DNA from: Alphaproteobacteria bacterium | Lineage (GTDB): Bacteria > Pseudomonadota > Alphaproteobacteria > SMXP01 | Assembly: GCA_028285305.1 (NCBI GenBank) | Contig: JANQPV010000036.1 | Location: 1 to 64,000 of the forward strand | Length of the DNA stretch: 64,000 nucleotides | Reading direction: 5' to 3' | In this document: positions 1 to 64,000 of the stretch, in pieces | Layout of the letters: every line of letters begins with the position of its first letter | Position numbering within the stretch: the stretch's first letter is position 1 | Notes under the pieces: generated by a model | Databases searched by the model: none | The model's input: the letters and a program-made list of their open reading frames with translations, nothing else | Told to the model about the DNA's origin: nothing | Translations under genes and position numbers: made by a program

Positions 1-894
1 CTCACGCAAAGGGTGCCCTGGCTTCAACGCAATCTTGGAAAAACCAGATCCGCTCAAGCAGTGCTTTGCCACAATCGTTAGCAAGCGCTGGATCATATGC
101 TCAACACACCTCGTGGTCTTATGGAAATAGACCTGTTCATGCAGTGTGTACCGAGCGAGCAAAAACTGCTCCGCCGCGGGCAAAGCCTTTTGAGCCAGGC
201 AAAAGGTTTGCACCGAGGCGTTTCGCGCATCTTCATCGGCTAGCTCCAACTGTATATCTGCAACCCGAACATGTTCCATAAGCCAATCAAAATCGATGTC
301 CCCCGCATGGGTTCCCGTCATCAGCCGATCTCGCCTCAAATAATCCAAACGGTCTGCATCAAAACTACTTGAAACAACAGCATGATAGATGTCTTTCGGG
401 TCTTCAGTCTTCAACAAAGCAGCAACTTCAGCAGACATACCTTTTCGGTAATTTTCTAAAACCTTTCGAATTTTGCCCTTTTTGCTTTCGATTATTTCGC
501 CACTCCAAAGTTCATGCCTCTTCAGTATTCCAACTCGCCTTAAGACCCCTTCAAAAGTGTGGCTCAACGGACCATGACCAATATCGTGAAGCAACGCCGC
601 CACAACCGCGGTGGCAGCCTTTTCTCCATCAAACTCTTGATTTCCTCTCTCAAGTTCACGCTTTACTATTTTGATTAACTCTCGCGCGACATGGAAAACC
701 CCGATGCAGTGAGCAAAACGCGTATGTGTGGCACCCGGAAAAACAAACTCAGATACACCCAATTGCTTGATTCTCCGAAGCCTTTGGAACTCCGGACAAT
801 CAAGTAAGCTCCACGCCAATTGATCTAGTGGCTCATCTTCACGAAAAACGATGAGCCCATGAACTGGATCACGAATCCTTTGATCTCGCGCCAT
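1..894 (-). CDS. HD-domain phosphohydrolase (COG1078-like), C-terminus off the left edge
   Basis: Reading leftwards from an ATG at 894, 298 codons stay open to the window edge, so the C-terminus is missing. The protein opens with a short nucleotide-phosphohydrolase-type lead (MARDQRIRDPVHG), then has the metal ligands of an HD domain: His62 (TRFAHCIG), His103-Asp104 (LLHDIGHGPLSH) and an Asp in the downstream FDADRLDYLRRD motif. This order (H, HD, D) is that of dGTPase/SAMHD1-like metal-dependent phosphohydrolases; the exact substrate cannot be told. The codons are richer in TTT, ATT and GAT than in the neighbouring dehydrogenase gene, which may hint at a different origin. No partner gene is visible on the left; the gene upstream ends at 1007 and is on the same strand. 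Confidence 0.85.
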   Translation of the reverse strand, partial: MARDQRIRDPVHGLIVFREDEPLDQLAWSLLDCPEFQRLRRIKQLGVSEFVFPGATHTRFAHCIGVFHVARELIKIVKRELERGNQEFDGEKAATAVVAALLHDIGHGPLSHTFEGVLRRVGILKRHELWSGEIIESKKGKIRKVLENYRKGMSAEVAALLKTEDPKDIYHAVVSSSFDADRLDYLRRDRLMTGTHAGDIDFDWLMEHVRVADIQLELADEDARNASVQTFCLAQKALPAAEQFLLARYTLHEQVYFHKTTRCVEHMIQRLLTIVAKHCLSGSGFSKIALKPGHPLRE

Positions 895-1006
895 AAAAGG
901 AACATATCATGAACAAATTGAGTTGAACAACCGTTTTGTTAGGTTGTACGATTCAACACTACACGGCAAGGATGAATGTTCCGTATTTGAGGCTGGGCGA
1001 GAGTCG

Positions 1007-2866
1007 CTAAGCCACAAACGCGTCTTGATCGAGTTCCATCAGCGTGTCGGCCCCGAGTTCGATGCGTTCCAGCGCCGCTGTTGTGTTGGGAATCTCGCGC
1101 TCCAGCCAGACTTTGGCAAGGGTCAGCTTCCGCTTGTAAAAGTCTGGGTTCCCTTCGCCCGCCTCGAGCTTCGCAAGCGCCACCTTCGCCATCTGAGCCC
1201 ACATCCACCCGATACTGACAATGCCGAAGATATTGAGAGTCTCGTAGGACGCCGCGCCTGCATGATCGTAGTTTTTGGGCGCGTTCTCCATCAGCCAGCC
1301 CGCCGCTTTGCCGAGCCGATCATACCCAACTTTGAGCGGTTCGATATAGGGCTTCATCTGCTCGTCGCCCTCATTTTCTTTTATGAAGGCTTCCACTTTG
1401 CCAAAGAACGCTAGCGTCGCCCGGCCACCCTTGGACGTCATTTTCCGGCCCACCAGGTCAAGCGCTTGGATGCCGTTCGCTCCTTCGTAGACCTGATTGA
1501 TACGCGCATCGCGAACAAACTGTTCCATTCCGTGATCGCGCACGTAGCCGTGACCGCCGAACACCTGCATGGACGAATTCGCGGCTTCAAACCCCTTATC
1601 TGTAAAGTAGGCCTTAATCACCGGCGTCAAAAGCTGGCTCAGATCCGAGGCCTCTTCGCGCTCTTTCTCGTCGGCCGAATGCATCTGCACACTGAAGAGC
1701 AGGGACACATAGCTCGCAAGCGCTCGGGCACCCTCGACGAAGGCCCGCGACTGCAACAGCATCCGCCGCACATCCGGATAGACAATAATGGGGTCGGCGT
1801 TTTGATCGGGAAATTTTGGGCCGGTGAGAGCACGTCCCGCCGTCCGTTCAAGGGCATAGGCGGCCCCGTTTTGAATGGCCACCTCCCCGATCGCGATGCC
1901 CTGCATGCCAACGCCCATGCGGGCGCCGTTCATCATCCCGAACATGCCGGCCATACCGGATGATTTCGACTTCCGATCTTTGCCCTCTCCGTCTGATTTC
2001 TTCTTCTGGGGAGCCCCACCAAGCCTGTAGGCAACCGCATCATCGAAATTCAAAACGCACGTCGCATTTCCTTTGATGCCCATTTTCTTTTCGATAGACC
2101 CAGTAAAAACCCCGTTGCGTTTCGTCCGCTCCCCGGTCTCGGGATCGACCAGAAATTTAGGCACCATGAAGAAATTCACCGTACCCAAATCATCGTGCAG
2201 CTTTCCGTCTTCGTCGGGAATCTTCGCGATGACCATGTGGATAATGTTGTCCGTCAAATCGTGATCGCCCCCAGAAATGAAGATCTTTGTCCCATTCATC
2301 AGGTACGTGCTGTCCTCTTGTTCGACGGCCTTGGTTTTCATCAGTTTGAGATCCGTACCGCAATGGGGCTCGGTCAAACACATGGTGCCGGTCCATTCAC
2401 CGGCGACCATTTTCGAGACCACATGCTCCCTCATCCACGGCTCACCGGTGGCATTGAGCGCCGAGTACGCCGCATTGGTCAATCCGGGATACATAGTGAA
2501 TGCTTGATTCGCAGACGAACCAATTTCGGAAAAGGCAAAAGTGAGGACAGCCGGAAGCGCCGCCCCCTCATATTTCTCCGGCGCACCAAGCCGGTTCCAA
2601 CCGGCTTCGCAATATTTGTCCCAAGCTTCCTTGAAGCCAGGCGGCGTGCGCACCACGCCATTCTCGAAAACGCAGCCATGTTCGTCGCCCACTTGGTTGA
2701 GCGGCTGCAGCACTTCTTCACAGAATTTGGCGCCGCCCTCCAAAATCGCCGACGTCATATCCGGCGTAAGCTCGGAAAAGCCTGGCAGATCTTCACGCTT
2801 TTCAATTTCTAGGAGGTCGTGAAGAATAAAGGAATAATCGTCGATAGGGGCCTTATAGCTCGGCAT
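1007..2866 (-). CDS. Acyl-CoA dehydrogenase, FadE/DmdC-like long form
   Basis: A 619-residue FAD-dependent acyl-CoA dehydrogenase, longer than the 380-400 residues of classic family members. It has the N-terminal alpha domain, the CLTEPHCGTDL flavin/substrate motif near residue 165, a beta domain, and the C-terminal helical domain with YEGANGIQALDLVGRK, where the Glu is the expected catalytic base. The extra C-terminal domain (residues about 480-610) is typical of the subgroup that includes 3-methylmercaptopropionyl-CoA dehydrogenase DmdC and related long FadE proteins, so the substrate is uncertain. A lysine-rich insertion (QKKKSDGEGKDRKSKSSG, near residue 290) sits just before a methionine-rich helix. 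The start has a clear AGAGG ribosome site 6 nt upstream. It presumably performs the first step of acyl-CoA beta-oxidation in the cytoplasm. Confidence 0.9.
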   Translation of the reverse strand: MPSYKAPIDDYSFILHDLLEIEKREDLPGFSELTPDMTSAILEGGAKFCEEVLQPLNQVGDEHGCVFENGVVRTPPGFKEAWDKYCEAGWNRLGAPEKYEGAALPAVLTFAFSEIGSSANQAFTMYPGLTNAAYSALNATGEPWMREHVVSKMVAGEWTGTMCLTEPHCGTDLKLMKTKAVEQEDSTYLMNGTKIFISGGDHDLTDNIIHMVIAKIPDEDGKLHDDLGTVNFFMVPKFLVDPETGERTKRNGVFTGSIEKKMGIKGNATCVLNFDDAVAYRLGGAPQKKKSDGEGKDRKSKSSGMAGMFGMMNGARMGVGMQGIAIGEVAIQNGAAYALERTAGRALTGPKFPDQNADPIIVYPDVRRMLLQSRAFVEGARALASYVSLLFSVQMHSADEKEREEASDLSQLLTPVIKAYFTDKGFEAANSSMQVFGGHGYVRDHGMEQFVRDARINQVYEGANGIQALDLVGRKMTSKGGRATLAFFGKVEAFIKENEGDEQMKPYIEPLKVGYDRLGKAAGWLMENAPKNYDHAGAASYETLNIFGIVSIGWMWAQMAKVALAKLEAGEGNPDFYKRKLTLAKVWLEREIPNTTAALERIELGADTLMELDQDAFVA

Positions 2867-2956
2867 GGCGAACCTCTACGTCGTGAGTATCAGATTTGCG
2901 CTAGCTTCACCTCAATCGAGCGAAAATGTCGAGTCAAACATTGACGCGTGTGTCAC

Positions 2957-3625
2957 TTACGCAAATGCGCGAACCAAATCGGCGAATTCGGTATAGCTTG
3001 AGATGACCGCGTCTGCCCCGCTCGCAAGAAGCTGGTCGCCGTGATCTTCTCCGCAATGGTTCCCGAGTGTGAAGCCAATCGCGGTCATTCCGGCGGCTTT
3101 GGCCGCTTTCACCCCGTTGGCACTGTCCTCCAAAACCAAGCAGGCGCTCGGCGCAGAACCGCACACCTTTGCGGCATGTAAAAACAGGTCAGGGGCAGGC
3201 TTTCCCCGCTCCACCATTTGCCCAGAGAAGATATGGGGATCGAAGAGATCGTGAAGACCTGTACGCCTCAGTTTCCAATGCAATTGTTCAATCGGACTGC
3301 TCGACGCAACACAAAAGGGAAATGACAAATCGCGGATCGTTTCGCGAACCTTCGGCAACGGCGCCAGGGACTCTTCGAAACCCTTGGCGACGTAGTCGTG
3401 AAGGTCATGGAAAAAGTTTTGGGGAAGCGGTTCGCCGAGACGACGCTCCGCATCTGTCGCTATTTTATTCTCCCACTCATGAGGGGACATCCCCATGAAC
3501 CGTGCGACATAGTCCTCTCGCTCGTAAGGCACGCCAATTTCCGCTAGAAAAGTGATCTCCGCTTCCGTATGGATGTCTTCGCTGTTGATCAGCACACCAT
3601 CACAGTCGAAAATGATAAGTTCCAC
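2957..3625 (-). CDS. HAD-superfamily phosphatase, beta-phosphoglucomutase/phosphoglycolate phosphatase-like
   Basis: A 222-residue HAD hydrolase of subfamily IA. Motif I is FDCDGVLINSE at residues 6-16 (nucleophile Asp7), motif II is VASSSP, motif III is the Lys in GKPAPD, and motif IV is LVLEDSANGVKAA. The helical cap between motifs I and II is of the type found in phosphoglycolate phosphatase, beta-phosphoglucomutase and sugar-phosphate phosphatases. The start is GTG at 3625, without a convincing ribosome site; no in-frame ATG lies nearby. It stands between the acyl-CoA dehydrogenase and the GH19 gene on the same strand, with no evident functional link. The cytoplasmic substrate cannot be deduced. 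Confidence 0.85.
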   Translation of the reverse strand: MELIIFDCDGVLINSEDIHTEAEITFLAEIGVPYEREDYVARFMGMSPHEWENKIATDAERRLGEPLPQNFFHDLHDYVAKGFEESLAPLPKVRETIRDLSFPFCVASSSPIEQLHWKLRRTGLHDLFDPHIFSGQMVERGKPAPDLFLHAAKVCGSAPSACLVLEDSANGVKAAKAAGMTAIGFTLGNHCGEDHGDQLLASGADAVISSYTEFADLVRAFA

Positions 3626-3671
3626 TGGGGAGAATCACCTACTTCAAAATTGATAGAGAGACGACAGATCT

Positions 3672-5585
3672 CTACCGTCTAATCCGCGCCCAAATTAAAT
3701 AGAGCGCACAGATGATGACGAGAGCGGCAAAGAGGAAGGTGGTAAGCTCCAGCTGATTTTCCTCATCCATCGCATGTTCAATGGCACCCGTCGTCACTTC
3801 TTCAACCGCCTCGGTCACGGATTCTTGCGCTTCAGGCGTAAAGATCGGCGGCAAGGCCTCTTCAACGGGCGCAGGTTCCTCCACGGGAACCTGATCCGCT
3901 TCAGGTGCCTCCGCAACGTCCTCAATCACCGGCTCTTCGGCGACATCAGCGGGCGCCTCAGGCTCAGGCACAACGGGTGCCTCCTCAGGTGCTTCAGCAA
4001 TTTCAGGCTCTGCCGCGTCTTCGACAGGCGGCTCCACAACTTCGACTGCCGGTTCCTCTGTCGGCTGTTCTTCTGCTGGTTGTTCTTCTGCTGGCTGTGC
4101 CTCCGGATCAACTGGGAGGTCTTCGCGCGCCACGTCTTCAACCGGGACGGCAGGCGCCTCTTCCACGGGTGCTTCGGTGACCGGTTCCTCCGTGGTCACG
4201 CTTTCCGGCGCTTCAACAGCGTCTTCAGATTCGGCAAGCGCATCTTCGACAGGCGCATCCTCAGCATCTGGTTCTTCGGGGGCGTCGATGATGTCCGGCT
4301 CGGCAGGTGCCTCATCTACAGGAACGTCCTCCACCGGTTCTTCCTCGGGCACCTCTGCTGACGGAGCCTCCACGACTGGTTCTTCAGTGGGCGCCTCTTC
4401 CGTCGGAGCCTCTGCAACCGGTTCTTCAATTGGTGCCTCTTCGACAGGCACATCCTCAGCGGGCGCTTCTTCAGGAGCCGGCTCTTCGGGAACAACGTCG
4501 GCGGGAGCATCTTCCGTCGCCGGAGCCTCATCGCTCACATCGACACCGGTAACGTCTTCAACAACCTCTTCGACCACCTCGTCGATATCTTGCTCGTTTT
4601 CCGTGCTTTCGCTCTCGTAGATGTCGACGCCGGACGTCGTCGCTGCACCGGTTCCTCCCACAGCCGCACCACCAGCGGCCGTGCCCGAACGATCCTTCTT
4701 CGGCTTACCGTCACTGCCAACGAACGGTGCCGCCCAGACGGCCGCGGCCTTCTGGAATTCATGAATCCTGTCTTGCAGCCCGTTGAGCCCGCCATTGATA
4801 CGGCGCGTTATCGCGTTCAAGTCGTTACGGTCCGCAAGCTTGTTGAGCCCGTTCTGATCCCAGTAGGCCGCCGCAATCCGGAGCGCGTTTCCGGTGTCCG
4901 CCGCCTGTTCGGGATTGCCAACCAAATCGATTCCCAACAGCCGTCCGTACTCTTCATAATTCGCTTTGCCGGTCAGCTGAATGAAGCCGCGACCGCGATA
5001 GCGAAAGCCGTCGCCGCTCGCTTCTGGACCGTTTCCGATACGGTTGGCGTAGACGCGATTGGCAATCTTCTCCGGTTGGCGGGCAAAACTCTCGGCTTCG
5101 TCCCGGCTTCTGAAATGACGGCGAAAAACGCGCCACAATCCGTCTCCGGAATAGTTTAGGTTTTCTTCGACAACAGTAAAGCCCATCGACTCATGGGAAA
5201 GCTGTGCGAGAAAATGACTGAGACGCTTCGCATTCTTATTGATGTCAAATTCGCTGAGGATGTCGTCCAGCTGATCATCGAATGCCTGCAGAACGTCATC
5301 CGAGGCCCGAGTGGCAAATTTTTGAAGATTTTGGAGGCTGACATTGGGTTTCCCGAAGGGCCACCGGAACATTCCGGGCCCTTTGTTGGGATCCCGCAAA
5401 TAGCGGTTGGCAACAAAGCCTTCAAGAGCTTGCCCTTCGAGAGTCGTCTTAATCTCGGACCAGGAGCCGCGCTTCTTGATCTCCTCAACGGAGTGGCCAT
5501 AGCTAAGCTGCGCGATGACATCGCCGTCCTTCGGCTTCTCGCGGACGTTTAAGCCCTCAGCATCGACTTGTAGGATTTTTGCCAT
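3672..5585 (-). CDS. SH3b + GH19 (chitinase/endolysin-type) enzyme with acidic Pro/Glu repeat linker and C-terminal transmembrane anchor
   Basis: 637 residues in four parts. Residues 1-66 are a bacterial SH3 domain (ADEG.NVREKP style opening, WSEIKT). Residues about 82-285 are a glycoside hydrolase 19 catalytic domain: the general acid is probably Glu132 in LSHESMGF, and YRGRGFIQLTGKANY (196-210) is the family signature. Residues about 320-605 are a low-complexity acidic stretch of Pro, Glu, Ala and Val with short repeats such as EEAP, VEEAP and PAEEQ. Residues about 616-634 form a single hydrophobic helix (FLFAALVIICALYLIWA) followed by RIRR. No N-terminal signal peptide is seen, so it looks tail-anchored. 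GH19 enzymes cut chitin or, in endolysins, peptidoglycan. The start has AGGTGG just upstream. The architecture is unusual (see findings). Confidence 0.85.
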   Translation of the reverse strand: MAKILQVDAEGLNVREKPKDGDVIAQLSYGHSVEEIKKRGSWSEIKTTLEGQALEGFVANRYLRDPNKGPGMFRWPFGKPNVSLQNLQKFATRASDDVLQAFDDQLDDILSEFDINKNAKRLSHFLAQLSHESMGFTVVEENLNYSGDGLWRVFRRHFRSRDEAESFARQPEKIANRVYANRIGNGPEASGDGFRYRGRGFIQLTGKANYEEYGRLLGIDLVGNPEQAADTGNALRIAAAYWDQNGLNKLADRNDLNAITRRINGGLNGLQDRIHEFQKAAAVWAAPFVGSDGKPKKDRSGTAAGGAAVGGTGAATTSGVDIYESESTENEQDIDEVVEEVVEDVTGVDVSDEAPATEDAPADVVPEEPAPEEAPAEDVPVEEAPIEEPVAEAPTEEAPTEEPVVEAPSAEVPEEEPVEDVPVDEAPAEPDIIDAPEEPDAEDAPVEDALAESEDAVEAPESVTTEEPVTEAPVEEAPAVPVEDVAREDLPVDPEAQPAEEQPAEEQPTEEPAVEVVEPPVEDAAEPEIAEAPEEAPVVPEPEAPADVAEEPVIEDVAEAPEADQVPVEEPAPVEEALPPIFTPEAQESVTEAVEEVTTGAIEHAMDEENQLELTTFLFAALVIICALYLIWARIRR

Positions 5586-5735
5586 AGTCCCACCTCTTCC
5601 CCGAAAGGTCTCTTAGCAAAATATATAGGTCTCGTCCCCGCTTCGACGAGTGACTTACATCACTTTTCTAACACGATTACGCGCTCCTTCGTGCATTTTA
5701 TCGTGTGAACGCAACATGAATGCGTCACTGCGGCC

Positions 5736-6560
5736 TTACTTGCCGTGAAAAACAGGCTCTTTCTTCTCAACAAAGGCTTTCACGGCGTTTTTGTGGTCTT
5801 CTGTGGTACCGCAATGTTGGTGGTGGGTTGCTTCCAGATCCATGCAATCTTCCAAGTCATCGGAAGACAGGGCCCGGTTGAGGTTCTCTTTCATATAGCG
5901 ATAGGCGATGGTTGGACCCGACGCCAAGCGCTCGGCAATTTCTCGTGTCTTTTCAGTAAGTTCCTGCGGCTCGCACACCCAATTTGTTAATCCCAATCTC
6001 AAGGCCTCTTCCGCCGAAACCCGGTCCGAAAGGAAATAGAGCTCGCGCGCCTTTGCCGTTCCCACCAATTGGCTGAGAAAGAACGTCCCTCCATAGTCCC
6101 CGGAGAATCCCACCCGGGCGAAGGCGGTTGTCATGACGGCCGTTGAAACCATAATTCTAAGATCGCACGCGAGTGCCAAACCAAGTCCGGCTCCCGCCGC
6201 CGCTCCGGGTAGCGCCGCCAAGGTCGGTTTCGGCATCCGGTAGAGCCTGCCCGACGTGCCCCGCTGATTGACCCGCTGTTGGTGGATGGAAGCATCGATC
6301 GAATGACCCGTTACCACACCCCTCTCGGCAAAGCCTTTAACATCACCTCCGGCACAGAAGCCTTTGCCGGCGCCCGTTAAAACCACACAGCGCACGTCTG
6401 GGTTGAGCTCCGCATCCGCCAACCGCTCTTGCAGAGCGGCATTCATTTCCCCGGACATCGCATTGCGCGCGTCCGGACGATTCATAGTCAGAGTCAGAAC
6501 ACCGTTCTCAAGCTCCGCAATCAAGTGGTCTGTGCCTGTGCCTAAAGTTTGTACAGTCAT
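5736..6560 (-). CDS. Enoyl-CoA hydratase/isomerase family protein
   Basis: A 274-residue crotonase-fold protein. The oxyanion-hole segments are visible: GKGFCAGGDVKGFAERG (about residues 67-83) and AALPGAAAGAGLGLALACDLR. The acidic position after ARVGFSGDYGGTFFL holds Asp and Gly where classical hydratases often have Glu, so the exact reaction (hydratase, isomerase or hydrolase) is open. The ATG is preceded by a strong AAGGAG site. Cytoplasmic, presumably acting on acyl-CoA esters from beta-oxidation or branched-chain degradation. It stands divergent from the autotransporter gene and beside no obvious partner. Confidence 0.88.
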   Translation of the reverse strand: MTVQTLGTGTDHLIAELENGVLTLTMNRPDARNAMSGEMNAALQERLADAELNPDVRCVVLTGAGKGFCAGGDVKGFAERGVVTGHSIDASIHQQRVNQRGTSGRLYRMPKPTLAALPGAAAGAGLGLALACDLRIMVSTAVMTTAFARVGFSGDYGGTFFLSQLVGTAKARELYFLSDRVSAEEALRLGLTNWVCEPQELTEKTREIAERLASGPTIAYRYMKENLNRALSSDDLEDCMDLEATHHQHCGTTEDHKNAVKAFVEKKEPVFHGK

Positions 6561-6765
6561 GGGCGGTCTCCTTTTTTTTCACACTATGAGTGAAGCCCTA
6601 CTCATTGCCAAGGGTGCCATCGTTATGTAGCATAAGGGGGGGATAAGAGACCTCCCGAGCCCGGCGTTTTCCAACACAACAAAAGATCGCGGTTTGGGGG
6701 TGGTGGACTAAGCCGATGTAAGAGCTGCTGTGTGCGGACGATTGGCGATACATAAGGGGGGACAG

Positions 6766-8220
6766 ATGCGCTGGTCAGGGGGCAAGAAGAGTGTCTCCAA
6801 ATTCTTAAGCAAGATTTCTGCAAGTGCCTTAGTCATCTCGGCTTTGTGGTGTCTTCTGAGCATAACTCCGGCGAACGCGCAATTTGTCACAAGCCCGTCA
6901 GCGGGATGTAACGAAGCCAACGCAGGCACCTACGACTTCACTGTACCTATCAATACGCCGTTGACCTCAAGCCCTTTCACCGCCCAGTTTGCAGTGGGCG
7001 AGATGCTCACCATCACACTTGATGCGTTTGGGGGAGTCGTCCTGACTGGAATCGCCAGAGATACAACGGCGGGCGCCACCTTGATTGATTCACCGGGCAG
7101 CACGTCGGTCATCTACTCAATTCCATCGAGCGGCATCCGAAGCTTCGAACTGGTCCTTGAGACCTCCGATTTTACCGGTGAGTTCACCGTCCGCTGTACC
7201 CCGAATCCGGTCGCACCCGTCCAACAGGCGGCCAGCAATTCCGTCCGGAATTACATTTATCGCCGGACGAACGCCCTCCTGGAAAAGGAACCAGACCGGC
7301 CCAGATTGGCGAGAAAAGACGTTGGCTCTCTCTGGCCCAACGGCATTCAAAAGATGCATTTCGAAGGGGACCAGGACCGCGGCTCTCTCGAGTTCGGCAC
7401 TTCCCACTCAAATCCGTGGGCCGATGAAATGGATGTGTGGGTCGAAGGGCACTATACGTGGTATGACTACGACAACGATATAGATGTCGAAGGTGAGCAG
7501 GCGGTCCTCTATTTTGGCGTGGACTACACCATCACATCCGACGTCCTAATCGGAGTTTTGGGCCAGACGGACTGGACCAACGAAAGCGCCGATGCGATCG
7601 GGGAAGACTTGGAGGGATCTGGGTGGATGGTCGGCCCCTACTTCTCCGCGCAGTTAACGCAAAACCTTTTCTTCGATGCGAGGGCCGCTTGGGGCCGATC
7701 CGAAAACACGTTGACGCTCGGCACACTGATCACGAATGAAGAGTTTGATACCGAACGCTGGTTGGTGCGCGCGAATCTCACCGGCAATGAGCAATTTGGC
7801 GCCGAAGGGCGATGGCGACTGACCCCCAGTGCAGCCATCGTCTATTTCGAGGAAGAACAAGAAGAGTATTCGACGAATACCAATGTCACCATCCTTGCAC
7901 AGACGGTTGGTCTAGGCCGGGCAACCTTCGAACCGGAATTTGCCTATCATTGGATCACGTCCAAAAACACGTTGATCGAGCCCCAGCTCACGCTGACGGG
8001 CATTTGGGACTTCGACCCCGCGAGCGGACTGGCAATCCCCGGATTTACCTATGAGACAGACCAGTGGCGAGCAAGCATCGAAGCGTCGATCCAGGTCGCT
8101 TGGACAAGTGGCGTCACCTTGCGCGCATCGGGCTTTTACGACGGGATCGGCGCCCGCGGGTTCGAAGCGCGCGGAGCCCGAATATGGCTTGACCTCCCCT
8201 TGGACGGATTGATTGACTGA
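6766..8220 (+). CDS. Autotransporter-domain outer membrane protein with short passenger
   Basis: A 484-residue exported protein. An upstream in-frame GTG exists at 6730, but the ATG at 6766 has an AAGGGGGG ribosome site at the right distance and begins a clear signal peptide (RWSGGKKSV lead, hydrophobic core ALVISALWCLLSI, cleavage after ANA). Residues about 34-160 form a short beta-rich passenger with Cys pairs (PSAGCNEA and FTVRCTPNP). From about residue 215 onwards, alternating aromatic strands (WVEGHYTWYDYD, FFDARAAWGRSENT, VTLRASGFYDGIGARG) match the autotransporter beta-barrel. The C-terminus ends in LDGLID rather than a terminal Phe. It should sit in the outer membrane; the passenger has no recognisable enzyme domain. 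Confidence 0.85.
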   Translation: MRWSGGKKSVSKFLSKISASALVISALWCLLSITPANAQFVTSPSAGCNEANAGTYDFTVPINTPLTSSPFTAQFAVGEMLTITLDAFGGVVLTGIARDTTAGATLIDSPGSTSVIYSIPSSGIRSFELVLETSDFTGEFTVRCTPNPVAPVQQAASNSVRNYIYRRTNALLEKEPDRPRLARKDVGSLWPNGIQKMHFEGDQDRGSLEFGTSHSNPWADEMDVWVEGHYTWYDYDNDIDVEGEQAVLYFGVDYTITSDVLIGVLGQTDWTNESADAIGEDLEGSGWMVGPYFSAQLTQNLFFDARAAWGRSENTLTLGTLITNEEFDTERWLVRANLTGNEQFGAEGRWRLTPSAAIVYFEEEQEEYSTNTNVTILAQTVGLGRATFEPEFAYHWITSKNTLIEPQLTLTGIWDFDPASGLAIPGFTYETDQWRASIEASIQVAWTSGVTLRASGFYDGIGARGFEARGARIWLDLPLDGLID

Positions 8221-8385
8221 CCCCGGCGCAGCAAACGCCTTCGTAATAATAAACTCCAGAATCTGATGTCCGCCCTAGCCCCGAGCACCATTTCTTGACA
8301 CGGGGCGATTTGTATCCTCTGTTCGGCAGCCTTGAAGCTTGCACAACAATCCGATTTCGCTCGGTGCTTGGAAAGGAACTGCCTC

Positions 8386-9273
8386 ATGAAGAACGCCATC
8401 GTCACAGGAACCAGCACAGGCATCGGCCTAGTAACCAGCTTGCATTTGGCCCGTAATGGCTACCGGGTCTTCGCCACGATGCGCAACCTCGCCAAGTCTG
8501 ACGCCATCAAAGAGGCTGCTGGCAAAGAGGATCTTGCGGTGGAGGTCATCGAAATGGACGTCTGCGACGACGCGTCCGTTGAAAGAGGATTCCAAGAAGT
8601 CGTGTCCAAAGGCGGACCCATCGATCTGCTGGTCAACAATGCGGGGATTGGGGGCGCCGCGCCGTTTGAAATCACTCCCCTGGAAGAGCACCGGAAAATG
8701 TTCGAAACGAACTATTTCGGTGTTGTGCGGTGCATTCAGCAGGTGCTTCCTTCCATGCGCGAGCGCGAATCGGGCTGCATTGTGAACATTACCTCCGTCG
8801 TCGGATTACAAGCAACACCGAACCAAATCCCCTACTCCGCATCCAAGTGGGCGGTGGAAAGTCTCGGTGAAGCCCTCGCCCACGAAGTCCAAAGCTTCGG
8901 CATCCGCGTGGTGAATGTGGAACCCGGCGTCATCATGACCAATATTTTTGAAAATTCCGCCGAGCAGACCCACTATGACAAGACATCTCCGTACGCGCAC
9001 ATCATGCAGCACAACGGCCGCGTCTTCGGCGCCGGGTTTGAACGTAATGTTCAACCAATACTGGTCGCTGAGACGATTTTGGAAGCAATCACCACCGAAA
9101 ACTACAAGCTTCGCTGGCCTGTGGGTCCGGATGCAGACGGCATGGCCGCGGTCCGCAACCAAGAGGGGCTGTCCGAAAAATGGATCAGCCTCGGCGCCAT
9201 CAAAGACAAATACGAGTATGCGGACGAATTTGAGAAGCTGTTTGGATTTCGCATTGTGAACGAGAAGAAATAG
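8386..9273 (+). CDS. Short-chain dehydrogenase/reductase
   Basis: A 295-residue classical SDR. ATG at 8386 is chosen over the upstream in-frame start because GAAAGGA lies 8 nt before it and the protein then opens directly with the Rossmann strand. NAD(P)-binding TGTSTGIG is at residues 6-13, NNAG is near 87, the catalytic Ser lies in NITSVVG and the YSASK active site follows (Tyr, Lys). The C-terminal half is longer than in fatty-acid type SDRs and is closest in style to the 17-beta-hydroxysteroid/retinol-type group, which is a weak guide to substrate. The next gene, another SDR, starts about 70 nt downstream, and an enoyl-CoA hydratase follows, suggesting a small catabolic cluster. Confidence 0.88.
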   Translation: MKNAIVTGTSTGIGLVTSLHLARNGYRVFATMRNLAKSDAIKEAAGKEDLAVEVIEMDVCDDASVERGFQEVVSKGGPIDLLVNNAGIGGAAPFEITPLEEHRKMFETNYFGVVRCIQQVLPSMRERESGCIVNITSVVGLQATPNQIPYSASKWAVESLGEALAHEVQSFGIRVVNVEPGVIMTNIFENSAEQTHYDKTSPYAHIMQHNGRVFGAGFERNVQPILVAETILEAITTENYKLRWPVGPDADGMAAVRNQEGLSEKWISLGAIKDKYEYADEFEKLFGFRIVNEKK

Positions 9274-9345
9274 AGCGTCTTTGCAGACCGAGCGCGCCTC
9301 CTCGTGATGAAGGCGCATAATCCATCCAAAGCAAAGGAACACACA

Positions 9346-10050
9346 ATGAATATCCAGGGCAAAAGGGCGATCGTCTTTGGGGGAACATCGGGCATAGGTC
9401 TGGCGACGGCGACCCAGCTGGCGGAGCTGGGCGCAACTGTTACTGCGGTAAGCCGAAACACCGACAAGGCCGGAAGCGTCCACCCATCTATCAGGCTAAA
9501 TTCCTGCAACGTGTTGGATGAAGCTGGTCTCAAAGATCTGTTCCAAGATCATGGCAACATCGATATCCTGATCAGTGCGGCCACAGGCGGTGAACGGGCC
9601 ATCGGCCCGTTCCTTGAGATGGACATGGCAGGTTACCGCGCCTCCTTCGATAAGCTTTGGGGGTATGCGAACGTTGTGCGTTTCGGCAGCGAACATCTTT
9701 CCCCAGACGGGGTCGTGATTCTGGTCAGTGGATCGCCAGCCCGGAGAGCCGGGCCCGGTCAATCCGCTTTGTCATCTGTCGGCGGAGCGGTTGAAAACCT
9801 GATGCGGGCCGTTGCAAAGGAGCTCGCACCGCGCCGCATCAATGTGGTTTCACCCGGTCTCATTGACACACCCATGTTCCCGGTGGAGGGCGAGCAGCGC
9901 GAACAGTTTTTCGCGGGCGCCACCGCGCATCAACTTATTCCGCGCGCGGGCAGTGCGGAGGAAATCGCCCAGGCGATCGTGTCCGTCGTCCAGAATGATT
10001 TTATCACCGGCGCGGTGTTCGATGTGGATGGCGGCGCGCCGCTCTCTTAA
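9346..10050 (+). CDS. Short-chain dehydrogenase/reductase
   Basis: A 234-residue SDR. The start at 9346 (MNIQGKRAIVFGG) has AAAGGA 8 nt upstream and is preferred over the upstream in-frame ATG. The cofactor loop is GGTSGIG. The usual NNAG is replaced by ISAATGGE, and the expected YxxxK is replaced by QSALSSVGGAVENL, in which no Tyr and no Lys are at the catalytic spacing. Loss of Tyr/Lys resembles divergent SDRs with altered or unknown activity. The C-terminus keeps VSPGLIDTPMF and the GAVFDVDGG ending. It lies downstream of an intact SDR and may be cotranscribed. Confidence 0.85.
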   Translation: MNIQGKRAIVFGGTSGIGLATATQLAELGATVTAVSRNTDKAGSVHPSIRLNSCNVLDEAGLKDLFQDHGNIDILISAATGGERAIGPFLEMDMAGYRASFDKLWGYANVVRFGSEHLSPDGVVILVSGSPARRAGPGQSALSSVGGAVENLMRAVAKELAPRRINVVSPGLIDTPMFPVEGEQREQFFAGATAHQLIPRAGSAEEIAQAIVSVVQNDFITGAVFDVDGGAPLS

Positions 10051-10176
10051 CGGGGCGTCTTTGTCGGTTTTCTCGATTCGTTTCCGTCTTCGCTGCGCAT
10101 AGCTGGGTCCCTGTCGCCCCATAGCGCAAGCCCAGACTACGCTCTAAGCTCGACATTGATTTGAACGAGGAGCACC

Positions 10177-10968
10177 ATGACCGAAGACACAAAACCGGCG
10201 GGCCGTGTGACGCACGAGACCCACGGCCACATTCTCAAGATCACCATCGACAATGTAGCGAAACGCAATTCCTTCAGCCCGGAAATGATGCGCGAGCTCT
10301 CCGACGCTCTCACTTTGCTCGACCGGACCCACGATCTATGGGCCGGCGTTCTGTGCGCGGAAGGCGATCACTTTACCGCCGGCCTCGATATGCCGAAATT
10401 CTTCGGCCCCGGCGCGAAGAACGAGCCACTGCCTGAGGACAACATTGATCCCTTTGGGCTGCGCAATCGCTGCCGCAAGCCTATCGTTACCGCGGTCCAG
10501 GGCATTGTCTTCACGGTAGGGATCGAAATCGCGTTGGCAGGTGATATCGTTATCGCCGCCGATGATTGCCGGTTCTGCCAAATGGAGTCGAAGCGCGGCA
10601 TTGCCCCTTTAGGCGGCGCCCACTTCCGCTTCCTCAGCCGCATGGGTTGGGGCGACGCCATGTATCACCTTCTTCTTTGCGATGAATTCAATGCCGAGCG
10701 CGCCTACAAGATCGGCCTCGTTCAAGAGGTCGTCCCCGTGGGAACTCAAACTGAGCGCGCCATGGACGTGGCGAACCTCATCGCTAAGAACGCCCCGCTC
10801 GGCGTCCAGGTGACCATCGAAGGCGGCCGGAAATTTTTGGAAGCAGGCGAACAAGCCGCTATCGACTTCCTCCCCACTATCCGCGAACGTGTTCTGGATA
10901 CGGAAGATGCCAAAGAAGGCATCTTGTCGTTCATTGAGCGGAGAGAGGCCGAGTTTAAGGGTCGGTGA
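10177..10968 (+). CDS. Enoyl-CoA hydratase/isomerase family protein
   Basis: A 263-residue crotonase-fold protein. The first oxyanion segment is CAEGDHFTAGLDMPKF and the second is QGIVFTVGIEIALAGDIVIAA. The following acidic region reads KRGIAPLGGAHFRF, with no Glu at the second catalytic position, so isomerase or another crotonase chemistry is as likely as hydration. ACGAGGA lies a few nt before the ATG. It follows two SDR genes on the same strand with a 126-nt gap and precedes a convergent hypothetical gene. Cytoplasmic acyl-CoA enzyme. Confidence 0.88.
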   Translation: MTEDTKPAGRVTHETHGHILKITIDNVAKRNSFSPEMMRELSDALTLLDRTHDLWAGVLCAEGDHFTAGLDMPKFFGPGAKNEPLPEDNIDPFGLRNRCRKPIVTAVQGIVFTVGIEIALAGDIVIAADDCRFCQMESKRGIAPLGGAHFRFLSRMGWGDAMYHLLLCDEFNAERAYKIGLVQEVVPVGTQTERAMDVANLIAKNAPLGVQVTIEGGRKFLEAGEQAAIDFLPTIRERVLDTEDAKEGILSFIERREAEFKGR

Positions 10969-11033
10969 CGAGAACCATCAATCATGCACAATCCATGGAA
11001 TCCAAGTGTATCACCTGACAAAATACCTCAAGA

Positions 11034-11618
11034 CTAACCGGTTGGCTCAGGTGCCTGAAGCGGGTTTTCGGCGGTCTTTGATAGTTGCAGAGCCAATTCT
11101 TCAACAGAAATGGATTTTCGCCTATTCTGGCCGGGACGAACGAGCCACACAAAAGAGAACGTGGTCGCAAAGGCGAGTCCGACAGCTACGATCATCCCGG
11201 GGTCCGATTCTACCCGTCCCCAGAAGATGAAGGCGAATGCTGCTAGAAGCACAACTCCACAAACTGCATATACACCGATTTCTGACCTTGAGGACAAACC
11301 CAATGCTATATCAGCTCCAGGCCTCACTTTCGCGTATCCCCAGAGAATCTTCGAAACAGCACACGCAAAGTCCGCAAGCTGAGCATCACCTGCACCGAAC
11401 GCACCGAACCTCAATACGTACCTCTTTGATTGCACCCGAACTTGCAACTGCGCGTTGGTGACAAGCGGCAACGGCTCATAAAAAAACCGAGCACTCTCGA
11501 TGTCAGCAAAATTGACGCGTTTGCTCGTAGAGGCCGTAGAAACAATGAAGCCTTCGCCGTCAGTTTCAACAGTCTGCTCGGGCCTTAAGGCAGCCTGTTT
11601 CCAGCGGTAAGTGACCAT
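11034..11618 (-). CDS. Hypothetical two-helix membrane protein
   Basis: Not assigned to a named family. From an internal ATG at 11618 (MVTYRWKQAALRPEQT) it encodes 194 residues; the open frame reaches 11684, so a start 22 codons earlier cannot be excluded. The N-terminal 100 residues look like a small beta-domain of PH-like character (FIVSTASTSKRVNFADIESARFF, then YVLRFGAF). Two hydrophobic helices follow (EIGVYAVCGVVLLAAFAFIFW and MIVAVGLAFATTFSFVWLV), separated by a short loop. The soluble part probably faces the cytoplasm. It is convergent with the enoyl-CoA hydratase and lies close upstream of nothing else; the next gene on the same strand ends 78 nt before it. Confidence 0.6.
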   Translation of the reverse strand: MVTYRWKQAALRPEQTVETDGEGFIVSTASTSKRVNFADIESARFFYEPLPLVTNAQLQVRVQSKRYVLRFGAFGAGDAQLADFACAVSKILWGYAKVRPGADIALGLSSRSEIGVYAVCGVVLLAAFAFIFWGRVESDPGMIVAVGLAFATTFSFVWLVRPGQNRRKSISVEELALQLSKTAENPLQAPEPTG

Positions 11619-11696
11619 CGTTAGTGACCCAGCGAGGATTTCAGACCAACGCTCACAACTTATACGACAAGCGATCGAAGTCAAATACGGGAATAG

Positions 11697-12773
11697 TCAG
11701 CGCCGCGCGGGTGCCAGTTCCCTCGCCTTTTCGGTAACTTGCAAGAACATCGGATCAACTGACCGCTCATGGAAGCCCAGACACGCCTCGGTCAATTTGA
11801 TCACATGGTCATCCCCATGCTGAACAGCGTGGTCGATCAACTCTTCGCGGGACGGTTTCTCACTAGCCGATGCACGATCGACTTCAGGTTTTGTGGAATA
11901 GACCACATGCATCGCTGCACCCGTTTCCCACGCGCGCCTCAAAAGCTTTGCTCTCACGTCTTGGCTCACGATCGGCGCCAAGTTGAGCGCGGCCGCCAAA
12001 GACGTCAGCGCATGGGTAAAGACAATGCCGGTGAGCGGCGTGGTGGCCGACATCAAGAAGAGGTCCGCAAACATCCGCGCCAACTCAAGCGCACGCGCCT
12101 CCTGATCTCCTGACAGATCAATATCGGCGATCTTGCTCGCGAAGCCCTCCGAGTGCGCCACGCTTTCGAGAGCCACTGTGATGGCCCCTCCATTGTTTCT
12201 TTTTGCGTCTGGAACAAGAGAGAGGGAATTGAGCATGTCCCGGGCTAAGTGTGTGCCGGACCCTCCATCCTGCACGAAGCTGGGTTTGTTGAAACAACTC
12301 GCCCAATAGGCAAGCGCCCGGGCGCATTCGTTGAGTCGTTCTGGCGTTTCCCCTCGCTCCAACGCCCGCGTAATATGTCCCACACGAATGATACCATGCG
12401 TGGCATCGGCAACGTATCCCGCTTGCAGCCGCTCAACCCATTTCCCAACAACGGGGCGCCACCCCTCTTCCCAAATAGCCTCCTCGAAGAACCGGACCCA
12501 AGCCGTATAGGCCTTGCGGTAGCCGAGATAGGTCTCCCACTTCTCCGGATTGACGAAGAGTGCTGTTTGCGGCGCATGTGTGAGGTTGGGCAACTCCGTC
12601 TCAAGCCAGGGTCCAATGGCCTCGGCCCGTCCCATGGTCTCCAGCGCCTCCACCACCATGGGCGCATGCAGAGCAAAACCGTTTGTTAAGTAAGGGCCGT
12701 ACTCAGAGAGAACCTCAAGGGCGGAATCATAAGGTGACTGTTCAGCGGTTTTAAGGGCTCCGGCGGTATCCAT
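11697..12773 (-). CDS. Questin oxidase-like family protein (DUF4243)
   Basis: A 358-residue protein. The open frame extends upstream to 13034, but the ATG at 12773 has GGGAGA 7 nt before it and avoids running through the divergent soxR gene. The motifs SEYGPYLTNGFALHAPM and DATHGIIRVGHITRAL, with conserved His residues, are those of the questin oxidase-like family. In fungi the named member opens an anthraquinone ring by a Baeyer-Villiger-type oxidation; bacterial members have no established substrate that I know of. The gene is divergent from soxR, and its promoter carries a MerR-type dyad between -10 and -35 elements 19 bp apart. That makes a redox-cycling or quinone-related role plausible (inference). 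Confidence 0.72.
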   Translation of the reverse strand: MDTAGALKTAEQSPYDSALEVLSEYGPYLTNGFALHAPMVVEALETMGRAEAIGPWLETELPNLTHAPQTALFVNPEKWETYLGYRKAYTAWVRFFEEAIWEEGWRPVVGKWVERLQAGYVADATHGIIRVGHITRALERGETPERLNECARALAYWASCFNKPSFVQDGGSGTHLARDMLNSLSLVPDAKRNNGGAITVALESVAHSEGFASKIADIDLSGDQEARALELARMFADLFLMSATTPLTGIVFTHALTSLAAALNLAPIVSQDVRAKLLRRAWETGAAMHVVYSTKPEVDRASASEKPSREELIDHAVQHGDDHVIKLTEACLGFHERSVDPMFLQVTEKARELAPARR

Positions 12774-12810
12774 GTTATATTCTCCCATCTCTTGCACTCG
12801 GCTGCCAAAG

Positions 12811-12841
12811 AATATACAAGTTAAAGTAAACTTGAGCTCAA
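12811..12841 (-). promoter_or_regulatory. MerR/SoxR-type promoter with 19-bp spacer and dyad operator
   Basis: Read on the minus strand, a -35-like TTGAGC (12841-12836) and a -10-like TATATT (12816-12811) are separated by exactly 19 bp. The spacer holds the perfect dyad CAAGTT-N6-AACTTG (12817-12834). A 19-bp spacer with a central dyad is the hallmark of MerR-family activated promoters, and the half-sites resemble the E. coli SoxR site in the soxS promoter. The promoter points to the questin oxidase-like gene; the dyad also lies 14 nt before the soxR start codon, so it could autoregulate soxR. Confidence 0.7.
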
Positions 12842-12848
12842 GAGAAAA

Positions 12849-13334
12849 ATGAACCGCCCTTCGAGAGACCCCTTCATCAGCATTACCGAGTTCGCGAAAC
12901 GGTCTGGCCTCAAGGCCAGCGCACTCAGATTTTATGAGCAAGAAGGCCTGATTCGCGCGGCCCGCAGCGCCAGCGGCCGCCGTCACTTCGCGAGAAGCGA
13001 CTTGAGGCGCGTCGCCTTCATCCAGGCCGCCCAATCGGTGGGTTTGTCCCTAAACGACATCAAGGACGCCCTTGCATCCCTGCCCAACGGCCGCACACCC
13101 ACAAAGGCGGACTGGCAAAAGCTCTCCAAATCCTGGGTTCCCATGATCGATGCAGAAATCGCAAAACTGGTGCGCCTTCGTGATGCATTGTCCTCATGCA
13201 TCGGCTGTGGTTGTTTATCCTTGAAAGTTTGTGAGCTGTATAACCCCGGCGATACAGCCAGCCGCTTGGGCAAAGGCGCAAGATACTTGAAGGGCGATTC
13301 GGCGGCTAAGGCAATGGAGTCCGAAACGGCTTGA
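12849..13334 (+). CDS. soxR: Redox-sensitive transcriptional activator SoxR
   Basis: A 161-residue MerR-family regulator. The N-terminal winged helix reads ISITEFAKRSGLKASALRFYEQEGL (residues about 10-34), followed by the long dimerisation helix. The [2Fe-2S] cluster motif CIGCGCLSLKVC (about residues 117-128) keeps all four SoxR cysteines with the standard spacing, and the NPGD that normally follows is present. SoxR senses redox-cycling compounds or superoxide by cluster oxidation and activates 19-bp-spaced promoters. Here such a promoter lies immediately upstream and faces the divergent questin oxidase-like gene. The start is an ATG in an A-rich leader without a strong ribosome site. No soxS gene is seen, as is usual outside enteric bacteria. 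Confidence 0.92.
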   Translation: MNRPSRDPFISITEFAKRSGLKASALRFYEQEGLIRAARSASGRRHFARSDLRRVAFIQAAQSVGLSLNDIKDALASLPNGRTPTKADWQKLSKSWVPMIDAEIAKLVRLRDALSSCIGCGCLSLKVCELYNPGDTASRLGKGARYLKGDSAAKAMESETA

Positions 13335-13383
13335 CAGGAAACTCAGTGAGTGACCGCCCAATTTCGCCACAAGGAGCGCGACC

Positions 13384-13674
13384 ATGACCGCCTATATCGT
13401 TCTTGATTTCTCCGTCCACGACTACGACACCTTCATCGAATACGCCAACCGCGTGCCAGCCTTCATGCAAAAGCACGGGGGCCACTACATCGTTCGGGGG
13501 GCGGAGCCGGAAGTGATGGAGGGCAACTGGATGCCGGAGCGGCTCGTGATTATCGAGTTTCCCTCAAGGAAAGACGCGGTCGCGTTCCTGGACGATCCCG
13601 ATTTTCAAGAGCTCAAAGAAATCCGCATAAAGACGACGACCAGCAAGCTGGTTCTTGTGGATGGCGTGGAATGA
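13384..13674 (+). CDS. DUF1330 domain protein
   Basis: A 96-residue DUF1330 protein, which is a dimeric ferredoxin-like alpha/beta barrel. The diagnostic parts are the opening MTAYIVLDFSVHDYDTF, the HGGHYIVRGA segment and ERLVIIEFPSRKDAVAF. No enzymatic function is established for the family. The ATG has AAGGAG 8 nt upstream. It is 49 nt downstream of soxR on the same strand, and its stop overlaps the ATG of the next gene (ATGA), so it is probably cotranscribed and translationally coupled with the UPF0178 gene. Confidence 0.88.
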   Translation: MTAYIVLDFSVHDYDTFIEYANRVPAFMQKHGGHYIVRGAEPEVMEGNWMPERLVIIEFPSRKDAVAFLDDPDFQELKEIRIKTTTSKLVLVDGVE

Positions 13675-14141
13675 ATGACCACCCCTCCAATAACAGCAAA
13701 ATCTACGTCGACGGCGATGCCTGTCCGGTGAAGGACGAAATCAACCGCGTCGCAGAGCGGCACAAAACGCCGGTCGTCATTGTCAGCAACAAGGGGTTCC
13801 GGCCGCGCCCTGGTTCGCTGATCAGCCAAGTTGTCGTGCCCGCGGAACCCGGGGCAGCCGATGACTGGATTGCTGAAGAAATTGATGAAGGCGACATTGC
13901 CATTACGGCGGACATCCCCCTCGCCGCTCGCTGCCTTGAGAAAAACGCCCACGTACTGGCACCCGACGGCCGCCCATTTGCAGACCATAATATCGGCGAA
14001 GCCCTGGCAATGCGCGACCTGAAAAGCCAGTTGCGCGAATCGGGCGACATCCAGGGATATAACCCCTCTTTCACCAAGCAGGACCGCTCTCGATTTCTAC
14101 AGGCCCTGGACGAACTTCTGCGGAAAGCAAAACGTCCGTGA
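13671..14141 (+). CDS. UPF0178 (YaiI/YqxD, DUF188) family protein
   Basis: A 156-residue protein opening with the family signature IYVDGDACPVKDEI and containing DDWIAEEIDEGDIAITADIPLA. The family has a PIN-like/NYN nuclease-type fold with conserved Asp residues, but its role is not established. It overlaps the DUF1330 gene by 4 nt at its start and the methyltransferase gene by 4 nt (GTGA) at its end, so the three genes look like one translationally coupled operon. Cytoplasmic. Confidence 0.9.
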   Translation: MNDHPSNNSKIYVDGDACPVKDEINRVAERHKTPVVIVSNKGFRPRPGSLISQVVVPAEPGAADDWIAEEIDEGDIAITADIPLAARCLEKNAHVLAPDGRPFADHNIGEALAMRDLKSQLRESGDIQGYNPSFTKQDRSRFLQALDELLRKAKRP

Positions 14142-14860
14142 CGGAGCAAGAGACATTTTACGGGGAGGCCCTTGCGTGCATCCACTCCGATGGATTTGAA
14201 GCCTTGGCGCGCGCCGCCGCGGAAGAAGTCTTGGCGCGCCGCCTTCCCTTGGGAAGCGTGGTTCTCGACCTGGGCTGCGGCGCGGGACCTCTCGGCGAAA
14301 TCCTGGCCAAGAAAGGCTTTACAATCTGGGGAGCGGACGTCTCCGAAGAATTCATTGAAAGGGCAAAAGCCCGTGTCCCAGTAGGCACGTTCGTGCAGGG
14401 TTCCGTTCATGACTTGGACTTGCCGGATGCCAACGCAATCTGCGCAATTGGCGAAGTGCTGAATTATGCCATCGAGGGCAACAAAGGCCCCAAATCCCTG
14501 GAAGAGCACATCAACAAGATCCATCAGGCATTGCCTTCCGGCGGCCTCTTTCTCTTTGATTTGTCCGAACCAGGTCGGGCGGCGGGCGGCGTCAGCCGGT
14601 ATACGGAGGGCGACGGATGGGCAGTGGGCATGAGAGCGTCGGAAGAAGGCTCTAACCTCATACGGAAGATCACGACCTATCTGCGGTGGTCCGATAGCAC
14701 GTGGCACCGCTCCGAGGAGACGCACATTCTTCACCTCTTTGATCGCGACCGGGTCATAGAAATTCTAGCCAGGACCGGGTTCGAAGTCTCCACCAGCGAT
14801 GCGTATGGGGTGGTCGAATTACCGCCTCATCACGTCAGATACGACGCCATCAAACGATAA
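14138..14860 (+). CDS. Class I SAM-dependent methyltransferase
   Basis: A 240-residue methyltransferase starting at a GTG that overlaps the preceding stop codon (GTGA). Motif I is VVLDLGCGAGPLGE (about residues 41-54), followed by an acidic Asp at GADVSEEF that would bind the ribose of SAM, and ICAIGEVLNYAIEG is the motif IV region. The substrate is not recognisable; the fold and motifs are those of small-molecule methyltransferases. It is the last gene of the DUF1330-UPF0178-methyltransferase set and is followed by a strong hairpin. Confidence 0.88.
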   Translation: MTEQETFYGEALACIHSDGFEALARAAAEEVLARRLPLGSVVLDLGCGAGPLGEILAKKGFTIWGADVSEEFIERAKARVPVGTFVQGSVHDLDLPDANAICAIGEVLNYAIEGNKGPKSLEEHINKIHQALPSGGLFLFDLSEPGRAAGGVSRYTEGDGWAVGMRASEEGSNLIRKITTYLRWSDSTWHRSEETHILHLFDRDRVIEILARTGFEVSTSDAYGVVELPPHHVRYDAIKR

Positions 14861-14872
14861 ACCGAACAAAAA

Positions 14873-14897
14873 AAGGGAGAGGCTGGGCCTCTCCCTT
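14873..14897. terminator. Intrinsic terminator between convergent methyltransferase and spy-like genes
   Basis: Perfect 11-bp arms AAGGGAGAGGC / GCCTCTCCCTT with a 3-nt loop. A run of A precedes the left arm, which gives a T run on the minus strand, so it should end transcripts of the leftward spy-like gene and may stop the rightward one too. Confidence 0.8.
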
Positions 14898-14997
14898 CGG
14901 CGTTCAATGAAAGATGTGACGACTTACCTGCGTGAGGGGGTTGGGGGGAAAGGCAAGACACGCCGCCCCATCTCCATCGAAACCAGTCTCCTTGGGT

Positions 14998-15489
14998 CTA
15001 TCCTTCTTGTTCTTTGTTCTTATGATGTCTGCGATGATGACGGTGACCGAGATGCTCATCGACTTCCGCCTTTTGCTCCGCATCCAACGTTCCATAAAAC
15101 GTGTCAAACTCTTCCCGGGCGCCTTTAAACTCTTCAAGGCCGACCTCCATCATCCGCTCCATGAAGGCCAAACGCGCTGGCGCGGTCTCTTCAAGCCCTT
15201 TTGCCAATTCGTCCCGGCAGGCGCTTTTCACCGCATCGGATCCTGCTCTTAGTTCGGCCTCAACTTTCTGCCAAGCCGCGGACTGGTCGCTGGTGAGATC
15301 AAGTTCTTTGTTCACCCGTTTGGTGGCTTTGTCGGCCCAGTCCTTGGAGTCGTCATTACACCAACGCTCCACTCGTTCTGATCCGTGCCCTGCTGCCGCG
15401 TGTGCAATGTGCCGCTTTCCATCAAAGGCAACAAACGCGACAGCGACCCCGGCGGTCAATACGCCTAATGTGATAAGTGTACGCCTCAT
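14998..15489 (-). CDS. Spy/CpxP-like periplasmic LTXXQ-type protein
   Basis: A 163-residue exported protein. Residues 1-32 form a signal peptide (RRTLITLGVLTAGVAVAFVAF core, cleavage near HAAAG). The mature part is helical and charged, with LDLTSDQSAAWQKVEAEL in the place of the family's LTxxQ motif, a second LDAEQKAEVDEH copy, and a His-rich C-terminus (HLGHRHHRRHHKNK). Spy and CpxP are periplasmic chaperones or sensors of envelope stress, and the His-rich tail could bind metal (inference). A 31-residue gene lies just upstream on the same strand, and the two-component genes are divergent from it, as in envelope-stress regulons. Confidence 0.78.
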   Translation of the reverse strand: MRRTLITLGVLTAGVAVAFVAFDGKRHIAHAAAGHGSERVERWCNDDSKDWADKATKRVNKELDLTSDQSAAWQKVEAELRAGSDAVKSACRDELAKGLEETAPARLAFMERMMEVGLEEFKGAREEFDTFYGTLDAEQKAEVDEHLGHRHHRRHHKNKEQEG

Positions 15490-15545
15490 GATATTTCTTT
15501 CACTTGTTTATCTCTTCCGCTCGCTTTTATTTGTAGGCGGCAGAC

Positions 15546-15641
15546 TTAAACGATACCTGCGATGCCAAATTGTGCGAACCCGGCAGCAACGCCAACAACG
15601 ATCAACAAGAGAGAAGTACGTTCCAGAGCCTTAAGATACAT
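15546..15641 (-). CDS. 31-residue single-helix membrane microprotein
   Basis: ATG at 15641 is preceded by AGAAAGGA 8 nt upstream, a clear ribosome site, and the frame closes with TAA at 15546. The peptide begins MYLKALERTS and continues LLLIVVGVAAGFAQFGIAGIV, so apart from a charged N-terminal segment it is one transmembrane helix. It resembles no family I know. It lies 56 nt upstream of the spy-like gene on the same strand and directly beside the repeat-rich regulatory region, so it is likely the first gene of that operon and part of the same response (inference). Confidence 0.6.
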   Translation of the reverse strand: MYLKALERTSLLLIVVGVAAGFAQFGIAGIV

Positions 15642-15722
15642 GTCGAAATCCTTTCTGTTTGCGGTCCGTGAGGAGAACAATTTGTTGTGTTCCCGTTAAC
15701 GATTTCGAATATGGAGACCTTA

Positions 15723-15800
15723 TGTAACGCAACCATTTCTTGAAAAGCGCCTTTTGGTTACGCTCTGTAACGCAGCAGCGCTCTGTTACATTTCGTTACG
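15723..15800. promoter_or_regulatory. GTAAC/GTTAC repeat cluster including an RstA-box-like site
   Basis: Five copies of GTAAC or its complement lie within 78 nt: TGTAACGC (15723-15730 and 15766-15773), GGTTACGC (15756-15763), TGTTAC (15784-15789) and CGTTACG (15794-15800). The last two form TACATTTCGTTACG at 15787-15800, which fits the E. coli RstA box (TACATNTNGTTACA, from memory) except for the last base. It lies between the response regulator gene (start 15845) and the divergent microprotein/spy-like genes, so it may control both. Confidence 0.6.
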
Positions 15801-15844
15801 AAAAACTTCTAGCCACGGCCGATTCCCGTCATAATGTCCATTCC

Positions 15845-16573
15845 ATGACACGCACACCGCACATATTGGTGGTCGACGACGACCGCGAAATCAGGGATCT
15901 GGTCGGCCAGTTCCTCAAACGCCACGAAATGCGTGTGGAACTGGCTCAAAACGGCAAAGAAATGTTTGGGCACTTGGAAACAGGGCGTTTCGATCTGATC
16001 GTCCTCGATCTCATGATGCCGGGAGAAGACGGCCTGTCCCTGTGCCGGCGCTTGCGCAGCACGCCGAACCTCTCCCAGGTGCCTGTCATCATGCTCACCG
16101 CCCTTGGTGAGGACACAGACCGGATCATCGGCCTTGAAATGGGCGCCGACGACTATTTGCCGAAACCGTTCAATCCGCGCGAATTGCTGGCGCGTATCAA
16201 AGCGGTCTTGCGACGGGCCGAAGGACCGGGCCCCCAAGAAAACGAAGAAACATCGGGCCACTATGCCTTCGCCGACTGGACCCTCGACACCACGAAACGG
16301 GAGCTGCGCTCCCCAGAGGGTGTGCTCACCACGCTGACGTCTGGTGAATATGATCTGCTGATCGCCTTTCTGGAGCGCCCAAATCGGGTGTTGAATCGGG
16401 ACCAGCTTCTCGACTTAACGCGCGGACGGGACGCAGGCCCCTTTGATCGCTCAGTAGACGTCCAACTGAGCCGTCTCAGAAAAAAGATCGAAGCCGACCC
16501 TAAAGATCCGGCCATCATCAAAACGGTTCGCGGTGGCGGTTATATTCTGGCGGCGGAGGTCACCCGCCCATGA
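15845..16573 (+). CDS. OmpR-family response regulator, RstA-like
   Basis: 242 residues. The frame is open from 15740, but the ATG at 15845 (MTRTPHILVVDDD) matches the family start; it has only a weak ribosome site. The receiver domain (1-120) has the acidic pair DDD, phosphoacceptor Asp55 in LIVLDLMMPGEDG, Thr in MLTALGE and Lys in YLPKPF. Residues about 140-240 are the winged-helix DNA-binding domain (LTSGEYDLLIAFLERP and RSVDVQLSRLRKKI). Its stop overlaps the kinase start (ATGA at 16570). An RstA-box-like sequence sits about 45 nt upstream. The name RstA-like rests on the kinase pair and this site; other OmpR-type subgroups are possible. Confidence 0.9.
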   Translation: MTRTPHILVVDDDREIRDLVGQFLKRHEMRVELAQNGKEMFGHLETGRFDLIVLDLMMPGEDGLSLCRRLRSTPNLSQVPVIMLTALGEDTDRIIGLEMGADDYLPKPFNPRELLARIKAVLRRAEGPGPQENEETSGHYAFADWTLDTTKRELRSPEGVLTTLTSGEYDLLIAFLERPNRVLNRDQLLDLTRGRDAGPFDRSVDVQLSRLRKKIEADPKDPAIIKTVRGGGYILAAEVTRP

Positions 16574-17988
16574 CCGATAGAACGCGCTCAGAACGCCGCT
16601 CGTTTGGGGATCGCTTGAAACGCCACAAGCAGAATCTGCCCGGCGGTATCGCCCTGCGCGTGACGTTGCTCGTTCTCTTCTGCCTACTGATTCTCGAATT
16701 CATCGGCTGGGTCATCGGATTCGGCCGGGATGAAAGCCTGACGGAAGAAGACATAGCAACATCTGTCGCCAGTCAGATGATCAATATCGTACAGCTTTAC
16801 GAAGCCACCCCCGCGGGCGCACAGAAGGACTTGATTGATACCTACAACAGTCCTTTTTTCCGGGTCGCCGTATTCGAGACCCAACCCCAGATGAAACCCC
16901 TTCCCGATTTCCTTCAAGAAGAGATTGACGAACACATTGAGGCCCTCAATCCCATTATGACGGACCGCGACTTCCGCATGGGGTTTATTCAGACCAAACG
17001 CAACGAAATCTTTCAGTCTTCAGAATTTTCACAAGATGTGCCCGTGACACGCCGCTTCTGGCTTGGTTTCACCATTTCAACCGCTGACGACCGCGTGATG
17101 TTCTTTGCGCTGCCGCCGGACGATGACCTCTGGAACGTCAGTCGCGGGCCGAGCTTTGCCGGTGTCTTCACCTGGGCAATGATCATTGTCTTCGTGTTTT
17201 GGATGGCCCATCGCCTCACCAGGCCCTTGCGTCACTTTGCCGACGCCTCGGACCGCCTGGGTGTTGATGTCAATGCGCCCGCTTTGCCCGAAAAGGGCTC
17301 CCGGGAACTGCGCCGCGCCACCCGCGCCTTCAATCAGATGCAGGAAAGGATCAAGCGTCTTGTAAATGACCGCACCCAAATGATCGCGGCCATTTCCCAT
17401 GATCTGAAGACCATGCTGACCCGCCTGCGTCTGCGCGCGGAATTCATTGACGATGACGAACAACGGGAAAAGGCCTACAACGATCTCACCGAAATGGAAC
17501 AAATGCTCAGCGCAACTTTATCCTTCGCGAAAGACGACAGCGAAGCGGAAGAGCGCACCCGCCTTGATATCGTGGCGCTTCTCGAAAGTCTGTGTGCCGA
17601 CTTTACCGATATGAACAAACCCGTGTCTTATGAAGGACCGGAGAAGCTCACTTATGAAGGCCGGCCGGTCAGCCTCAAAAGAGCCTTCACCAACCTCATC
17701 GAAAACGGCGTAAATTATGGAGAGGCCGTCGCCATCACGTTAAGGTCATTGCCGTCCGCCATTGAAATCGCTTTCGATGACAACGGCCCCGGCATACCGG
17801 TGGACAAGAGAGAGGAAGTCTTCACGCCCTTCTACCGTCTGGAAACCTCCCGCAACCGGGAAACCGGCGGCACCGGGCTTGGTTTGTCCGTCGCCAGAAC
17901 AATCATCCGCCGCCACGGCGGGGATATCGTCCTAGACGACGCTCCATCGGGCGGCCTGCGGGCACGGGTGACCTTGCCGGAGGTCTAA
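16570..17988 (+). CDS. Sensor histidine kinase partner of the RstA-like regulator
   Basis: 472 residues. TM1 (about 28-50, LRVTLLVLFCLLILEFIGWVI), a periplasmic sensor of about 145 residues, TM2 (about 195-215, VFTWAMIIVFVFWMAH), a HAMP linker (RLTRPLRHFADASDRL), HisKA with phospho-His277 in AISHDLKTMLTRLRLR, and a HATPase_c domain with the N box NLIENGVNYG, G1 box DDNGPGIP and G2 box GTGLGLSVARTI. The H box reads HDLKTML where almost all relatives have HDLRTPL, so the conserved Pro is Met. It overlaps the response regulator gene by 4 nt, indicating coupled translation. A periplasmic or envelope signal is likely. Confidence 0.9.
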   Translation: MTDRTRSERRSFGDRLKRHKQNLPGGIALRVTLLVLFCLLILEFIGWVIGFGRDESLTEEDIATSVASQMINIVQLYEATPAGAQKDLIDTYNSPFFRVAVFETQPQMKPLPDFLQEEIDEHIEALNPIMTDRDFRMGFIQTKRNEIFQSSEFSQDVPVTRRFWLGFTISTADDRVMFFALPPDDDLWNVSRGPSFAGVFTWAMIIVFVFWMAHRLTRPLRHFADASDRLGVDVNAPALPEKGSRELRRATRAFNQMQERIKRLVNDRTQMIAAISHDLKTMLTRLRLRAEFIDDDEQREKAYNDLTEMEQMLSATLSFAKDDSEAEERTRLDIVALLESLCADFTDMNKPVSYEGPEKLTYEGRPVSLKRAFTNLIENGVNYGEAVAITLRSLPSAIEIAFDDNGPGIPVDKREEVFTPFYRLETSRNRETGGTGLGLSVARTIIRRHGGDIVLDDAPSGGLRARVTLPEV

Positions 17989-18701
17989 CTCCCCTCCCCC
18001 GCCATCTTCTCAACCCGCATCTGCGGAGTTTCTTTCTTGCGGTCGGCGAGAACAAGCCGGCTCACGCCGATGGCGGCCGCATCGAGAAGAAGGTGATAGT
18101 CCTCCCCCTCCCAGCGGTCATGCCCCTTGTTGGAATAGTGCCCAGTTTTGCTGATCGAATGGATCCGCGCATGTTCCTCGCCGGGGTGATTCAGGTGATG
18201 CACAATCAAAATCTTCTTCGTTAGGAAAGCATTTCTCGCCACGCCGCGGATGACCTCATTGGCGGCCTTCTCGTCGATATAGCTGACCTTTTTGAGATCG
18301 CCCAAACGCTTCGTAAGTCCGTCATCGGACATCTGCCGCTCTTTGTAGTGAGGCTTGTCAGATGTACCATCCACGATCGTCTTGGTTTCCGTGATGAGAA
18401 CTTCGTGAAAGAGCGCGCCCGGCTTCTTGCGGACGAAAAGCCCGTCGATATTGTGCTGCCCATCGGGCTGGGTGGGAACTTGCCGCCAGCCCTTGGAGGC
18501 AAGATAGAGCCCGGTGAGCAACTCCCCGAAATTGCCTTTGGAGTCGGTGCCCGCCCATTGCGTACCCGCGCTGACCAAACGGTTGCGATGGAGTTGGCTT
18601 ACATCAATGGCGACCGGCCGCTTCCTGATCCAATAAAACAATCCTGCCGAGAGAACGATGGCGCCCGCGACCATCAATAAGAGTTCCCAAGAAATTGCCA
18701 T
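17985..18701 (-). CDS. Membrane-anchored protein with PD-(D/E)XK nuclease-like domain
   Basis: 238 residues from ATG 18701 (GAGAGGGG just upstream). Residues 4-25 are an N-terminal transmembrane helix followed by RKRP, which places the rest in the cytoplasm. The domain at about 54-110 has the spacing of a restriction-endonuclease-like core: Glu60 in GNFGELLTGLYLASKGW, Asp86 in HNIDGLFV and ExK (Glu105, Lys107) in LITETKT. The HNIDG...ExK pattern is also seen in nuclease toxins of contact-dependent systems. I know no named family for the full protein. It is convergent with the kinase gene by a 4-nt overlap of ends. Nuclease activity is an inference from these residues only. Confidence 0.6.
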   Translation of the reverse strand: MAISWELLLMVAGAIVLSAGLFYWIRKRPVAIDVSQLHRNRLVSAGTQWAGTDSKGNFGELLTGLYLASKGWRQVPTQPDGQHNIDGLFVRKKPGALFHEVLITETKTIVDGTSDKPHYKERQMSDDGLTKRLGDLKKVSYIDEKAANEVIRGVARNAFLTKKILIVHHLNHPGEEHARIHSISKTGHYSNKGHDRWEGEDYHLLLDAAAIGVSRLVLADRKKETPQMRVEKMAGEGS

Positions 18702-18842
18702 GTCCCCTCTCAATCACCAACGCACGGATGATGACCAAAAGCATGAAACACCTTCGGAAGGAAGGGGCTTTGGGAATCGCCAAGCGCCAGACCACAAAGG
18801 ATCTGACGCTCGAAGTTGATGCCCGATGAGTCTAGGCGAGAC

Positions 18843-19307
18843 CTAGAACCAATCGAAGGGCGTTTCTTGCTCGATAGCCGTCAGCTGGCCGGAACTAAAG
18901 TGAAGCTCCACCGACGAAACCGGACGTACGAACTTCCAGGACTCGGACGCCGATGCCGCGCGCCCTTCAACGCAGAATGCGGCGTCCACATAGTCTTCGC
19001 CGGAAGAGGTGAGAACGGCGCGCCGTGTTTTGAAGCCACCAAAGAGCCCGTCGCGGCAAACCTGTTGTTGAACGTGTGACTTCGACTGGCCAATCTGAAG
19101 ATCATTGACAGCACCGCGGTCAAAAACACATTCGCCGCCCTTGGTCCCGGTGCATCCCCCAACAACGCCGGAGCCAAACACAAACAGCATTACGACGGGC
19201 GCAAGCATCCAAAGAATCCACAATCTACTCTCTCGGCGCTCAGCCACATCAGGTTGAACCGTTTCGCGATATGCGCGGTCAAAACCGATTTTGAATGTGT
19301 TGGTCAT
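18843..19307 (-). CDS. Hypothetical membrane-anchored protein with BamE-like motif
   Basis: 154 residues from ATG 19307, which has AAGGAG 8 nt upstream. One transmembrane helix (LWILWMLAPVVMLFVFGSGVVGG, about residues 29-51) is followed by an exported domain with four Cys (VGGCTG, GGECVF, QQQVCRDG, AAFCVEG). The stretch DLQIGQSKSHVQQQVC resembles the loop-helix motif of BamE/SmpA-type domains (L.IG.s...V...), but similarity is short and the function is not known. Upstream on the same strand lies the gap before the BTAD gene; downstream is the nuclease-like gene, 142 nt away. Confidence 0.55.
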   Translation of the reverse strand: MTNTFKIGFDRAYRETVQPDVAERRESRLWILWMLAPVVMLFVFGSGVVGGCTGTKGGECVFDRGAVNDLQIGQSKSHVQQQVCRDGLFGGFKTRRAVLTSSGEDYVDAAFCVEGRAASASESWKFVRPVSSVELHFSSGQLTAIEQETPFDWF

Positions 19308-19723
19308 TGCCCCCACTCCTTCGCAGCTGCAGCACTCTCATCCGCCCATCCCAAGAAGGGCGGCAAGTGCGACGCCGGGAATAAGTGTTGTAGGCGAACG
19401 AGCGAACGCATCCGTTGACGAAGACGCTTCCCGATGACTGCGAGCCGACTAACCAAGGATTTGACTGACACTGGGTCCCTCCATTTCCAAATTCATGTTG
19501 GCAGTGACAGTCAGGTGGGGCGCCGCTGTGAGGCGGGCGTCAAACCCAAGGCGGTGTGGTGTGAAAACCGCGTGAAATAGGGGACAAATCGATCAAATGA
19601 GAGTTTGACATCAACCTCACAAAAGAGGGCACAGACGCACAGACAGGTGAAATTCCATTTGAATGCTGCTAGCGTGATGGGAGTCGACAACCTATTTCTC
19701 CGTTTTGAACCTGGGATCTCACG
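19308..19723. other. Intergenic region between divergent small membrane protein and BTAD regulator
   Basis: About 416 nt. Contains the ribosome site of the leftward gene at its left end and presumably the promoter of the rightward BTAD regulator at its right end. Short minus-strand frames occur here, but none has both a start with a ribosome site and a recognisable product. I see no repeat or RNA gene. Confidence 0.4.
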
Positions 19724-21898
19724 GTGCCTGATCGCCCCCTAACATTGACGCTTTTCGGCGGCTTCAAACTCCAGTCCGCATCGATGGGCGCTGAGATTGG
19801 TTTGGGGAAGAAAGCGCAAGGTCTGCTGGCCTATCTCGCACAAGCAAAAGGGCATGCCGCCAACCGGGAAAAGCTTGCGGCGTTGTTGTGGGATGACCGG
19901 GGCGAGCAGCAGGCCCGCCAAAGTTTGCGCCAAGCCATTTCGGCTGTGCGCAAGGCCCTAGGTGAAATCGGCGAGCAAGAAGGATCCGAGATCCTAAAGT
20001 CGGAAGGAGAAGGGCTGAGCCTCGAGCCCGCATTTTTCGAAATCGACAGTGAGACATTTTCACGCCTTGCCGATCAGCCAGACACCGGCAAGCTCGCTGA
20101 AGCCCTGACCCTGTTCACCGGCGAGCTGCTCCAGGACATCGGCAGCGTGTCAGACGCGTTCGATACATGGCTGATGAATGAGCGCCGACATCTCAATGAG
20201 CTCGCGGCCCGAACCATGGACACGCTCGCCACCCAAGATACGGACTGGGCGGCTTCGAGTGATGCCAAAGACGTGGCCGAGAGGCTTGCGACTTTAGATC
20301 CGTTCTGTGAACCGGCGACGCGGGTTATGATCGCGAACGCGTTGCTGAACGGTCAGACCGCGACCGCCACCCGGATGTTTCGCGAGTTCAAAGACCTTCT
20401 CGCCACCGAATTGGAAACCGAACCGGAAGCGGAAACGGCCGCACTCTTTGACAAGGTCAAAACACCCAAGGTCAAGGGCGATACACCAGTGGCTGCCACA
20501 TCAACAATCAATCCGAGTGCACAGCCAGCGCGAGTCTCGGACGTGCCGGAAAGCAATCTCGAGGCCGCCGCTTCGGCCATGGTCTATCCGGCCCAGCCGG
20601 TCCAAGGCGAGATTTCCGACCCGCGCTCCGGAGCCAATCGCTTTCTGATTGGCAGTATCCTTTTACTCGTCCTGGTCGGTGTTGGATTGCTCGTCACGGA
20701 TCGGTTTACCGGCTCCGCAAACGTGGCCGCCCCCGACATTGAACTCCGACCGAACACCATTTCCGTCAGCCCGTTTCGCCCCATCGGAACCGACGAACGC
20801 GCACTGGTGATCAGCAGCGGCCTATATGAGGGCCTGTCTTCAGCGATGACGATGATTGACGATGTCTCCGTGGTCATGGACGCAAGCACCGCGAGCGGCC
20901 AAGCAACGGCCCACCACCTTTTGGATGGGAGTATTCAGGCCTTAGGGGAGCGAATCCGCGTTACGGCAAATCTGACCAACACGCGCACCGCGGAGCGCAT
21001 CTGGGGACAAGTATATGAGCGTCCGCTCGATGATATCGTCGCTGTACAGAATAACATCACATTGAGCCTTCTCAAGGCACTTCAAGTTGAACTCTCAGAC
21101 GGCGAGCAAGCCCGCGTCCGCCCGATCAACGAGACCGACAACATAGAAGCCTGGCTCCTCGCCGCAAACGCTCTTCATTATGTGCGCCGGCTAAGTCCAG
21201 ATCAAATCGAACGGGGCCGCGACCTCTACCACCAAGCCCTGGAGCTCGATCCGGACTATTCCAGCGCCAAGACCGGCCTTGCTTGGACTCACACCGTCGA
21301 CTTGCTCTTTGGGTGGTCACCGGCGCCAGAGGAAGCCCGGCAAGTTGTGAGGGACACGGCCGCCTTTCTTCGCAAGACAAATCCCAGTTTCCCCTTTGGC
21401 CACACGATCCAGGCCCTTTCCGACTTGATGGAAGGAAAACACAGGGCGGCCAAAAGAAACGGCCTGCGCGGCGTGAAACTCATGCCCGCGTCCGCCGAAG
21501 CCAATGCACTGTATGCCTACATTCTGACATTCACCGGCGACTACGAAGAAGCCATTATCCTTACCGAACGCGCTATTGAGCTAAGCCCCGCCAAACGCAA
21601 TTGGGTCCATTGGAACTTGGCGCGCGCTGAACGTCTCAACGGCGATCCGCAAAAGGCCCTGCAAATCTTGACGGCCGCCGAACCAACTGAGGCGTCCTCG
21701 CCGGTTTACACTGTCGAGCGGGCTGCCGCCCTTGCCCGCCTGGGCCGCACAAACGAAGCGAAGAATCTCGTTGAGGACATCCTCGCCATCATCCCCGACT
21801 TCTCGGTTGCCTTTTGGGTCGAACATCCGCCCTATGACGATCGCAGCGATGCGAGAAGAGAGAGCGAATTGCTCACCGGCATCGGATTACCGGAATAG
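19724..21898 (+). CDS. BTAD-type transcriptional regulator with transmembrane helix and C-terminal TPR region
   Basis: 724 residues from a GTG start at 19724 with only a weak ribosome site. Residues 1-100 are an OmpR-like winged helix (LTLFGGFKLQ, REKLAALLWDDRGEQQARQSLRQAISAVRK), residues about 100-245 are the bacterial transcriptional activation domain. A transmembrane helix lies at about 305-326 (FLIGSILLLVLVGVGLLV). Residues 340-460 resemble the TolB-like domain of adenylate-cyclase-associated regulators (ISVSPFRPIGTDE, GSIQALGERIRVTANLTN, ERIWGQVYERPLDDI). The rest is tetratricopeptide repeats (ALELDPDYSSAKTGLAW, AIELSPAKRNWVHWNLA). It looks like a membrane-tethered DNA-binding regulator that senses an outside signal, in the manner of CadC or ToxR. 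Target unknown. Confidence 0.8.
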   Translation: MPDRPLTLTLFGGFKLQSASMGAEIGLGKKAQGLLAYLAQAKGHAANREKLAALLWDDRGEQQARQSLRQAISAVRKALGEIGEQEGSEILKSEGEGLSLEPAFFEIDSETFSRLADQPDTGKLAEALTLFTGELLQDIGSVSDAFDTWLMNERRHLNELAARTMDTLATQDTDWAASSDAKDVAERLATLDPFCEPATRVMIANALLNGQTATATRMFREFKDLLATELETEPEAETAALFDKVKTPKVKGDTPVAATSTINPSAQPARVSDVPESNLEAAASAMVYPAQPVQGEISDPRSGANRFLIGSILLLVLVGVGLLVTDRFTGSANVAAPDIELRPNTISVSPFRPIGTDERALVISSGLYEGLSSAMTMIDDVSVVMDASTASGQATAHHLLDGSIQALGERIRVTANLTNTRTAERIWGQVYERPLDDIVAVQNNITLSLLKALQVELSDGEQARVRPINETDNIEAWLLAANALHYVRRLSPDQIERGRDLYHQALELDPDYSSAKTGLAWTHTVDLLFGWSPAPEEARQVVRDTAAFLRKTNPSFPFGHTIQALSDLMEGKHRAAKRNGLRGVKLMPASAEANALYAYILTFTGDYEEAIILTERAIELSPAKRNWVHWNLARAERLNGDPQKALQILTAAEPTEASSPVYTVERAAALARLGRTNEAKNLVEDILAIIPDFSVAFWVEHPPYDDRSDARRESELLTGIGLPE

Positions 21899-22148
21899 CG
21901 ATTTCGACCAGCGGTGCCCAGTGCTCAAGCCACGTCGAGCCTCGCCGCAGGATAAATAACGAGCAACCCGACTATCTCGGGCAGCGGTACTCCCTGCAAC
22001 ACGAGATGCACATTTTTTCGGCAGGTCTCAATCGATCCAATGGAAGGCGCACGGCGTAAAGAGTTGTGGCTTGCACATAGAAGAGTCACACGATTGGGTC
22101 ATCTTCAACACAAAACATCGACCGGCACCTTTTTGGGGGGAAACAAGT

Positions 22149-22787
22149 TTGCAGTACGCGAATTGGGAGTTGATCCACCGATTTAACTCGCTGTTTATCG
22201 GGGCGTTCATCGTGGCCCATCTGGGAAATCATCTCTTGGCCGTCATATCGCCGGAAGCCCACACTGAGGGCCTCGCCGTCATGCGCCAGATCTATTTCGA
22301 TCCTCTTTTCGAGATGCTTCTTTTCATTACCATCTTCGTCCAGATCGCGTCGGGTTACTTGGAACTAAAGTTTATCGGCAAGTCAGGTTGGAAACTGGTG
22401 CGCAATCTCAGCGGCGCCTGCCTTATGTGGTTTATGATCATCCATATCGGAACGGTTTACTACACGCGATATGTTGATCATATCCCCACGGACTTTTATT
22501 GGGTGGCGGGGTCCTTCGCTCACGAGCCCATACAGTACATCGCCATCGCATTCTACGGGCTAGGCGTCTTCTCCTTCTTTGCTCATGTGATTGCCGTCTG
22601 GGCGCTGGCCTGGAAGACGATGCCGGTCCGCGTGCAGGTCCTATCCTGGGGCTTCGGCGCAACGACAACCACTCTCATTCTGCTGGCCTTTGCGGGAGTG
22701 TTCTATTCAATTGAGATCCCCTCGGAAATGACGGAGTACTATGTGCAAATGGTCGCGCCTGGTTCTTCCATCTTCGGTGGGCGCTAG
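22149..22787 (+). CDS. Polytopic membrane protein, possibly b-type cytochrome-like
   Basis: 212 residues from TTG at 22149, chosen because GGGGGG lies 8 nt upstream; the frame is also open from a TTG at 22071. About five hydrophobic segments are seen (SLFIGAFIVAHLGNHLLAV, LFEMLLFITIFVQIASGYL, LVRNLSGACLMWFMIIHIG, YIAIAFYGLGVFSFFAHVI, TTTLILLAFAGVFYSI). Four helix-embedded His (AHLGNH, FMIIHIG, FFAHV) would suit haem b binding as in succinate dehydrogenase or fumarate reductase anchor subunits, but no flavoprotein or iron-sulfur partner is next to it. The family is not certain. Confidence 0.5.
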   Translation: MQYANWELIHRFNSLFIGAFIVAHLGNHLLAVISPEAHTEGLAVMRQIYFDPLFEMLLFITIFVQIASGYLELKFIGKSGWKLVRNLSGACLMWFMIIHIGTVYYTRYVDHIPTDFYWVAGSFAHEPIQYIAIAFYGLGVFSFFAHVIAVWALAWKTMPVRVQVLSWGFGATTTTLILLAFAGVFYSIEIPSEMTEYYVQMVAPGSSIFGGR

Positions 22788-23127
22788 TGCGGCCAAACAC
22801 TCCCCCAATCCCCCTTTTGCGGGTTTACCACCGTCTTATTCGGCATCTCCAAAAACACCTTTTAGCTCTGTCGGGCTTGCCCCTTTAATGAACGAACGCT
22901 CCAACGGATCGGGTGTCAAGAACTCTCCAAGCAACCGGCGGACAATCATTGTGATTGTCGGACTTTAGACTCTACGCCAATCAGTTGTTATGGTTGAGCC
23001 TTAGACCAAGCCTTTGAGGTCGAACCGCGCAGCTTCGATCCTGGACTGTATCGAGCTAAGACGAGATCAATCGCCGAACGGGTGGTTCCTTCCGAAAGCG
23101 CTTCGACGACTTAGGAAAGGAGACGTT
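22788..23127. other. Intergenic region upstream of mesaconyl-C4-CoA hydratase-like gene
   Basis: About 340 nt without a convincing gene. It contains an inverted repeat (listed separately) and, at the right end, the AAAGGAGA ribosome site of the next gene. The open frame that runs through 23014-23127 is not counted as coding because it lacks a family match there. Confidence 0.4.
22941..22959. repeat. Short inverted repeat GACAATCA-N3-TGATTGTC
   Basis: Perfect 8-bp arms with a 3-nt centre and no clear T run on either strand, so an operator is at least as likely as a terminator. It lies about 170 nt upstream of the hydratase gene. Confidence 0.4.
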
Positions 23128-23970
23128 GTGGAAGAGAACCCCTGGCGAGAATGGGTTGGCAAGTCCGAAACGTTGGAAGATTGTGCCACACCCACTCCCG
23201 TGCGCGCCCTCGCGGCAACGCTGAATCGCGAAGAAGAGACATCCTCTAGTCCTGGAAGCGAACTGCAGCCGATTTGGAATTGGCTCTACTTCTTGCCCAT
23301 CGTGCCCATGTCGAATGTCGGCAAGGATGGTCACCCAGAACGCGGAGGGTTCTTACCTCCCATAACTCTGCCAAGAAGAATGTGGGCTGGCAGTCGCTGC
23401 ACGTTTCACAACCCCATTCACATAGGCGACACGATGCGGCGGACTTCGACAATTACCAACGTCACAGAGAAGGAAGGCAAAGCCGGCAACCTCGTCTTTG
23501 TCACCGTGCAACATGAAGTGAGTACGGAAAGTCAGTTAGCGGTCACGGAGGAACAAGACATCGTTTATGTGAACATCCCCGAGAAGTTCACCCCGCCGGA
23601 ACCCGCGCCCTTGCCTGAATGTGACTGGAACGAAATGATACCCGTCAACCCTGTCCTCCTGTTCAGATTTTCCGCCCTGACATTTAACGGACACAGAATT
23701 CATTACGATCGTTCCTATGCAACGGACGTGGAGAACTATCCCGGCCTTGTCGTACACGGACCTTTACAAGCTGTTCTCCTCTTCGACGCAGCAACAAAGA
23801 GAAATCCTTCTTCCCGGCCGGCGTCTTTCGAGTTTCGAGGCCTGCGGCCCCTATTTGACTTTGAAAAACTATCCGTGAGCGGTCAAACCAACCAAGACGG
23901 CTCTTGGAGCCTCTATACGTCAAATGGCGAAGGCGCGATCGGCATGAAAGCGAAGATCACGTGGAACTAG
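23128..23970 (+). CDS. meh: Mesaconyl-C4-CoA hydratase-like MaoC/HTD2-family dehydratase
   Basis: 280 residues from GTG 23128, which has AAAGGAGA 5 nt upstream; the open frame begins earlier at 23014. It is a double-hotdog FAS1-like dehydratase: WREWVGKSETLED opening, PITLPRRMWAGSRCTF in the first half, and the hydratase 2 motif TFNGHRIHYDRSYA with YPGLVVHGPLQAVLL in the second. The family covers mesaconyl-C4-CoA (2-methylfumaryl-CoA pathway) hydratase, itaconyl-CoA hydratase and eukaryotic HTD2. The gene downstream closely resembles mesaconyl-CoA C1-C4 CoA transferase, which points to conversion of mesaconyl-C4-CoA to citramalyl-CoA. The symbol rests on this pairing, so treat it as probable. 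Confidence 0.72.
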   Translation: MEENPWREWVGKSETLEDCATPTPVRALAATLNREEETSSSPGSELQPIWNWLYFLPIVPMSNVGKDGHPERGGFLPPITLPRRMWAGSRCTFHNPIHIGDTMRRTSTITNVTEKEGKAGNLVFVTVQHEVSTESQLAVTEEQDIVYVNIPEKFTPPEPAPLPECDWNEMIPVNPVLLFRFSALTFNGHRIHYDRSYATDVENYPGLVVHGPLQAVLLFDAATKRNPSSRPASFEFRGLRPLFDFEKLSVSGQTNQDGSWSLYTSNGEGAIGMKAKITWN

Positions 23971-24137
23971 AAGCGGACGAAGCATCCACGCGATTGATGC
24001 AGCCAATTTGAAAATGGGCGCACAAATTCTGCAACGGGCTCAACAAGCAGGCCTCATCGATTGAACTCGGCAGGGTTAAATCGCGGTCACACCCACAGCA
24101 CCTGACAGCTAAAAGGCTATCCGCATAGGGAGGAGAT

Positions 24138-25355
24138 ATGGTTAAGATTCTGGAGGGACTTCGCATCGTCGAGGGGTCGGCATTTGTCGCAGCCCCTTTG
24201 GCGGGCATGACACTCGCCCAAATGGGCGCGGACGTCATCAGATTTGACCGCATCCGAGGGGGGCTGGACAACAACCGATGGCCCATAACCGATAACGGCC
24301 GAAGCCTCTTCTGGGCAGGTCTCAATAAGGGGAAAAGGAGCCTTGCGGTTGACATGTCAACGCCGCGAGGTCAGGAGATTGTCACCCGCCTTATCTGCGC
24401 GCCCGGCGACCAAGCAGGCATCTTTTTGACCAACCTCCGCGTGCGGGGTTGGATGGACTTTGAGTCTTTGAAACAGCACCGGGAAGACCTCATCATGATG
24501 TCGGTGATCGGGGACCGGGGCGGAAACCCACAAGTCGACTACACCGTTAATCCCGCCGTCGGCTTCCCCATGGCCACCGGTCCCCAAGGAACAACGCAAC
24601 CCGTTGGCCATGTCTTGCCCGCATGGGATTGTATCACTGGCCAGCAGGCCGCATTGGGTATCATCGCGGCCGAACGGCACCGCCGCATGACCGGAGAGGG
24701 CCAATTGGTGGAACTCGCACTGAAAGACATGGCCCTCGCCATGCTCGGCAACTTGGGAATCATTGGAGAGGTAACGATCAACAAGTACAATCGGCCCAAA
24801 ATGGGGAACTCGCTCTATGGCGCCTACGCAGAGGACTTTCTGTGCAAAGACGGCAAGAGGATTATCGTTGTGGCCCTGACAATGCGGCAATGGGACAATC
24901 TGAAGAGAGCGACCCACACACAAAGCGCGTTTGATGATCTGGCAACAAAGCTTGGCGCAAACCTCAGCCGCGAGGGTGAACGGTTCAAACACCGGGCTGA
25001 AATCACGCGCGTATTGCAGCCCTTCTTCCAAGAGCGCCGCCTTGAAGATTTCGAGGACTCCTTTAATGAGAACTCCGTGACATGGAGTGTGTACAGAACA
25101 TTTGAAGAGGCGGTAAAGGAGGACCCGGATTGCTCCTTGGACAACCCGATGTTTTCCCTTCTGGAACACCCCGGGATTGGTGAGTATCTCACGCCGGGCA
25201 ATCCCATTGCCTTTTCCAATGTAGAACGCGTTGAGCCGCGCCGGGCCCCGAGCCTCGGCGAAAACACAGAGGAAATTCTTGTTGAAATCGGCTATTCGGA
25301 GGGAGAAATAGCAACGCTCTATGACGATCAAATCGTCGCCAGCGCTAACGTCTAA
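24138..25355 (+). CDS. mct: Mesaconyl-CoA C1-C4 CoA transferase (2-methylfumaryl-CoA isomerase), CaiB/BaiF family
   Basis: 405 residues, family III CoA-transferase. The opening (LRIVEGSAFVAAPLAGMTLA), NKGKRSLAVDM, the VDYTVNP region and LPAWDCITGQQAALG (with the catalytic Asp) agree closely, as I remember it, with the intramolecular enzyme Mct of the 3-hydroxypropionate bicycle; the agreement runs to the end of the protein. Mct moves CoA from C1 to C4 of mesaconate. GGGAGGAG precedes the ATG. It is 167 nt downstream of the meh-like gene. Malyl-CoA lyase and mesaconyl-C1-CoA hydratase, the other parts of the route, are not in this window. Confidence 0.8.
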   Translation: MVKILEGLRIVEGSAFVAAPLAGMTLAQMGADVIRFDRIRGGLDNNRWPITDNGRSLFWAGLNKGKRSLAVDMSTPRGQEIVTRLICAPGDQAGIFLTNLRVRGWMDFESLKQHREDLIMMSVIGDRGGNPQVDYTVNPAVGFPMATGPQGTTQPVGHVLPAWDCITGQQAALGIIAAERHRRMTGEGQLVELALKDMALAMLGNLGIIGEVTINKYNRPKMGNSLYGAYAEDFLCKDGKRIIVVALTMRQWDNLKRATHTQSAFDDLATKLGANLSREGERFKHRAEITRVLQPFFQERRLEDFEDSFNENSVTWSVYRTFEEAVKEDPDCSLDNPMFSLLEHPGIGEYLTPGNPIAFSNVERVEPRRAPSLGENTEEILVEIGYSEGEIATLYDDQIVASANV

Positions 25356-25493
25356 CCGGTCTACAACAAAGGATCAGCCATCTGTAAGGCCGGTGAAAAC
25401 TCCAAACGGAGTAATGGCCGACCCTTAGCGTTCTGGGATAGACCCACTTGAATACGTGCGGCGGCGTGTCACGCGCCGGAAGGAGTTTAGCTG

Positions 25494-25526
25494 AAAGGGC
25501 GAGAAACCTGCAGCTTCTCGCCCTTT
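25494..25526. terminator. Bidirectional intrinsic terminator between convergent mct and molybdenum hydroxylase genes
   Basis: Perfect 12-bp arms AAAGGGCGAGAA / TTCTCGCCCTTT with a 9-nt loop. AT-rich arm bases on both sides, and genes converge on it (mct from the left, the large subunit from the right). Confidence 0.8.
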
Positions 25527-25557
25527 GAAGCCAATCGATATGATCGTGAATCGCAGG

Positions 25558-27873
25558 CTACCGCACCCAAACGGGGCTCACCCAATCACCGGCTTGCGAC
25601 AGTTGCGGCCGAACGTCCTTCGCCTTGAATTCATACTGATTAAGCGGCAGCTTACGCACCCGCTCGCCCGTCAGCACAAAGAGCGCATTGGCAACGGCAC
25701 CCGCAATGGGCGGCGTGCCGGGCTCACCGGCGCCGCCGGTTTTCGCGTAGCTGTTTAGAACGTGCACATCCATAATCGGCGCCTCGTTCAAGCGGACCAT
25801 TTCATACTCCCCGGGGAAGTTCGCCTGCACGGCTCCACCGTTTTCGATGTTGATTTGGCCATAAAGCGCAGCCGTCAATCCATAGATGATGCCGCTTTGC
25901 ACCTGCGCAACAACCTGCCCATTGTTCACGGCCAAACCGCAATCGATGACAGCCGTCACCTTATGAACGACCGGCTTGCCGTTCCCATCGATCGAGACTT
26001 CCGCCACTTGAGCAACGATGGACTCAAAACTTTGCTCAAGCGCGATCCCACGGGCATGACCGGCCGGCGGAGCACTACCCCAACCGGCTTGTTCCGCTGC
26101 CATTTCCAATACCGCCTTATGGCGCGGCGAGCCGGCCAACAGGTCGCGTCGATATTCATACGGATCTTGTCCGGCCGCATGAGCAAGCTCGTCAATGAAG
26201 GACTCATTGAAGAAGCTGTGCTGGGTGTGCCCGACACTCCGCCATGCACCCAGGGGCACCGGCGTTTCATGCTGCGCACCCCGGATCAATTGATTGTCAA
26301 TATCATACGGGATCCACGGCGCGTCTACAGGCTCATTCTGTCCAGTGTTCGTATAAATGTTTGACCATGTCACCGGCTTTCCATCCCCACCGAGAACCGC
26401 CTTCATCCGGTTGGACACCGCTGGACGATAACGGTCATGTTTCATGTCTTCTTCGCGAGACCAAACAAGCTTCACCGGCGCATCCACCTCTTTCGCAACA
26501 AGCACCGATTGCACCACGAAGTCCGCCTCGGACCGGCGTCCGAAACCACCACCCATAAAATGGTTGTGAAGCGTCACATCGGTCTCTTTCAGACCGGCTG
26601 CCTTAGCTGCGAAGCCGCGAGCCCCGAGCGGATTCTGATGACCCGTCCAAACCTCACATTTACCGCCGCTCACCCGAGCGGTGCAATTGAGAGGTTCCAT
26701 CGTGGCGTGGGCCAAGAACGGCACTGCGTATTCGGCCTCAACGACCGTACCGCCGTCTACAGACTGCTCGACATCGCCCTTTTTGACGTCGGCTTTGCCT
26801 TCACCCGCATCCAGGACATCCTTGTACGATGCAGCAATTGTTGCGTCCGACACGTTCGCCGCATCGCCATCCCATTCGATCGGAAGGTTTGCTAGCGCCT
26901 GTTCCGCCCGCCAATAACTGTCGGCCACGACGGCAACACCGCTCTCAATGCTCTGAGAGCCAAGCGCGGTTTGGATCGGCCCGACGGATTCACCATCAAT
27001 CACAACAACTTTCTTGACCCCGCGCCGGCCAGCGATGGCACTTTCGTCCACAGACTTCACTTTGCCGCCATAGACGGGAGCCTGCCGGATGGCTGCATAG
27101 AGCATGCCCTCTTGTTCGACGTCGATGCCAAATTCCGCAGAGCCGTCGACCTTGGACGGGATATCGAACCGAGGCTGAGTGGTGCCGATGAGCTCGAACG
27201 TTTTGGGGTCTTTTAGCGTTGGCTGCATCGGCGGCTCTAGTTGAGCCGCCGCGCTGGCAAGCTCACCATAAGTGGCCGATTTGCCGGTACCTGCATGAGA
27301 GACAACGCTGTTCTTCGCCGTCAACTCCGTCGACGGTACGCCCCAGTCGTTTGCAGCCGCCCCGATAAGCATGTGCCGCGCCGAAGCCCCGGCGCGGCGC
27401 ATGCCGAATTCACCGGTCGACCGGATCGACAAGCTGCCGCCGGTGATCTGGAAGTTCAACTGTTGCGCCACAGTAAGCATTCCGAAGTCGATCATCTTGA
27501 AGATCGATCCGGGCACATTGACCTCGCCCACAAGCACTGCCCGGCCCAGTTCGTTGTTCGCGAAATCATCCGTCGCAGGTGCTTCAATAAAGCCGACTTT
27601 CGACCAGTCCGCATCCATCTCTTCGGCAAGCATCATGGCGAGGCCCGTCGTCGCGCCCTGCCCCATTTCAGAATGGGGAATGATGGCGGTGACCTGGTTA
27701 TCTGGAGAAATTTTCACCCACGTGTTGAGGATCGTCTCACCTTCTTCCGCAACACCCTCTCCAGAGAGTTTAAGACGGTTTGGAGAAGCGGTCACGCCCA
27801 AGATCAAACCACCTCCAACAAGGGCTCCGGCGCCGATAAATGTACGTCTGGTCCATTTTGCCACAGTACCCAT
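25558..27873 (-). CDS. Xanthine dehydrogenase-family molybdopterin-binding large subunit (isoquinoline 1-oxidoreductase/aldehyde dehydrogenase type)
   Basis: 771 residues. The N-terminus has a twin-arginine signal (KWTRRTFIGAGALVGGGLIL), so the enzyme is likely exported to the periplasm already folded. Two molybdopterin-binding halves are present: GQGATTGLAMMLAEEM, GGGFGRRSEADFVVQSVLVAKE, and the catalytic Glu in GGAGEPGTPPIAGAVANAL. IorB-type proteins and membrane-linked aldehyde dehydrogenases share this form and lack a separate FAD subunit. It pairs with the small subunit gene 10 nt upstream on the same strand. AAGGAGG precedes the ATG. The substrate (aldehyde or N-heterocycle) is unknown; no c-type cytochrome gene follows. 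Confidence 0.88.
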   Translation of the reverse strand: MGTVAKWTRRTFIGAGALVGGGLILGVTASPNRLKLSGEGVAEEGETILNTWVKISPDNQVTAIIPHSEMGQGATTGLAMMLAEEMDADWSKVGFIEAPATDDFANNELGRAVLVGEVNVPGSIFKMIDFGMLTVAQQLNFQITGGSLSIRSTGEFGMRRAGASARHMLIGAAANDWGVPSTELTAKNSVVSHAGTGKSATYGELASAAAQLEPPMQPTLKDPKTFELIGTTQPRFDIPSKVDGSAEFGIDVEQEGMLYAAIRQAPVYGGKVKSVDESAIAGRRGVKKVVVIDGESVGPIQTALGSQSIESGVAVVADSYWRAEQALANLPIEWDGDAANVSDATIAASYKDVLDAGEGKADVKKGDVEQSVDGGTVVEAEYAVPFLAHATMEPLNCTARVSGGKCEVWTGHQNPLGARGFAAKAAGLKETDVTLHNHFMGGGFGRRSEADFVVQSVLVAKEVDAPVKLVWSREEDMKHDRYRPAVSNRMKAVLGGDGKPVTWSNIYTNTGQNEPVDAPWIPYDIDNQLIRGAQHETPVPLGAWRSVGHTQHSFFNESFIDELAHAAGQDPYEYRRDLLAGSPRHKAVLEMAAEQAGWGSAPPAGHARGIALEQSFESIVAQVAEVSIDGNGKPVVHKVTAVIDCGLAVNNGQVVAQVQSGIIYGLTAALYGQINIENGGAVQANFPGEYEMVRLNEAPIMDVHVLNSYAKTGGAGEPGTPPIAGAVANALFVLTGERVRKLPLNQYEFKAKDVRPQLSQAGDWVSPVWVR

Positions 27874-27883
27874 GTGCGCCTCC

Positions 27884-28348
27884 TTATGCGTTGGTCAGCG
27901 TGCCGACGGCATCGCGAATACGTTGATAGGTCCCACACCGGCAGACATTGGAAATTTCGGCTTCCACTTCTTCGTCGGTCGGATTGGGATTTCTTTCGAG
28001 CAGTGCCGCAACGGCCATGATCATGCCCGATTGACAATATCCACACTGAGGAACCTGAGCTTCAATCCACGCTTGCTGCACCGGGTGCAACTCGCCAGAG
28101 CCTTCAGACGTATCGGCAAGCCCTTCGATGGTGGTAACTTCCTGACCCTGCATCGCTGCAACCGGCACCGTACAAGACCGCAGAGGTTGTCCGTTCACAT
28201 GAACGGTGCACGCGCCGCAATAAGCAACACCGCATCCGAACTTGGTTCCTTTAAGGCCCAATTCGTCTCTGAGAACCCAAAGGAGGGGCATCTCCTCTTC
28301 CACATCAACCACATGGTCTTTCCCGTTAACTTTGATCTGAACGGCCAT
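27884..28348 (-). CDS. (2Fe-2S)-binding small subunit of the molybdenum hydroxylase
   Basis: 154 residues from ATG 28348, which follows GGAGGAG; the in-frame ATG 15 nt further upstream overlaps that site. The plant-type ferredoxin domain has [16 protein letters not shown] and a C at RSC; the second, all-helical domain has [11 protein letters not shown] and CRCGTYQRI, giving the two [2Fe-2S] clusters of the xanthine oxidase family. It carries electrons from the molybdenum site of the large subunit encoded 10 nt downstream. No signal peptide is seen, which fits export together with the Tat-targeted partner. Confidence 0.9.
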
Positions 28349-28771
28349 TGTCGGCTCCTCCATTGGTTCGGTTCCACAACTGACTCACGGTCGGTAATAC
28401 TATGAGGGCATGCTATCGGCAACAAAAAGCGATGTGTGGACACCGCATCCCTTTGTGTTCCGCTTGTTTTTTCGACATCACATCTGCGTGTCCTTGCACC
28501 CGCCCGCGGTCGGAGACCGCGGCGCGGACCGCGAAACAAATTTGGTTTGGAATTCCTTAGCTATGGTTAAAGTGTAGATCCTCACTTTTGGTGTCTTTGC
28601 TTTGACCTACCAACATGTCAGGAGGAATTGGAATCCATCACGAAATCCGCTAAAACGAGACGCAGGGACATGATGACCGCCAGCATCTCGCGCTCGCGAT
28701 TTGCCGCTCCCCGAGGGTCGGAAAGTTCCAAAAAAGGGAAATAAATGTCCTCAGGAATAAGGAACGCGTAA
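28349..28771. other. Divergent intergenic region between molybdenum hydroxylase and korA
   Basis: About 423 nt that must hold promoters for both directions. A short GC-rich imperfect hairpin occurs at about 28500-28535. Only frames shorter than 25 codons occur, without a good ribosome site. I see no RNA gene. Confidence 0.4.
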
Positions 28772-30652
28772 ATGGCTCACTCAGAAGCCAACGACAATAA
28801 TGACCACAGAGAATCGGTGATCATCCGTTTTGCGGGCGACTCCGGTGATGGAATCCAGCTCACAGGAAATCAATTCGCTACCGCTTCAGCGCTCGCAGGG
28901 AATGATCTTTCGACCTTTCCGGATTTTCCAGCAGAAATCAGAGCGCCTGTCGGAACGACGTTCGGCGTATCGGCGTTCCAGATCAATTTCGGATCGCGCG
29001 AAATTTTTACTCCGGGAGATGAACCTGACGTTCTCGTCGCGTTCAATCCCGCGGCATTGAAAACCAATTTGGAAGGCTTGAAAGACGGTGGTCTCATCGT
29101 CGCGGACGAAGCAACATTCGTCGATCGCAACTTGAAAAAAGCCGGATACGAAACCAATCCGCTCACAGATAAATCTCTCGACGGCTACCGCGTATTGCCC
29201 GTTGATATTTCAAAGCTCACGTTAGAAGCCGTCGAGCCTTTTGGACTCGGCAAAAAGGACGCACTCCGTTGCAAGAACATGTGGGCGCTTGGACTGTTGC
29301 TGTGGATGTTCGGCCGGGACCGGGAGTCGGTTGCCAGCTGGGTGAACACCAAGTTTGCTAACAAAGACACCATCCGAGACGCGAACATCGCGGCCTTGAA
29401 TGCAGGCCACACCTTTGGCGAAGCCGTGGAAATGGAAGGGCACATTACACCTCAGGTGATCGAGGCCGCCCATTTGCCGCCGGGCGAATACCGCACAGTA
29501 ATGGGCAGCGAGGCCATTGCTTGGGGGCTCGTGGCCGGCGCTCAGCTGGCAGAGCTTCCTATGACCTTCTGCTCCTACCCGATTACACCTGCATCATCGA
29601 TTTTGCACACGCTCGCACCGATGAAAAAGTTCGGGGTGACGACATTTCAAGCCGAAGACGAGATTGCAGCCATTTGCGCCGCCATTGGCGCCTCGTTCGC
29701 GGGATCGCTAGGGGTCACATCAAGCTCGGGACCGGGCATTGCACTCAAAACCGAAGCCCTCGGTTTAGCTCTGTCGACGGAGTTGCCTTTGGTGGTCGTG
29801 AATTCGCAGCGTGGTGGGCCTTCGACGGGCCTTCCCACCAAGACAGAGCAGTCCGACCTATACCAAGCTGTCTACGGACGAAACGGAGACGCGCCCATTC
29901 CCGTATTGGCAGCACACAGCGCGGGGGATTGCTTTGAAACGGCGATCGAGGCCGTTCGCTTGGCAGTGAAGTATATGACACCAGTTATCTTGTTGACGGA
30001 CGGCTATATCGCTAATGAAGCTGAGCCCTGGAAACTGCCGGACCTGAGCAAACTGGAAAAGTTTCCAGCGAGATTCGCCGAAGAAGGATCAGGCGAAGAC
30101 GGTCCATTCAACCCGTCTCAAAGAGATCCGGAGACGCTCGCGCGCATTTGGGCGAAGCCTGGCACGCCCGGACTGGAACATCGCATTGGAGGGATCGAGA
30201 AGTCTTTCGACACGGGACATATCTCTTACGAACCTGAAAACCACGAAAAGATGACAAAAACGCGATGGGACAAGGTCGCCGGGATCGCAAACGACATTCC
30301 TGAGCAGAAAATTGACTTCGGTCCAGAGAGCGGATCGTTGGCAATCGTTGGCTGGGGATCTACGTACGGTTCCATTGCCCGCGCGGTGCGGGTCGCATCG
30401 GCAGATGGCATCGAAGCAAGTCACATTCATTTGAGGCACATTAATCCTCTTCCAAAAAACCTAGGAGACTTGCTCGCAAATTTCGACCAGGTATTGGTTC
30501 CTGAGATGAATATGGGCCAGCTCGCGACATTGTTGCGGGACAGGCTCGGCATCAAAGTAACACAACTCAATAAAGTCAGCGGACAGCCTTTCAAGAAAGC
30601 CGATTTCGTTAAGGCGATCCGCCAATACGTACTGCCCCGCGCCGCTGAGTAG
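28772..30652 (+). CDS. korA: 2-oxoacid:ferredoxin oxidoreductase, fused gamma-alpha subunit (KorA-type)
   Basis: 626 residues. Residues about 12-200 are the gamma domain (VIIRFAGDSGDGIQLTGNQ); residues 225 onwards are the alpha domain with SEAIAWGLVAGA, YPITPASSILH (pyrimidine-side motif), TSSSGPGIALKTEALG and NSQRGGPSTGLPTKTEQSDL. The C-terminal third has VVGWGSTYGSIARAV-like structure seen in KorA. This fusion is typical of oxygen-tolerant 2-oxoglutarate:ferredoxin oxidoreductases of aerobes. It oxidises a 2-oxoacid to the acyl-CoA with reduction of ferredoxin. AAGGAA precedes the ATG and korB starts 11 nt after its end. Confidence 0.88.
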   Translation: MAHSEANDNNDHRESVIIRFAGDSGDGIQLTGNQFATASALAGNDLSTFPDFPAEIRAPVGTTFGVSAFQINFGSREIFTPGDEPDVLVAFNPAALKTNLEGLKDGGLIVADEATFVDRNLKKAGYETNPLTDKSLDGYRVLPVDISKLTLEAVEPFGLGKKDALRCKNMWALGLLLWMFGRDRESVASWVNTKFANKDTIRDANIAALNAGHTFGEAVEMEGHITPQVIEAAHLPPGEYRTVMGSEAIAWGLVAGAQLAELPMTFCSYPITPASSILHTLAPMKKFGVTTFQAEDEIAAICAAIGASFAGSLGVTSSSGPGIALKTEALGLALSTELPLVVVNSQRGGPSTGLPTKTEQSDLYQAVYGRNGDAPIPVLAAHSAGDCFETAIEAVRLAVKYMTPVILLTDGYIANEAEPWKLPDLSKLEKFPARFAEEGSGEDGPFNPSQRDPETLARIWAKPGTPGLEHRIGGIEKSFDTGHISYEPENHEKMTKTRWDKVAGIANDIPEQKIDFGPESGSLAIVGWGSTYGSIARAVRVASADGIEASHIHLRHINPLPKNLGDLLANFDQVLVPEMNMGQLATLLRDRLGIKVTQLNKVSGQPFKKADFVKAIRQYVLPRAAE

Positions 30653-30663
30653 GAAATCAACGA

Positions 30664-31686
30664 ATGAATAAACCAGTAGACACAGAGAAGTTAAAGCCCG
30701 CCGATTACGCCACGGACCAAGAGGTCCGCTGGTGCCCAGGCTGCGGCGATTATGCTATTTTGAAATGCGTACAGCGCACGTTTGCCGATTTGGAAGTAGA
30801 CAAATCCAAAACCGTCTTTGTATCGGGTATCGGCTGCTCTTCACGCTTTCCGTACTACATGGATACATACGGATTCCATACAATTCATGGCCGGGCTCCG
30901 TCCGTCGCAACGGGAGTGAAGCTTGCCAACCCGGAATTAGACGTGTGGGTCGTAACGGGAGATGGCGATGGGTTCTCGATCGGCGGGAATCATCTGATGC
31001 ACGCCCTGCGCCGCAATGTGGACTTCAAGATTCTCCTCTTTAACAATGAGATTTATGGTCTGACAAAAGGCCAGTATTCTCCAACGTCCCAAGTGGGGAC
31101 CCGCTCCCCGTCGACCCCAATGGGATCCGTGGATCTGCCTCTCTCGCCTTGCAAGTTGGCTTTAGGCGCCGGTGCGAAATTTATTGCCCGTACAATCGAT
31201 ACCGACCAAAAGCACATGCCGGAGGTGTTCAAAAGAGTTCACGCCTACAAAGGCGCAGCCTTTGTCGAAATCTTCCAGAATTGCATTGTTTACAACGACG
31301 CGGTCTTTGCGAGCTTTACCGAAAAGAAGACGGCCGCCGACCGCCAATTGCACGCCATCCATGGTGAACCCCTTATCTACGGGAAAGATCGAGACAAAGG
31401 CATTATCTTTAACCCAAAGACCTTCCAACTGGAGATCGCAGCCATCGGCGAGAACGGTGTGACGGAAAGCGACATCGTCGTCCACGACGAAACCAACGCG
31501 AATCTGGCCGACCTTTTGATTAATATGACAGGACCGGATGTGCCCACCGTCTTAGGCATCATTTATGCACAAGATGCTCCAACGTTTGAACAGGCCGTCG
31601 TAGCGCAAGTTGAAGCGGCCCAGAAGAATGGCAAAGCGGATCTGGGTGCCCATATGCGCGAAGGACGAACCTGGACGGTTTCTTAA
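30664..31686 (+). CDS. korB: 2-oxoacid:ferredoxin oxidoreductase beta subunit (KorB-type)
   Basis: 340 residues. The TPP-binding half has RWCPGCGDYAIL, SGIGCSSRFPYYMDTYGFHTIHGRAPSV (in which the short SGIGCSS is a cluster/TPP signature), VVTGDGDGFSIGGNHL and LFNNEIYGLTKGQYSPTSQ. The Cys residues at WCPGCGD and GCSS hold the [4Fe-4S] cluster. It completes the enzyme with KorA (11-nt gap). Substrate is probably 2-oxoglutarate, but pyruvate or branched 2-oxoacids cannot be excluded from sequence alone. mtnA follows 38 nt downstream on the same strand. Confidence 0.88.
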   Translation: MNKPVDTEKLKPADYATDQEVRWCPGCGDYAILKCVQRTFADLEVDKSKTVFVSGIGCSSRFPYYMDTYGFHTIHGRAPSVATGVKLANPELDVWVVTGDGDGFSIGGNHLMHALRRNVDFKILLFNNEIYGLTKGQYSPTSQVGTRSPSTPMGSVDLPLSPCKLALGAGAKFIARTIDTDQKHMPEVFKRVHAYKGAAFVEIFQNCIVYNDAVFASFTEKKTAADRQLHAIHGEPLIYGKDRDKGIIFNPKTFQLEIAAIGENGVTESDIVVHDETNANLADLLINMTGPDVPTVLGIIYAQDAPTFEQAVVAQVEAAQKNGKADLGAHMREGRTWTVS

Positions 31687-31724
31687 GAACACCCTGCATC
31701 TAATTATGGGGCGAGGTCGGCAAC

Positions 31725-32816
31725 ATGAAGGTAGACGGAGTCCCCTACAGGACCATCTGGCGTGGGAAGACCTCTGGCCGGGTACAGATCATCGATCAAA
31801 CGAAATTACCGTTTGAGTTCGTGTCGTGCGAACTTCGAAGCGTCCGTGACGCAGCCATAGCCATATCCAGCATGCAAGTTCGCGGGGCGCCTCTCATCGG
31901 CGCAACAGCTGCCTATGGCATGTGTCTCGCCATGGAAGAGAACGCGAGCGACGACAAGATTGACAGCGCGTACACAGAGCTTCTGGCAACACGGCCCACT
32001 GCGATAAACCTCCGCTGGGCCCTTGATGAAATGCGCGCGGAATTGAAGCCGCTGTCCTCCACCCACAGAGTGGATGCAGCCTATGAAAAGGCAGCTGCAA
32101 TCTGCGACGAAGACGCTGAAAATTGCCGTCAAATTGGGCTCCACGGCTTGGAGATTTTCCGAGATCTCGCAAACAAGAAGAGCGGACCGCTGAACATCTT
32201 GACCCATTGCAATGCCGGCTGGCTCGCTTGCGTGGATTGGGGTACGGCGACATCACCCATGTATCATGCTTTCGACGCGGGCATCGACATTCATGTGTGG
32301 GTGGACGAGACCCGCCCCCGCAATCAAGGCGCGGCGCTAACCGCATGGGAACTCGGCAAACACGGTATTCCGCACACGATCATTGCAGACAACACCGGTG
32401 GGCATTTGATGCAAAACGGCATGGTCGACGTTTGTATCACCGGGTCCGACCGCGTGGTGGCAAATGGGGACGTCTGCAACAAGATCGGCACGTATCTGAA
32501 GGCGCTCGCCGCAGACGACAACAATATCCCCTTCTATGTGGCCATTCCGTTTTCCACGATCGACTGGAACCTTCCCCGGGGCGTGGGCAAAGTACCGATC
32601 GAAGAACGAGACTCAAAAGAAGTCACGCATATGACCGGATTGGCGACGAACGGTAATATTGACACGTTTCAGATCACGTCTCCCGGCAGCCCCGCCGCCA
32701 ATTTCGCGTTTGATGTTACCCCGGCCCGTCTGATCACAGGCCTCATCACGGAACGCGGCGCCGTCGCGGCCAACGCTTTGCTCGATCTCTATCCTGAACA
32801 AAAACAATCGGCGTGA
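31725..32816 (+). CDS. mtnA: S-methyl-5-thioribose-1-phosphate isomerase MtnA
   Basis: 363 residues, eIF2B-alpha-like fold. The diagnostic parts are MQVRGAPLIGATAAYG, the catalytic Cys in LTHCNAGWLA, VWVDETRPRNQGAALTAWEL and the catalytic Asp in CITGSDRVVANGD. It isomerises methylthioribose-1-phosphate to methylthioribulose-1-phosphate in methionine salvage. The downstream gene is a class II aldolase whose GTG start overlaps the mtnA stop (GTGA), so the two are coupled. No mtnB, mtnC or mtnD is in the window, which favours the DHAP shunt over the Met salvage cycle. Confidence 0.93.
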   Translation: MKVDGVPYRTIWRGKTSGRVQIIDQTKLPFEFVSCELRSVRDAAIAISSMQVRGAPLIGATAAYGMCLAMEENASDDKIDSAYTELLATRPTAINLRWALDEMRAELKPLSSTHRVDAAYEKAAAICDEDAENCRQIGLHGLEIFRDLANKKSGPLNILTHCNAGWLACVDWGTATSPMYHAFDAGIDIHVWVDETRPRNQGAALTAWELGKHGIPHTIIADNTGGHLMQNGMVDVCITGSDRVVANGDVCNKIGTYLKALAADDNNIPFYVAIPFSTIDWNLPRGVGKVPIEERDSKEVTHMTGLATNGNIDTFQITSPGSPAANFAFDVTPARLITGLITERGAVAANALLDLYPEQKQSA

Positions 32817-33481
32817 ACGAAACAAACTTACGAAAAGAAATCATCGACACGGCGCGCAAACTGAATTCCACGGGACTCAGCCTTCAGAACTCAGGGAACG
32901 TGTCCGGTCGATGGGGCAACAGGATGCTGATTACACCATCCGGTGTTCCGTATCATGAGTTAACGACAAGCGATATCATTGACGCAGGCTTTGACGGAAG
33001 CTTCGAACATCCGAGATTCCGCCCCTCCAGCGAATGGCATTTCCATGGCGCTATCTATAGGGAGCGCCCGGATGTGCAAGCGATTGTGCACACGCATTCC
33101 GCACACGCGACCGCGGTGGCCTGCACCGGCCAGGATATACCGGCGTTCCATTACATGGTGGCCGTAGCGGGTGGAAATTCAATCCGCTGCGCCGATTACG
33201 CAACGTTCGGGACAGAGGAACTCGCGCGGCTCACGGTGACAGCTTTAGAGGATCGCCGCGCCTGCTTGCTCGCCAATCACGGACAGGTCGCAACTGGATC
33301 GTCCGCAAGCACCGCATTTGCCCTTGCCGAACAAGTAGAAGAACTAGCGCGTCACTATATGCTGGCTCTTCAACTCGGAAACGTCCAGTATCTGGATGAC
33401 GAGGAAATGGCACGGGTTCTCGATAAATTCAAATCCTATGGTCAAAACCCAAACCAAGAGTCCGAGCGCGTTTCTAGGTGA
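32813..33481 (+). CDS. Class II aldolase, probable methylthioribulose/deoxyribulose-1-phosphate aldolase (DHAP shunt)
   Basis: 222 residues of the class II aldolase/adducin family. The start is GTG at 32813, overlapping the mtnA stop. NSGNVSGRWGNRMLITPSG is the phosphate-binding part, SSEWHFHGAIY supplies the catalytic Glu, and HTHSAHATAVA plus the downstream ANHGQV hold the metal His residues. Known alternatives are L-fuculose-1-phosphate aldolase and MtnB dehydratase, but MtnB lacks the catalytic pattern and the position after mtnA matches Ald2, which cleaves methylthioribulose-1-phosphate to DHAP and methylthioacetaldehyde. That role is inferred from context. Confidence 0.78.
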   Translation: MNETNLRKEIIDTARKLNSTGLSLQNSGNVSGRWGNRMLITPSGVPYHELTTSDIIDAGFDGSFEHPRFRPSSEWHFHGAIYRERPDVQAIVHTHSAHATAVACTGQDIPAFHYMVAVAGGNSIRCADYATFGTEELARLTVTALEDRRACLLANHGQVATGSSASTAFALAEQVEELARHYMLALQLGNVQYLDDEEMARVLDKFKSYGQNPNQESERVSR

Positions 33482-33627
33482 CATGGCGCCGGTTCACCAT
33501 CAACAGCCGCGCAAACTAAGGAGCTGGAACTGGTTTGTGTGCCCATCAAAACCAAAACGGCTCTAGGCACCCTCTACGGCAATGTCATCAGACGCTGGGC
33601 TGCCCCTCTTGATCGAGAGGGGTTCAA

Positions 33628-36279
33628 CTAGTAGTTCGCAGCTGACTGCAGGGCCGCAACAACACGGTCATGAGCCCGTTTGTTGTGGGCAAGGCACTCG
33701 AGCAACTCCTCTACATTTTCATCAGACAGGCCTTCAGGAACGTCCAGCGTTTCTCGAAGCTCTTCAATCGCGGCACCGTCCGTTCCTTCTTCAGCGACGT
33801 CGCTCAAGAGGGCTTCCGCTTCGTTCAAATCAAGCAGGTGGAGTTTCATCAGATTTCGGCTTCGAGCCGCCAACCGCCAGCCCAAGCCAGGTTTGTCAAC
33901 TGCGGAGTATTTGCAAATGCGGAATTGGGCAAACACCGGCTCAGCGATCAGATCATCTTTTTCTTCATCAGCGGACCGGCACGCATTTTCGACGAGATTT
34001 TTGGACGCGTAGGTCCCGCGCGCTTCTCGCGTGTTAAAGATCCCCGCGAGCGGTGCCCGAAATTCGTTCGCAAAGATGTCGCGGAAGAACGAATCGGAAG
34101 AATCACACCCTTCGATGCCCGGCGCACAGCTCATCTCCGTACCACTCGGCTGAACGACCATTTGTTCCGCCTTCCGCATTTGAGCTTGCTTTATGGGTAC
34201 GTCTCGCGGACAGCGCCAGTTTTCATCTAGGGGCCGGTCGAGCTGGGCTTCGCTCGCATCCGGGTTAGCCGTGATCTCGATAAAGATAGGCTTCATACGG
34301 AATTTATTGACCGATAAAAACCGGCCCTGCGCGTCGCGGCCACCGAAACCGTTTTTATTGATCTCAAAGACTCGAAGAACCAAATCGCGGGTTGTCGCGG
34401 TCCCGTTGTTCTCGAAATAGCCACCGTCGAGAACATGCCCGTTAAAGTATTCGCCCTTTAGCCACCATCTCAATCCCGGACGGTAGCCGGGTTGCGCCGC
34501 CCACAGAGTACCCGAAGGGCTCACGCCTGGAAAGCGCGCACTGTTATGGGCGGCTGTCGAAACCGAAATCGGATAGTTTGCAAGATCATGGAAATCAAAC
34601 GAGTCCGTGAATATGTTCGGAGAAATCTCCAATTGGCTTGCGATGATGCGCTTTCCCGAATCCTGATGGGTTCCATTAAACAGCAGCATCGGTGTCCAGC
34701 GATAGTCCGGTGCACAAATACGCTGCGGATCGTTGGGATCGCACAGCAGAGTTTGGCGGAGCGGGTTCTGGTACTTGCAGATATCGATATCAATCAAAGT
34801 GTCGGCGTCGGCGCCAGCCTCCTCCATCGAAGTGCGTATATCATCGGTGAGTATTTCGCACTGAAACGCATTTTCCCAACCTAGCTCCATGGCCCGTTCG
34901 ATTGCATACGCCCGATCAATCGGCCACTCAAAGTCAACGAGTGGTAAGTTTTCCTGGATCGTTTCCGGGTCTACGGGGAGGAATTGAAGCAGCGTATCTT
35001 GATATAAGAGTCCGGCAATCGCTGGACCCAAGAAGTCCGTACACAAAATTGAATGTCCGCGAAAAGCATAACTAAAGCTGTCGAGTTTTTCTTGAAGTGT
35101 TGGCGTACTCTCATAGGCGCGCAGCTCCGCGGGACAGTGATCCATCACCACTTCGCTGTCAAAAGGAAGCAAGCTGTAAAAGATTGCAGATCCCACCGAC
35201 CCGCCACTGACACCGCTGAGTGAAAAGAGGTGCCGGGCAAAGTCTTCCGGCAACTCATCGGCCAGATGGCCCAGGACGGTCGCCGTCCAATAAGCTGCCG
35301 GCATGCCGCCGCCAGCCGAAGAAACAAACACCATGGGAATAGGATCGTCCGAGTTGCTGTCGTACTTGTCGGGATCGTACTCGTTCGCTTCCAAGAAACG
35401 ATTGACGGCCTGAGCCACGTTCAGTTTGCGTTCGTCAATTTGTTCTGGGGTCAACCACTTTGCCTCGGCCGTTAGGCTTTCATGCCGGCGGACAGAGTGA
35501 TTGTCGTTGGTCAGCGTAAACAGCAATGCAACACCGACCAGCAGTGACGCAATCGGCAATTCATAGCGCTGGGCCCAAACCAACAGCGCATTCAGTACCG
35601 GAACAAAGCTTGCAAATCCAAGAAACGCGATGGTTGGCGCACCCAGCATTGAACCCATGTTCACGGGCGCCCAATACGCAATGATCATCAACCCAAGTGT
35701 AATAAAGAGTGATACGCGAAGAAAGTCGAGACTGCCGCTTGGCAGTTCGCCTTGTATGCGAGGGAACATCGTTCCCCCATGGCGATCTCGTCTCTTGCCT
35801 CCAATGCCCAGAAGCCGCTCCACCGGCCGCCTGAACACCAGGACCGCGTAGAACGCAACACCCGCCAAAGCAACCCAGCGCCGCGCCGGATGCTCACCGA
35901 CATAGAGGAAGCAATAGGCAATCAGGAAAACAAGAGCTGAATAAATCCGCGGCAGGTTGGCAATGAAAAACGCTTTCCATCCATGTCCCTTGTGTTCCTG
36001 GGCCCATGCCTTGCGGTCACTCCCGAATTCAAGCTCAAACATGAGCCGAGACCAATACCAGCTTTGCCACGCCCACCAAACGACGGCGGCGACGAACAAG
36101 ATCGTTCGCAGGTTGTCATTGTCCAAATCGCTTGAGCTGCGAGCAAGCTCCAGTCCTTGGCCGGTTAGGAGAAGCATGACCGCTGCAGCCGCGATCAAAA
36201 TCGCGGTAAAACGGGTTAACCGGATGAGATCGGCGACGTCTCTAACGTGGAAAAATATTCCCCTGATTAAACCCCGCAT
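33628..36279 (-). CDS. Polytopic patatin-like phospholipase-domain protein
   Basis: 883 residues. About seven hydrophobic helices occupy residues 20-255 (FTAILIAAAAVMLLLTG, LFVAAVVWWAWQSWYW, YSALVFLIAYCFLYVG, LFITLGLMIIAYWAP, IASLLVGVALLFTLT and others). The soluble part has the patatin serine-Asp dyad: oxyanion loop VSSAGGGMPAAYW (318-331), nucleophile Ser358 in LSGVSGGSVGSA and Asp618 in VLDGGYFENNG, with NSARFPGVSPSG just before it. Patatin enzymes release fatty acids from membrane lipids. The Cys residues in the loop (ICKYQ, LLCDP, RICAPD) are frequent for an exported domain, but topology is not certain. GGGGAG precedes the ATG. Confidence 0.8.
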   Translation of the reverse strand: MRGLIRGIFFHVRDVADLIRLTRFTAILIAAAAVMLLLTGQGLELARSSSDLDNDNLRTILFVAAVVWWAWQSWYWSRLMFELEFGSDRKAWAQEHKGHGWKAFFIANLPRIYSALVFLIAYCFLYVGEHPARRWVALAGVAFYAVLVFRRPVERLLGIGGKRRDRHGGTMFPRIQGELPSGSLDFLRVSLFITLGLMIIAYWAPVNMGSMLGAPTIAFLGFASFVPVLNALLVWAQRYELPIASLLVGVALLFTLTNDNHSVRRHESLTAEAKWLTPEQIDERKLNVAQAVNRFLEANEYDPDKYDSNSDDPIPMVFVSSAGGGMPAAYWTATVLGHLADELPEDFARHLFSLSGVSGGSVGSAIFYSLLPFDSEVVMDHCPAELRAYESTPTLQEKLDSFSYAFRGHSILCTDFLGPAIAGLLYQDTLLQFLPVDPETIQENLPLVDFEWPIDRAYAIERAMELGWENAFQCEILTDDIRTSMEEAGADADTLIDIDICKYQNPLRQTLLCDPNDPQRICAPDYRWTPMLLFNGTHQDSGKRIIASQLEISPNIFTDSFDFHDLANYPISVSTAAHNSARFPGVSPSGTLWAAQPGYRPGLRWWLKGEYFNGHVLDGGYFENNGTATTRDLVLRVFEINKNGFGGRDAQGRFLSVNKFRMKPIFIEITANPDASEAQLDRPLDENWRCPRDVPIKQAQMRKAEQMVVQPSGTEMSCAPGIEGCDSSDSFFRDIFANEFRAPLAGIFNTREARGTYASKNLVENACRSADEEKDDLIAEPVFAQFRICKYSAVDKPGLGWRLAARSRNLMKLHLLDLNEAEALLSDVAEEGTDGAAIEELRETLDVPEGLSDENVEELLECLAHNKRAHDRVVAALQSAANY

Positions 36280-36590
36280 GACAAACTCCCCATCACGAAC
36301 TCCACCTTAACCTCAGTCTAACACAAAGCCTGGCGACCTGGCAGCCAAGAAGCTATTTTCCAAAAACGACGATTCCTCGGCACCCCGCGCAAAATTGCGC
36401 AAAACCCAAAGTTCAATCACGCTAATTCAAGACTGTGGTCACATAATAATCACATGCTCAGCAGGCACAGCCTATGGCAGTATATCACAGCGAATGACTT
36501 AGTTTTGTGATGGTAGTCACCGCTAAATGTGGGTTTGAAGTGTGATTTCTTGAAGCGAGCGTTAGCTGCGCGAAGCAAAGCGGGGAACGA
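36280..36590. other. Divergent intergenic region between patatin-like and aldo/keto reductase genes
   Basis: About 311 nt, AT-richer than its neighbours in the right half. Short repeated TCACA/TGTGA words (TGGTCACAT, AATCACATG, TATCACAG, TTGTGATGG) could be regulator sites, but no clean dyad is seen. No gene found. Confidence 0.4.
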
Positions 36591-37565
36591 GTGTTTGAAT
36601 TTGGTGGTGGTAAGCCTGCTTCGGCGACAACATTGTTGGGGCGAACGGAACTAGAAGTGGCGAGAGCGGGGCTTGGGAGCGGCGGCCACAGTCGGCTCGG
36701 TCTGGCGAACGGCAAGTCTGAGAAAGAAGCGCTCGCCCTCATAAACCAAGCCCTGGCTCTTGGGGTAAACTTTATTGACACCGCCCCCCTTTACGGCACC
36801 GAACACATTGTCGGTGAGGCCATCAAAAAGAAGCGTGACAAGGTCGTCCTCTCCACGAAAGTCTTTCCCTATCGAGACGGCGAGGTCATCACTCCTGGTG
36901 ATCTTCATCATTCGCTTCAATCGAGCTTGAACGAACTCAAGACGGACTATATTGACATTGTGCACCTGCACGGCGTCACGCCGGACGCATACGAACAGTG
37001 CCGGGATTCGCTTCTCCCGGCCTTGGAGACCGCGCAACGCGAAGGCAAGGTTCGATTTATAGGAGTCTCGGAGTACTTCCAAAAGGACCCCGCGCACCGA
37101 ATGCTCCAATACGCCATCCAAGACGATTGCTGGGATACGATTATGGTGGGGCACAATATACTCAACCAGTCAGCGCACGACACAGTTCTGCCTCGCGCTC
37201 AGGAGAACAATGTTGGAGTAATTGGCATGTTTGCGGTACGCCGTGCTCTAGCAGACCACACCATGATCGGCGATATAGTCGCAGATATGATCGCACGCGG
37301 GCTCTACTACTCGAAAAAAGTTGACACCAAGAAGCCTCTTGCATTTTTAACCAAGGGCGGGAAAGGACGCGCAAAAACGCTTGCTGAAGCCGCCTATCGC
37401 TTTGTAAGTCACGAAGAAGGGATCGACATGGTTCTCACCGGAACCGGAAATCGGGATCACCTCAAAGCAAATCTCGCAGCGATTTATGGAGCCCCCTTGA
37501 AGGCAGAACACTTGGAACGGGTCCGCGAACTCTTTTCGGGTATCAACTACCTGACAGGTGAGTAA
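36591..37565 (+). CDS. Aldo/keto reductase
   Basis: 324 residues from GTG 36591 with GGGGA 5 nt upstream. The catalytic tetrad is readable: Asp in FIDTAPLYG with Tyr in the same motif, Lys in VLSTKVFPY, and His in IVHLHGVTPD. The C-terminus has the substrate and cofactor segment DMVLTGTGNRDHLKANLAA. NAD(P)H-dependent carbonyl reductase of unknown substrate; closest in style to the YdjG/galactose-dehydrogenase type of AKRs. It is divergent from the patatin gene. Confidence 0.88.
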   Translation: MFEFGGGKPASATTLLGRTELEVARAGLGSGGHSRLGLANGKSEKEALALINQALALGVNFIDTAPLYGTEHIVGEAIKKKRDKVVLSTKVFPYRDGEVITPGDLHHSLQSSLNELKTDYIDIVHLHGVTPDAYEQCRDSLLPALETAQREGKVRFIGVSEYFQKDPAHRMLQYAIQDDCWDTIMVGHNILNQSAHDTVLPRAQENNVGVIGMFAVRRALADHTMIGDIVADMIARGLYYSKKVDTKKPLAFLTKGGKGRAKTLAEAAYRFVSHEEGIDMVLTGTGNRDHLKANLAAIYGAPLKAEHLERVRELFSGINYLTGE

Positions 37566-37613
37566 GCGGCGGGTGTCCCACACACGCCTACTCACACCAA
37601 GAACAATCGAAAC

Positions 37614-38111
37614 TTATGCGTCCGTTGCACGCGCCGGTAAATGGTCCGCACGCACCTGATCTGCCGCAGGACTCGGTCCGTAGACGAATACAAAACTAAC
37701 GCTGGATTTCTTGGCGTCCTGCGTCGTTACGCCAAATCGCGTTGAGCCTTTGTGAAACGCCGCACTCGGATTGATTTGAACCGTTGCGTCCCCCCCGCCA
37801 GGGGAGATGACGCCCGCATGTAAAGCTGCATAGCAAATAGACGACTGGCCGGCATAGGTGCGTGTTCCAAAGACCTGAGCCCGCATACGCCCAGCTGGCC
37901 TGGGCGGACAAGAAACTGTCAGTCTTTGGCCGATACTGTGCCGATCGTCACGGTCAAAACTGGAGAGATTTGCCTGCCAAGGTGTTGCATAAGTCTCCAG
38001 ATCATTGGACTCCGCGCACGACAGCACGCTGGGCACGAACACCGGCATCAATCCGGCGAGCACAAAGAGAGTGCCTGTGCGAATTTTCCAGTTCTCGATT
38101 GACCAGCTCAT
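37614..38111 (-). CDS. Exported LCCL-domain protein, possible lipoprotein
   Basis: 165 residues from ATG 38111, which has GGAGTGAGG upstream; the open frame is longer but lacks a signal before that start. An N-terminal segment with KIRTGTLFVLAGLMPVFVPSVLSC is a signal peptide, and VLSC could be a lipobox. The mature part matches the LCCL fold: VFGTRTYAGQSSICYAALHAG, then ISPGGGDATVQINP and FHKGSTRFGVTTQD, with Cys residues at CPPRP and SSIC. LCCL domains are small secreted modules with no agreed function in bacteria. It is convergent with the aldo/keto reductase. Confidence 0.7.
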   Translation of the reverse strand: MSWSIENWKIRTGTLFVLAGLMPVFVPSVLSCAESNDLETYATPWQANLSSFDRDDRHSIGQRLTVSCPPRPAGRMRAQVFGTRTYAGQSSICYAALHAGVISPGGGDATVQINPSAAFHKGSTRFGVTTQDAKKSSVSFVFVYGPSPAADQVRADHLPARATDA

Positions 38112-38255
38112 GGCAAACCTCACTCCGTTCTTCCAAAGTCGACACGCCAATTGCGCATGCCTCGACACCTCCGGATGTAGAGGAGTTAAGGGGTCCACGT
38201 TTCAGTGGGACATCGGGCAGCGAGAAAATTGTTTCAATTGCTGCAACAAAACAAA

Positions 38256-38275
38256 GCCCCTCCGAGAGGAGGGGC
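38256..38275 (-). terminator. Intrinsic terminator of the 33-residue microprotein gene
   Basis: Perfect arms GCCCCTCC / GGAGGGGC with a GAGA loop. On the minus strand it is followed by TTTGTTTTGTT. It lies 46 nt beyond the stop codon of the small gene and ends its transcript before the LCCL gene. Confidence 0.8.
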
Positions 38276-38320
38276 AGTAAAGCAACCGCTCGCCGGTTCC
38301 TGCTTCTTTTTAGATTGGCG

Positions 38321-38422
38321 TTAATGCAGGGAGAGAGGAGAAAACTGCATATAGAGCTTCGAACCCACAAGGGCGGCGGTCACAAGAAATGCTGTAACAA
38401 ACAAATATCGAGGCAAGATCAT
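38321..38422 (-). CDS. 33-residue single-helix membrane microprotein
   Basis: ATG at 38422 has AGAGAG 6 nt upstream (a second in-frame ATG lies 6 nt before it). The peptide reads MILPRYLFVTAFLVTAALVG then SKLYMQFSPLSLH, i.e. one hydrophobic helix of about 17-18 residues after a short basic lead, with a polar tail. A well-formed terminator follows 46 nt after the stop, which supports a real transcript. It is not related by eye to the 31-residue microprotein at 15.6 kb. Neighbours are the LCCL protein downstream and the zinc dehydrogenase, which reads in the same direction from upstream. Confidence 0.55.
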   Translation of the reverse strand: MILPRYLFVTAFLVTAALVGSKLYMQFSPLSLH

Positions 38423-38556
38423 CGTCATCTCTCTTTGTCTTGAGACTGGGAGATGGGAGCCGATTGGGCCGTGTCTGGGACGAATATGTGACGTTTTCGC
38501 GGCTACCGTCGCAAATTGGGAAAAAACACCACTCCTGATTGCAAGCTTTTGAGAGA

Positions 38557-39591
38557 CTACAACCGCGGATCAACCAGAATCTTGATTTCTTCAGGCGCTG
38601 TCGCGAGCGCTTTGAATGCATCCTCTATTTTGTCAAGCGAGACGGTCGACGTGTGCAGGTTTTCCAACGCAATGCGCCCGTCGGCAATCAGCCCTTGTGC
38701 AATATCAAACTCCTCGCGGACATAAGCCAGCGATGAAACAAGACGCACTTCTTTGATAAGCCATTGCCCCGGATCGATTTGCGCTGCCTTGTCAGTGAAG
38801 CCGACGAGAGACACAACGCCCCCTCTTCGAACAAAAGAGACAGATTGATCGATTGTTTGCGGAATACCCGCGCATTCAAACACCACATCGGCCCCGTCGG
38901 CACCCACATGCTTATTCACCACCTCCAGAACATCGTCTTGAGTTGGATCAACAAGAACATCAGCACCAATCCCTTTTCCAAGCTCCCGGCGACTTTTCTG
39001 GGGCTCGACCAGGATGACCGTACCTGCTCCGGCCGCCTTGGCGCATTGCAAGACAAGAAGACCAATGGGACCCGCGCCGATCACCACGCACGTGTCGCCC
39101 AAGCGCATCTCGGTCCGGCGAACCGCATGAACGGCCACGGTGACCGGCTCCAACATAGCAGCCTTCGCGTCATCCAAAGCAGACTGAACCGCATACAAAC
39201 GATCTGATTCGACACAAATCGACGGCGCAAACCCGCCATGAGCCCCAGCCCCGGGGCTCATGCCGATGGATTGGAGAAACGCCTTCTCACAATGAGCGGC
39301 ATCGCCACGCCGACAGGTCGCGCACTGACCGCAGGCGCCGCCGACGCCGATGGCGACCCGGTCGCCCTCTTTGAAGGCCTTTTCGTCAGACGTTATTGCA
39401 CTGACCGTGCCGCACCATTCATGCCCACAAATCGCTGGGTTATAGGGCTCTCCCGATTGATAGGCATGCAGGTCAGTTCCGCAAATCCCGCAATAAGCAA
39501 TATCAACAACCGCGGAGCCCGGCGTTGGGACCGGCATAGGCATCTCGACCAACTCGAGCTTGTTCTTTCCAGTGACAAGAGCGGCTTCCAT
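38557..39591 (-). CDS. Zinc-dependent medium-chain alcohol dehydrogenase (2,3-butanediol/sorbitol dehydrogenase-like)
   Basis: 344 residues from ATG 39591 (AAAGGAGA 6 nt upstream). Catalytic zinc site: CGICGTDLHAYQSG with GHEWCGTV. Structural zinc lobe: CGQCATCRRGDAAHCEKA, all four Cys present. Cofactor loop VIGAGPIGLLVLQ, and EPQKSRRELGKG in the ribose-binding position points to NAD+. Members of this group oxidise butanediol, sorbitol or threonine. It lies 26 nt downstream of the hydroxyacid oxidase gene on the same strand, so both may act on related hydroxy compounds. Confidence 0.85.
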   Translation of the reverse strand: MEAALVTGKNKLELVEMPMPVPTPGSAVVDIAYCGICGTDLHAYQSGEPYNPAICGHEWCGTVSAITSDEKAFKEGDRVAIGVGGACGQCATCRRGDAAHCEKAFLQSIGMSPGAGAHGGFAPSICVESDRLYAVQSALDDAKAAMLEPVTVAVHAVRRTEMRLGDTCVVIGAGPIGLLVLQCAKAAGAGTVILVEPQKSRRELGKGIGADVLVDPTQDDVLEVVNKHVGADGADVVFECAGIPQTIDQSVSFVRRGGVVSLVGFTDKAAQIDPGQWLIKEVRLVSSLAYVREEFDIAQGLIADGRIALENLHTSTVSLDKIEDAFKALATAPEEIKILVDPRL

Positions 39592-39617
39592 AGTGTTCTC
39601 CTTTTCGGCTCGCGCCG

Positions 39618-40853
39618 TCATAATTGTTTTAAGTGCCCAAATCTGTAGCGGGGTTTAGCGCCTTCCACCCCCTCAGTAACGTCCGCAAATTCCGGCCGAT
39701 GTAAGTCCATAACGTGCTGAGGACCAATTTGGTCAAGGCTGGTACATCCCAAGAGCGCCAGATCCCGTTCCACTTCGGACTTAAGTTGCTCTAACACACG
39801 CGCTACGCCCGCCTCTCCCCCTGCGGCAAGGCCGAACAGATAGGGACGCCCAATCGAGCAAGCCGAGGCGCCGAGCGCAAGCGCTTTCAGAACGTCAGTG
39901 CCGCGCCGAACGCCGCCATCCACGATGAGCTCAAGTCTCTCACCGACCGCATCCCGAAAGGCCGGCAGACATTGGATTGGAGCGGGAGAATAATCGAGCT
40001 GACGTCCGCCGTGATTGGAGATCATAACCGCACTCGCCCCCGCGTCTGCGGCCCGAACGGCGTCTGACGGCGACAAAAGCCCTTTGATTGCAAAGGGTCC
40101 GCCCCATTCCTCAATGATCTTGGCCGCATCGTCCCAGGTGACGGTGGAATCGATCTGACCGTTGATATAGTCGATCACCGACATGGCTGACGTGCTGCCT
40201 TCGGCCACCCGATGCACAACGTTGGAGAGTTCAAGCGGCGGACTCATCAGATGCTGGAGAGACCACTCCGCATGAAGAGCAAAACTAAACAGACTTCCCC
40301 AAGTGAATTTGGGCGGCATGGTCATTCCGGTTCTCAGGTCCCTTTCCCGATTTCCGGCCCGTACCATATCGACGGTCAGGCAAAGAGATGTGTATCCCGC
40401 CTCTTTACAGCGCTGGATGAATTCTCGTGTCAACCCACGGTCTTTATGCAGATAGATTTGAAACATCTTCGGACCGGACGACACGGCTCCTACATCTTCG
40501 ATGCTGAACGTCGAGAGAGTCGAAAGACTGTACATCGTTCCCGCATTGGTGGCGGCCCGGGCAACTGCGAGCTCCCCGTCTCGGTGAAACAGCCTTGACA
40601 TTCCCGTCGGCGCGAGAACAACGGGCCATTTGATCGTCTGCCCCAAGACGTCACACGATGTTTCAACGACACTGACATCCCTCAAAAAAAGAGGTTGGAG
40701 CGCAAGCCCACTGAACGCACTTTGATTGTGCGAGAGTGTCACCTCGTCTTCTGCCCCGCCGTCCATATAGTGAAAGAGGGGAGCAGGTAGTTTTTCGCGT
40801 GCGAGCCGCCGAAAATCCTCAATACCGTAACATTTTGAGAGCCGCACACACAT
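39618..40853 (-). CDS. FMN-dependent alpha-hydroxy acid oxidase/dehydrogenase (LldD family)
   Basis: 411 residues, TIM barrel. FMN and substrate residues are visible: APTGMSRLFHRDGE, YMDGGAEDEVTL near the start, and the active-site SNHGGRQLDYSPAPIQCLP with its His and Arg, followed by VDGGVRRGTDVLKALALGA. The family includes lactate dehydrogenase LldD, mandelate dehydrogenase and glycolate oxidase. The start is ATG 40853, but GTG 40847 has better spacing to GGGGAG and may be the true start. Linked to the zinc dehydrogenase downstream (26-nt gap). Confidence 0.87.
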   Translation of the reverse strand: MCVRLSKCYGIEDFRRLAREKLPAPLFHYMDGGAEDEVTLSHNQSAFSGLALQPLFLRDVSVVETSCDVLGQTIKWPVVLAPTGMSRLFHRDGELAVARAATNAGTMYSLSTLSTFSIEDVGAVSSGPKMFQIYLHKDRGLTREFIQRCKEAGYTSLCLTVDMVRAGNRERDLRTGMTMPPKFTWGSLFSFALHAEWSLQHLMSPPLELSNVVHRVAEGSTSAMSVIDYINGQIDSTVTWDDAAKIIEEWGGPFAIKGLLSPSDAVRAADAGASAVMISNHGGRQLDYSPAPIQCLPAFRDAVGERLELIVDGGVRRGTDVLKALALGASACSIGRPYLFGLAAGGEAGVARVLEQLKSEVERDLALLGCTSLDQIGPQHVMDLHRPEFADVTEGVEGAKPRYRFGHLKQL

Positions 40854-40941
40854 CTCCCCTTTGAGACAGACTGAAACTTCTAACGCTCACATCAAGGCGC
40901 CGATTATGAGCCGATCCAAGGCCTCTGACAGGAGGAACTCC

Positions 40942-41853
40942 CTAATTGAAATCGGCCAGGAAATCGAGGGTCCGGTCGTAAGCGCCTTCATCGGCAGGCA
41001 CGATCGCCGCGCTGAAGTGGGTCACGCCCATATCCCTCAACCGCTGCAAACCCGAACGCAACACATTCTCGCCGCCAACCATGGCGATGCCGGAGGGCTG
41101 TTCCACACCTTCCTTATCAAGCATAGCCTTATAGGAAGGCAAAGTCGGGTAGATAGCGAGCGCCTTGTCAATCGCGTCCTTCGCCTCGTCGGGCTTGTTC
41201 GTCAGAACAATGGGAAAACCGCCAACCACTTGGGGATCGGGCTTACCGGCGGCGGAAGCCGCCTTGCGCACATTAGCCAGGATGTGACTTTCCATTGTAT
41301 TTGGACCGACCATCCAAGTCGAAGTTCCATCAGCAACTTCACCCGCCAGTTTAAGCATGACGGGACCTAATCCCGCGATCACCACCGGCAATTTCTCAGC
41401 ACCGGGAACATCGAATTGGACACCATGGACCCGGTATTGGTCACCATCGAAATTGACTTGTTCACCGCGCACAGCAGGCATCAGGACGGAAAGATACTCT
41501 CGCATGTGACGGGCCGGCTTGTCGTAGGAAAATCCCAGCATGTCCTCGATAACAATTTTATGAGACAAGCCGATACCAAGAATAAAACGGTTGTCACAGG
41601 CCGCCGCAGCCGTCAGCGCCTGTTGGGCAATCGCCGTCGGATGTCGTGGATAGGTTGGCGTAACAGCCGTGCCCAATTCAATCTTCGATGTGGCGGCTCC
41701 GATAAGAGAAAGCATCGAAATGGCGTCGTAGGAAAAAATGTTTGGCATCCAAATATTCTGAATACCTTTCGCCTCAATTCTTTGCGCCCACTCAACGAGT
41801 TCCTTAATGGGCGGCATACCCCCATCAGCGCCGACAACAACTCCGATCTTCAC
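40942..41853 (-). CDS. Luciferase-like (LLM-class) flavin/F420-dependent oxidoreductase
   Basis: 303 residues from GTG 41853 (GAGGAG 6 nt upstream). The bacterial-luciferase-like barrel is shown by IELGTAVTPTYPRHPTAIAQQALT, RFILGIGLSHKIV and LPVVIAGLGPVMLKLAGEVADG. LLM proteins use FMN or coenzyme F420; which one cannot be told here, and no F420 gene is in the window. The group resembles the TIGR03564-type oxidoreductases common in actinobacteria and some proteobacteria. The substrate is not known. Confidence 0.82.
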   Translation of the reverse strand: MKIGVVVGADGGMPPIKELVEWAQRIEAKGIQNIWMPNIFSYDAISMLSLIGAATSKIELGTAVTPTYPRHPTAIAQQALTAAAACDNRFILGIGLSHKIVIEDMLGFSYDKPARHMREYLSVLMPAVRGEQVNFDGDQYRVHGVQFDVPGAEKLPVVIAGLGPVMLKLAGEVADGTSTWMVGPNTMESHILANVRKAASAAGKPDPQVVGGFPIVLTNKPDEAKDAIDKALAIYPTLPSYKAMLDKEGVEQPSGIAMVGGENVLRSGLQRLRDMGVTHFSAAIVPADEGAYDRTLDFLADFN

Positions 41854-42161
41854 AACCGTCTCCTCATGGGTGAATTAAAGTTAACGCTTTGTTGACCATT
41901 GGGGGAGCACCGGTCAACTGAAGAATTGCAGAGCGCGCTGCGCCCCGTTTCTATTGCATCGCAACAAGGGCCCCGCCCATTTGACGAAAAAATGAAAAGC
42001 ACCCGGTCATCGTATGCTGATAAAATGTCAGTTTTCGCGGCTCGGTCCGAAGGCTCGCGCCCACGAAATTTATTTCCTGCAGCTCACTGAATCGGGAAAC
42101 ATCGTGACCGAATCCCCCTAAAATCAGTACAGAAATTTAGGCTCAAATCGACTATATCTAC
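41854..42161. other. Divergent intergenic region between LLM oxidoreductase and indolepyruvate oxidoreductase genes
   Basis: About 308 nt. Contains the inverted repeat at 41891-41918. A 33-codon frame in the middle lacks a ribosome site. No RNA gene seen. Confidence 0.4.
41891..41918. repeat. Inverted repeat GTTGACC-N14-GGTCAAC
   Basis: Perfect 7-bp arms 14 nt apart, placed 38 nt upstream of the leftward LLM gene. The spacing suits a protein dimer rather than a hairpin terminator. The half-site TGACC also occurs in the dyad before the wax ester synthase at 58.07 kb. Confidence 0.4.
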
Positions 42162-45100
42162 ATGGTAGTAACTATTTACCGATATGCTGGAGAAATGCTC
42201 ACTCGCCCGTCCGTAACCCTTAACGAAAAGTACGAGAAATCGGACGGCCGCATCTTTTTGAGCGGTGTGCAGGCGCTGGTCCGGCTGCCAATGGTGCAGC
42301 GCAGCAGAGATCGCGCTGCCGGTTTGAATACGGGAGGATTCATCTCCGGATACCGTGGCTCCCCTCTGGGTGGGCTGGATCTAGAGTTGGAAAAGCAACG
42401 CCCCCTGCTGGAAGAAAACGACATCCACTTCCAACCGGGCCTCAATGAAGATTTAGCAGCGACCTCCATTTGGGGAACCCAACAGCTGCACCTTTATCCC
42501 GGCGCCGAGAAGGACGGTGTCTTTTCCATTTGGTACGGCAAGGGGCCAGGCGTTGATCGCTCAATGGACGCTTTGCGCCATGGGGCCGCGGCCGGCAGCG
42601 CCCCCTTAGGCGGAGTCCTCTGCATTGCAGGTGACGATCACGGTGCCAAGTCGTCTTCGCTGCCTCACCAAACCGATCACAATTTCATGACGGCGTTCAT
42701 GCCGCTTCTCTACCCGTCCGGTCATCACGAGTTCGTAGAATTCGGACTTCTGGGGATCGCCATGTCGCGCTACTCCGGATGCTGGGTGGGATTTAAGGCC
42801 CTGTCCGAAACCGTAGAAACTTCGGGTACGGTTGATCTGTCTAGAGAATACCGAGACATCATTATTCCAACGGACTTTGAAATGCCGCCGGACGGATTAA
42901 ACCTCCGTTGGCCGGACAAGCCTCGGGATCAAGACTACCGATTGCAAAGGTACAAAGGGTTTGCCGCCCTCGCCTTTGCCCGCGCAAACAAGATCGACCG
43001 CGTTGTTTGGGACAGCCCCAATCCGCGCTTTGGGATCATGACCTCGGGCAAGTCGTATCAAGATGTACGCCAGGCCCTTTACGAACTCGGCATCGACGAA
43101 GAGCGTGCCGCACACATCGGTCTGCGGCTCTACAAGGTGGGCATGCCTTGGCCTTTGGAACCGGAAGGGGCCCGTGCCTTCTGTGAGGGCCTCGATGAAG
43201 TTCTCGTGATCGAAGAAAAGCGCGAAATGATTGAACACCAATTGAAGTGGCAGCTCTTCAATTGGCGCGAAGAGGTACGGCCCACGGTCGTCGGCAAACA
43301 TGATGAGAAGGACCGCTGGCTCTTACCGCCGGAGAACGATCTATCGGTGGGTCTAATCGCCCACGTCATCGCACAGCGCATTTCCAAGTTCCATCAGACC
43401 AAAGACATTACCGACAAGCTAGATTTCTTCAAATCACGCGAACTTAAAATTGCGAACTTCACTGCCCCCATCACGCGTGACCCATATTATTGCTCTGGTT
43501 GCCCCCATAACACCTCGACCAAGGTGCCCGAAGACAGCAGGGCCATCGCAGGGATCGGATGCCATTACATGGTGACCGACATGAACCGGAACACGTCCAC
43601 ATTTACACAAATGGGGGGAGAAGGCGTTCCGTGGATTGGCCAAGCACCTTTCACGGAAGAAAAACACATTTTCGCCAATTTGGGCGATGGAACCTACCAG
43701 CATTCCGGCACTCTGGCTATCCGCGCCGCCATCGCTGCAGGCGTAAATATCACTTACAAAATCCTCTTTAACGATGCGGTCGCGATGACCGGCGGACAAG
43801 CAGTCGAAGGCGGTCTGACGGTTTGGCAGATATACAAGCAGCTCCGGGCAGAAGGTGTCGAAGAAATTGCGATCATTAGCGAAAACCCGGAAGCACTCAG
43901 GCGCGCCAACGAACGCCCCTTCGGCGTGCGCGTCCATCCCCGCGATCAACTTGATACCATTCAGCGACGCCTCAGAGAGCGCAGCGGATGTACCGTTATC
44001 ATTTACGATCAAACATGCGCGGCTGAAAAACGCCGGCGCCGCAAACGGGGGTTGATGGACGATCCGCCCTTGCGCGCCTTTATCAATACAGACGTGTGCG
44101 AAGGCTGCGGCGACTGCTCGGTCCAATCCAACTGTCTGTCCGTGGAACCGATCGAGACGGAATTTGGCCGCAAGCGGCAAATTAATCAGTCTACATGCAA
44201 TAAAGATTTCTCGTGCGTGGAAGGCTTCTGCCCTTCCTTTGTCACCGTGGTGGGCGGCGAGCTCGTCAAATCATCTGTATCGCCTCCCGCGTCAACTGCG
44301 GCTTTCGCGTCACTGCCAAGACCCAAGATCCCTACTCTCTCAGACCAATACAACATCCTCGTCACCGGTGTTGGGGGAACCGGCGTGCTCACCATTAGTG
44401 CCATTTTGGGCATGGCCGCCCATCTCGACGGCAAAGCCAGTCTGGTGGCGGACATGACAGGTCTCGCGCAAAAAGGAGGCGCGGTCTACAGCCATATTCG
44501 AGTGGGTGATGATCCGGACACGCTCAGATCTTCTCGCATCATCACCGGCGGCGCCGACTTGCTGTTGGCCTGCGACAAGATCGTTGCCACAAGCCCAAGT
44601 GCCCTCGACATTCTCAACAAGTACCGTACCAGTGCCGTTGTGAACACGCACTTGAGCCCCGTTGCCGGATTTGTGAAAGACAATGCAATCGATTTTCAAG
44701 ACGCCGCAACGCGCGAACAAATCGAACGAACCACAAAGAAAGGTCAAACGTACTTTGTTCCCGCCACAGAGTATGCAACAGGGTTGCTGGGCGATGCGAT
44801 CGGTACAAACTTGTTCGTTGTGGGATACGCCCTGCAAAAGGGATTGATCCCGATATCGATCGAAGCGGTTGAAGAGGCGATCAAGCTCAACGGAATCAAG
44901 ACGGAAGAGAATCTGAGCATACTCACTTGGGGACGCTATTGCGCCCACGACGAAGAAACTCTCCAGACGCACCTTCCACCTCCAAAACAGACGCATATCT
45001 CACAGAGTTTGGACGAGGTAATTGATGCACGGGTCGAGCACCTAACGGCGTACCAGGACAAGGCGCTTGCTGACAAATACCACGCGCTCGTGTCTCAAGT

Positions 45101-45686
45101 GCGACGGGCCGAGCAACGGGTTACCCCTGGGACTGAAGAGATAACCCGCACCGTTGCCCTCAACTACGCGAAGGTATTGGCCGTCAAGGACGAATACGAA
45201 GTCGCCCGTCTTTACACAAACGGTACGTTCAAAGAAAACCTTGCGGGCACCTTCGAGAAACGCTCTAGCATCCGTGTCCACTTGGCCCCACCTTTGCTGA
45301 ACTTCATTAAAGACGGCAAGGGACGCCCCAAAAAGTTCGCCTTTGGACCGTGGGTCTTCCCCCTCTTCCGGATACTTGCAAGCCTGAAGAAATACAGGAA
45401 CACGCGGTTCGATCCCTTCGCCCGGACGCAGGAACGCAAAGCCGAACTTGCTTTGGCCAACACGTATGAGAACGATATTCAGCATCTGATTAAATGCTTA
45501 AACGCAGACAACCTTAAACACGCTCTCAGTCTCGCATCCTATCCGGAGCAAATTCGTGGCTTCGGCGAAATCAAAATGAAGTCTTTGGAACATGCACTCA
45601 AACTGAGGCCACAGTTCCTCCGCCAGCTCAAGACGACCGAAACCAAAAACGAAAAGAAAAAGACACCAATGGGGGAAACCGTATGA
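42162..45686 (+). CDS. Indolepyruvate ferredoxin oxidoreductase, fused IorA-IorB type
   Basis: 1174 residues. Alpha-like part (to about 450): FISGYRGSPLGGLDLELEK, GDDHGAKSSSLPHQTDH. TPP-binding part: YYCSGCPHNTST, GIGCHYMVTDMN and ANLGDGTYQHSGTLAIRAA. A ferredoxin-like site DVCEGCGDCSVQSNC near 650, then the gamma-like domain (ILVTGVGGTGVLTISAILG, MTGLAQKGGAVYSHIRV) and a C-terminal tail. The form matches the one-piece enzymes of proteobacteria that oxidise indolepyruvate or other aryl/branched 2-oxoacids to acyl-CoA. The start is uncertain: ATG 42162 lacks a ribosome site, and ATG 42195 is preceded by GGAG too closely. Its stop overlaps the start of the amino acid dehydrogenase gene. Confidence 0.9.
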   Translation: MVVTIYRYAGEMLTRPSVTLNEKYEKSDGRIFLSGVQALVRLPMVQRSRDRAAGLNTGGFISGYRGSPLGGLDLELEKQRPLLEENDIHFQPGLNEDLAATSIWGTQQLHLYPGAEKDGVFSIWYGKGPGVDRSMDALRHGAAAGSAPLGGVLCIAGDDHGAKSSSLPHQTDHNFMTAFMPLLYPSGHHEFVEFGLLGIAMSRYSGCWVGFKALSETVETSGTVDLSREYRDIIIPTDFEMPPDGLNLRWPDKPRDQDYRLQRYKGFAALAFARANKIDRVVWDSPNPRFGIMTSGKSYQDVRQALYELGIDEERAAHIGLRLYKVGMPWPLEPEGARAFCEGLDEVLVIEEKREMIEHQLKWQLFNWREEVRPTVVGKHDEKDRWLLPPENDLSVGLIAHVIAQRISKFHQTKDITDKLDFFKSRELKIANFTAPITRDPYYCSGCPHNTSTKVPEDSRAIAGIGCHYMVTDMNRNTSTFTQMGGEGVPWIGQAPFTEEKHIFANLGDGTYQHSGTLAIRAAIAAGVNITYKILFNDAVAMTGGQAVEGGLTVWQIYKQLRAEGVEEIAIISENPEALRRANERPFGVRVHPRDQLDTIQRRLRERSGCTVIIYDQTCAAEKRRRRKRGLMDDPPLRAFINTDVCEGCGDCSVQSNCLSVEPIETEFGRKRQINQSTCNKDFSCVEGFCPSFVTVVGGELVKSSVSPPASTAAFASLPRPKIPTLSDQYNILVTGVGGTGVLTISAILGMAAHLDGKASLVADMTGLAQKGGAVYSHIRVGDDPDTLRSSRIITGGADLLLACDKIVATSPSALDILNKYRTSAVVNTHLSPVAGFVKDNAIDFQDAATREQIERTTKKGQTYFVPATEYATGLLGDAIGTNLFVVGYALQKGLIPISIEAVEEAIKLNGIKTEENLSILTWGRYCAHDEETLQTHLPPPKQTHISQSLDEVIDARVEHLTAYQDKALADKYHALVSQVRRAEQRVTPGTEEITRTVALNYAKVLAVKDEYEVARLYTNGTFKENLAGTFEKRSSIRVHLAPPLLNFIKDGKGRPKKFAFGPWVFPLFRILASLKKYRNTRFDPFARTQERKAELALANTYENDIQHLIKCLNADNLKHALSLASYPEQIRGFGEIKMKSLEHALKLRPQFLRQLKTTETKNEKKKTPMGETV

Positions 45687-46753
45687 AACAGAAAGCGATC
45701 CAAGTTCCCGGATTCGAGAGCGTAACGCACTTTTCGGATAAGGCCAGAAACCTTAACGCAATTATCGCCATTCACTCCACAAAACGCGGACCCTCACTGG
45801 GCGGCTGCCGTATGCACGCCTATCCCAACATGGAGGAAGCCCTCTTGGATGCCACACGACTAGCCCAAGGCATGACGTACAAAAACGTTCTAGCGGATCT
45901 CCCTCACGGTGGAGGCAAAGCGGTCATCATTGGTGACCCGAAGACCGAAAAGACCCCGGACCTTCTGCGCGCGTTCGGGGACGCAGTAGAAAGTCTGCAG
46001 GGAGACTATATAACCGGCGAAGATGTCGGCATGAAGGCCGCAGATCTCCTTCTGATCGCAGAACGAACGAAATTCGCGACCGGCGTTCCTAAGAAGGGTG
46101 TGGGTGGGGATCCTTCGCCCTTCACCGCCCTCGGCGTCTATAACGGAATGCGCGCCGCCGCCGAAGTCTCGTTCGGCAACAAAGATCTCTCGGGGCTTCA
46201 AATAGCAGTGTCGGGTCTCGGAAACGTCGGCTATGAACTTTGCCGTTTGGTACACGCGGCCAGCGCACATCTTTTCGTGTCGGACATCGATACGGAAAAA
46301 GTCGAGCGCGCGAAAACCGAATTCGGAGCAACGCCGATCGCACCGTCGATGTTTATGGCGGCAGAAGTAGATATCCTGGCACCCTGCGCACTAGGGGGAG
46401 CGGTCAATCCCCAAACCGTCGATAGAATAACAGCGCCCATCATCGCCGGATCGGCGAACAATCAACTCTCGGATCCTTCGATGGGCGTCCGTCTTCACAA
46501 GAAGGGCATTCTTTATGCCCCCGATTACGTCATCAACTCGGGCGGCGTCATCAGTGTGGCCTACGAGTTTGCCGGCACGTGGACGCGGGACGAGGTGAGT
46601 GCAAAAGCCGAAATCATCGGCGCGCGTCTCGGCGAAATCTTCCGGCAGGCGAAATTGCTCGGTGCGCCCACAAGTGAAATTGCCGACCGGATGGCTGAGA
46701 GCCTGCTGAACGGAGTAGTCCCAACCGGCGTGCCGTCCATCGCCGCTGAATAG
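45683..46753 (+). CDS. Leucine/phenylalanine/valine dehydrogenase-type amino acid dehydrogenase
   Basis: 356 residues, Glu/Leu/Phe/Val dehydrogenase superfamily. LGGCRMHAYPNMEEAL, the Lys residues in QGMTYKNVLADLPHGGGKAV (substrate and catalytic), GEDVGMKAADL and the NAD-binding SGLGNVGYELC are all in place. It deaminates hydrophobic amino acids to the 2-oxoacid with NAD+. The ATG overlaps the stop of the indolepyruvate oxidoreductase gene by 4 nt, so the two are coupled: the dehydrogenase would feed 2-oxoacids to that enzyme. Which amino acid is favoured cannot be told by eye. Confidence 0.88.
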   Translation: MKQKAIQVPGFESVTHFSDKARNLNAIIAIHSTKRGPSLGGCRMHAYPNMEEALLDATRLAQGMTYKNVLADLPHGGGKAVIIGDPKTEKTPDLLRAFGDAVESLQGDYITGEDVGMKAADLLLIAERTKFATGVPKKGVGGDPSPFTALGVYNGMRAAAEVSFGNKDLSGLQIAVSGLGNVGYELCRLVHAASAHLFVSDIDTEKVERAKTEFGATPIAPSMFMAAEVDILAPCALGGAVNPQTVDRITAPIIAGSANNQLSDPSMGVRLHKKGILYAPDYVINSGGVISVAYEFAGTWTRDEVSAKAEIIGARLGEIFRQAKLLGAPTSEIADRMAESLLNGVVPTGVPSIAAE

Positions 46754-46830
46754 TCCGTGTCTTCCAGGATTGCTTGAAGGGAGAGTGGCAATTCGTTAGA
46801 AGGCCCTTTTCTCGTGGAGAAAGGTGCAAC

Positions 46831-47847
46831 ATGGCACAACCGGGCCCCACAAATTCAATTTGCGATGTTGCCGGCATCAAGGTCGGAAGTGCCACGGACA
46901 ATAGGATCCGTACAGGAACAACTGTCGTTTTGCCGGACAGGCGCGCCGTTGCTGCCGTTGACGCACGCGGCGGCGGCCCGGGCACACGGGAAACCGATGC
47001 CCTCGACGCCACCTGCCTTGTGGATGAACTAGACGCAATCGTTCTCTCGGGAGGATCCGTCTATGGCCTGGATGCAGCGTCCGGCGTAACTGCCGAACTG
47101 GGCGCCAGCGGGCGCGGTTACCCCCTGCCCAATCTTGACATCGTCGCACCGATTGTACCTGCCGCAATCCTGTTCGACCTGGCAAACGGAGGCGACAAGA
47201 ACTGGGGGACAAATCCGCCCTACAACGAGTTGGGCCGCCAAGCGTTAAAGAACGTGCAAGATCGAGTGGAGCGCGGCAATGCCGGTGCCGGACGCGGCGC
47301 AACTATCGGCCCCTATAAGGGAGGACTGGATACCGCCTCCATTGTCACTGAGGACGGAATCACCGTTGCCGCATTGGTCGCCGCTAACGCATTTGGGTCG
47401 CCAGTCATTCCGGGAACGGACACGTTATGGGCGTTCGCCCTCGAACAACAGCACGAACTCGGAAGTCAAAAGGCACCAAGCGCCGTGTCATTCGAACACG
47501 ATCTCATTCCAAGCGGAGCGCTCAGCGCAGACCCGGGAACAAACACCACGCTGGCGGTTGTCGCAACCAACGTCGCGCTCACACCCTCGCAAGCGAAACG
47601 GGTTGCGATCATGGCTCACGACGGTCTCGCGCGTGCCGTACGTCCTATTCATACACCGTTTGATGGGGACGTGATCTTCTGTCTGTCCACGGCGGAGCAT
47701 CCTCTTGAAGATCCAACGCCTTACAATATCTGCCGGATAGGATCTTTGGCAGCGGATTGCGTTGCCCGGGGCTTAGCGCGGGCCGCCTACAATGCACCGG
47801 ACACGGATGGGTACCCAGGATATCGGAGCCAACACAAGAAATCCTGA
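46831..47847 (+). CDS. P1-family peptidase (DmpA/peptidase family T5-like)
   Basis: 338 residues from ATG 46831 (AGAAAGG upstream); an earlier in-frame start at 46774 overlaps no useful signal. The core parts NSICDVAGIKVGSAT, GGGPGTRETDAL, LSGGSVYGLDAASGV and NAGAGRGATIGPYKGGLDTAS mark it as a P1/S58 peptidase-like N-terminal nucleophile protein. Members cleave N-terminal residues from peptides or amides, often beta-aminopeptides. No signal peptide is seen. It is 78 nt after the amino acid dehydrogenase and converges (9-nt gap) on the periplasmic amidohydrolase. Confidence 0.82.
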   Translation: MAQPGPTNSICDVAGIKVGSATDNRIRTGTTVVLPDRRAVAAVDARGGGPGTRETDALDATCLVDELDAIVLSGGSVYGLDAASGVTAELGASGRGYPLPNLDIVAPIVPAAILFDLANGGDKNWGTNPPYNELGRQALKNVQDRVERGNAGAGRGATIGPYKGGLDTASIVTEDGITVAALVAANAFGSPVIPGTDTLWAFALEQQHELGSQKAPSAVSFEHDLIPSGALSADPGTNTTLAVVATNVALTPSQAKRVAIMAHDGLARAVRPIHTPFDGDVIFCLSTAEHPLEDPTPYNICRIGSLAADCVARGLARAAYNAPDTDGYPGYRSQHKKS

Positions 47848-47856
47848 GAGCCCTCT

Positions 47857-49551
47857 TTAGTTTCGCCGATAAACCGTCTGGCCCCCTTTGATCGTCTGCA
47901 GAACTTTAATGTCTTTGATCGCCATGGGATCAACCTTCAGGGGATTGTCGGACAGAAGAACCAAATCCGCTACCTTTCCCGCCTCGATCGAACCTTTACG
48001 GTCTTCCTCAAAATTCTGATAGGCCGCATTGATGGTGATCGACTTTAAGGCATCGTAGGGACTGATCCGCTGGGCCCCGCCTAAGACCACATCCGATCGC
48101 GTTACCCGATTTACGGCGGTCCACAGCAAGTGAAGGAAGCGGGGCGGAACCACAGGTGTATCCGTATGGGTCGTAAAAATGATATTGCGCTCTTGTGCCG
48201 AACGAAGAGGACTTATTCTGTAGGCGCGCTCGACACCCAAGACCGACTCGCGATGCCAGTCCCCCCAATAGAATGTATGCGCAACAAAGAACGAAGGAAT
48301 GATGTCGAGGTCCGCCACGTCTTCCACCTGATCCCGGCGGAGCGTCTGGGCGTGGACCATCACCGTACGGTGATCTCTAGCCCCGTGTTGACGTTCAGCG
48401 TTAGCCAGCGCCTGTATGAGCTGATCTGCCGCAGCATCTCCATTAGCGTGCGCGAGCAACTGTATTTCATTTGAATACGCATAATTGACGAGCGTTTGGA
48501 CATCCACGTCATTTTTGAAAATGGGATAGCCACGATAAGCATCCGATTCTTGTGCCGGCACCTTGTAATACGGCTTGGTCAACCAAGCCGTCTTTCCCTG
48601 CGGAGATCCGTCCAGAACCAGTTTAACCCCGCCCACCCGCATGTGGTTTTGATAGTCTCGTGACGGTGCTACCGCGATTTCATCGCCAGGTGCCGTCAAG
48701 AGTTGATACGCGGTAACATCAAGCCACAATCTCCCGGCGTCGCCAGCCCGTTTGAGCATCTCGATTTCAGCAGCGCTGGCGGCGCCGTCCTGGACAGTCG
48801 TCACCCCATTGCGCGCATAGTAGCGTTGCGCCCGCTCAAATAAGCCGAGTGTCACCTCTTCAGGTGCCTGGGGGAACAAACTGAGCACCATATACATGGC
48901 TCGTTCTTCAAGTACTCCATTGGGCTCTTGGGTGCCCTTGATCCGTCTGATGACGCCCCCGTCTGGATCTGCCGTCTCCGCAGTAATGCCGGCCATCTCC
49001 AAACACTTCGAGTTACAGCTCGCCAGATGCGCCGACACATGGACGGCCGCTACAGGAACTTCCGTAGACACCGCATCTAGATCCGCCTTTGTGGGGTGCC
49101 TGCCTTCACTCAGGAGCGAATCGTCGTGTCCCCAACCTACAATCACGGGTGCCGCTTTGTTGCGTGCAAGATGGCGCCGCAATTCAGACTGAACGTCCGC
49201 GATCGTGCGGGCCCGGCCGGCTGGAGGTGAGGCCGTGTTGGCGAAAGCAAGAGTATTCGCGGTCAGGCTAAAGTGGCCATGCGCATCGATAAACCCAGGG
49301 ACCATCGTCGCCCCGTGGAGGTCGACAATGCCGAACTGGCTCCCGGCCGCCGCCTCAACGTCTTGCCTCCGCCCCACAGCTGCTATCCGATCGCCGCGGA
49401 CCAAGACGGCTTCGGCAACCGGCGCGCCATCAACCATCGTCAGTATGTCGCCATTGACATAGACAGTAGATTGGGATGCATCTTGGGCATGGGCGGCACC
49501 AAAGGTGAGAAACACAACACTTGTGATAAAGAGTGAATTGATGAGTCGCAC
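47857..49551 (-). CDS. Exported amidohydrolase of the YtcJ-like (COG1574) family
   Basis: 564 residues from GTG 49551 with GGGAGGA 7 nt upstream; the open frame continues to 49962, but that part is antisense to the symporter gene. The new start begins a signal peptide (RLINSLFITSVVFLTFG, cleavage after AHA). Metal-binding parts of an amidohydrolase barrel are visible: FIDAHGHFSLT, HANGDAAADQL and a late Asp in FTTHTDTPVVPPRF. COG1574 proteins are periplasmic or cytoplasmic metal-dependent hydrolases of unclear substrate. It shares the symporter's divergent promoter region and may release amino-acid-like products for it (inference). Confidence 0.82.
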   Translation of the reverse strand: MRLINSLFITSVVFLTFGAAHAQDASQSTVYVNGDILTMVDGAPVAEAVLVRGDRIAAVGRRQDVEAAAGSQFGIVDLHGATMVPGFIDAHGHFSLTANTLAFANTASPPAGRARTIADVQSELRRHLARNKAAPVIVGWGHDDSLLSEGRHPTKADLDAVSTEVPVAAVHVSAHLASCNSKCLEMAGITAETADPDGGVIRRIKGTQEPNGVLEERAMYMVLSLFPQAPEEVTLGLFERAQRYYARNGVTTVQDGAASAAEIEMLKRAGDAGRLWLDVTAYQLLTAPGDEIAVAPSRDYQNHMRVGGVKLVLDGSPQGKTAWLTKPYYKVPAQESDAYRGYPIFKNDVDVQTLVNYAYSNEIQLLAHANGDAAADQLIQALANAERQHGARDHRTVMVHAQTLRRDQVEDVADLDIIPSFFVAHTFYWGDWHRESVLGVERAYRISPLRSAQERNIIFTTHTDTPVVPPRFLHLLWTAVNRVTRSDVVLGGAQRISPYDALKSITINAAYQNFEEDRKGSIEAGKVADLVLLSDNPLKVDPMAIKDIKVLQTIKGGQTVYRRN

Positions 49552-49713
49552 CGATATCCTCCCTTTTTCCTCACTAAACATTGGCCTCGCGAACATGGCA
49601 AGGGGTGAGGCGGCGCGCAGGGAACGCTTTTTGACCTGAAACGCGAATAAGGTAAGACTCCAATTCAGCAACCCGTCGGCACGCGGACGCAATCTAAAGG
49701 GGCATAACGTTCT

Positions 49714-51162
49714 ATGGGGATCGACCAATTCATTGATACGAACTTTGCTCCGTTTGCAGAGTGGTTTTCCAACATCGTTTTCTACGAGATCCAGGTGAAT
49801 GGAGCAGGCTTTCCCCTTGTCGTCGCTTGGCTGATCGCCTGTGGGATCTTCTGCACGCTTTACCTTCGGGTCCTCACGCCCGGAAATGTCGCCCACGCGA
49901 TACGTCTGATCAGAGGGTCCGAATCGACCAAAGACCAACCTGGACAAGTTCCCCATTTTCATGCCTTGGCGACGGCTCTGTCAGGCACTGTAGGCGTCGG
50001 CAATATCGGCGCCGTCGCCATTGCAATCACCATCGGCGGACCCGGCGCCGTCTTTTGGATGATTGTTGCCGGTCTTCTGGGCACGAGCTTGAAATGTGCC
50101 GAATGTGTGCTGGGCGTGAAGTACCGCGATGAGCACAGCGACGACTCCGTTTCAGGCGGTCCCATGTACTACCTCAGCAAGGGAATGGCGGCCCGGGGCC
50201 GGCCTCTCGTGGGTAGATATCTTGGCATTCTGTATGCTGCATTTATCGTGGTCGGATGTCTCGGTATCGGTAATATGTTTCAATCGAACCAAGCCTATAC
50301 ACAACTGGCCGGCATCACGGGGGGAGACGATGGATTTCTCGGTGACAAGGGCTGGCTGTTCGGCCTAATCCTAGCACTGATTGTAGCCTCCGTTGTGATT
50401 GGAGGAATCAAGTCCATCGCCCGGGTCACGTCGCGGCTTGTCCCATTCATGGCGGGTTTCTACATGTTTTCCGCAATCGTGGTGATCATTTGGAACGCGG
50501 ACAAATTGCCATGGGCTTTGAGCGCAATCGTGACCCAAGCATTCGTCCCTGAAGGGGTAGCAGGAGGTCTCTTTGCGGTCATTGCAATGGGCTTTCGCCG
50601 GGCCGCCTTTTCGAATGAAGCGGGCCTCGGATCAGCCTCCATTGCACACTCGGCAGTGCAAACCGACCGGCCCGCCACCGAAGGCTTGGTCGCTCTCCTA
50701 GAGCCCATCATAGACACCGTCATTATTTCCACCATGACCGCCCTTGTGATCTTGACCACCGTATATGATCCTTCGCTCACCGGCGCCGGCACCCAAGGTG
50801 TAGAGCTCACCTCCCGCGCGTTTGAAACCGTGTTTGATTGGTTCCCCTACATTCTGGCAATCGTCGTCGTTCTCTTTGCCTTTTCTACGATCATCGCCTG
50901 GGGCTATTACGGCCAAAAGGGCTGGACGTTCCTTTTCGGGAACTCCAGGACTCAGCGCAACATCTTCTATTTGATCTACTGCAGCTTCGTGGTGATCGGC
51001 TGTACGGTTAATGTCGATGCCATCATCAGTTTCTCGGATGCAGCTGTCTTCGTTCTGGCCGTCCCCAACGTTTTGGCCCTCTATCTCTTTTCGGGCGAAG
51101 TCCGTACGGAATTGCGCGACTATTTGGTGACGCGAAAACAAAAAAGCGTGCACAAAAGGTGA
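49714..51162 (+). CDS. Sodium:alanine/glycine symporter (AGCS family)
   Basis: 482 residues with about ten hydrophobic helices. Family motifs are GTVGVGNIGAVAIAITIGGPGAVFWM (the GNIGAVA/GGPGAVFWM blocks), SGGPMYYLSKGM, FRRAAFSNEAGLGSASIAHSAVQT and FSTIIAWGYYGQKGW. It imports alanine or glycine with Na+ or H+ in the inner membrane. AAGGGGC precedes the ATG at a somewhat long spacing. The divergent neighbour is an exported amidohydrolase, and a dioxygenase gene follows 87 nt downstream. Confidence 0.92.
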   Translation: MGIDQFIDTNFAPFAEWFSNIVFYEIQVNGAGFPLVVAWLIACGIFCTLYLRVLTPGNVAHAIRLIRGSESTKDQPGQVPHFHALATALSGTVGVGNIGAVAIAITIGGPGAVFWMIVAGLLGTSLKCAECVLGVKYRDEHSDDSVSGGPMYYLSKGMAARGRPLVGRYLGILYAAFIVVGCLGIGNMFQSNQAYTQLAGITGGDDGFLGDKGWLFGLILALIVASVVIGGIKSIARVTSRLVPFMAGFYMFSAIVVIIWNADKLPWALSAIVTQAFVPEGVAGGLFAVIAMGFRRAAFSNEAGLGSASIAHSAVQTDRPATEGLVALLEPIIDTVIISTMTALVILTTVYDPSLTGAGTQGVELTSRAFETVFDWFPYILAIVVVLFAFSTIIAWGYYGQKGWTFLFGNSRTQRNIFYLIYCSFVVIGCTVNVDAIISFSDAAVFVLAVPNVLALYLFSGEVRTELRDYLVTRKQKSVHKR

Positions 51163-51249
51163 TGAACAAACAGCGTTTTTGAATTGCCGCAATCCTGTCC
51201 CTGCACTAATTTCGGCGATGGCGCGTTTGAACTTCAGAAAGATAAGGCC

Positions 51250-52098
51250 ATGCAATCTTCAATTGAGGTGGTCCCGGTCACCGGAACTGTGGGTGCGGAA
51301 ATCCGCGGGATCGATCTTGCAAACACATTGTCCAACGAGGAGATCGATACGATCCATCAAGCATTTTTGGACCATGGAGTCATATTCTTTCGAGAGCAAA
51401 GCTGGCAGCCGGACCAACAAATCGCATTTGCAAGACGATTTGGTGAGATCGACCATCACCCGATCGTGAATGGAATGGAAGAATTCCCCGAAATCGTCCG
51501 CATACATAAAGTAGCTGGCGAAAGCGCAACATTCGGTGTGGGTTGGCATTCTGACCACTCTTTCTCTCCGGAGCCCAGCATGGCGTCGATCGTCCACGGC
51601 ATAAAAGTCCCTCCCTATGGAGGAGATACGGTTTTTGCCAATCAGCGAATAGCCTACGAACGACTGTCGGACGGCATGAAACGCATGCTCGAAGGCATGA
51701 ACGCGGTGCACAGCGCCGGACCCGCATTCACCGCGGACACGACGAAAGACAAATGGGAAGGCAAATCCAAGCTCTCCTATCGGCCTTCGGAAACGCTTCA
51801 CGAGGAGCAGCTCCATCCCGTCGTGCGAACTCATCCTGAAACGGGCGCAAAAGCGCTTTACGTGAATCCGATGTTTACGCTGCGCTTTGAAGACATGACC
51901 GAAGAGGAGAGTAGACCGCTTCTCGAGTATCTTTACGCTCATGGCACACGCTCGGAATTTTGTTGCCGATTTAAGTGGGAGAGGAACTCGGTCGCCATGT
52001 GGGACAACCGGACCGTCCAACACAACGCTATGGATGATTACCAACAGTTCGAACGAATTTTGCACCGCGTGGTGATTAAGGGCGATCGGCCCCACTAA
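51250..52098 (+). CDS. TauD/TfdA-family 2-oxoglutarate-dependent dioxygenase
   Basis: 282 residues from ATG 51250 (the upstream in-frame start at 51184 is less likely because the family begins here). The iron site is His and Asp in WHSDHSFSPEPS and a distal His in AMWDNRTVQHN; an Arg in HRVVIKGDRPH would bind 2-oxoglutarate. GGDTVFANQRIAYERL is another conserved block. The family hydroxylates taurine, herbicides, alkylsulfates or modified amino acids; the substrate is not known. A glutamine amidotransferase gene begins 15 nt downstream, so they probably work together. Confidence 0.9.
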   Translation: MQSSIEVVPVTGTVGAEIRGIDLANTLSNEEIDTIHQAFLDHGVIFFREQSWQPDQQIAFARRFGEIDHHPIVNGMEEFPEIVRIHKVAGESATFGVGWHSDHSFSPEPSMASIVHGIKVPPYGGDTVFANQRIAYERLSDGMKRMLEGMNAVHSAGPAFTADTTKDKWEGKSKLSYRPSETLHEEQLHPVVRTHPETGAKALYVNPMFTLRFEDMTEEESRPLLEYLYAHGTRSEFCCRFKWERNSVAMWDNRTVQHNAMDDYQQFERILHRVVIKGDRPH

Positions 52099-52113
52099 AT
52101 CGGAAGTCAGATT

Positions 52114-52953
52114 GTGGCCGTTCGAATACTGATTGTCGAAGCTTATGACAAGGCTGGACGGAAGGAAATAGGCGCTGTCGGTTGCACGGTGGCGAGCACT
52201 CTCTATCAACGCATGCTCAAACGCCTCCTTCCGGACATTGAAACAGAGATCGTGATGCCGGCCGACATCGGCTCCTCGCTTCCTCTTGGCACTGATTTAA
52301 ATTCATTTGACGGTATCGCTTGGACAGGTTCCAGCCTGACAATCTACAAGGATGAAGACAGAGTAACGCGGCAAATTGACTTCGCACGCGAAGCATTCCG
52401 CCAGGGCGTTCCCAGCTTTGGCAGCTGTTGGGCGATCCAAATCGCCGCAATGGCCGCAGGCGGATCTTGCCGCAAGAATCCGAACGGCCGGGAATTTGGC
52501 ATTGGACGGCGCATCACCCTAACCCGCGCCGGCCGAGAACATCCGATGTATTTCGGCAAGCGGGAGACCTTTGACGCGCTCTCCAGCCACTTAGACGAGG
52601 TCGCCACGCTGCCCCCCGGCGCGCAAATTCTTGCTACGAACGACATGACATCGGTTCAAGCGGCACAGATCCGCCATGACATGGGAACCTTTTGGGGCCT
52701 GCAATACCACCCGGAGTTCGATTTGCACGAGATCGCACGCTTGACCCACTGCAGACGGCGCGCCCTCATCGAAGACGGGTTTTTCGGTTCTGAGGAGGCG
52801 GTGGATAATTTGATCAATCGCTTTGAAGCGCTGCACGAAGATCCCACACGAACCGACATTGCATGGGCCCACGACATTGCCAGCGACGTCACAGATCCTA
52901 ACATACGCGAATTGGAAGTCCGAAATTGGCTTGAGCACCAAGTTCTCAAGTAG
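52114..52953 (+). CDS. Class I glutamine amidotransferase-like protein
   Basis: 279 residues from GTG 52114. The glutamine amidotransferase triad is complete: Cys in PSFGSCWAIQIAA, and His plus Glu in LQYHPEFDLHE. The N-terminal part (RILIVEAYDKAGRKE) and a C-terminal helical region of about 60 residues are less common. It may hydrolyse glutamine or a gamma-glutamyl compound, as GuaA-like and PuuD-like members do. It is 15 nt downstream of the TauD-type gene, a pairing I do not recognise from a named pathway. Confidence 0.82.
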   Translation: MAVRILIVEAYDKAGRKEIGAVGCTVASTLYQRMLKRLLPDIETEIVMPADIGSSLPLGTDLNSFDGIAWTGSSLTIYKDEDRVTRQIDFAREAFRQGVPSFGSCWAIQIAAMAAGGSCRKNPNGREFGIGRRITLTRAGREHPMYFGKRETFDALSSHLDEVATLPPGAQILATNDMTSVQAAQIRHDMGTFWGLQYHPEFDLHEIARLTHCRRRALIEDGFFGSEEAVDNLINRFEALHEDPTRTDIAWAHDIASDVTDPNIRELEVRNWLEHQVLK

Positions 52954-52978
52954 ATGTAAACACCTGAACGAACAGGGA

Positions 52979-53593
52979 TTAGGCTTCCGCGCTCGGCCTT
53001 GCTTTCACCCTCTCATACCAGGCCGCAATGTTCTTGTTATCGGGATTAATGGGCTGACCCATTCCGGCGAAAAAATCAAGGAAGGCAAAGAGCAAGATAT
53101 CAGCCAATGTGAACCGTTCGCCCGCGAGCCATGTGCGGCCCTCAAGCTGTGGATCGAGCCAGGTTAGACGGTCCTGAGCGATTCGCTTCATCCCGTCCGC
53201 GGCTTCCGGCAAACAAATCATACGCTCCTTGAACAGTTGCAATCCGTCGGACCATCGGAACCCATTGCCCATGGGCTCACAGATGTTCAGATCGACCCGG
53301 CGCATCATCATACGCGTTTGGGCGCGCTCTTCTTCGGTGTCACCGATGAGAGATGGGCCGGGCGACGTCGCATCCAGATATTCACAAATCGCGGTCACCT
53401 CGCCGAGCATCGTCCCATCATCCAACTCAAGCGCCGGGATCTGTCCCGCAATATTCACTTTCTCACTATACGGAGGACGCCGATTTTCACCGCCAATCAA
53501 GTCAACCTCTTGAACCGGAATGTCGAGCCCTTTTTCAGCGATGAACATCCGGACGACTTTCGGATTCGGTCCCATAGAATTATAGAGTTTCAC
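52979..53593 (-). CDS. Glutathione S-transferase family protein
   Basis: 204 residues. The thioredoxin-like N-terminal domain begins KLYNSMGPNPKVVRMFIAEKG and has the GSH-binding QIPALELDDGTMLGEVTAICEYL (with the cis-Pro). The C-terminal helical domain has LEGRTWLAGERFTLADILLF, the folding N-cap motif. The start is GTG 53593 with GGGAAAT upstream. It is convergent with the glutamine amidotransferase gene. Substrate unknown; detoxification of an electrophile is the usual role. Confidence 0.88.
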   Translation of the reverse strand: MKLYNSMGPNPKVVRMFIAEKGLDIPVQEVDLIGGENRRPPYSEKVNIAGQIPALELDDGTMLGEVTAICEYLDATSPGPSLIGDTEEERAQTRMMMRRVDLNICEPMGNGFRWSDGLQLFKERMICLPEAADGMKRIAQDRLTWLDPQLEGRTWLAGERFTLADILLFAFLDFFAGMGQPINPDNKNIAAWYERVKARPSAEA

Positions 53594-53730
53594 GGCGCAT
53601 TTCCCTATGTTTTAGTTGGCCGGGCCGGGGCCCGATCGACGTGCGAGGGTCTTAACCAGAAACGGAACCCCATTCAACGCCAAAGAAAAACAAAGCAGTC
53701 GAGACTGTTTTAGCGACGAAAGAAAGCGAA

Positions 53731-54483
53731 ATGACCCAAGAGGTGGCTGTAAGCCGTGTGAGTTTAGGCGTCTCGGATCTCGAGAAGGCGATTGCGGAAT
53801 ACACGTGCTTGCTCGGAAAATCACCGGACCACGTCATCGACGACGAACGCGCTCTGTTCGCGCTCGCCAACGCGACAATAGAACTTAAGAATAACCCAAA
53901 GAACGGCAAGGCCAAGATCGATTGCCTCGCATTCCACATACCAGATATGCCTTCACCGAACTTCGGCTCGATCGCCATCCAATCCGATTCCGAAGAGGAC
54001 GGTGCGGCATTGAACAAATCCTTGACACGCGGACTTCCGCTGGCCATTGATCGCGAACGCGCGTCGGACCGAATTGGCGCCGTGCCCAAAGAGATTACCA
54101 GCGGAGTTTCTGCCGTCGATCATATTGTTGTGAATACAACGGATGGAGACGATATCATTCGTCTGTTCCGGGATGATTTAGGGATCCGTCTTGCGCTCGA
54201 CCAAACAGTTGAAAAGTGGGGAGGCCGCATGCTGTATTTCCGGACAGGCAAGTTTACCATCGAAGTTATCGACCGGCAAAAAGAGGAGCAAACGGATCAG
54301 CCCGACAGCTTCTGGGGAATCGCCCTGCAAACACCCGACTTAGCGGCGACCCATGCACGCCTGGTGGAAGCCGGCGTCACCATCAGCGAAGTTCGAACGG
54401 GGCGCAAACCAGGCACGATCGTCGCGACGCCCAAAAGCCACACATTGGGTATCCCAACGCTTCTGATTGGACCAGAAGCATGA
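53731..54483 (+). CDS. VOC (glyoxalase/bleomycin-resistance) fold protein
   Basis: 250 residues with two VOC domains in tandem: residues about 4-110 (VSRVSLGVSDLEKAIAEYTCLLGK) and about 125-250 (VDHIVVNTTDGDDIIRLFRDDLGIRLAL, GRMLYFRTGKFTIEVIDRQ). His and Glu at typical metal positions are seen in the second domain (VDHIVV and FTIEVI). GAAAGCGAA precedes the ATG. Function could be a dioxygenase, lyase or resistance protein; nothing in the context decides. A strong terminator lies 61 nt downstream. Confidence 0.8.
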   Translation: MTQEVAVSRVSLGVSDLEKAIAEYTCLLGKSPDHVIDDERALFALANATIELKNNPKNGKAKIDCLAFHIPDMPSPNFGSIAIQSDSEEDGAALNKSLTRGLPLAIDRERASDRIGAVPKEITSGVSAVDHIVVNTTDGDDIIRLFRDDLGIRLALDQTVEKWGGRMLYFRTGKFTIEVIDRQKEEQTDQPDSFWGIALQTPDLAATHARLVEAGVTISEVRTGRKPGTIVATPKSHTLGIPTLLIGPEA

Positions 54484-54543
54484 GCTTCCCGACGCATTAA
54501 AGAAGAAGATAACCAACAAACTGAGCATACAAACCACCACAAA

Positions 54544-54569
54544 AAAACCCGCCTGATTTGGCGGGTTTT
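54544..54569. terminator. Bidirectional intrinsic terminator between VOC gene and the lysine-rich small gene
   Basis: Arms AAAACCCGCC / GGCGGGTTTT with a TGATTT loop, and a longer A run on the left side. It lies after the VOC gene (+) and just beyond the stop of the 38-residue gene (-). Confidence 0.85.
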
Positions 54570-54577
54570 CTGTGGCC

Positions 54578-54694
54578 TCAAACCTTCTTCAAGGACTTTC
54601 GTGCCTTTTTGAGCTTGCTCTCCTGTTTGGCAATCGTCTTCTTGCGAGACTTGATTTCCTTTTTGAGAGCCTTCGCCTTTTTCTTTTTTGACAT
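54578..54694 (-). CDS. Lysine-rich 38-residue small protein
   Basis: ATG 54694 with AAGGG about 9 nt upstream, TGA at 54578. The peptide begins MSKKKKAKALKKEIKSRKKT and ends KKARKSLKKV: 18 of 38 residues are Lys, and the pattern is that of a charged helix or coiled coil. Different frames over this interval are open for longer, but only this one has a proper start and sits between a small gene and a terminator. It is 42 nt downstream of the ribbon-helix-helix gene, so the two probably form an operon. The function is unknown; nucleic-acid binding is a guess from charge. Confidence 0.6.
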   Translation of the reverse strand: MSKKKKAKALKKEIKSRKKTIAKQESKLKKARKSLKKV

Positions 54695-54736
54695 TGGGAT
54701 TTCCCTTGGTTCGTCGTAAGCACCCTTCAGATAGGT

Positions 54737-54925
54737 TCAATCGTCCATCTGTTCGTGTTCTTTGAGAAACTTCTTAATGAACATCCTAATCTCTCTGGCG
54801 GCGCTGGTATCCAGGTCATCACATAACTGAATGAATCGATCCCGGTCTTCGCTCCTGATACGAATGACCAGCTGACTATCCTTTTTGTTCTTCTTCTTGG
54901 CAGTTTTCGGTTTCCGATCAGCCAA
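54737..54925 (-). CDS. Small ribbon-helix-helix (CopG/MetJ-like) protein
   Basis: 62 residues starting at TTG 54925, with GAGG 7 nt upstream; a stop codon (TAA) lies in frame just before, so no longer start is possible. A basic lead (ADRKPKTAKKKNKKD) is followed by a beta-strand and two helices, SQLVIRIRSEDRDRFIQLCDD and AAREIRMFIKKFLKE, which is the shape of an RHH DNA-binding protein. AT-rich palindromes upstream (54953-54977) could be its operator. RHH proteins are often antitoxins or plasmid repressors, but no toxin gene is next to it; the partner is the lysine-rich gene. Confidence 0.68.
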   Translation of the reverse strand: MADRKPKTAKKKNKKDSQLVIRIRSEDRDRFIQLCDDLDTSAAREIRMFIKKFLKEHEQMDD

Positions 54926-54952
54926 AAGCGAGCCTCGATTCCATTAGATAGG

Positions 54953-54977
54953 TAATGACATTACAATGTATATACAT
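54953..54977. promoter_or_regulatory. Palindromic AT-rich operator/promoter region of the RHH gene
   Basis: Two adjacent palindromes: TAATG-A-CATTA (54953-54963) and ATGTATATACAT (54966-54977), 28-52 nt upstream of the TTG start. TATATAC/ACATTA words also suit a -10 element. Tandem short palindromes are typical RHH operators (autoregulation is inferred). Confidence 0.5.
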
Positions 54978-55051
54978 TTTTGTTGTTAATGCAAGGGAGA
55001 AATTGGGCGACGTGCCGCATACATCGCCAATGTGTTTGGAGGTGACGCGCT

Positions 55052-55708
55052 TCAGATTCGAATATCGTCCGGCAGAGGATCAAGAGACGTGAGAACGGTC
55101 TTACCCGCCGGCGTTTGCAGCTCAAGCTCCAAGGTCACCTCCGCTCCTGGAACAATGGTCACTGAACGAAGCTGCCCCAGTCCTAAATGCTCCAGCGACT
55201 CAGAATCTGCAGATCGGACCACAAAGCTCTCCACCGAACACTCTTCTGGCAAATCTTGCGTGGGGTGGGGAGATGTCAACCAATCAATGAAAAAGGGAAC
55301 GCCCCGATGGGACAGACCAGGAAGGAGAAGCTGCCATTCAATGAGCTGTCCATCCGGCCGCTTTCGGGAAACGTCAAGGGGTTTTCGCGCTTGCCAGTCG
55401 GGAAAGGACGCAGACAGACCATCGACCACGCGGGCAAGGTTCTCAGTCCGCACCGCCCACGCAACAAGACCGGACTGGCCTAGATGAGCAAGCTGCGCCC
55501 CCATCGTTCCAGCCATGTCTTGCTCAGGGTCTGGGGCTAAGATCTCCAGATAGACGCTGTCGCCAAGACCCAACAACGCATTGCGAGTTCCCAACCCTTC
55601 GTGAGCACCGCCCGGGATTGGACGAACTCCGGTCAAGCGTTCAATCTCGTCCATGCCGGACGCAAGATCCGGCACCACCCACATGAAATGATCGAGTTCC
55701 AGACCCAC
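55052..55708 (-). CDS. Glyoxalase-like VOC-fold protein
   Basis: 218 residues from GTG 55708 (GGAGGG 5 nt upstream); the open frame begins earlier. The opening ELDHFMWVVPDLASGMDEIE with a metal-type His, GTRNALLGLGDSVYLEIL (Glu) and the C-terminal half VESFVVRSADSE resemble the glyoxalase_3-type domain. No known substrate. It is 25 nt downstream of the acyl-CoA dehydrogenase gene on the same strand, so they may be cotranscribed. Confidence 0.75.
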   Translation of the reverse strand: MGLELDHFMWVVPDLASGMDEIERLTGVRPIPGGAHEGLGTRNALLGLGDSVYLEILAPDPEQDMAGTMGAQLAHLGQSGLVAWAVRTENLARVVDGLSASFPDWQARKPLDVSRKRPDGQLIEWQLLLPGLSHRGVPFFIDWLTSPHPTQDLPEECSVESFVVRSADSESLEHLGLGQLRSVTIVPGAEVTLELELQTPAGKTVLTSLDPLPDDIRI

Positions 55709-55733
55709 GCCAACCCTCCGTCCATAATAGTGT

Positions 55734-56900
55734 CTAGTACGACTTTGGCAGACCCAAGACCTTCTCGGCAATATTGCACAAAATGAGCTGCTGACTAACC
55801 GGCGCCAGTCTCGTGATCATAACTTCCCGCAGCAGGCGCTCCACATGAAATTCTTTGGCATAACCCATCCCACCATGGGTCATGACCGCCTGTGTGCAAG
55901 CTTTAAACCCGGCCTCTGCACCCAAATACTTTGCTGCGTTCGCGAAGGCACCACACTCTTCACCTCGGTCGTAAAGGTCCGCCGCCTGCAAACACATCAA
56001 GAACGCCGCCTTGAGCTCCGCCCAACACTCCGCAAGCGGATGTTGAATGGATTGGTTTTGTCCAATCGGCCGGTCAAACACCACCCGTTCAGACGCATAT
56101 CGAGAAGCCTTATCCAACGCGCATTGGCCGGCCCCAATGGCTTCCGCCCCGATCAATACGCGTTCCGGATTCAGACTGTGAAGCAAATAGTGAAACCCCT
56201 TGCCTTCCTCTCCGATCCGGTCCTCTTCCGGCACGGGAAGGCCATCGAAAAAGAGCTCATTGGAATCGACAGCCGCACGCCCCATCTTGGGAATGCGGCG
56301 AACGTCCACATGATCCCTGTTGAGATCAGTGTAAAAAAGGCTCAATCCGTCGGTCGGCCGCGCGCACTCGTCTTTCGCCGTGGTGCGAGCCAAAACCATA
56401 ATCTTGTCCGCCACTTGTGCCGTAGATGTCCAAATCTTCTTTCCACGGAGTAAGTAGCCTGAATTGCTTCGATCGGCGCGCAAAGACAGGTTCAACGTGT
56501 TAAGCCCCGCATCCGGTTCCGTCACGCCAAAACAGGTTTTCGACCGGCCCTGTATCAAATCCGGTAACCATCTTTGCTTTTGATCTTCCGAACCAAACAC
56601 GACAATGGGGTGAGGTCCAAATATGTTGATATGTATGGATGACGCCGCACTCATACCACCCCCGCTCTTGGCAACGGTGTTCATCATCAAAGCGGCTTCT
56701 TTAACGCCCAAACCTGCTCCGCCTACGGACTCGGGCATAGCGATACCAAGCCATCCGGCTGCGGCCATATCTTGGTAGAACTGTTCCGGGAACGCCGAGG
56801 ACTGATCAAGATTGTACCAGTAATCATCCCCGAATTTGGAACAAACTTTTGTGACAGCCTCCACGATATCGTGTTGATCTTCGGTCAGCGAGAAATCCAT
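55734..56900 (-). CDS. Acyl-CoA dehydrogenase with displaced catalytic base
   Basis: 388 residues from ATG 56900 (MDFSLTEDQHDIVEAV; the open frame reaches 56936). Flavin-binding parts include CFGVTEPDAGLNTLNL and WTSTAQVADKIMVLART. At the C-terminus the place of the usual catalytic EGT is taken by ITRLAPVSQQLIL, which has no Glu. The segment SLNPERVLIG with Glu246 aligns by eye with the Glu that serves as base in isovaleryl-CoA dehydrogenase. It resembles branched or long-chain type acyl-CoA dehydrogenases. The start has only a weak GGGA. A VOC gene follows 25 nt downstream. Confidence 0.86.
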   Translation of the reverse strand: MDFSLTEDQHDIVEAVTKVCSKFGDDYWYNLDQSSAFPEQFYQDMAAAGWLGIAMPESVGGAGLGVKEAALMMNTVAKSGGGMSAASSIHINIFGPHPIVVFGSEDQKQRWLPDLIQGRSKTCFGVTEPDAGLNTLNLSLRADRSNSGYLLRGKKIWTSTAQVADKIMVLARTTAKDECARPTDGLSLFYTDLNRDHVDVRRIPKMGRAAVDSNELFFDGLPVPEEDRIGEEGKGFHYLLHSLNPERVLIGAEAIGAGQCALDKASRYASERVVFDRPIGQNQSIQHPLAECWAELKAAFLMCLQAADLYDRGEECGAFANAAKYLGAEAGFKACTQAVMTHGGMGYAKEFHVERLLREVMITRLAPVSQQLILCNIAEKVLGLPKSY

Positions 56901-56936
56901 ATCAGTCGTCCCGGTGAGTGGTGCATATTTGAGCAA

Positions 56937-57357
56937 CTGAGGAGGTGAACCCAGCCCAGCACTTGCTCGTAACGCATTATTGATATGTGTGACGCGATCG
57001 ACAACCTAAACCTATTGTACTGTGCTTCGAACCACCCTAAATCTAGCGGATAAAGTAACATCGCGGTGCAACGTCGGAAATCTGGCATTCGCGCACGAGT
57101 TCAGCCTTCATAAAGGTGTTGTTAGCAGATGCAATATGCGGAGTATGGGGCGATTGGAAGAGATGCCATTTCAGATTTGTGTGTGTCGGCCCTCAAACAC
57201 CAAGAGTAGCTAAAATGCGCGAGGAAACAAGGTTGGGGATCTTTGTTCGAGCGGACAGCATGTTTTTTACTGACGGAAAGTCCTGTTCGTAACGTTCAAT
57301 TGAGTTGTCTGCGCTGCTTTCGAGTCAAACGTAACCAAAACCGAGTCAGAGGATCCC
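56937..57357. other. Divergent intergenic region between acyl-CoA dehydrogenase and TetR regulator
   Basis: About 421 nt. Presumably holds promoters in both directions. Short open frames exist, none with a good ribosome site and product. I see no clear operator or RNA gene. Confidence 0.4.
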
Positions 57358-57975
57358 TTGCCAACCCCCACTCAGCCCCTATCGCGACGGTCCCGCAAAA
57401 AAGCGGAAACGAAAGAACGAATTTTTGATGCGGCGATGTCGCTCCTTTCGGATCAAGACTTTGACGACGTCACGATCGATCAGATTTGCGAAAGAGCTGA
57501 CGTTGCAAACGCCACGTTCTTTCTGCACTTTTCAACCAAAGCATCGCTGTTTGACGAATTCAGCGATAGAGTAAATGCAGCGATCGCCAACGAGTTGAGG
57601 GATCATCCTGGAACCGCCATTGAGAAAATGGAGTTGGTTCATCAAGTCATCAGTTCCCGCTGGCGTCCCTTCCCGGCCCGCTTTTTCGCACTTGTTCACA
57701 CTTTTGTGCACGAAGACCCAGCAGAAAAATCCTCCCCCACCTCCGAACGCGAGTTGGTCTCCATCATTTCAGACATTGTGGAAACCGGCCAAAGGAAGGG
57801 CGAGTTTGACGCAGGCTTCGACCCACAACTCGTGGCAACTTCCCTAATTTCCGCCTGGAATGCGGCTTTTCTTACGCAATCAAAGCACAATGGGGCACGG
57901 CTCGAATCTGACGCTCATGCGGATGTCCTGCGCATTATATTGCAAGGGATCAAGTCGAGACCGTCATCCGACTGA
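57358..57975 (+). CDS. TetR/AcrR-family transcriptional regulator
   Basis: 205 residues from TTG 57358, with AGAGGA 5 nt upstream. The helix-turn-helix lies at about residues 17-62: RIFDAAMSLLSDQDFDDVT, IDQICERADVANATFFLHFSTKASLFDEF. The C-terminal ligand domain is not specific by eye, so the effector is unknown; acyl-CoA or fatty acid is plausible from the genes that follow. Its probable target is the dyad ATGGTCA-N8-TGACCAT about 80 nt upstream of the wax ester synthase gene (inference). Confidence 0.88.
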   Translation: MPTPTQPLSRRSRKKAETKERIFDAAMSLLSDQDFDDVTIDQICERADVANATFFLHFSTKASLFDEFSDRVNAAIANELRDHPGTAIEKMELVHQVISSRWRPFPARFFALVHTFVHEDPAEKSSPTSERELVSIISDIVETGQRKGEFDAGFDPQLVATSLISAWNAAFLTQSKHNGARLESDAHADVLRIILQGIKSRPSSD

Positions 57976-58036
57976 GCACATTTGTTTTCCAATTGGCTTC
58001 CCGCCGATTATTGCTTAGGTTGAAAACTCGGACCTC

Positions 58037-58061
58037 AAAATCACCTTCAAAGTGTGATTTT
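58037..58061. terminator. Inverted repeat AAAATCAC-N9-GTGATTTT, possible terminator of the TetR gene
   Basis: Perfect 8-bp arms 9 nt apart, 61 nt after the TetR stop, with a T run (TTTTTA) at the right end. Could end the TetR transcript or serve as an operator. Confidence 0.5.
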
Positions 58062-58069
58062 TACTGCGT

Positions 58070-58091
58070 ATGGTCATTCGTCGTTGACCAT
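58070..58091. promoter_or_regulatory. 22-bp dyad ATGGTCA-N8-TGACCAT upstream of WS/DGAT
   Basis: Perfect 7-bp arms with an 8-nt spacer, 82 nt before the WS/DGAT start. The length and symmetry are those of a TetR-type operator, and a TetR gene is directly upstream. Assignment is inference. Confidence 0.55.
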
Positions 58092-58173
58092 CGCTCCATT
58101 ATTTTATATGCACCGCATTATGTAGTGGAAAATTCTCTCGTGCAGTGCAACAGAAACGGGTTGGAAACACGAA

Positions 58174-59964
58174 ATGAGACAACTGACAGGCCTCGACGCT
58201 TCGTTCCTCTACACAGAATCTCAACGTACGCCGATGCATGTAGGCGGCATCTATATCTACGATCCGAGCACAGCCCCAGGCGGCAAAGTGCGGTTTAAGG
58301 ACATTTTGGCATTCATCGAGGCCCGCCTCCACCGGGCGAACCGATTTCGCGAAAAAGTCATCCGGCTTCCGTTTGATTTCGATCATCCCTACTGGTTGAA
58401 TGATCCCGAGTTCGATATCGAATATCACGTACGCCATATGGCACTGCCACAACCCGGCGACTGGAGGCAGTTGTGCATTTTGGCTTCCCGCCTCCACGCC
58501 CGTCCCCTCGATGTCAGCCGACCTTTGTGGGAATTCAACGTCGTTGAGGGTCTCGACAATGTTCCCGGTATCCCGCCGGGCTCCTATGCGTTGATTACAA
58601 AGGTACACCATGCCGCCATCGACGGCGTGTCCGGAATGGAAATGACCGCTGCCATCAACAGTATTTCTCCAGAGGACGAGGTCGAAGAGCCGGAAAGGCC
58701 GTGGCTTCCTGACCGGGTTCCAACAGTGCCGGAATTATTCGCGCGCGCATATGTCAACAATCTGCGCCAACCGTTCCGCTACATGAGCTCGATGAGCCGG
58801 TTCGTACCAAGCGCCGGCCGCTTGCTTGAAGGGTTTACATCCGGCAGCCTTCGCCTTCCCGTACCCGCCGGCGGCGTACCGCGCACGCGCTTTAACGGTA
58901 CTGTTTCCGCACACAGAGTTATAGAAGGACGCGTGTTCGATCTTGGAACCATTCGCGAAATGAAGTCCCGCCGAGCAGGTGCCACCGTGAACGATGTCAT
59001 TCTGGCCGTCGTAGGCGGAGGAATGCGGAAATATCTTCGGGATAAGAACGAATTGCCCGGAGAATCGCTCGTAGCAATGGCGCCCGTCTCCGTGCGCAAC
59101 AAGCGCGAAAAGACAGACATGGGCAATCAGGTAACCGCCATGTCGGTCTCATTGGGAACGCAGATCGCGGACCCTGGCGCACGATTGGAATGGGTCCACG
59201 AAGCAGCGGAGAACTCCAAGGCGCTGACCACAGCCATCGGTGCACGACAGCTTGCCGACTATTCGAAATTTATGCCGTCAATGTGGACGGGATTAGCTGC
59301 CCGGCTCTACACACAGCTCAGCCTGGCGAACCGAGCCACCCCTATGTTCAACGCGGTGGTAACCAACGTTCCCGGCCCGCAAATTCCGCTCTATTCCCAT
59401 GGCGCAAAGATGGTGCATCAGTATGGCACCGGTCCAATTTATGACGGGGCCGGAATAATTCATCCTGTATTGAGCTATAACGGTGAGATCACGATTTCCT
59501 TTACATGTTGCAGAAATATCCTTCCTGACCCGGAGCATTACGCAGATTGTTTGGAAGAGTCATTTGAAGAAACACGCGCTTCGTTGCTTAAGCAGCCTGC
59601 CAAGAAAGCCGAATCTAAGGCGGCTCGACAAAAGGCAAAACAGCTGCCGCCTGCGAACGAGCCCGCGCCCGTTGAACCTGTAAGAGCCGAGCCTGTAAGA
59701 AGAGTCGCGGCCAACAAAGTCGATCTCCCGATCAAGACAGCAGAACCGGCCGAAAACGAGCCCGAGCAGGAAAAGGAAGCACCCGTTGCCACGCAGATAA
59801 CGCCGAAGAAAGATCTGGCGGAAGCTGCACCGAAGCCCGAGGCCAGCGAACACGCAGCCAAGCGTAAAGCAACTCCGTCCAAGCCCGAAAAACAATCAGC
59901 GGGCGGTTCGAACTTTAAGACACCATCGCTGCGTCCAGCCGCACGCAAGGTAAACGAGCGCTAG
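58174..59964 (+). CDS. Wax ester synthase/diacylglycerol O-acyltransferase with long C-terminal charged tail
   Basis: 596 residues. The N-terminal acyltransferase part has the active site HHAAIDG at residues 145-151 (His145, His146, Asp150). SRRAGATVNDVILAVVGGGMR and VVTNVPGPQIPLYSHGAKM mark the C-terminal half. Canonical enzymes end near residue 460; here about 130 residues of Ala, Pro, Lys, Glu and Arg follow (for example AKQLPPANEPAPVEPVR and KPEASEHAAKRKATPSK). The enzyme esterifies acyl-CoA with alcohols or diacylglycerol at the membrane and forms storage lipid. The start has a weak site (TTGGAAAC). An alpha/beta hydrolase gene begins 6 nt after its stop and a phasin-like gene follows that. 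Confidence 0.88.
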   Translation: MRQLTGLDASFLYTESQRTPMHVGGIYIYDPSTAPGGKVRFKDILAFIEARLHRANRFREKVIRLPFDFDHPYWLNDPEFDIEYHVRHMALPQPGDWRQLCILASRLHARPLDVSRPLWEFNVVEGLDNVPGIPPGSYALITKVHHAAIDGVSGMEMTAAINSISPEDEVEEPERPWLPDRVPTVPELFARAYVNNLRQPFRYMSSMSRFVPSAGRLLEGFTSGSLRLPVPAGGVPRTRFNGTVSAHRVIEGRVFDLGTIREMKSRRAGATVNDVILAVVGGGMRKYLRDKNELPGESLVAMAPVSVRNKREKTDMGNQVTAMSVSLGTQIADPGARLEWVHEAAENSKALTTAIGARQLADYSKFMPSMWTGLAARLYTQLSLANRATPMFNAVVTNVPGPQIPLYSHGAKMVHQYGTGPIYDGAGIIHPVLSYNGEITISFTCCRNILPDPEHYADCLEESFEETRASLLKQPAKKAESKAARQKAKQLPPANEPAPVEPVRAEPVRRVAANKVDLPIKTAEPAENEPEQEKEAPVATQITPKKDLAEAAPKPEASEHAAKRKATPSKPEKQSAGGSNFKTPSLRPAARKVNER

Positions 59965-59970
59965 GAAACG

Positions 59971-60888
59971 ATGGCCCAGATTTTCGCGAACGGCATTTCG
60001 CTGGAATACGAAGAATGTGGGCCAGAGACCGGACCAGCGGTCTTGATGATCATGGGCCTTGGCGCTCAGCTTGTTCATTGGCCAGACGATATGATCGAAA
60101 CGTTGGCGGGAAGCGGATATCGCGTTATCCGATTTGACAACCGCGACGTCGGCCTCAGCCACAAGTTTCACGACAAACGTGCGCCCCATCCGATCGCTCA
60201 AGTAATCGGACAGGCTGTTGGGCTAAAGTCTCTTTCACCTTATACGCTGGCCGATATGGCCACGGACGCTGAAAACCTTTTGCACCAACTGGGTATTCGC
60301 CAAGCTCACATTGTGGGCGTATCCATGGGCGGAATGATCGGCCAACTGATGGCCTCGCATCACCCGCATCGCATCACGTCCTTGACGTCGATCATGTCAG
60401 GAACCGGAAATCCGAGTCTTCCAAAAGCGGACCGCAAAATTGCCCGCCATTTGATACTACCGAGCAAGCCTTTAAGTGATCGCGGCGCGATCATCGATCG
60501 GACGATGACCTTTTACGACCTCATTGGCACACAAGATCCGGACAAAGACGTTTCAGAACTGAGAGCACGGATTGAGGCGGCATTCGATCGATGCTACTAT
60601 CCATCCGGTCTCCGGCGTCAAATCGCTGCCATCTTGTCGACAGGCGATTTCCGACCGGACTTAAAGAAGATCTCCGCACCTACCCTGGTTATACATGGAT
60701 CACACGATCCGCTCGCATCTGTTGAAGGGGGTAAGGATAGTGCGGCGAATATTCAAAATGCACAACTGGAAATAATAGAGGGAATGGGACACGATCTACC
60801 CAAAAAGTTCCTTCCCCAAATTAGTGGACTAATTCTGACCCACATGAACCGGGCAGAAGGGGGAGGCCTGCGCCAGGCGGCCGAATAA
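59971..60888 (+). CDS. Alpha/beta hydrolase
   Basis: 305 residues. The nucleophile elbow is VGVSMGGMIGQL (Ser), the oxyanion part is IMGLGAQLVHWPDD, the acid is Asp in VIHGSHDPLAS and His in IEGMGHDLP. It resembles lipases/esterases and haloalkane-dehalogenase-like hydrolases of the short type. AGGAAACG precedes the ATG and the gap to the WS/DGAT gene is 6 nt, so it is likely in one operon with it and may work on wax esters or acylglycerols. Confidence 0.86.
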   Translation: MAQIFANGISLEYEECGPETGPAVLMIMGLGAQLVHWPDDMIETLAGSGYRVIRFDNRDVGLSHKFHDKRAPHPIAQVIGQAVGLKSLSPYTLADMATDAENLLHQLGIRQAHIVGVSMGGMIGQLMASHHPHRITSLTSIMSGTGNPSLPKADRKIARHLILPSKPLSDRGAIIDRTMTFYDLIGTQDPDKDVSELRARIEAAFDRCYYPSGLRRQIAAILSTGDFRPDLKKISAPTLVIHGSHDPLASVEGGKDSAANIQNAQLEIIEGMGHDLPKKFLPQISGLILTHMNRAEGGGLRQAAE

Positions 60889-60907
60889 TCAGACAAAGGA
60901 GAAAAAC

Positions 60908-61387
60908 ATGGCTTCAACAACAACATCTCTAAACGGTTCAACGCGGCCTAAGAGCAAAGTTCAACCAACTACATCGGCCAAAAGGCCGTCCAATTCCAAT
61001 TCGAAGGAGACTAAAAAAGTGACAACCAAATCAGCAGCCACATCCGGTATCTTTTCCAAACTTTCAGAGAGCATGAAAACATCGTCGGAATCGTTCCGCG
61101 AGACCTACGGTTCATTGCTGGATCAGCAAAGAAAACTCGGCCTCCAGCTACTGGAATACGCAGAAGAAAACACAAAACACGGGTTTGATACATGGCGCGC
61201 AGTCATCAACTCCGAAAACATCAACGATGCGGTCAAGATCCAAACGGAAGCAGTGCGTGAAGGCGTTCAGCGAAACATGACCCAAGCCCGAGAAACGGCG
61301 GAGCTGGTAAATGAGATCGGCCGCGACACGTTCCGCCCCGTTGGTGAATTCGTTTCGAAAGTCACGAACAATCAGGCATCGGCCTAA
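60908..61387 (+). CDS. Phasin-family-like protein with Ser/Thr/Lys-rich leader
   Basis: 159 residues. The first 48 are low-complexity Ser, Thr, Lys and Asn (ending VTTKSAATSG). The remainder is amphipathic helix typical of phasins: FRETYGSLLDQQRKLGLQLL, EYAEENTKHGFDTWRAV and NMTQARETAELVNEIGRDTF. Phasins coat polyhydroxyalkanoate or lipid inclusions. AAAGGAG precedes the ATG. It lies in the WS/DGAT operon (19-nt gap after the hydrolase) and is followed by a terminator-like hairpin. A role at wax ester bodies is inferred from position. Confidence 0.75.
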   Translation: MASTTTSLNGSTRPKSKVQPTTSAKRPSNSNSKETKKVTTKSAATSGIFSKLSESMKTSSESFRETYGSLLDQQRKLGLQLLEYAEENTKHGFDTWRAVINSENINDAVKIQTEAVREGVQRNMTQARETAELVNEIGRDTFRPVGEFVSKVTNNQASA

Positions 61388-61411
61388 TCACCCATTTCTC
61401 GCTTAAATTTG

Positions 61412-61436
61412 GGCCTGGCTCTCTACGAGCCGGGCC
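61412..61436 (+). terminator. Intrinsic terminator-like hairpin after the phasin gene
   Basis: Arms GGCCTGGCTC / GAGCCGGGCC with one wobble pair and a 5-nt loop, followed by AATTTGTG. The T run is short, so termination may be partial and the SDR gene could be read through. Confidence 0.6.
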
Positions 61437-61474
61437 AATTTGTGTGGGCAGAGGGTGCTTGGATGGGAAGATAG

Positions 61475-62293
61475 ATGGCTCATAAAGACAAGTTTAAAAC
61501 GGTTTTGATTACCGGCGCATCTACCGGCATTGGGCTTGAGCTGGCACACGAGTTCGCGCGCGCCGGACACAACTTAATCATCACCTCACGTCGTAAGTCG
61601 ACGTTGGACAAAATTGCCAAAGAAATCCGAAGCCAACACAGGGTGGACGTGACCGTCATCGTGTCGGATCTCGCTCAGCCGGATGGCCCGGAACGCCTTC
61701 TTGAGCAGGTCGATGCGGCGGACGTAACGTTTGAAATTCTTATCAACAATGCCGGCGTTATCGAGGTCGGGCCCTTCCAAGACTCGAAAGCGAAAGACCT
61801 CGCGAACCTTCTTCAGTTGAACATTGTCTCTCTCACATCTCTAACCCACAAAGTCGTTCAAAGATTTGTCAAGCAAGGATATGGCAAGATCTTAAACGTC
61901 GCGTCTTTGGCGGCGTTTCAGCCAATTGCGATGATGTCTACCTATGCCGCGAGCAAAGCATTCGTTCTGTCACTGACCGAAGCGCTCTCCGAAGAACTGA
62001 AGGGGACAAACATCAGCGTCAGTGCCCTATGTCCCGGGCTTACCAAGACCGGCATGGTCGACGACGTGAGCGAACAGATGGGTGAGCAAATGCCGATCCC
62101 AGGGATCTTTCTTTCCGATCCCAAAGATGTCGCCAAGCGCGGATACCGACTTTGTATGCGAGGGGGCGTGATCGATGTTCCCGGCTTCAACAACCAATTG
62201 ACGGCCGCGTGGGCACAGCTTCAGCCAAAATGGGTAACACGAACCGTCAGTGGCTTTATGGGCCGCCAGAGTCTGGGGGCTCGAAAGGACTAG
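61475..62293 (+). CDS. Short-chain dehydrogenase/reductase
   Basis: 272 residues. The cofactor loop is TGASTGIG (residues 12-19), INNAGVIEVG follows near residue 90, VASLAAFQP holds the Ser position (NVASLAAFQ), and YAASKAFVLSLTEALSEEL gives Tyr and Lys. The group resembles acyl-CoA or fatty aldehyde reductase-like SDRs, as in the reductase of wax ester producers, but that is not proven. GGGAAGATAG precedes the ATG. It converges on the lipase gene with a 4-nt overlap. Confidence 0.88.
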   Translation: MAHKDKFKTVLITGASTGIGLELAHEFARAGHNLIITSRRKSTLDKIAKEIRSQHRVDVTVIVSDLAQPDGPERLLEQVDAADVTFEILINNAGVIEVGPFQDSKAKDLANLLQLNIVSLTSLTHKVVQRFVKQGYGKILNVASLAAFQPIAMMSTYAASKAFVLSLTEALSEELKGTNISVSALCPGLTKTGMVDDVSEQMGEQMPIPGIFLSDPKDVAKRGYRLCMRGGVIDVPGFNNQLTAAWAQLQPKWVTRTVSGFMGRQSLGARKD

Positions 62294-63147
62294 CCCTTTT
62301 GCTTTGCGACAGCTTTGGGCCGAGCCGACGACTTGGCGCGGCGTACTGCTCCGTGACCAGATGTCGGATAGACCAACTTGCGCCATCCTGACCTCACAAA
62401 TGGCTGCCATTGGTTTTCCGGCAAAGCAAGACGGTCCGCGATCGCATAAAAAACTGCTGCATTAAAACCAAGTCCGCAATGACTTGTGCGCACTTCAATA
62501 TTATCCGTCATCGGCCCTTCGTCTTCCAGACAATTCTGCCAGGCTACAACACCATCCAGCTTGGTATAGATTGCAGTGGTCGGAATACCAGGTGGTGCGT
62601 CCCTCATTTCCTCGAGCTCTTGCGCTCGTTTATCATCCATGACGTCCCCTGTCATTTGCTGGTAGAGTCCGATCACGTTGGACGAAGACGGGCTGCCATT
62701 GAAGGGGCTTCCGAGGGTGATCACCTGACGCACCAGATCGGGCGCTTCCCGTGCGAGTTCGCGTGCCATGATGCCGCCGAGGCTCCACCCCACAATACTG
62801 ACCGTTCTTTTTGTGCGCCGATGAATGTTTTCCAAGCGCCTCATGAGACGGTCGCCTGTTAGTCCGATCGTCCGTGGACCAAGATTCTGTCCAAGGCGCC
62901 AGCTAAACGCCTCATACCCTCGCCGGTGCGCAAAACGCCGCAACGCAACTGTCGAGCGATCATCGCCCAAAAATCCCGGAAGCACCAGAACCGGATGTCC
63001 GTCGCCATTGGGCGCCAGATTCAAAAAAGGCGCTGCCGCAGGCAACGCCGCCATGTCCCTTACTGCGCGAGCACCTTCCATAGCCACCAACCGCCAATGC
63101 GGCGAAGCTGGCATTTCATCTTCATGCAGATAATAGCTTGTCGCCAT
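62290..63147 (-). CDS. Alpha/beta hydrolase, lipase-like
   Basis: 285 residues. The nucleophile elbow is VGWSLGGIMARELAREAP (Ser), the oxyanion strand is VLVLPGFLGDDRST and the catalytic His is probably in SHCGLGFN. A basic tail ends RPKAVAKQKG. The form (GWSxGG, GSPFNGSP and the CGLGFNAAVFYAIADRL block) is of the PGAP1/LCAT-like class. GGAGTGGGGAA precedes the ATG. A close paralogue begins beyond the right edge and ends at 63506, so the two are tandem copies. Convergent with the SDR gene. Confidence 0.85.
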   Translation of the reverse strand: MATSYYLHEDEMPASPHWRLVAMEGARAVRDMAALPAAAPFLNLAPNGDGHPVLVLPGFLGDDRSTVALRRFAHRRGYEAFSWRLGQNLGPRTIGLTGDRLMRRLENIHRRTKRTVSIVGWSLGGIMARELAREAPDLVRQVITLGSPFNGSPSSSNVIGLYQQMTGDVMDDKRAQELEEMRDAPPGIPTTAIYTKLDGVVAWQNCLEDEGPMTDNIEVRTSHCGLGFNAAVFYAIADRLALPENQWQPFVRSGWRKLVYPTSGHGAVRRAKSSARPKAVAKQKG

Positions 63148-63505
63148 TTCCCCACTCCGTCCTAGCCCTCACCAAGGCTATTGCCAAAATCGCTCTTCTT
63201 TCAAGAGAAAAGTTCTTATCGTTTACCAGATTCTTACCCTATATGCACAAGCGCAACAAACGCTTGCAATTACAACTAAAATTCGCAGTCAAACATTCAG
63301 AAAACCAACAATCAATATACGTGCCGACCTGTGTCCTCAGGTCGCGAGCGCGGCTTGTCTTTCCCGGTTTTCCCGGAAAAAGGAAGGAAATGCTGCGGTG
63401 CGAAATCAATCATCAAACGAACGAGGGCTCCTTTATGGTTAATTTTTGCCCGTTTCCGCGGGATTGGCGCGAAAGTGGACACTGCCCAATTTTAAGGATG
63501 AAAAT
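63148..63505. other. Intergenic region between the two tandem lipases
   Basis: About 358 nt, AT-rich at 63200-63320 (likely promoter of the leftward lipase). A short + frame at about 63435-63509 with a GAGGG leader is too short and matches nothing I know. No RNA gene seen. Confidence 0.4.
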
Positions 63506-64000
63506 CTAATGTCCCGCAGAGGGATAAATGACGCGGCGCCAAGTATGGCGCTTGAAAGGCTTCCAATCATCTTCCGATTGCGAAAGTCGATCGGCGATCG
63601 CATACCAGACGGCAGGATGAACCCCCAAGCCGAAGTGACTGCTTACCACTTCGATATTGTCTGTATTCGCATTAGGCATCTCTTTTGAGATACGCCAAGA
63701 AACAATGCCGTCTGTTTTGCTGTAGATGGACGTACACGGAACACCTGGAGGAGGAACGAGATGTCGCCGAAAATAGTCTTTGATCTCCTCTGAGTTCAAA
63801 ATCTCGTCCCCCTGCTTACCCAAGAAGCGACCGAGATTTGTTCCTCTCGGATCGCCGTGAATGGGGCTGCCGAGGGTGATGACTTGGCGGACCACTTTGG
63901 GTACACGCCGCGCCAATTCCCGTGCGTAGATTCCGCCGATACTCCAGCCCACGACACTCACCGCACGACCGGCGGCGCCGTGCAAGTCATTGAGGCGTTT
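63506..64000 (-). CDS. Alpha/beta hydrolase, lipase-like, N-terminus off the right edge
   Basis: 165 residues are visible; the start lies beyond 64000. The last codons at the edge read KRLNDLHGAAG, which aligns with RRLENIHRRTK of the neighbouring lipase, so the true start is far upstream. The elbow is VGWSIGGIYARELARRVP, then VRQVITLGSPIHGDP, and SSHFGLGVHPAVWYAIADRL. These blocks match the paralogue at 62290-63147, but the C-terminus stops at YPSAGH without the basic tail. Probably the same hydrolase class. Confidence 0.85.
   Translation of the reverse strand, partial: KRLNDLHGAAGRAVSVVGWSIGGIYARELARRVPKVVRQVITLGSPIHGDPRGTNLGRFLGKQGDEILNSEEIKDYFRRHLVPPPGVPCTSIYSKTDGIVSWRISKEMPNANTDNIEVVSSHFGLGVHPAVWYAIADRLSQSEDDWKPFKRHTWRRVIYPSAGH

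Follow-up and report, generated by a model that had tools for sequence, protein, structure and literature searches.

A SoxR regulator and a divergent questin oxidase family gene as a candidate one-target redox detoxification module in an alphaproteobacterium

In Streptomyces coelicolor and Pseudomonas aeruginosa, redox-active metabolites cause SoxR to activate directly a small number of genes that carry a soxbox in their promoters; these genes encode oxidoreductases, a monooxygenase and transporters (PMC4146615). On the enzyme side, the closest solved structures are deposited in the PDB as a hydroquinone dioxygenase (PaD), a non-heme iron dioxygenase (AflY) and a questin oxidase (BTG13), and the title of Deng et al. 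2024 describes BTG13 as an atypical nonheme iron dioxygenase that cleaves an anthraquinone C-C bond. Here we describe a locus that appears to join the two, in a stretch of 64,000 nucleotides (hereafter the window) from an alphaproteobacterium of the SMXP01 lineage. Its features are listed in Table 1.

Table 1. Features of the soxR and questin oxidase (QO) locus in the window
Feature	Position	Strand	Basis or remark
Gene of the QO family (Questin_oxidase, PF14027); product of 358 aa, a probable non-heme-metal dioxygenase; candidate SoxR target	11697-12773	-	Pfam
-10 element TATATT of QO promoter, 19 bp from -35	12811-12816	-	sequence
CAAGTT-N6-AACTTG dyad, not the conserved register	12817-12834		0 mismatches
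Predicted soxbox GCTCAAGTT/TACTTTAAC	12820-12837	-	register shared with QO promoters of eight other genomes
-35 element TTGAGC of QO promoter	12836-12841	-	TTGA in all aligned SoxR-QO promoters
soxR, MerR-family [2Fe-2S] regulator, 161 aa	12849-13334	+	TIGR01950, 185.2 bits
DUF1330 gene after soxR, possible associated gene	13384-13674	+	PF07045, 100 bits

The window SoxR scores well above the curated cut-off (116.9 bits) of TIGR01950, the NCBI SoxR equivalog model, and matches E. coli SoxR (2zhg) with 124 bits (E 5e-35). The four cluster cysteines noted in the original prediction are in place at residues 117, 120, 122 and 128, in the motif CIGCGCLSLKVC (C-x2-C-x-C-x5-C), and are invariant among five aligned SoxR proteins. 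Family and cysteine motif together predict a [2Fe-2S] redox sensor. It is the only SoxR above the TIGR01950 cut-off in the whole 5.4-Mb genome (G000). Around residues 44-48 the protein has GRRHF in place of the (G/N)QRR(F/Y) of the other aligned SoxR; the soxbox of the same genome has a variant right half.

The divergent gene had been called questin oxidase-like, and this assignment agrees with the match to PF14027 at 58 bits (gathering cut-off 27) on the strand opposite to soxR. Its open reading frame extends to 13034, and the start was set at the ATG at 12773 because the promoter, a GGGAG Shine-Dalgarno sequence and the homologues agree on it. An AlphaFold2 model built with 38 homologues, which is metal-free, has a pLDDT of 92.4. 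Foldseek returned significant matches to BTG13, AflY and PaD only, and VIA-align gave these solved members Z scores of 32.6-34.8 over 336-339 aligned residues, the next match having a Z of 6.1. A phmmer search of the PDB with the single QO sequence gave no match, so that profile and fold were needed to see the relationship; in a profile search PaD was reached with an E of 0.0023. As identity in the structural alignments is only 13-18%, the fungal substrate is not transferable to the window QO. Seven residues (H36, H126, H254, T257, D321, H323 and K326) are invariant down to about 21% identity, and the four histidines plus the lysine (H36/H126/H254/H323/K326) are the probable metal ligands. We take BTG13 to bind its iron through four histidines together with a carboxylated lysine, a site that the invariant set would fit. 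The proposal that this protein handles quinones thus gains support from the modelled fold, which is that of fungal quinone- and hydroquinone-cleaving dioxygenases; the metal, the substrate and ring cleavage by the window enzyme are what we infer from that relationship.

The QO promoter was predicted to have -35 and -10 elements 19 bp apart, and both were found at this spacing, facing QO. The same prediction noted a CAAGTT-N6-AACTTG dyad between them and looked to orthologous regions for its conservation. The dyad is indeed perfect and lies between the two elements, but its role as a conserved operator did not hold: its register is wrong and the other SoxR-QO promoters do not have it in this form; they carry instead a canonical soxbox, which keeps register with the same -35 and -10 elements. 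By itself the dyad is also weak evidence, because such repeats are not rare in shuffled versions of the 75-bp intergenic region (a 6+6 repeat with a spacer of 6 in 1.9%, and with any spacer of 0-12 in 17%). Aligned by the -35 element, the promoter of Marinicauda salina (L020) reads TTGACC-TCAAGTTAACTTGAGGAAC-TAGGGT, with close variants in three other genomes (L021, L027 and L046), and the window promoter in this shared register reads TTGAGC-TCAAGTTTACTTTAACTTG-TATATT. Compared with the canonical soxbox CCTCAAGTTAACTTGAGG, the window box matches at 13 of 18 positions, the weakest in the SoxR-adjacent set; its left half is canonical and its right half, ACTTTAAC, is a variant that recurs as TTGACTTAAAGTTCACTTTAACTTGCATAAG in the soxR-divergent promoter of L147. 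Using an operator matrix made from eight QO promoters of other genomes, with the window left out, the window QO site scored 26.5 bits against 11.0 for the second-best site in the 64 kb, and none of 20,000 shuffles reached 26.5 bits. Once scored in the register of the other SoxR-QO promoters, the whole QO promoter is far beyond chance.

The co-occurrence of soxR with this family, which the original prediction proposed to survey, was followed in a search of genome contigs, which yielded 80 QO loci, these being the 80 best-scoring among 322 relatives. Six further genomes (L020, L021, L027, L046, L096 and L097) have soxR divergent and adjacent to QO, each with an in-register soxbox in between and the 19-bp spacer. 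They include M. salina of the Maricaulaceae (soxbox 18/18), Sphingomonas changbaiensis (L021), an Oceanicaulis (L027) and an actinomycete metagenome-assembled genome (L046). Among 150 genomes searched in the order that holds the Marinicauda genome, 59 have SoxR; this search supplied two of the six soxR-QO pairs, and all three strong QO genes there (3/3) are soxR-adjacent. Two actinomycete loci (L111 and L113) have a soxbox (14/18) directly upstream of QO and no adjacent soxR; SoxR is encoded elsewhere in these genomes, and their QO proteins are about 21-25% identical to that of the window. The QO-promoter soxbox is absent from the five sampled alphaproteobacterial QO genomes with no SoxR over the cut-off (G013, G056, G126, G146 and G229). 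On a tree of 50 QO proteins the soxbox trait requires at least five changes, the exact number being soft as three end branches are long, and the window QO groups with relatives from genomes lacking SoxR, away from the Maricaulaceae/Sphingomonas group and from the actinomycete cases. In one of the two unlinked actinomycete loci (L113, 900-1080, + strand) the -10 element of the soxbox promoter lies almost at the start codon (TACGGTCGGGGCATG), which suggests that this QO transcript is leaderless or has a very short leader.

The conservation of both adjacency and soxbox in distant genomes argues strongly for SoxR control of the questin oxidase-like gene, and we regard SoxR regulation of QO as well supported by these comparisons, from which SoxR binding and QO induction are predicted. 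Since the soxR start is only 8 bp from the QO -35 element, the soxbox may partly serve autoregulation. That the box serves soxR alone and QO is a bystander neighbour would fit this closeness, but is very improbable: the -35/-10 pair faces QO, the box also occurs at QO genes far from soxR (L111, L113 and the Micromonosporaceae), and soxR stands beside QO repeatedly in unrelated genomes.

QO matches were found in 93 of 201 Micromonosporaceae genomes. Their upstream regions were scored against 200 shuffles each, using a matrix to which only the six soxR-adjacent promoters contributed, and 29 of 30 promoters tested beat all 200 shuffles. The sites have the same 19-bp layout and lie 22-32 bp before the start. 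With the same matrix, none of 51 QO promoters in a Streptomyces-dominated set beat all shuffles. The 1.5 kb on either side of the Micromonosporaceae QO genes contain no SoxR-like gene, so their regulator acts from elsewhere. This distance, and the CTCAACC/TTCAGG variants among many of their boxes, would suit a different MerR-family regulator at the conserved QO promoters of genomes in which soxR is not adjacent, chiefly those of Micromonosporaceae, SoxR control then being confined to adjacent pairs. We consider this possible but doubtful, as CCTCAAC-type boxes also occur in SoxR-adjacent promoters (L119, L138, L152 and others) and in each of three Micromonosporaceae genomes tested one or two SoxR proteins exceed the cut-off. 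SoxR is therefore the leading candidate as regulator of these genes, another MerR protein being possible.

The gene divergent to soxR varies among genomes and may encode glyoxalase-fold proteins, ABC transporters, ABM monooxygenases or N-acetyltransferases; QO is thus one effector among several in the soxR-divergent slot. A glyoxalase/VOC-fold protein (LEHVNVTVSDP...) stands behind soxboxes beside soxR in L125 and several of L151-L162, and recurs in many genomes of the same order. At two loci (L140 and L143) the soxbox (17/18 in L143) precedes a soxR-divergent gene for a two-part protein, receiver-like at its N-terminal end and with an arylamine N-acetyltransferase as its C-terminal part (PF00797, 218 bits in L143); this may be a further SoxR effector without a description so far. 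In Actinoplanes aureus (L120) a transketolase-like N-terminal part follows a soxbox-like promoter divergent to soxR, and in S. avermitilis a transketolase gene has a soxbox (PMC4146615). Finally, the soxR-divergent 430-aa protein of L147 (1300-1560, - strand) has no Pfam match; its WSHALT and THGDAHLAK motifs (THGDAH..K) and a weak QO profile match make it look like a very distant QO relative.

Within its own genome, the pattern search recovered the QO site (one mismatch) and three weak sites, while a control pattern likewise gave four, so that no convincing soxbox was found by this search besides that of QO. The system therefore resembles a local switch with only one target. The best weak site (L131, contig C28 near 196735) was rejected as a SoxR target because it reads like a PpsR-type TGT-N12-ACA sequence. 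We presume it to be a PpsR-type site. It lies upstream of a B12-binding regulator, opposite a bchF-like gene; these genes and the TGT-N12-ACA sequence suggest that the host carries photosynthesis genes. The DUF1330 gene is a possible functional partner of QO, and DUF1330 genes are divergent to QO in three relatives (L004, L006 and L007), none with soxR at that place. As an obligatory partner it is not supported, with no match beside the other soxR-linked QO genes.

Taking together the family identities, the promoter architecture, the recurrent linkage and soxbox, the fold and the conserved residues, all read from sequence, we favour as reasonably probable a one-target SoxR detoxification module, in which oxidised SoxR induces a metal-dependent ring-opening QO that removes the inducer. 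SoxR would sit on the soxbox inside the over-long 19-bp spacer of the divergent QO promoter. A redox-active compound, be it a quinone, a phenazine or another redox cycler, would oxidise its [2Fe-2S] cluster, and the oxidised protein would untwist the promoter and allow RNA polymerase to transcribe QO. The product would be a helical dioxygenase like BTG13, AflY and PaD that depends on a metal, probably iron; it would then open the quinone or hydroquinone ring oxidatively and so remove the inducer.

Under the same regulation, QO might instead serve in biosynthesis or tailoring, with a redox-active metabolite of the cell itself as its substrate. The S. coelicolor SoxR regulon does contain enzymes resembling those of antibiotic tailoring (PMC4146615). 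The genes annotated around the window QO (8-15 kb) are two SDRs, an enoyl-CoA hydratase, DUF1330, YaiI and a methyltransferase, with no polyketide synthase among them, and in most linked genomes soxR-QO is surrounded by unrelated genes. The pathway contexts of the fungal relatives BTG13 and AflY, which we take to be polyketide pathways, speak for this alternative, but given these surroundings we judge it unlikely.

Beyond detoxification at this locus, the QO family may comprise widespread bacterial quinone/hydroquinone ring-opening dioxygenases, recruited repeatedly under SoxR-type promoters (in Alphaproteobacteria, in actinomycetes and at most sampled Micromonosporaceae QO genes) and dedicated to destroying redox-cycling compounds; on this wider reading our confidence is evenly balanced. 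SoxR itself is already known. For the predicted role of the QO family as a SoxR effector we found no description, and in the papers searched "questin oxidase" does not occur together with SoxR, an absence that is no proof of novelty. The prediction assigns a testable function and a class of inducers to a bacterial enzyme family that is still uncharacterised, adds a ring-opening metal dioxygenase to the predicted effector types of SoxR, and offers a module of one gene and one regulator in which to test how non-enteric SoxR handles redox-active natural products. The recurrence of soxR-QO in distant bacteria points to an undescribed disposal route for redox-active toxic molecules. If this is true, quinone ring cleavage would serve as a defence distinct from efflux and reduction, the routes that SoxR is known to use.

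Compared with the SoxR regulons of S. coelicolor and P. aeruginosa, in which no QO family gene is among the listed targets (PMC4146615), the window has a single predicted target, divergent to soxR. The QO genes of the Streptomyces-dominated set lack a soxbox (0/51), unlike the window QO. With the E. coli SoxRS system the locus has in common the SoxR family and the canonical soxbox type, but it has no soxS-like intermediate activator, and the enzyme gene is predicted to be under direct control. Among the fungal enzymes, AflY (8yxs) and PaD (8z4q) are larger, with 446-463 residues solved, and only 16-18% identical to the window QO, but their fold (Z 32.9) and a related H..D.H..K motif are shared with it. 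BTG13 (7y3w), from the fungus Cercospora, has 440 residues in the solved chain and 13% identity to the 358-residue bacterial protein, yet the two have a common fold, with a Z of 34.8 over 337 residues.
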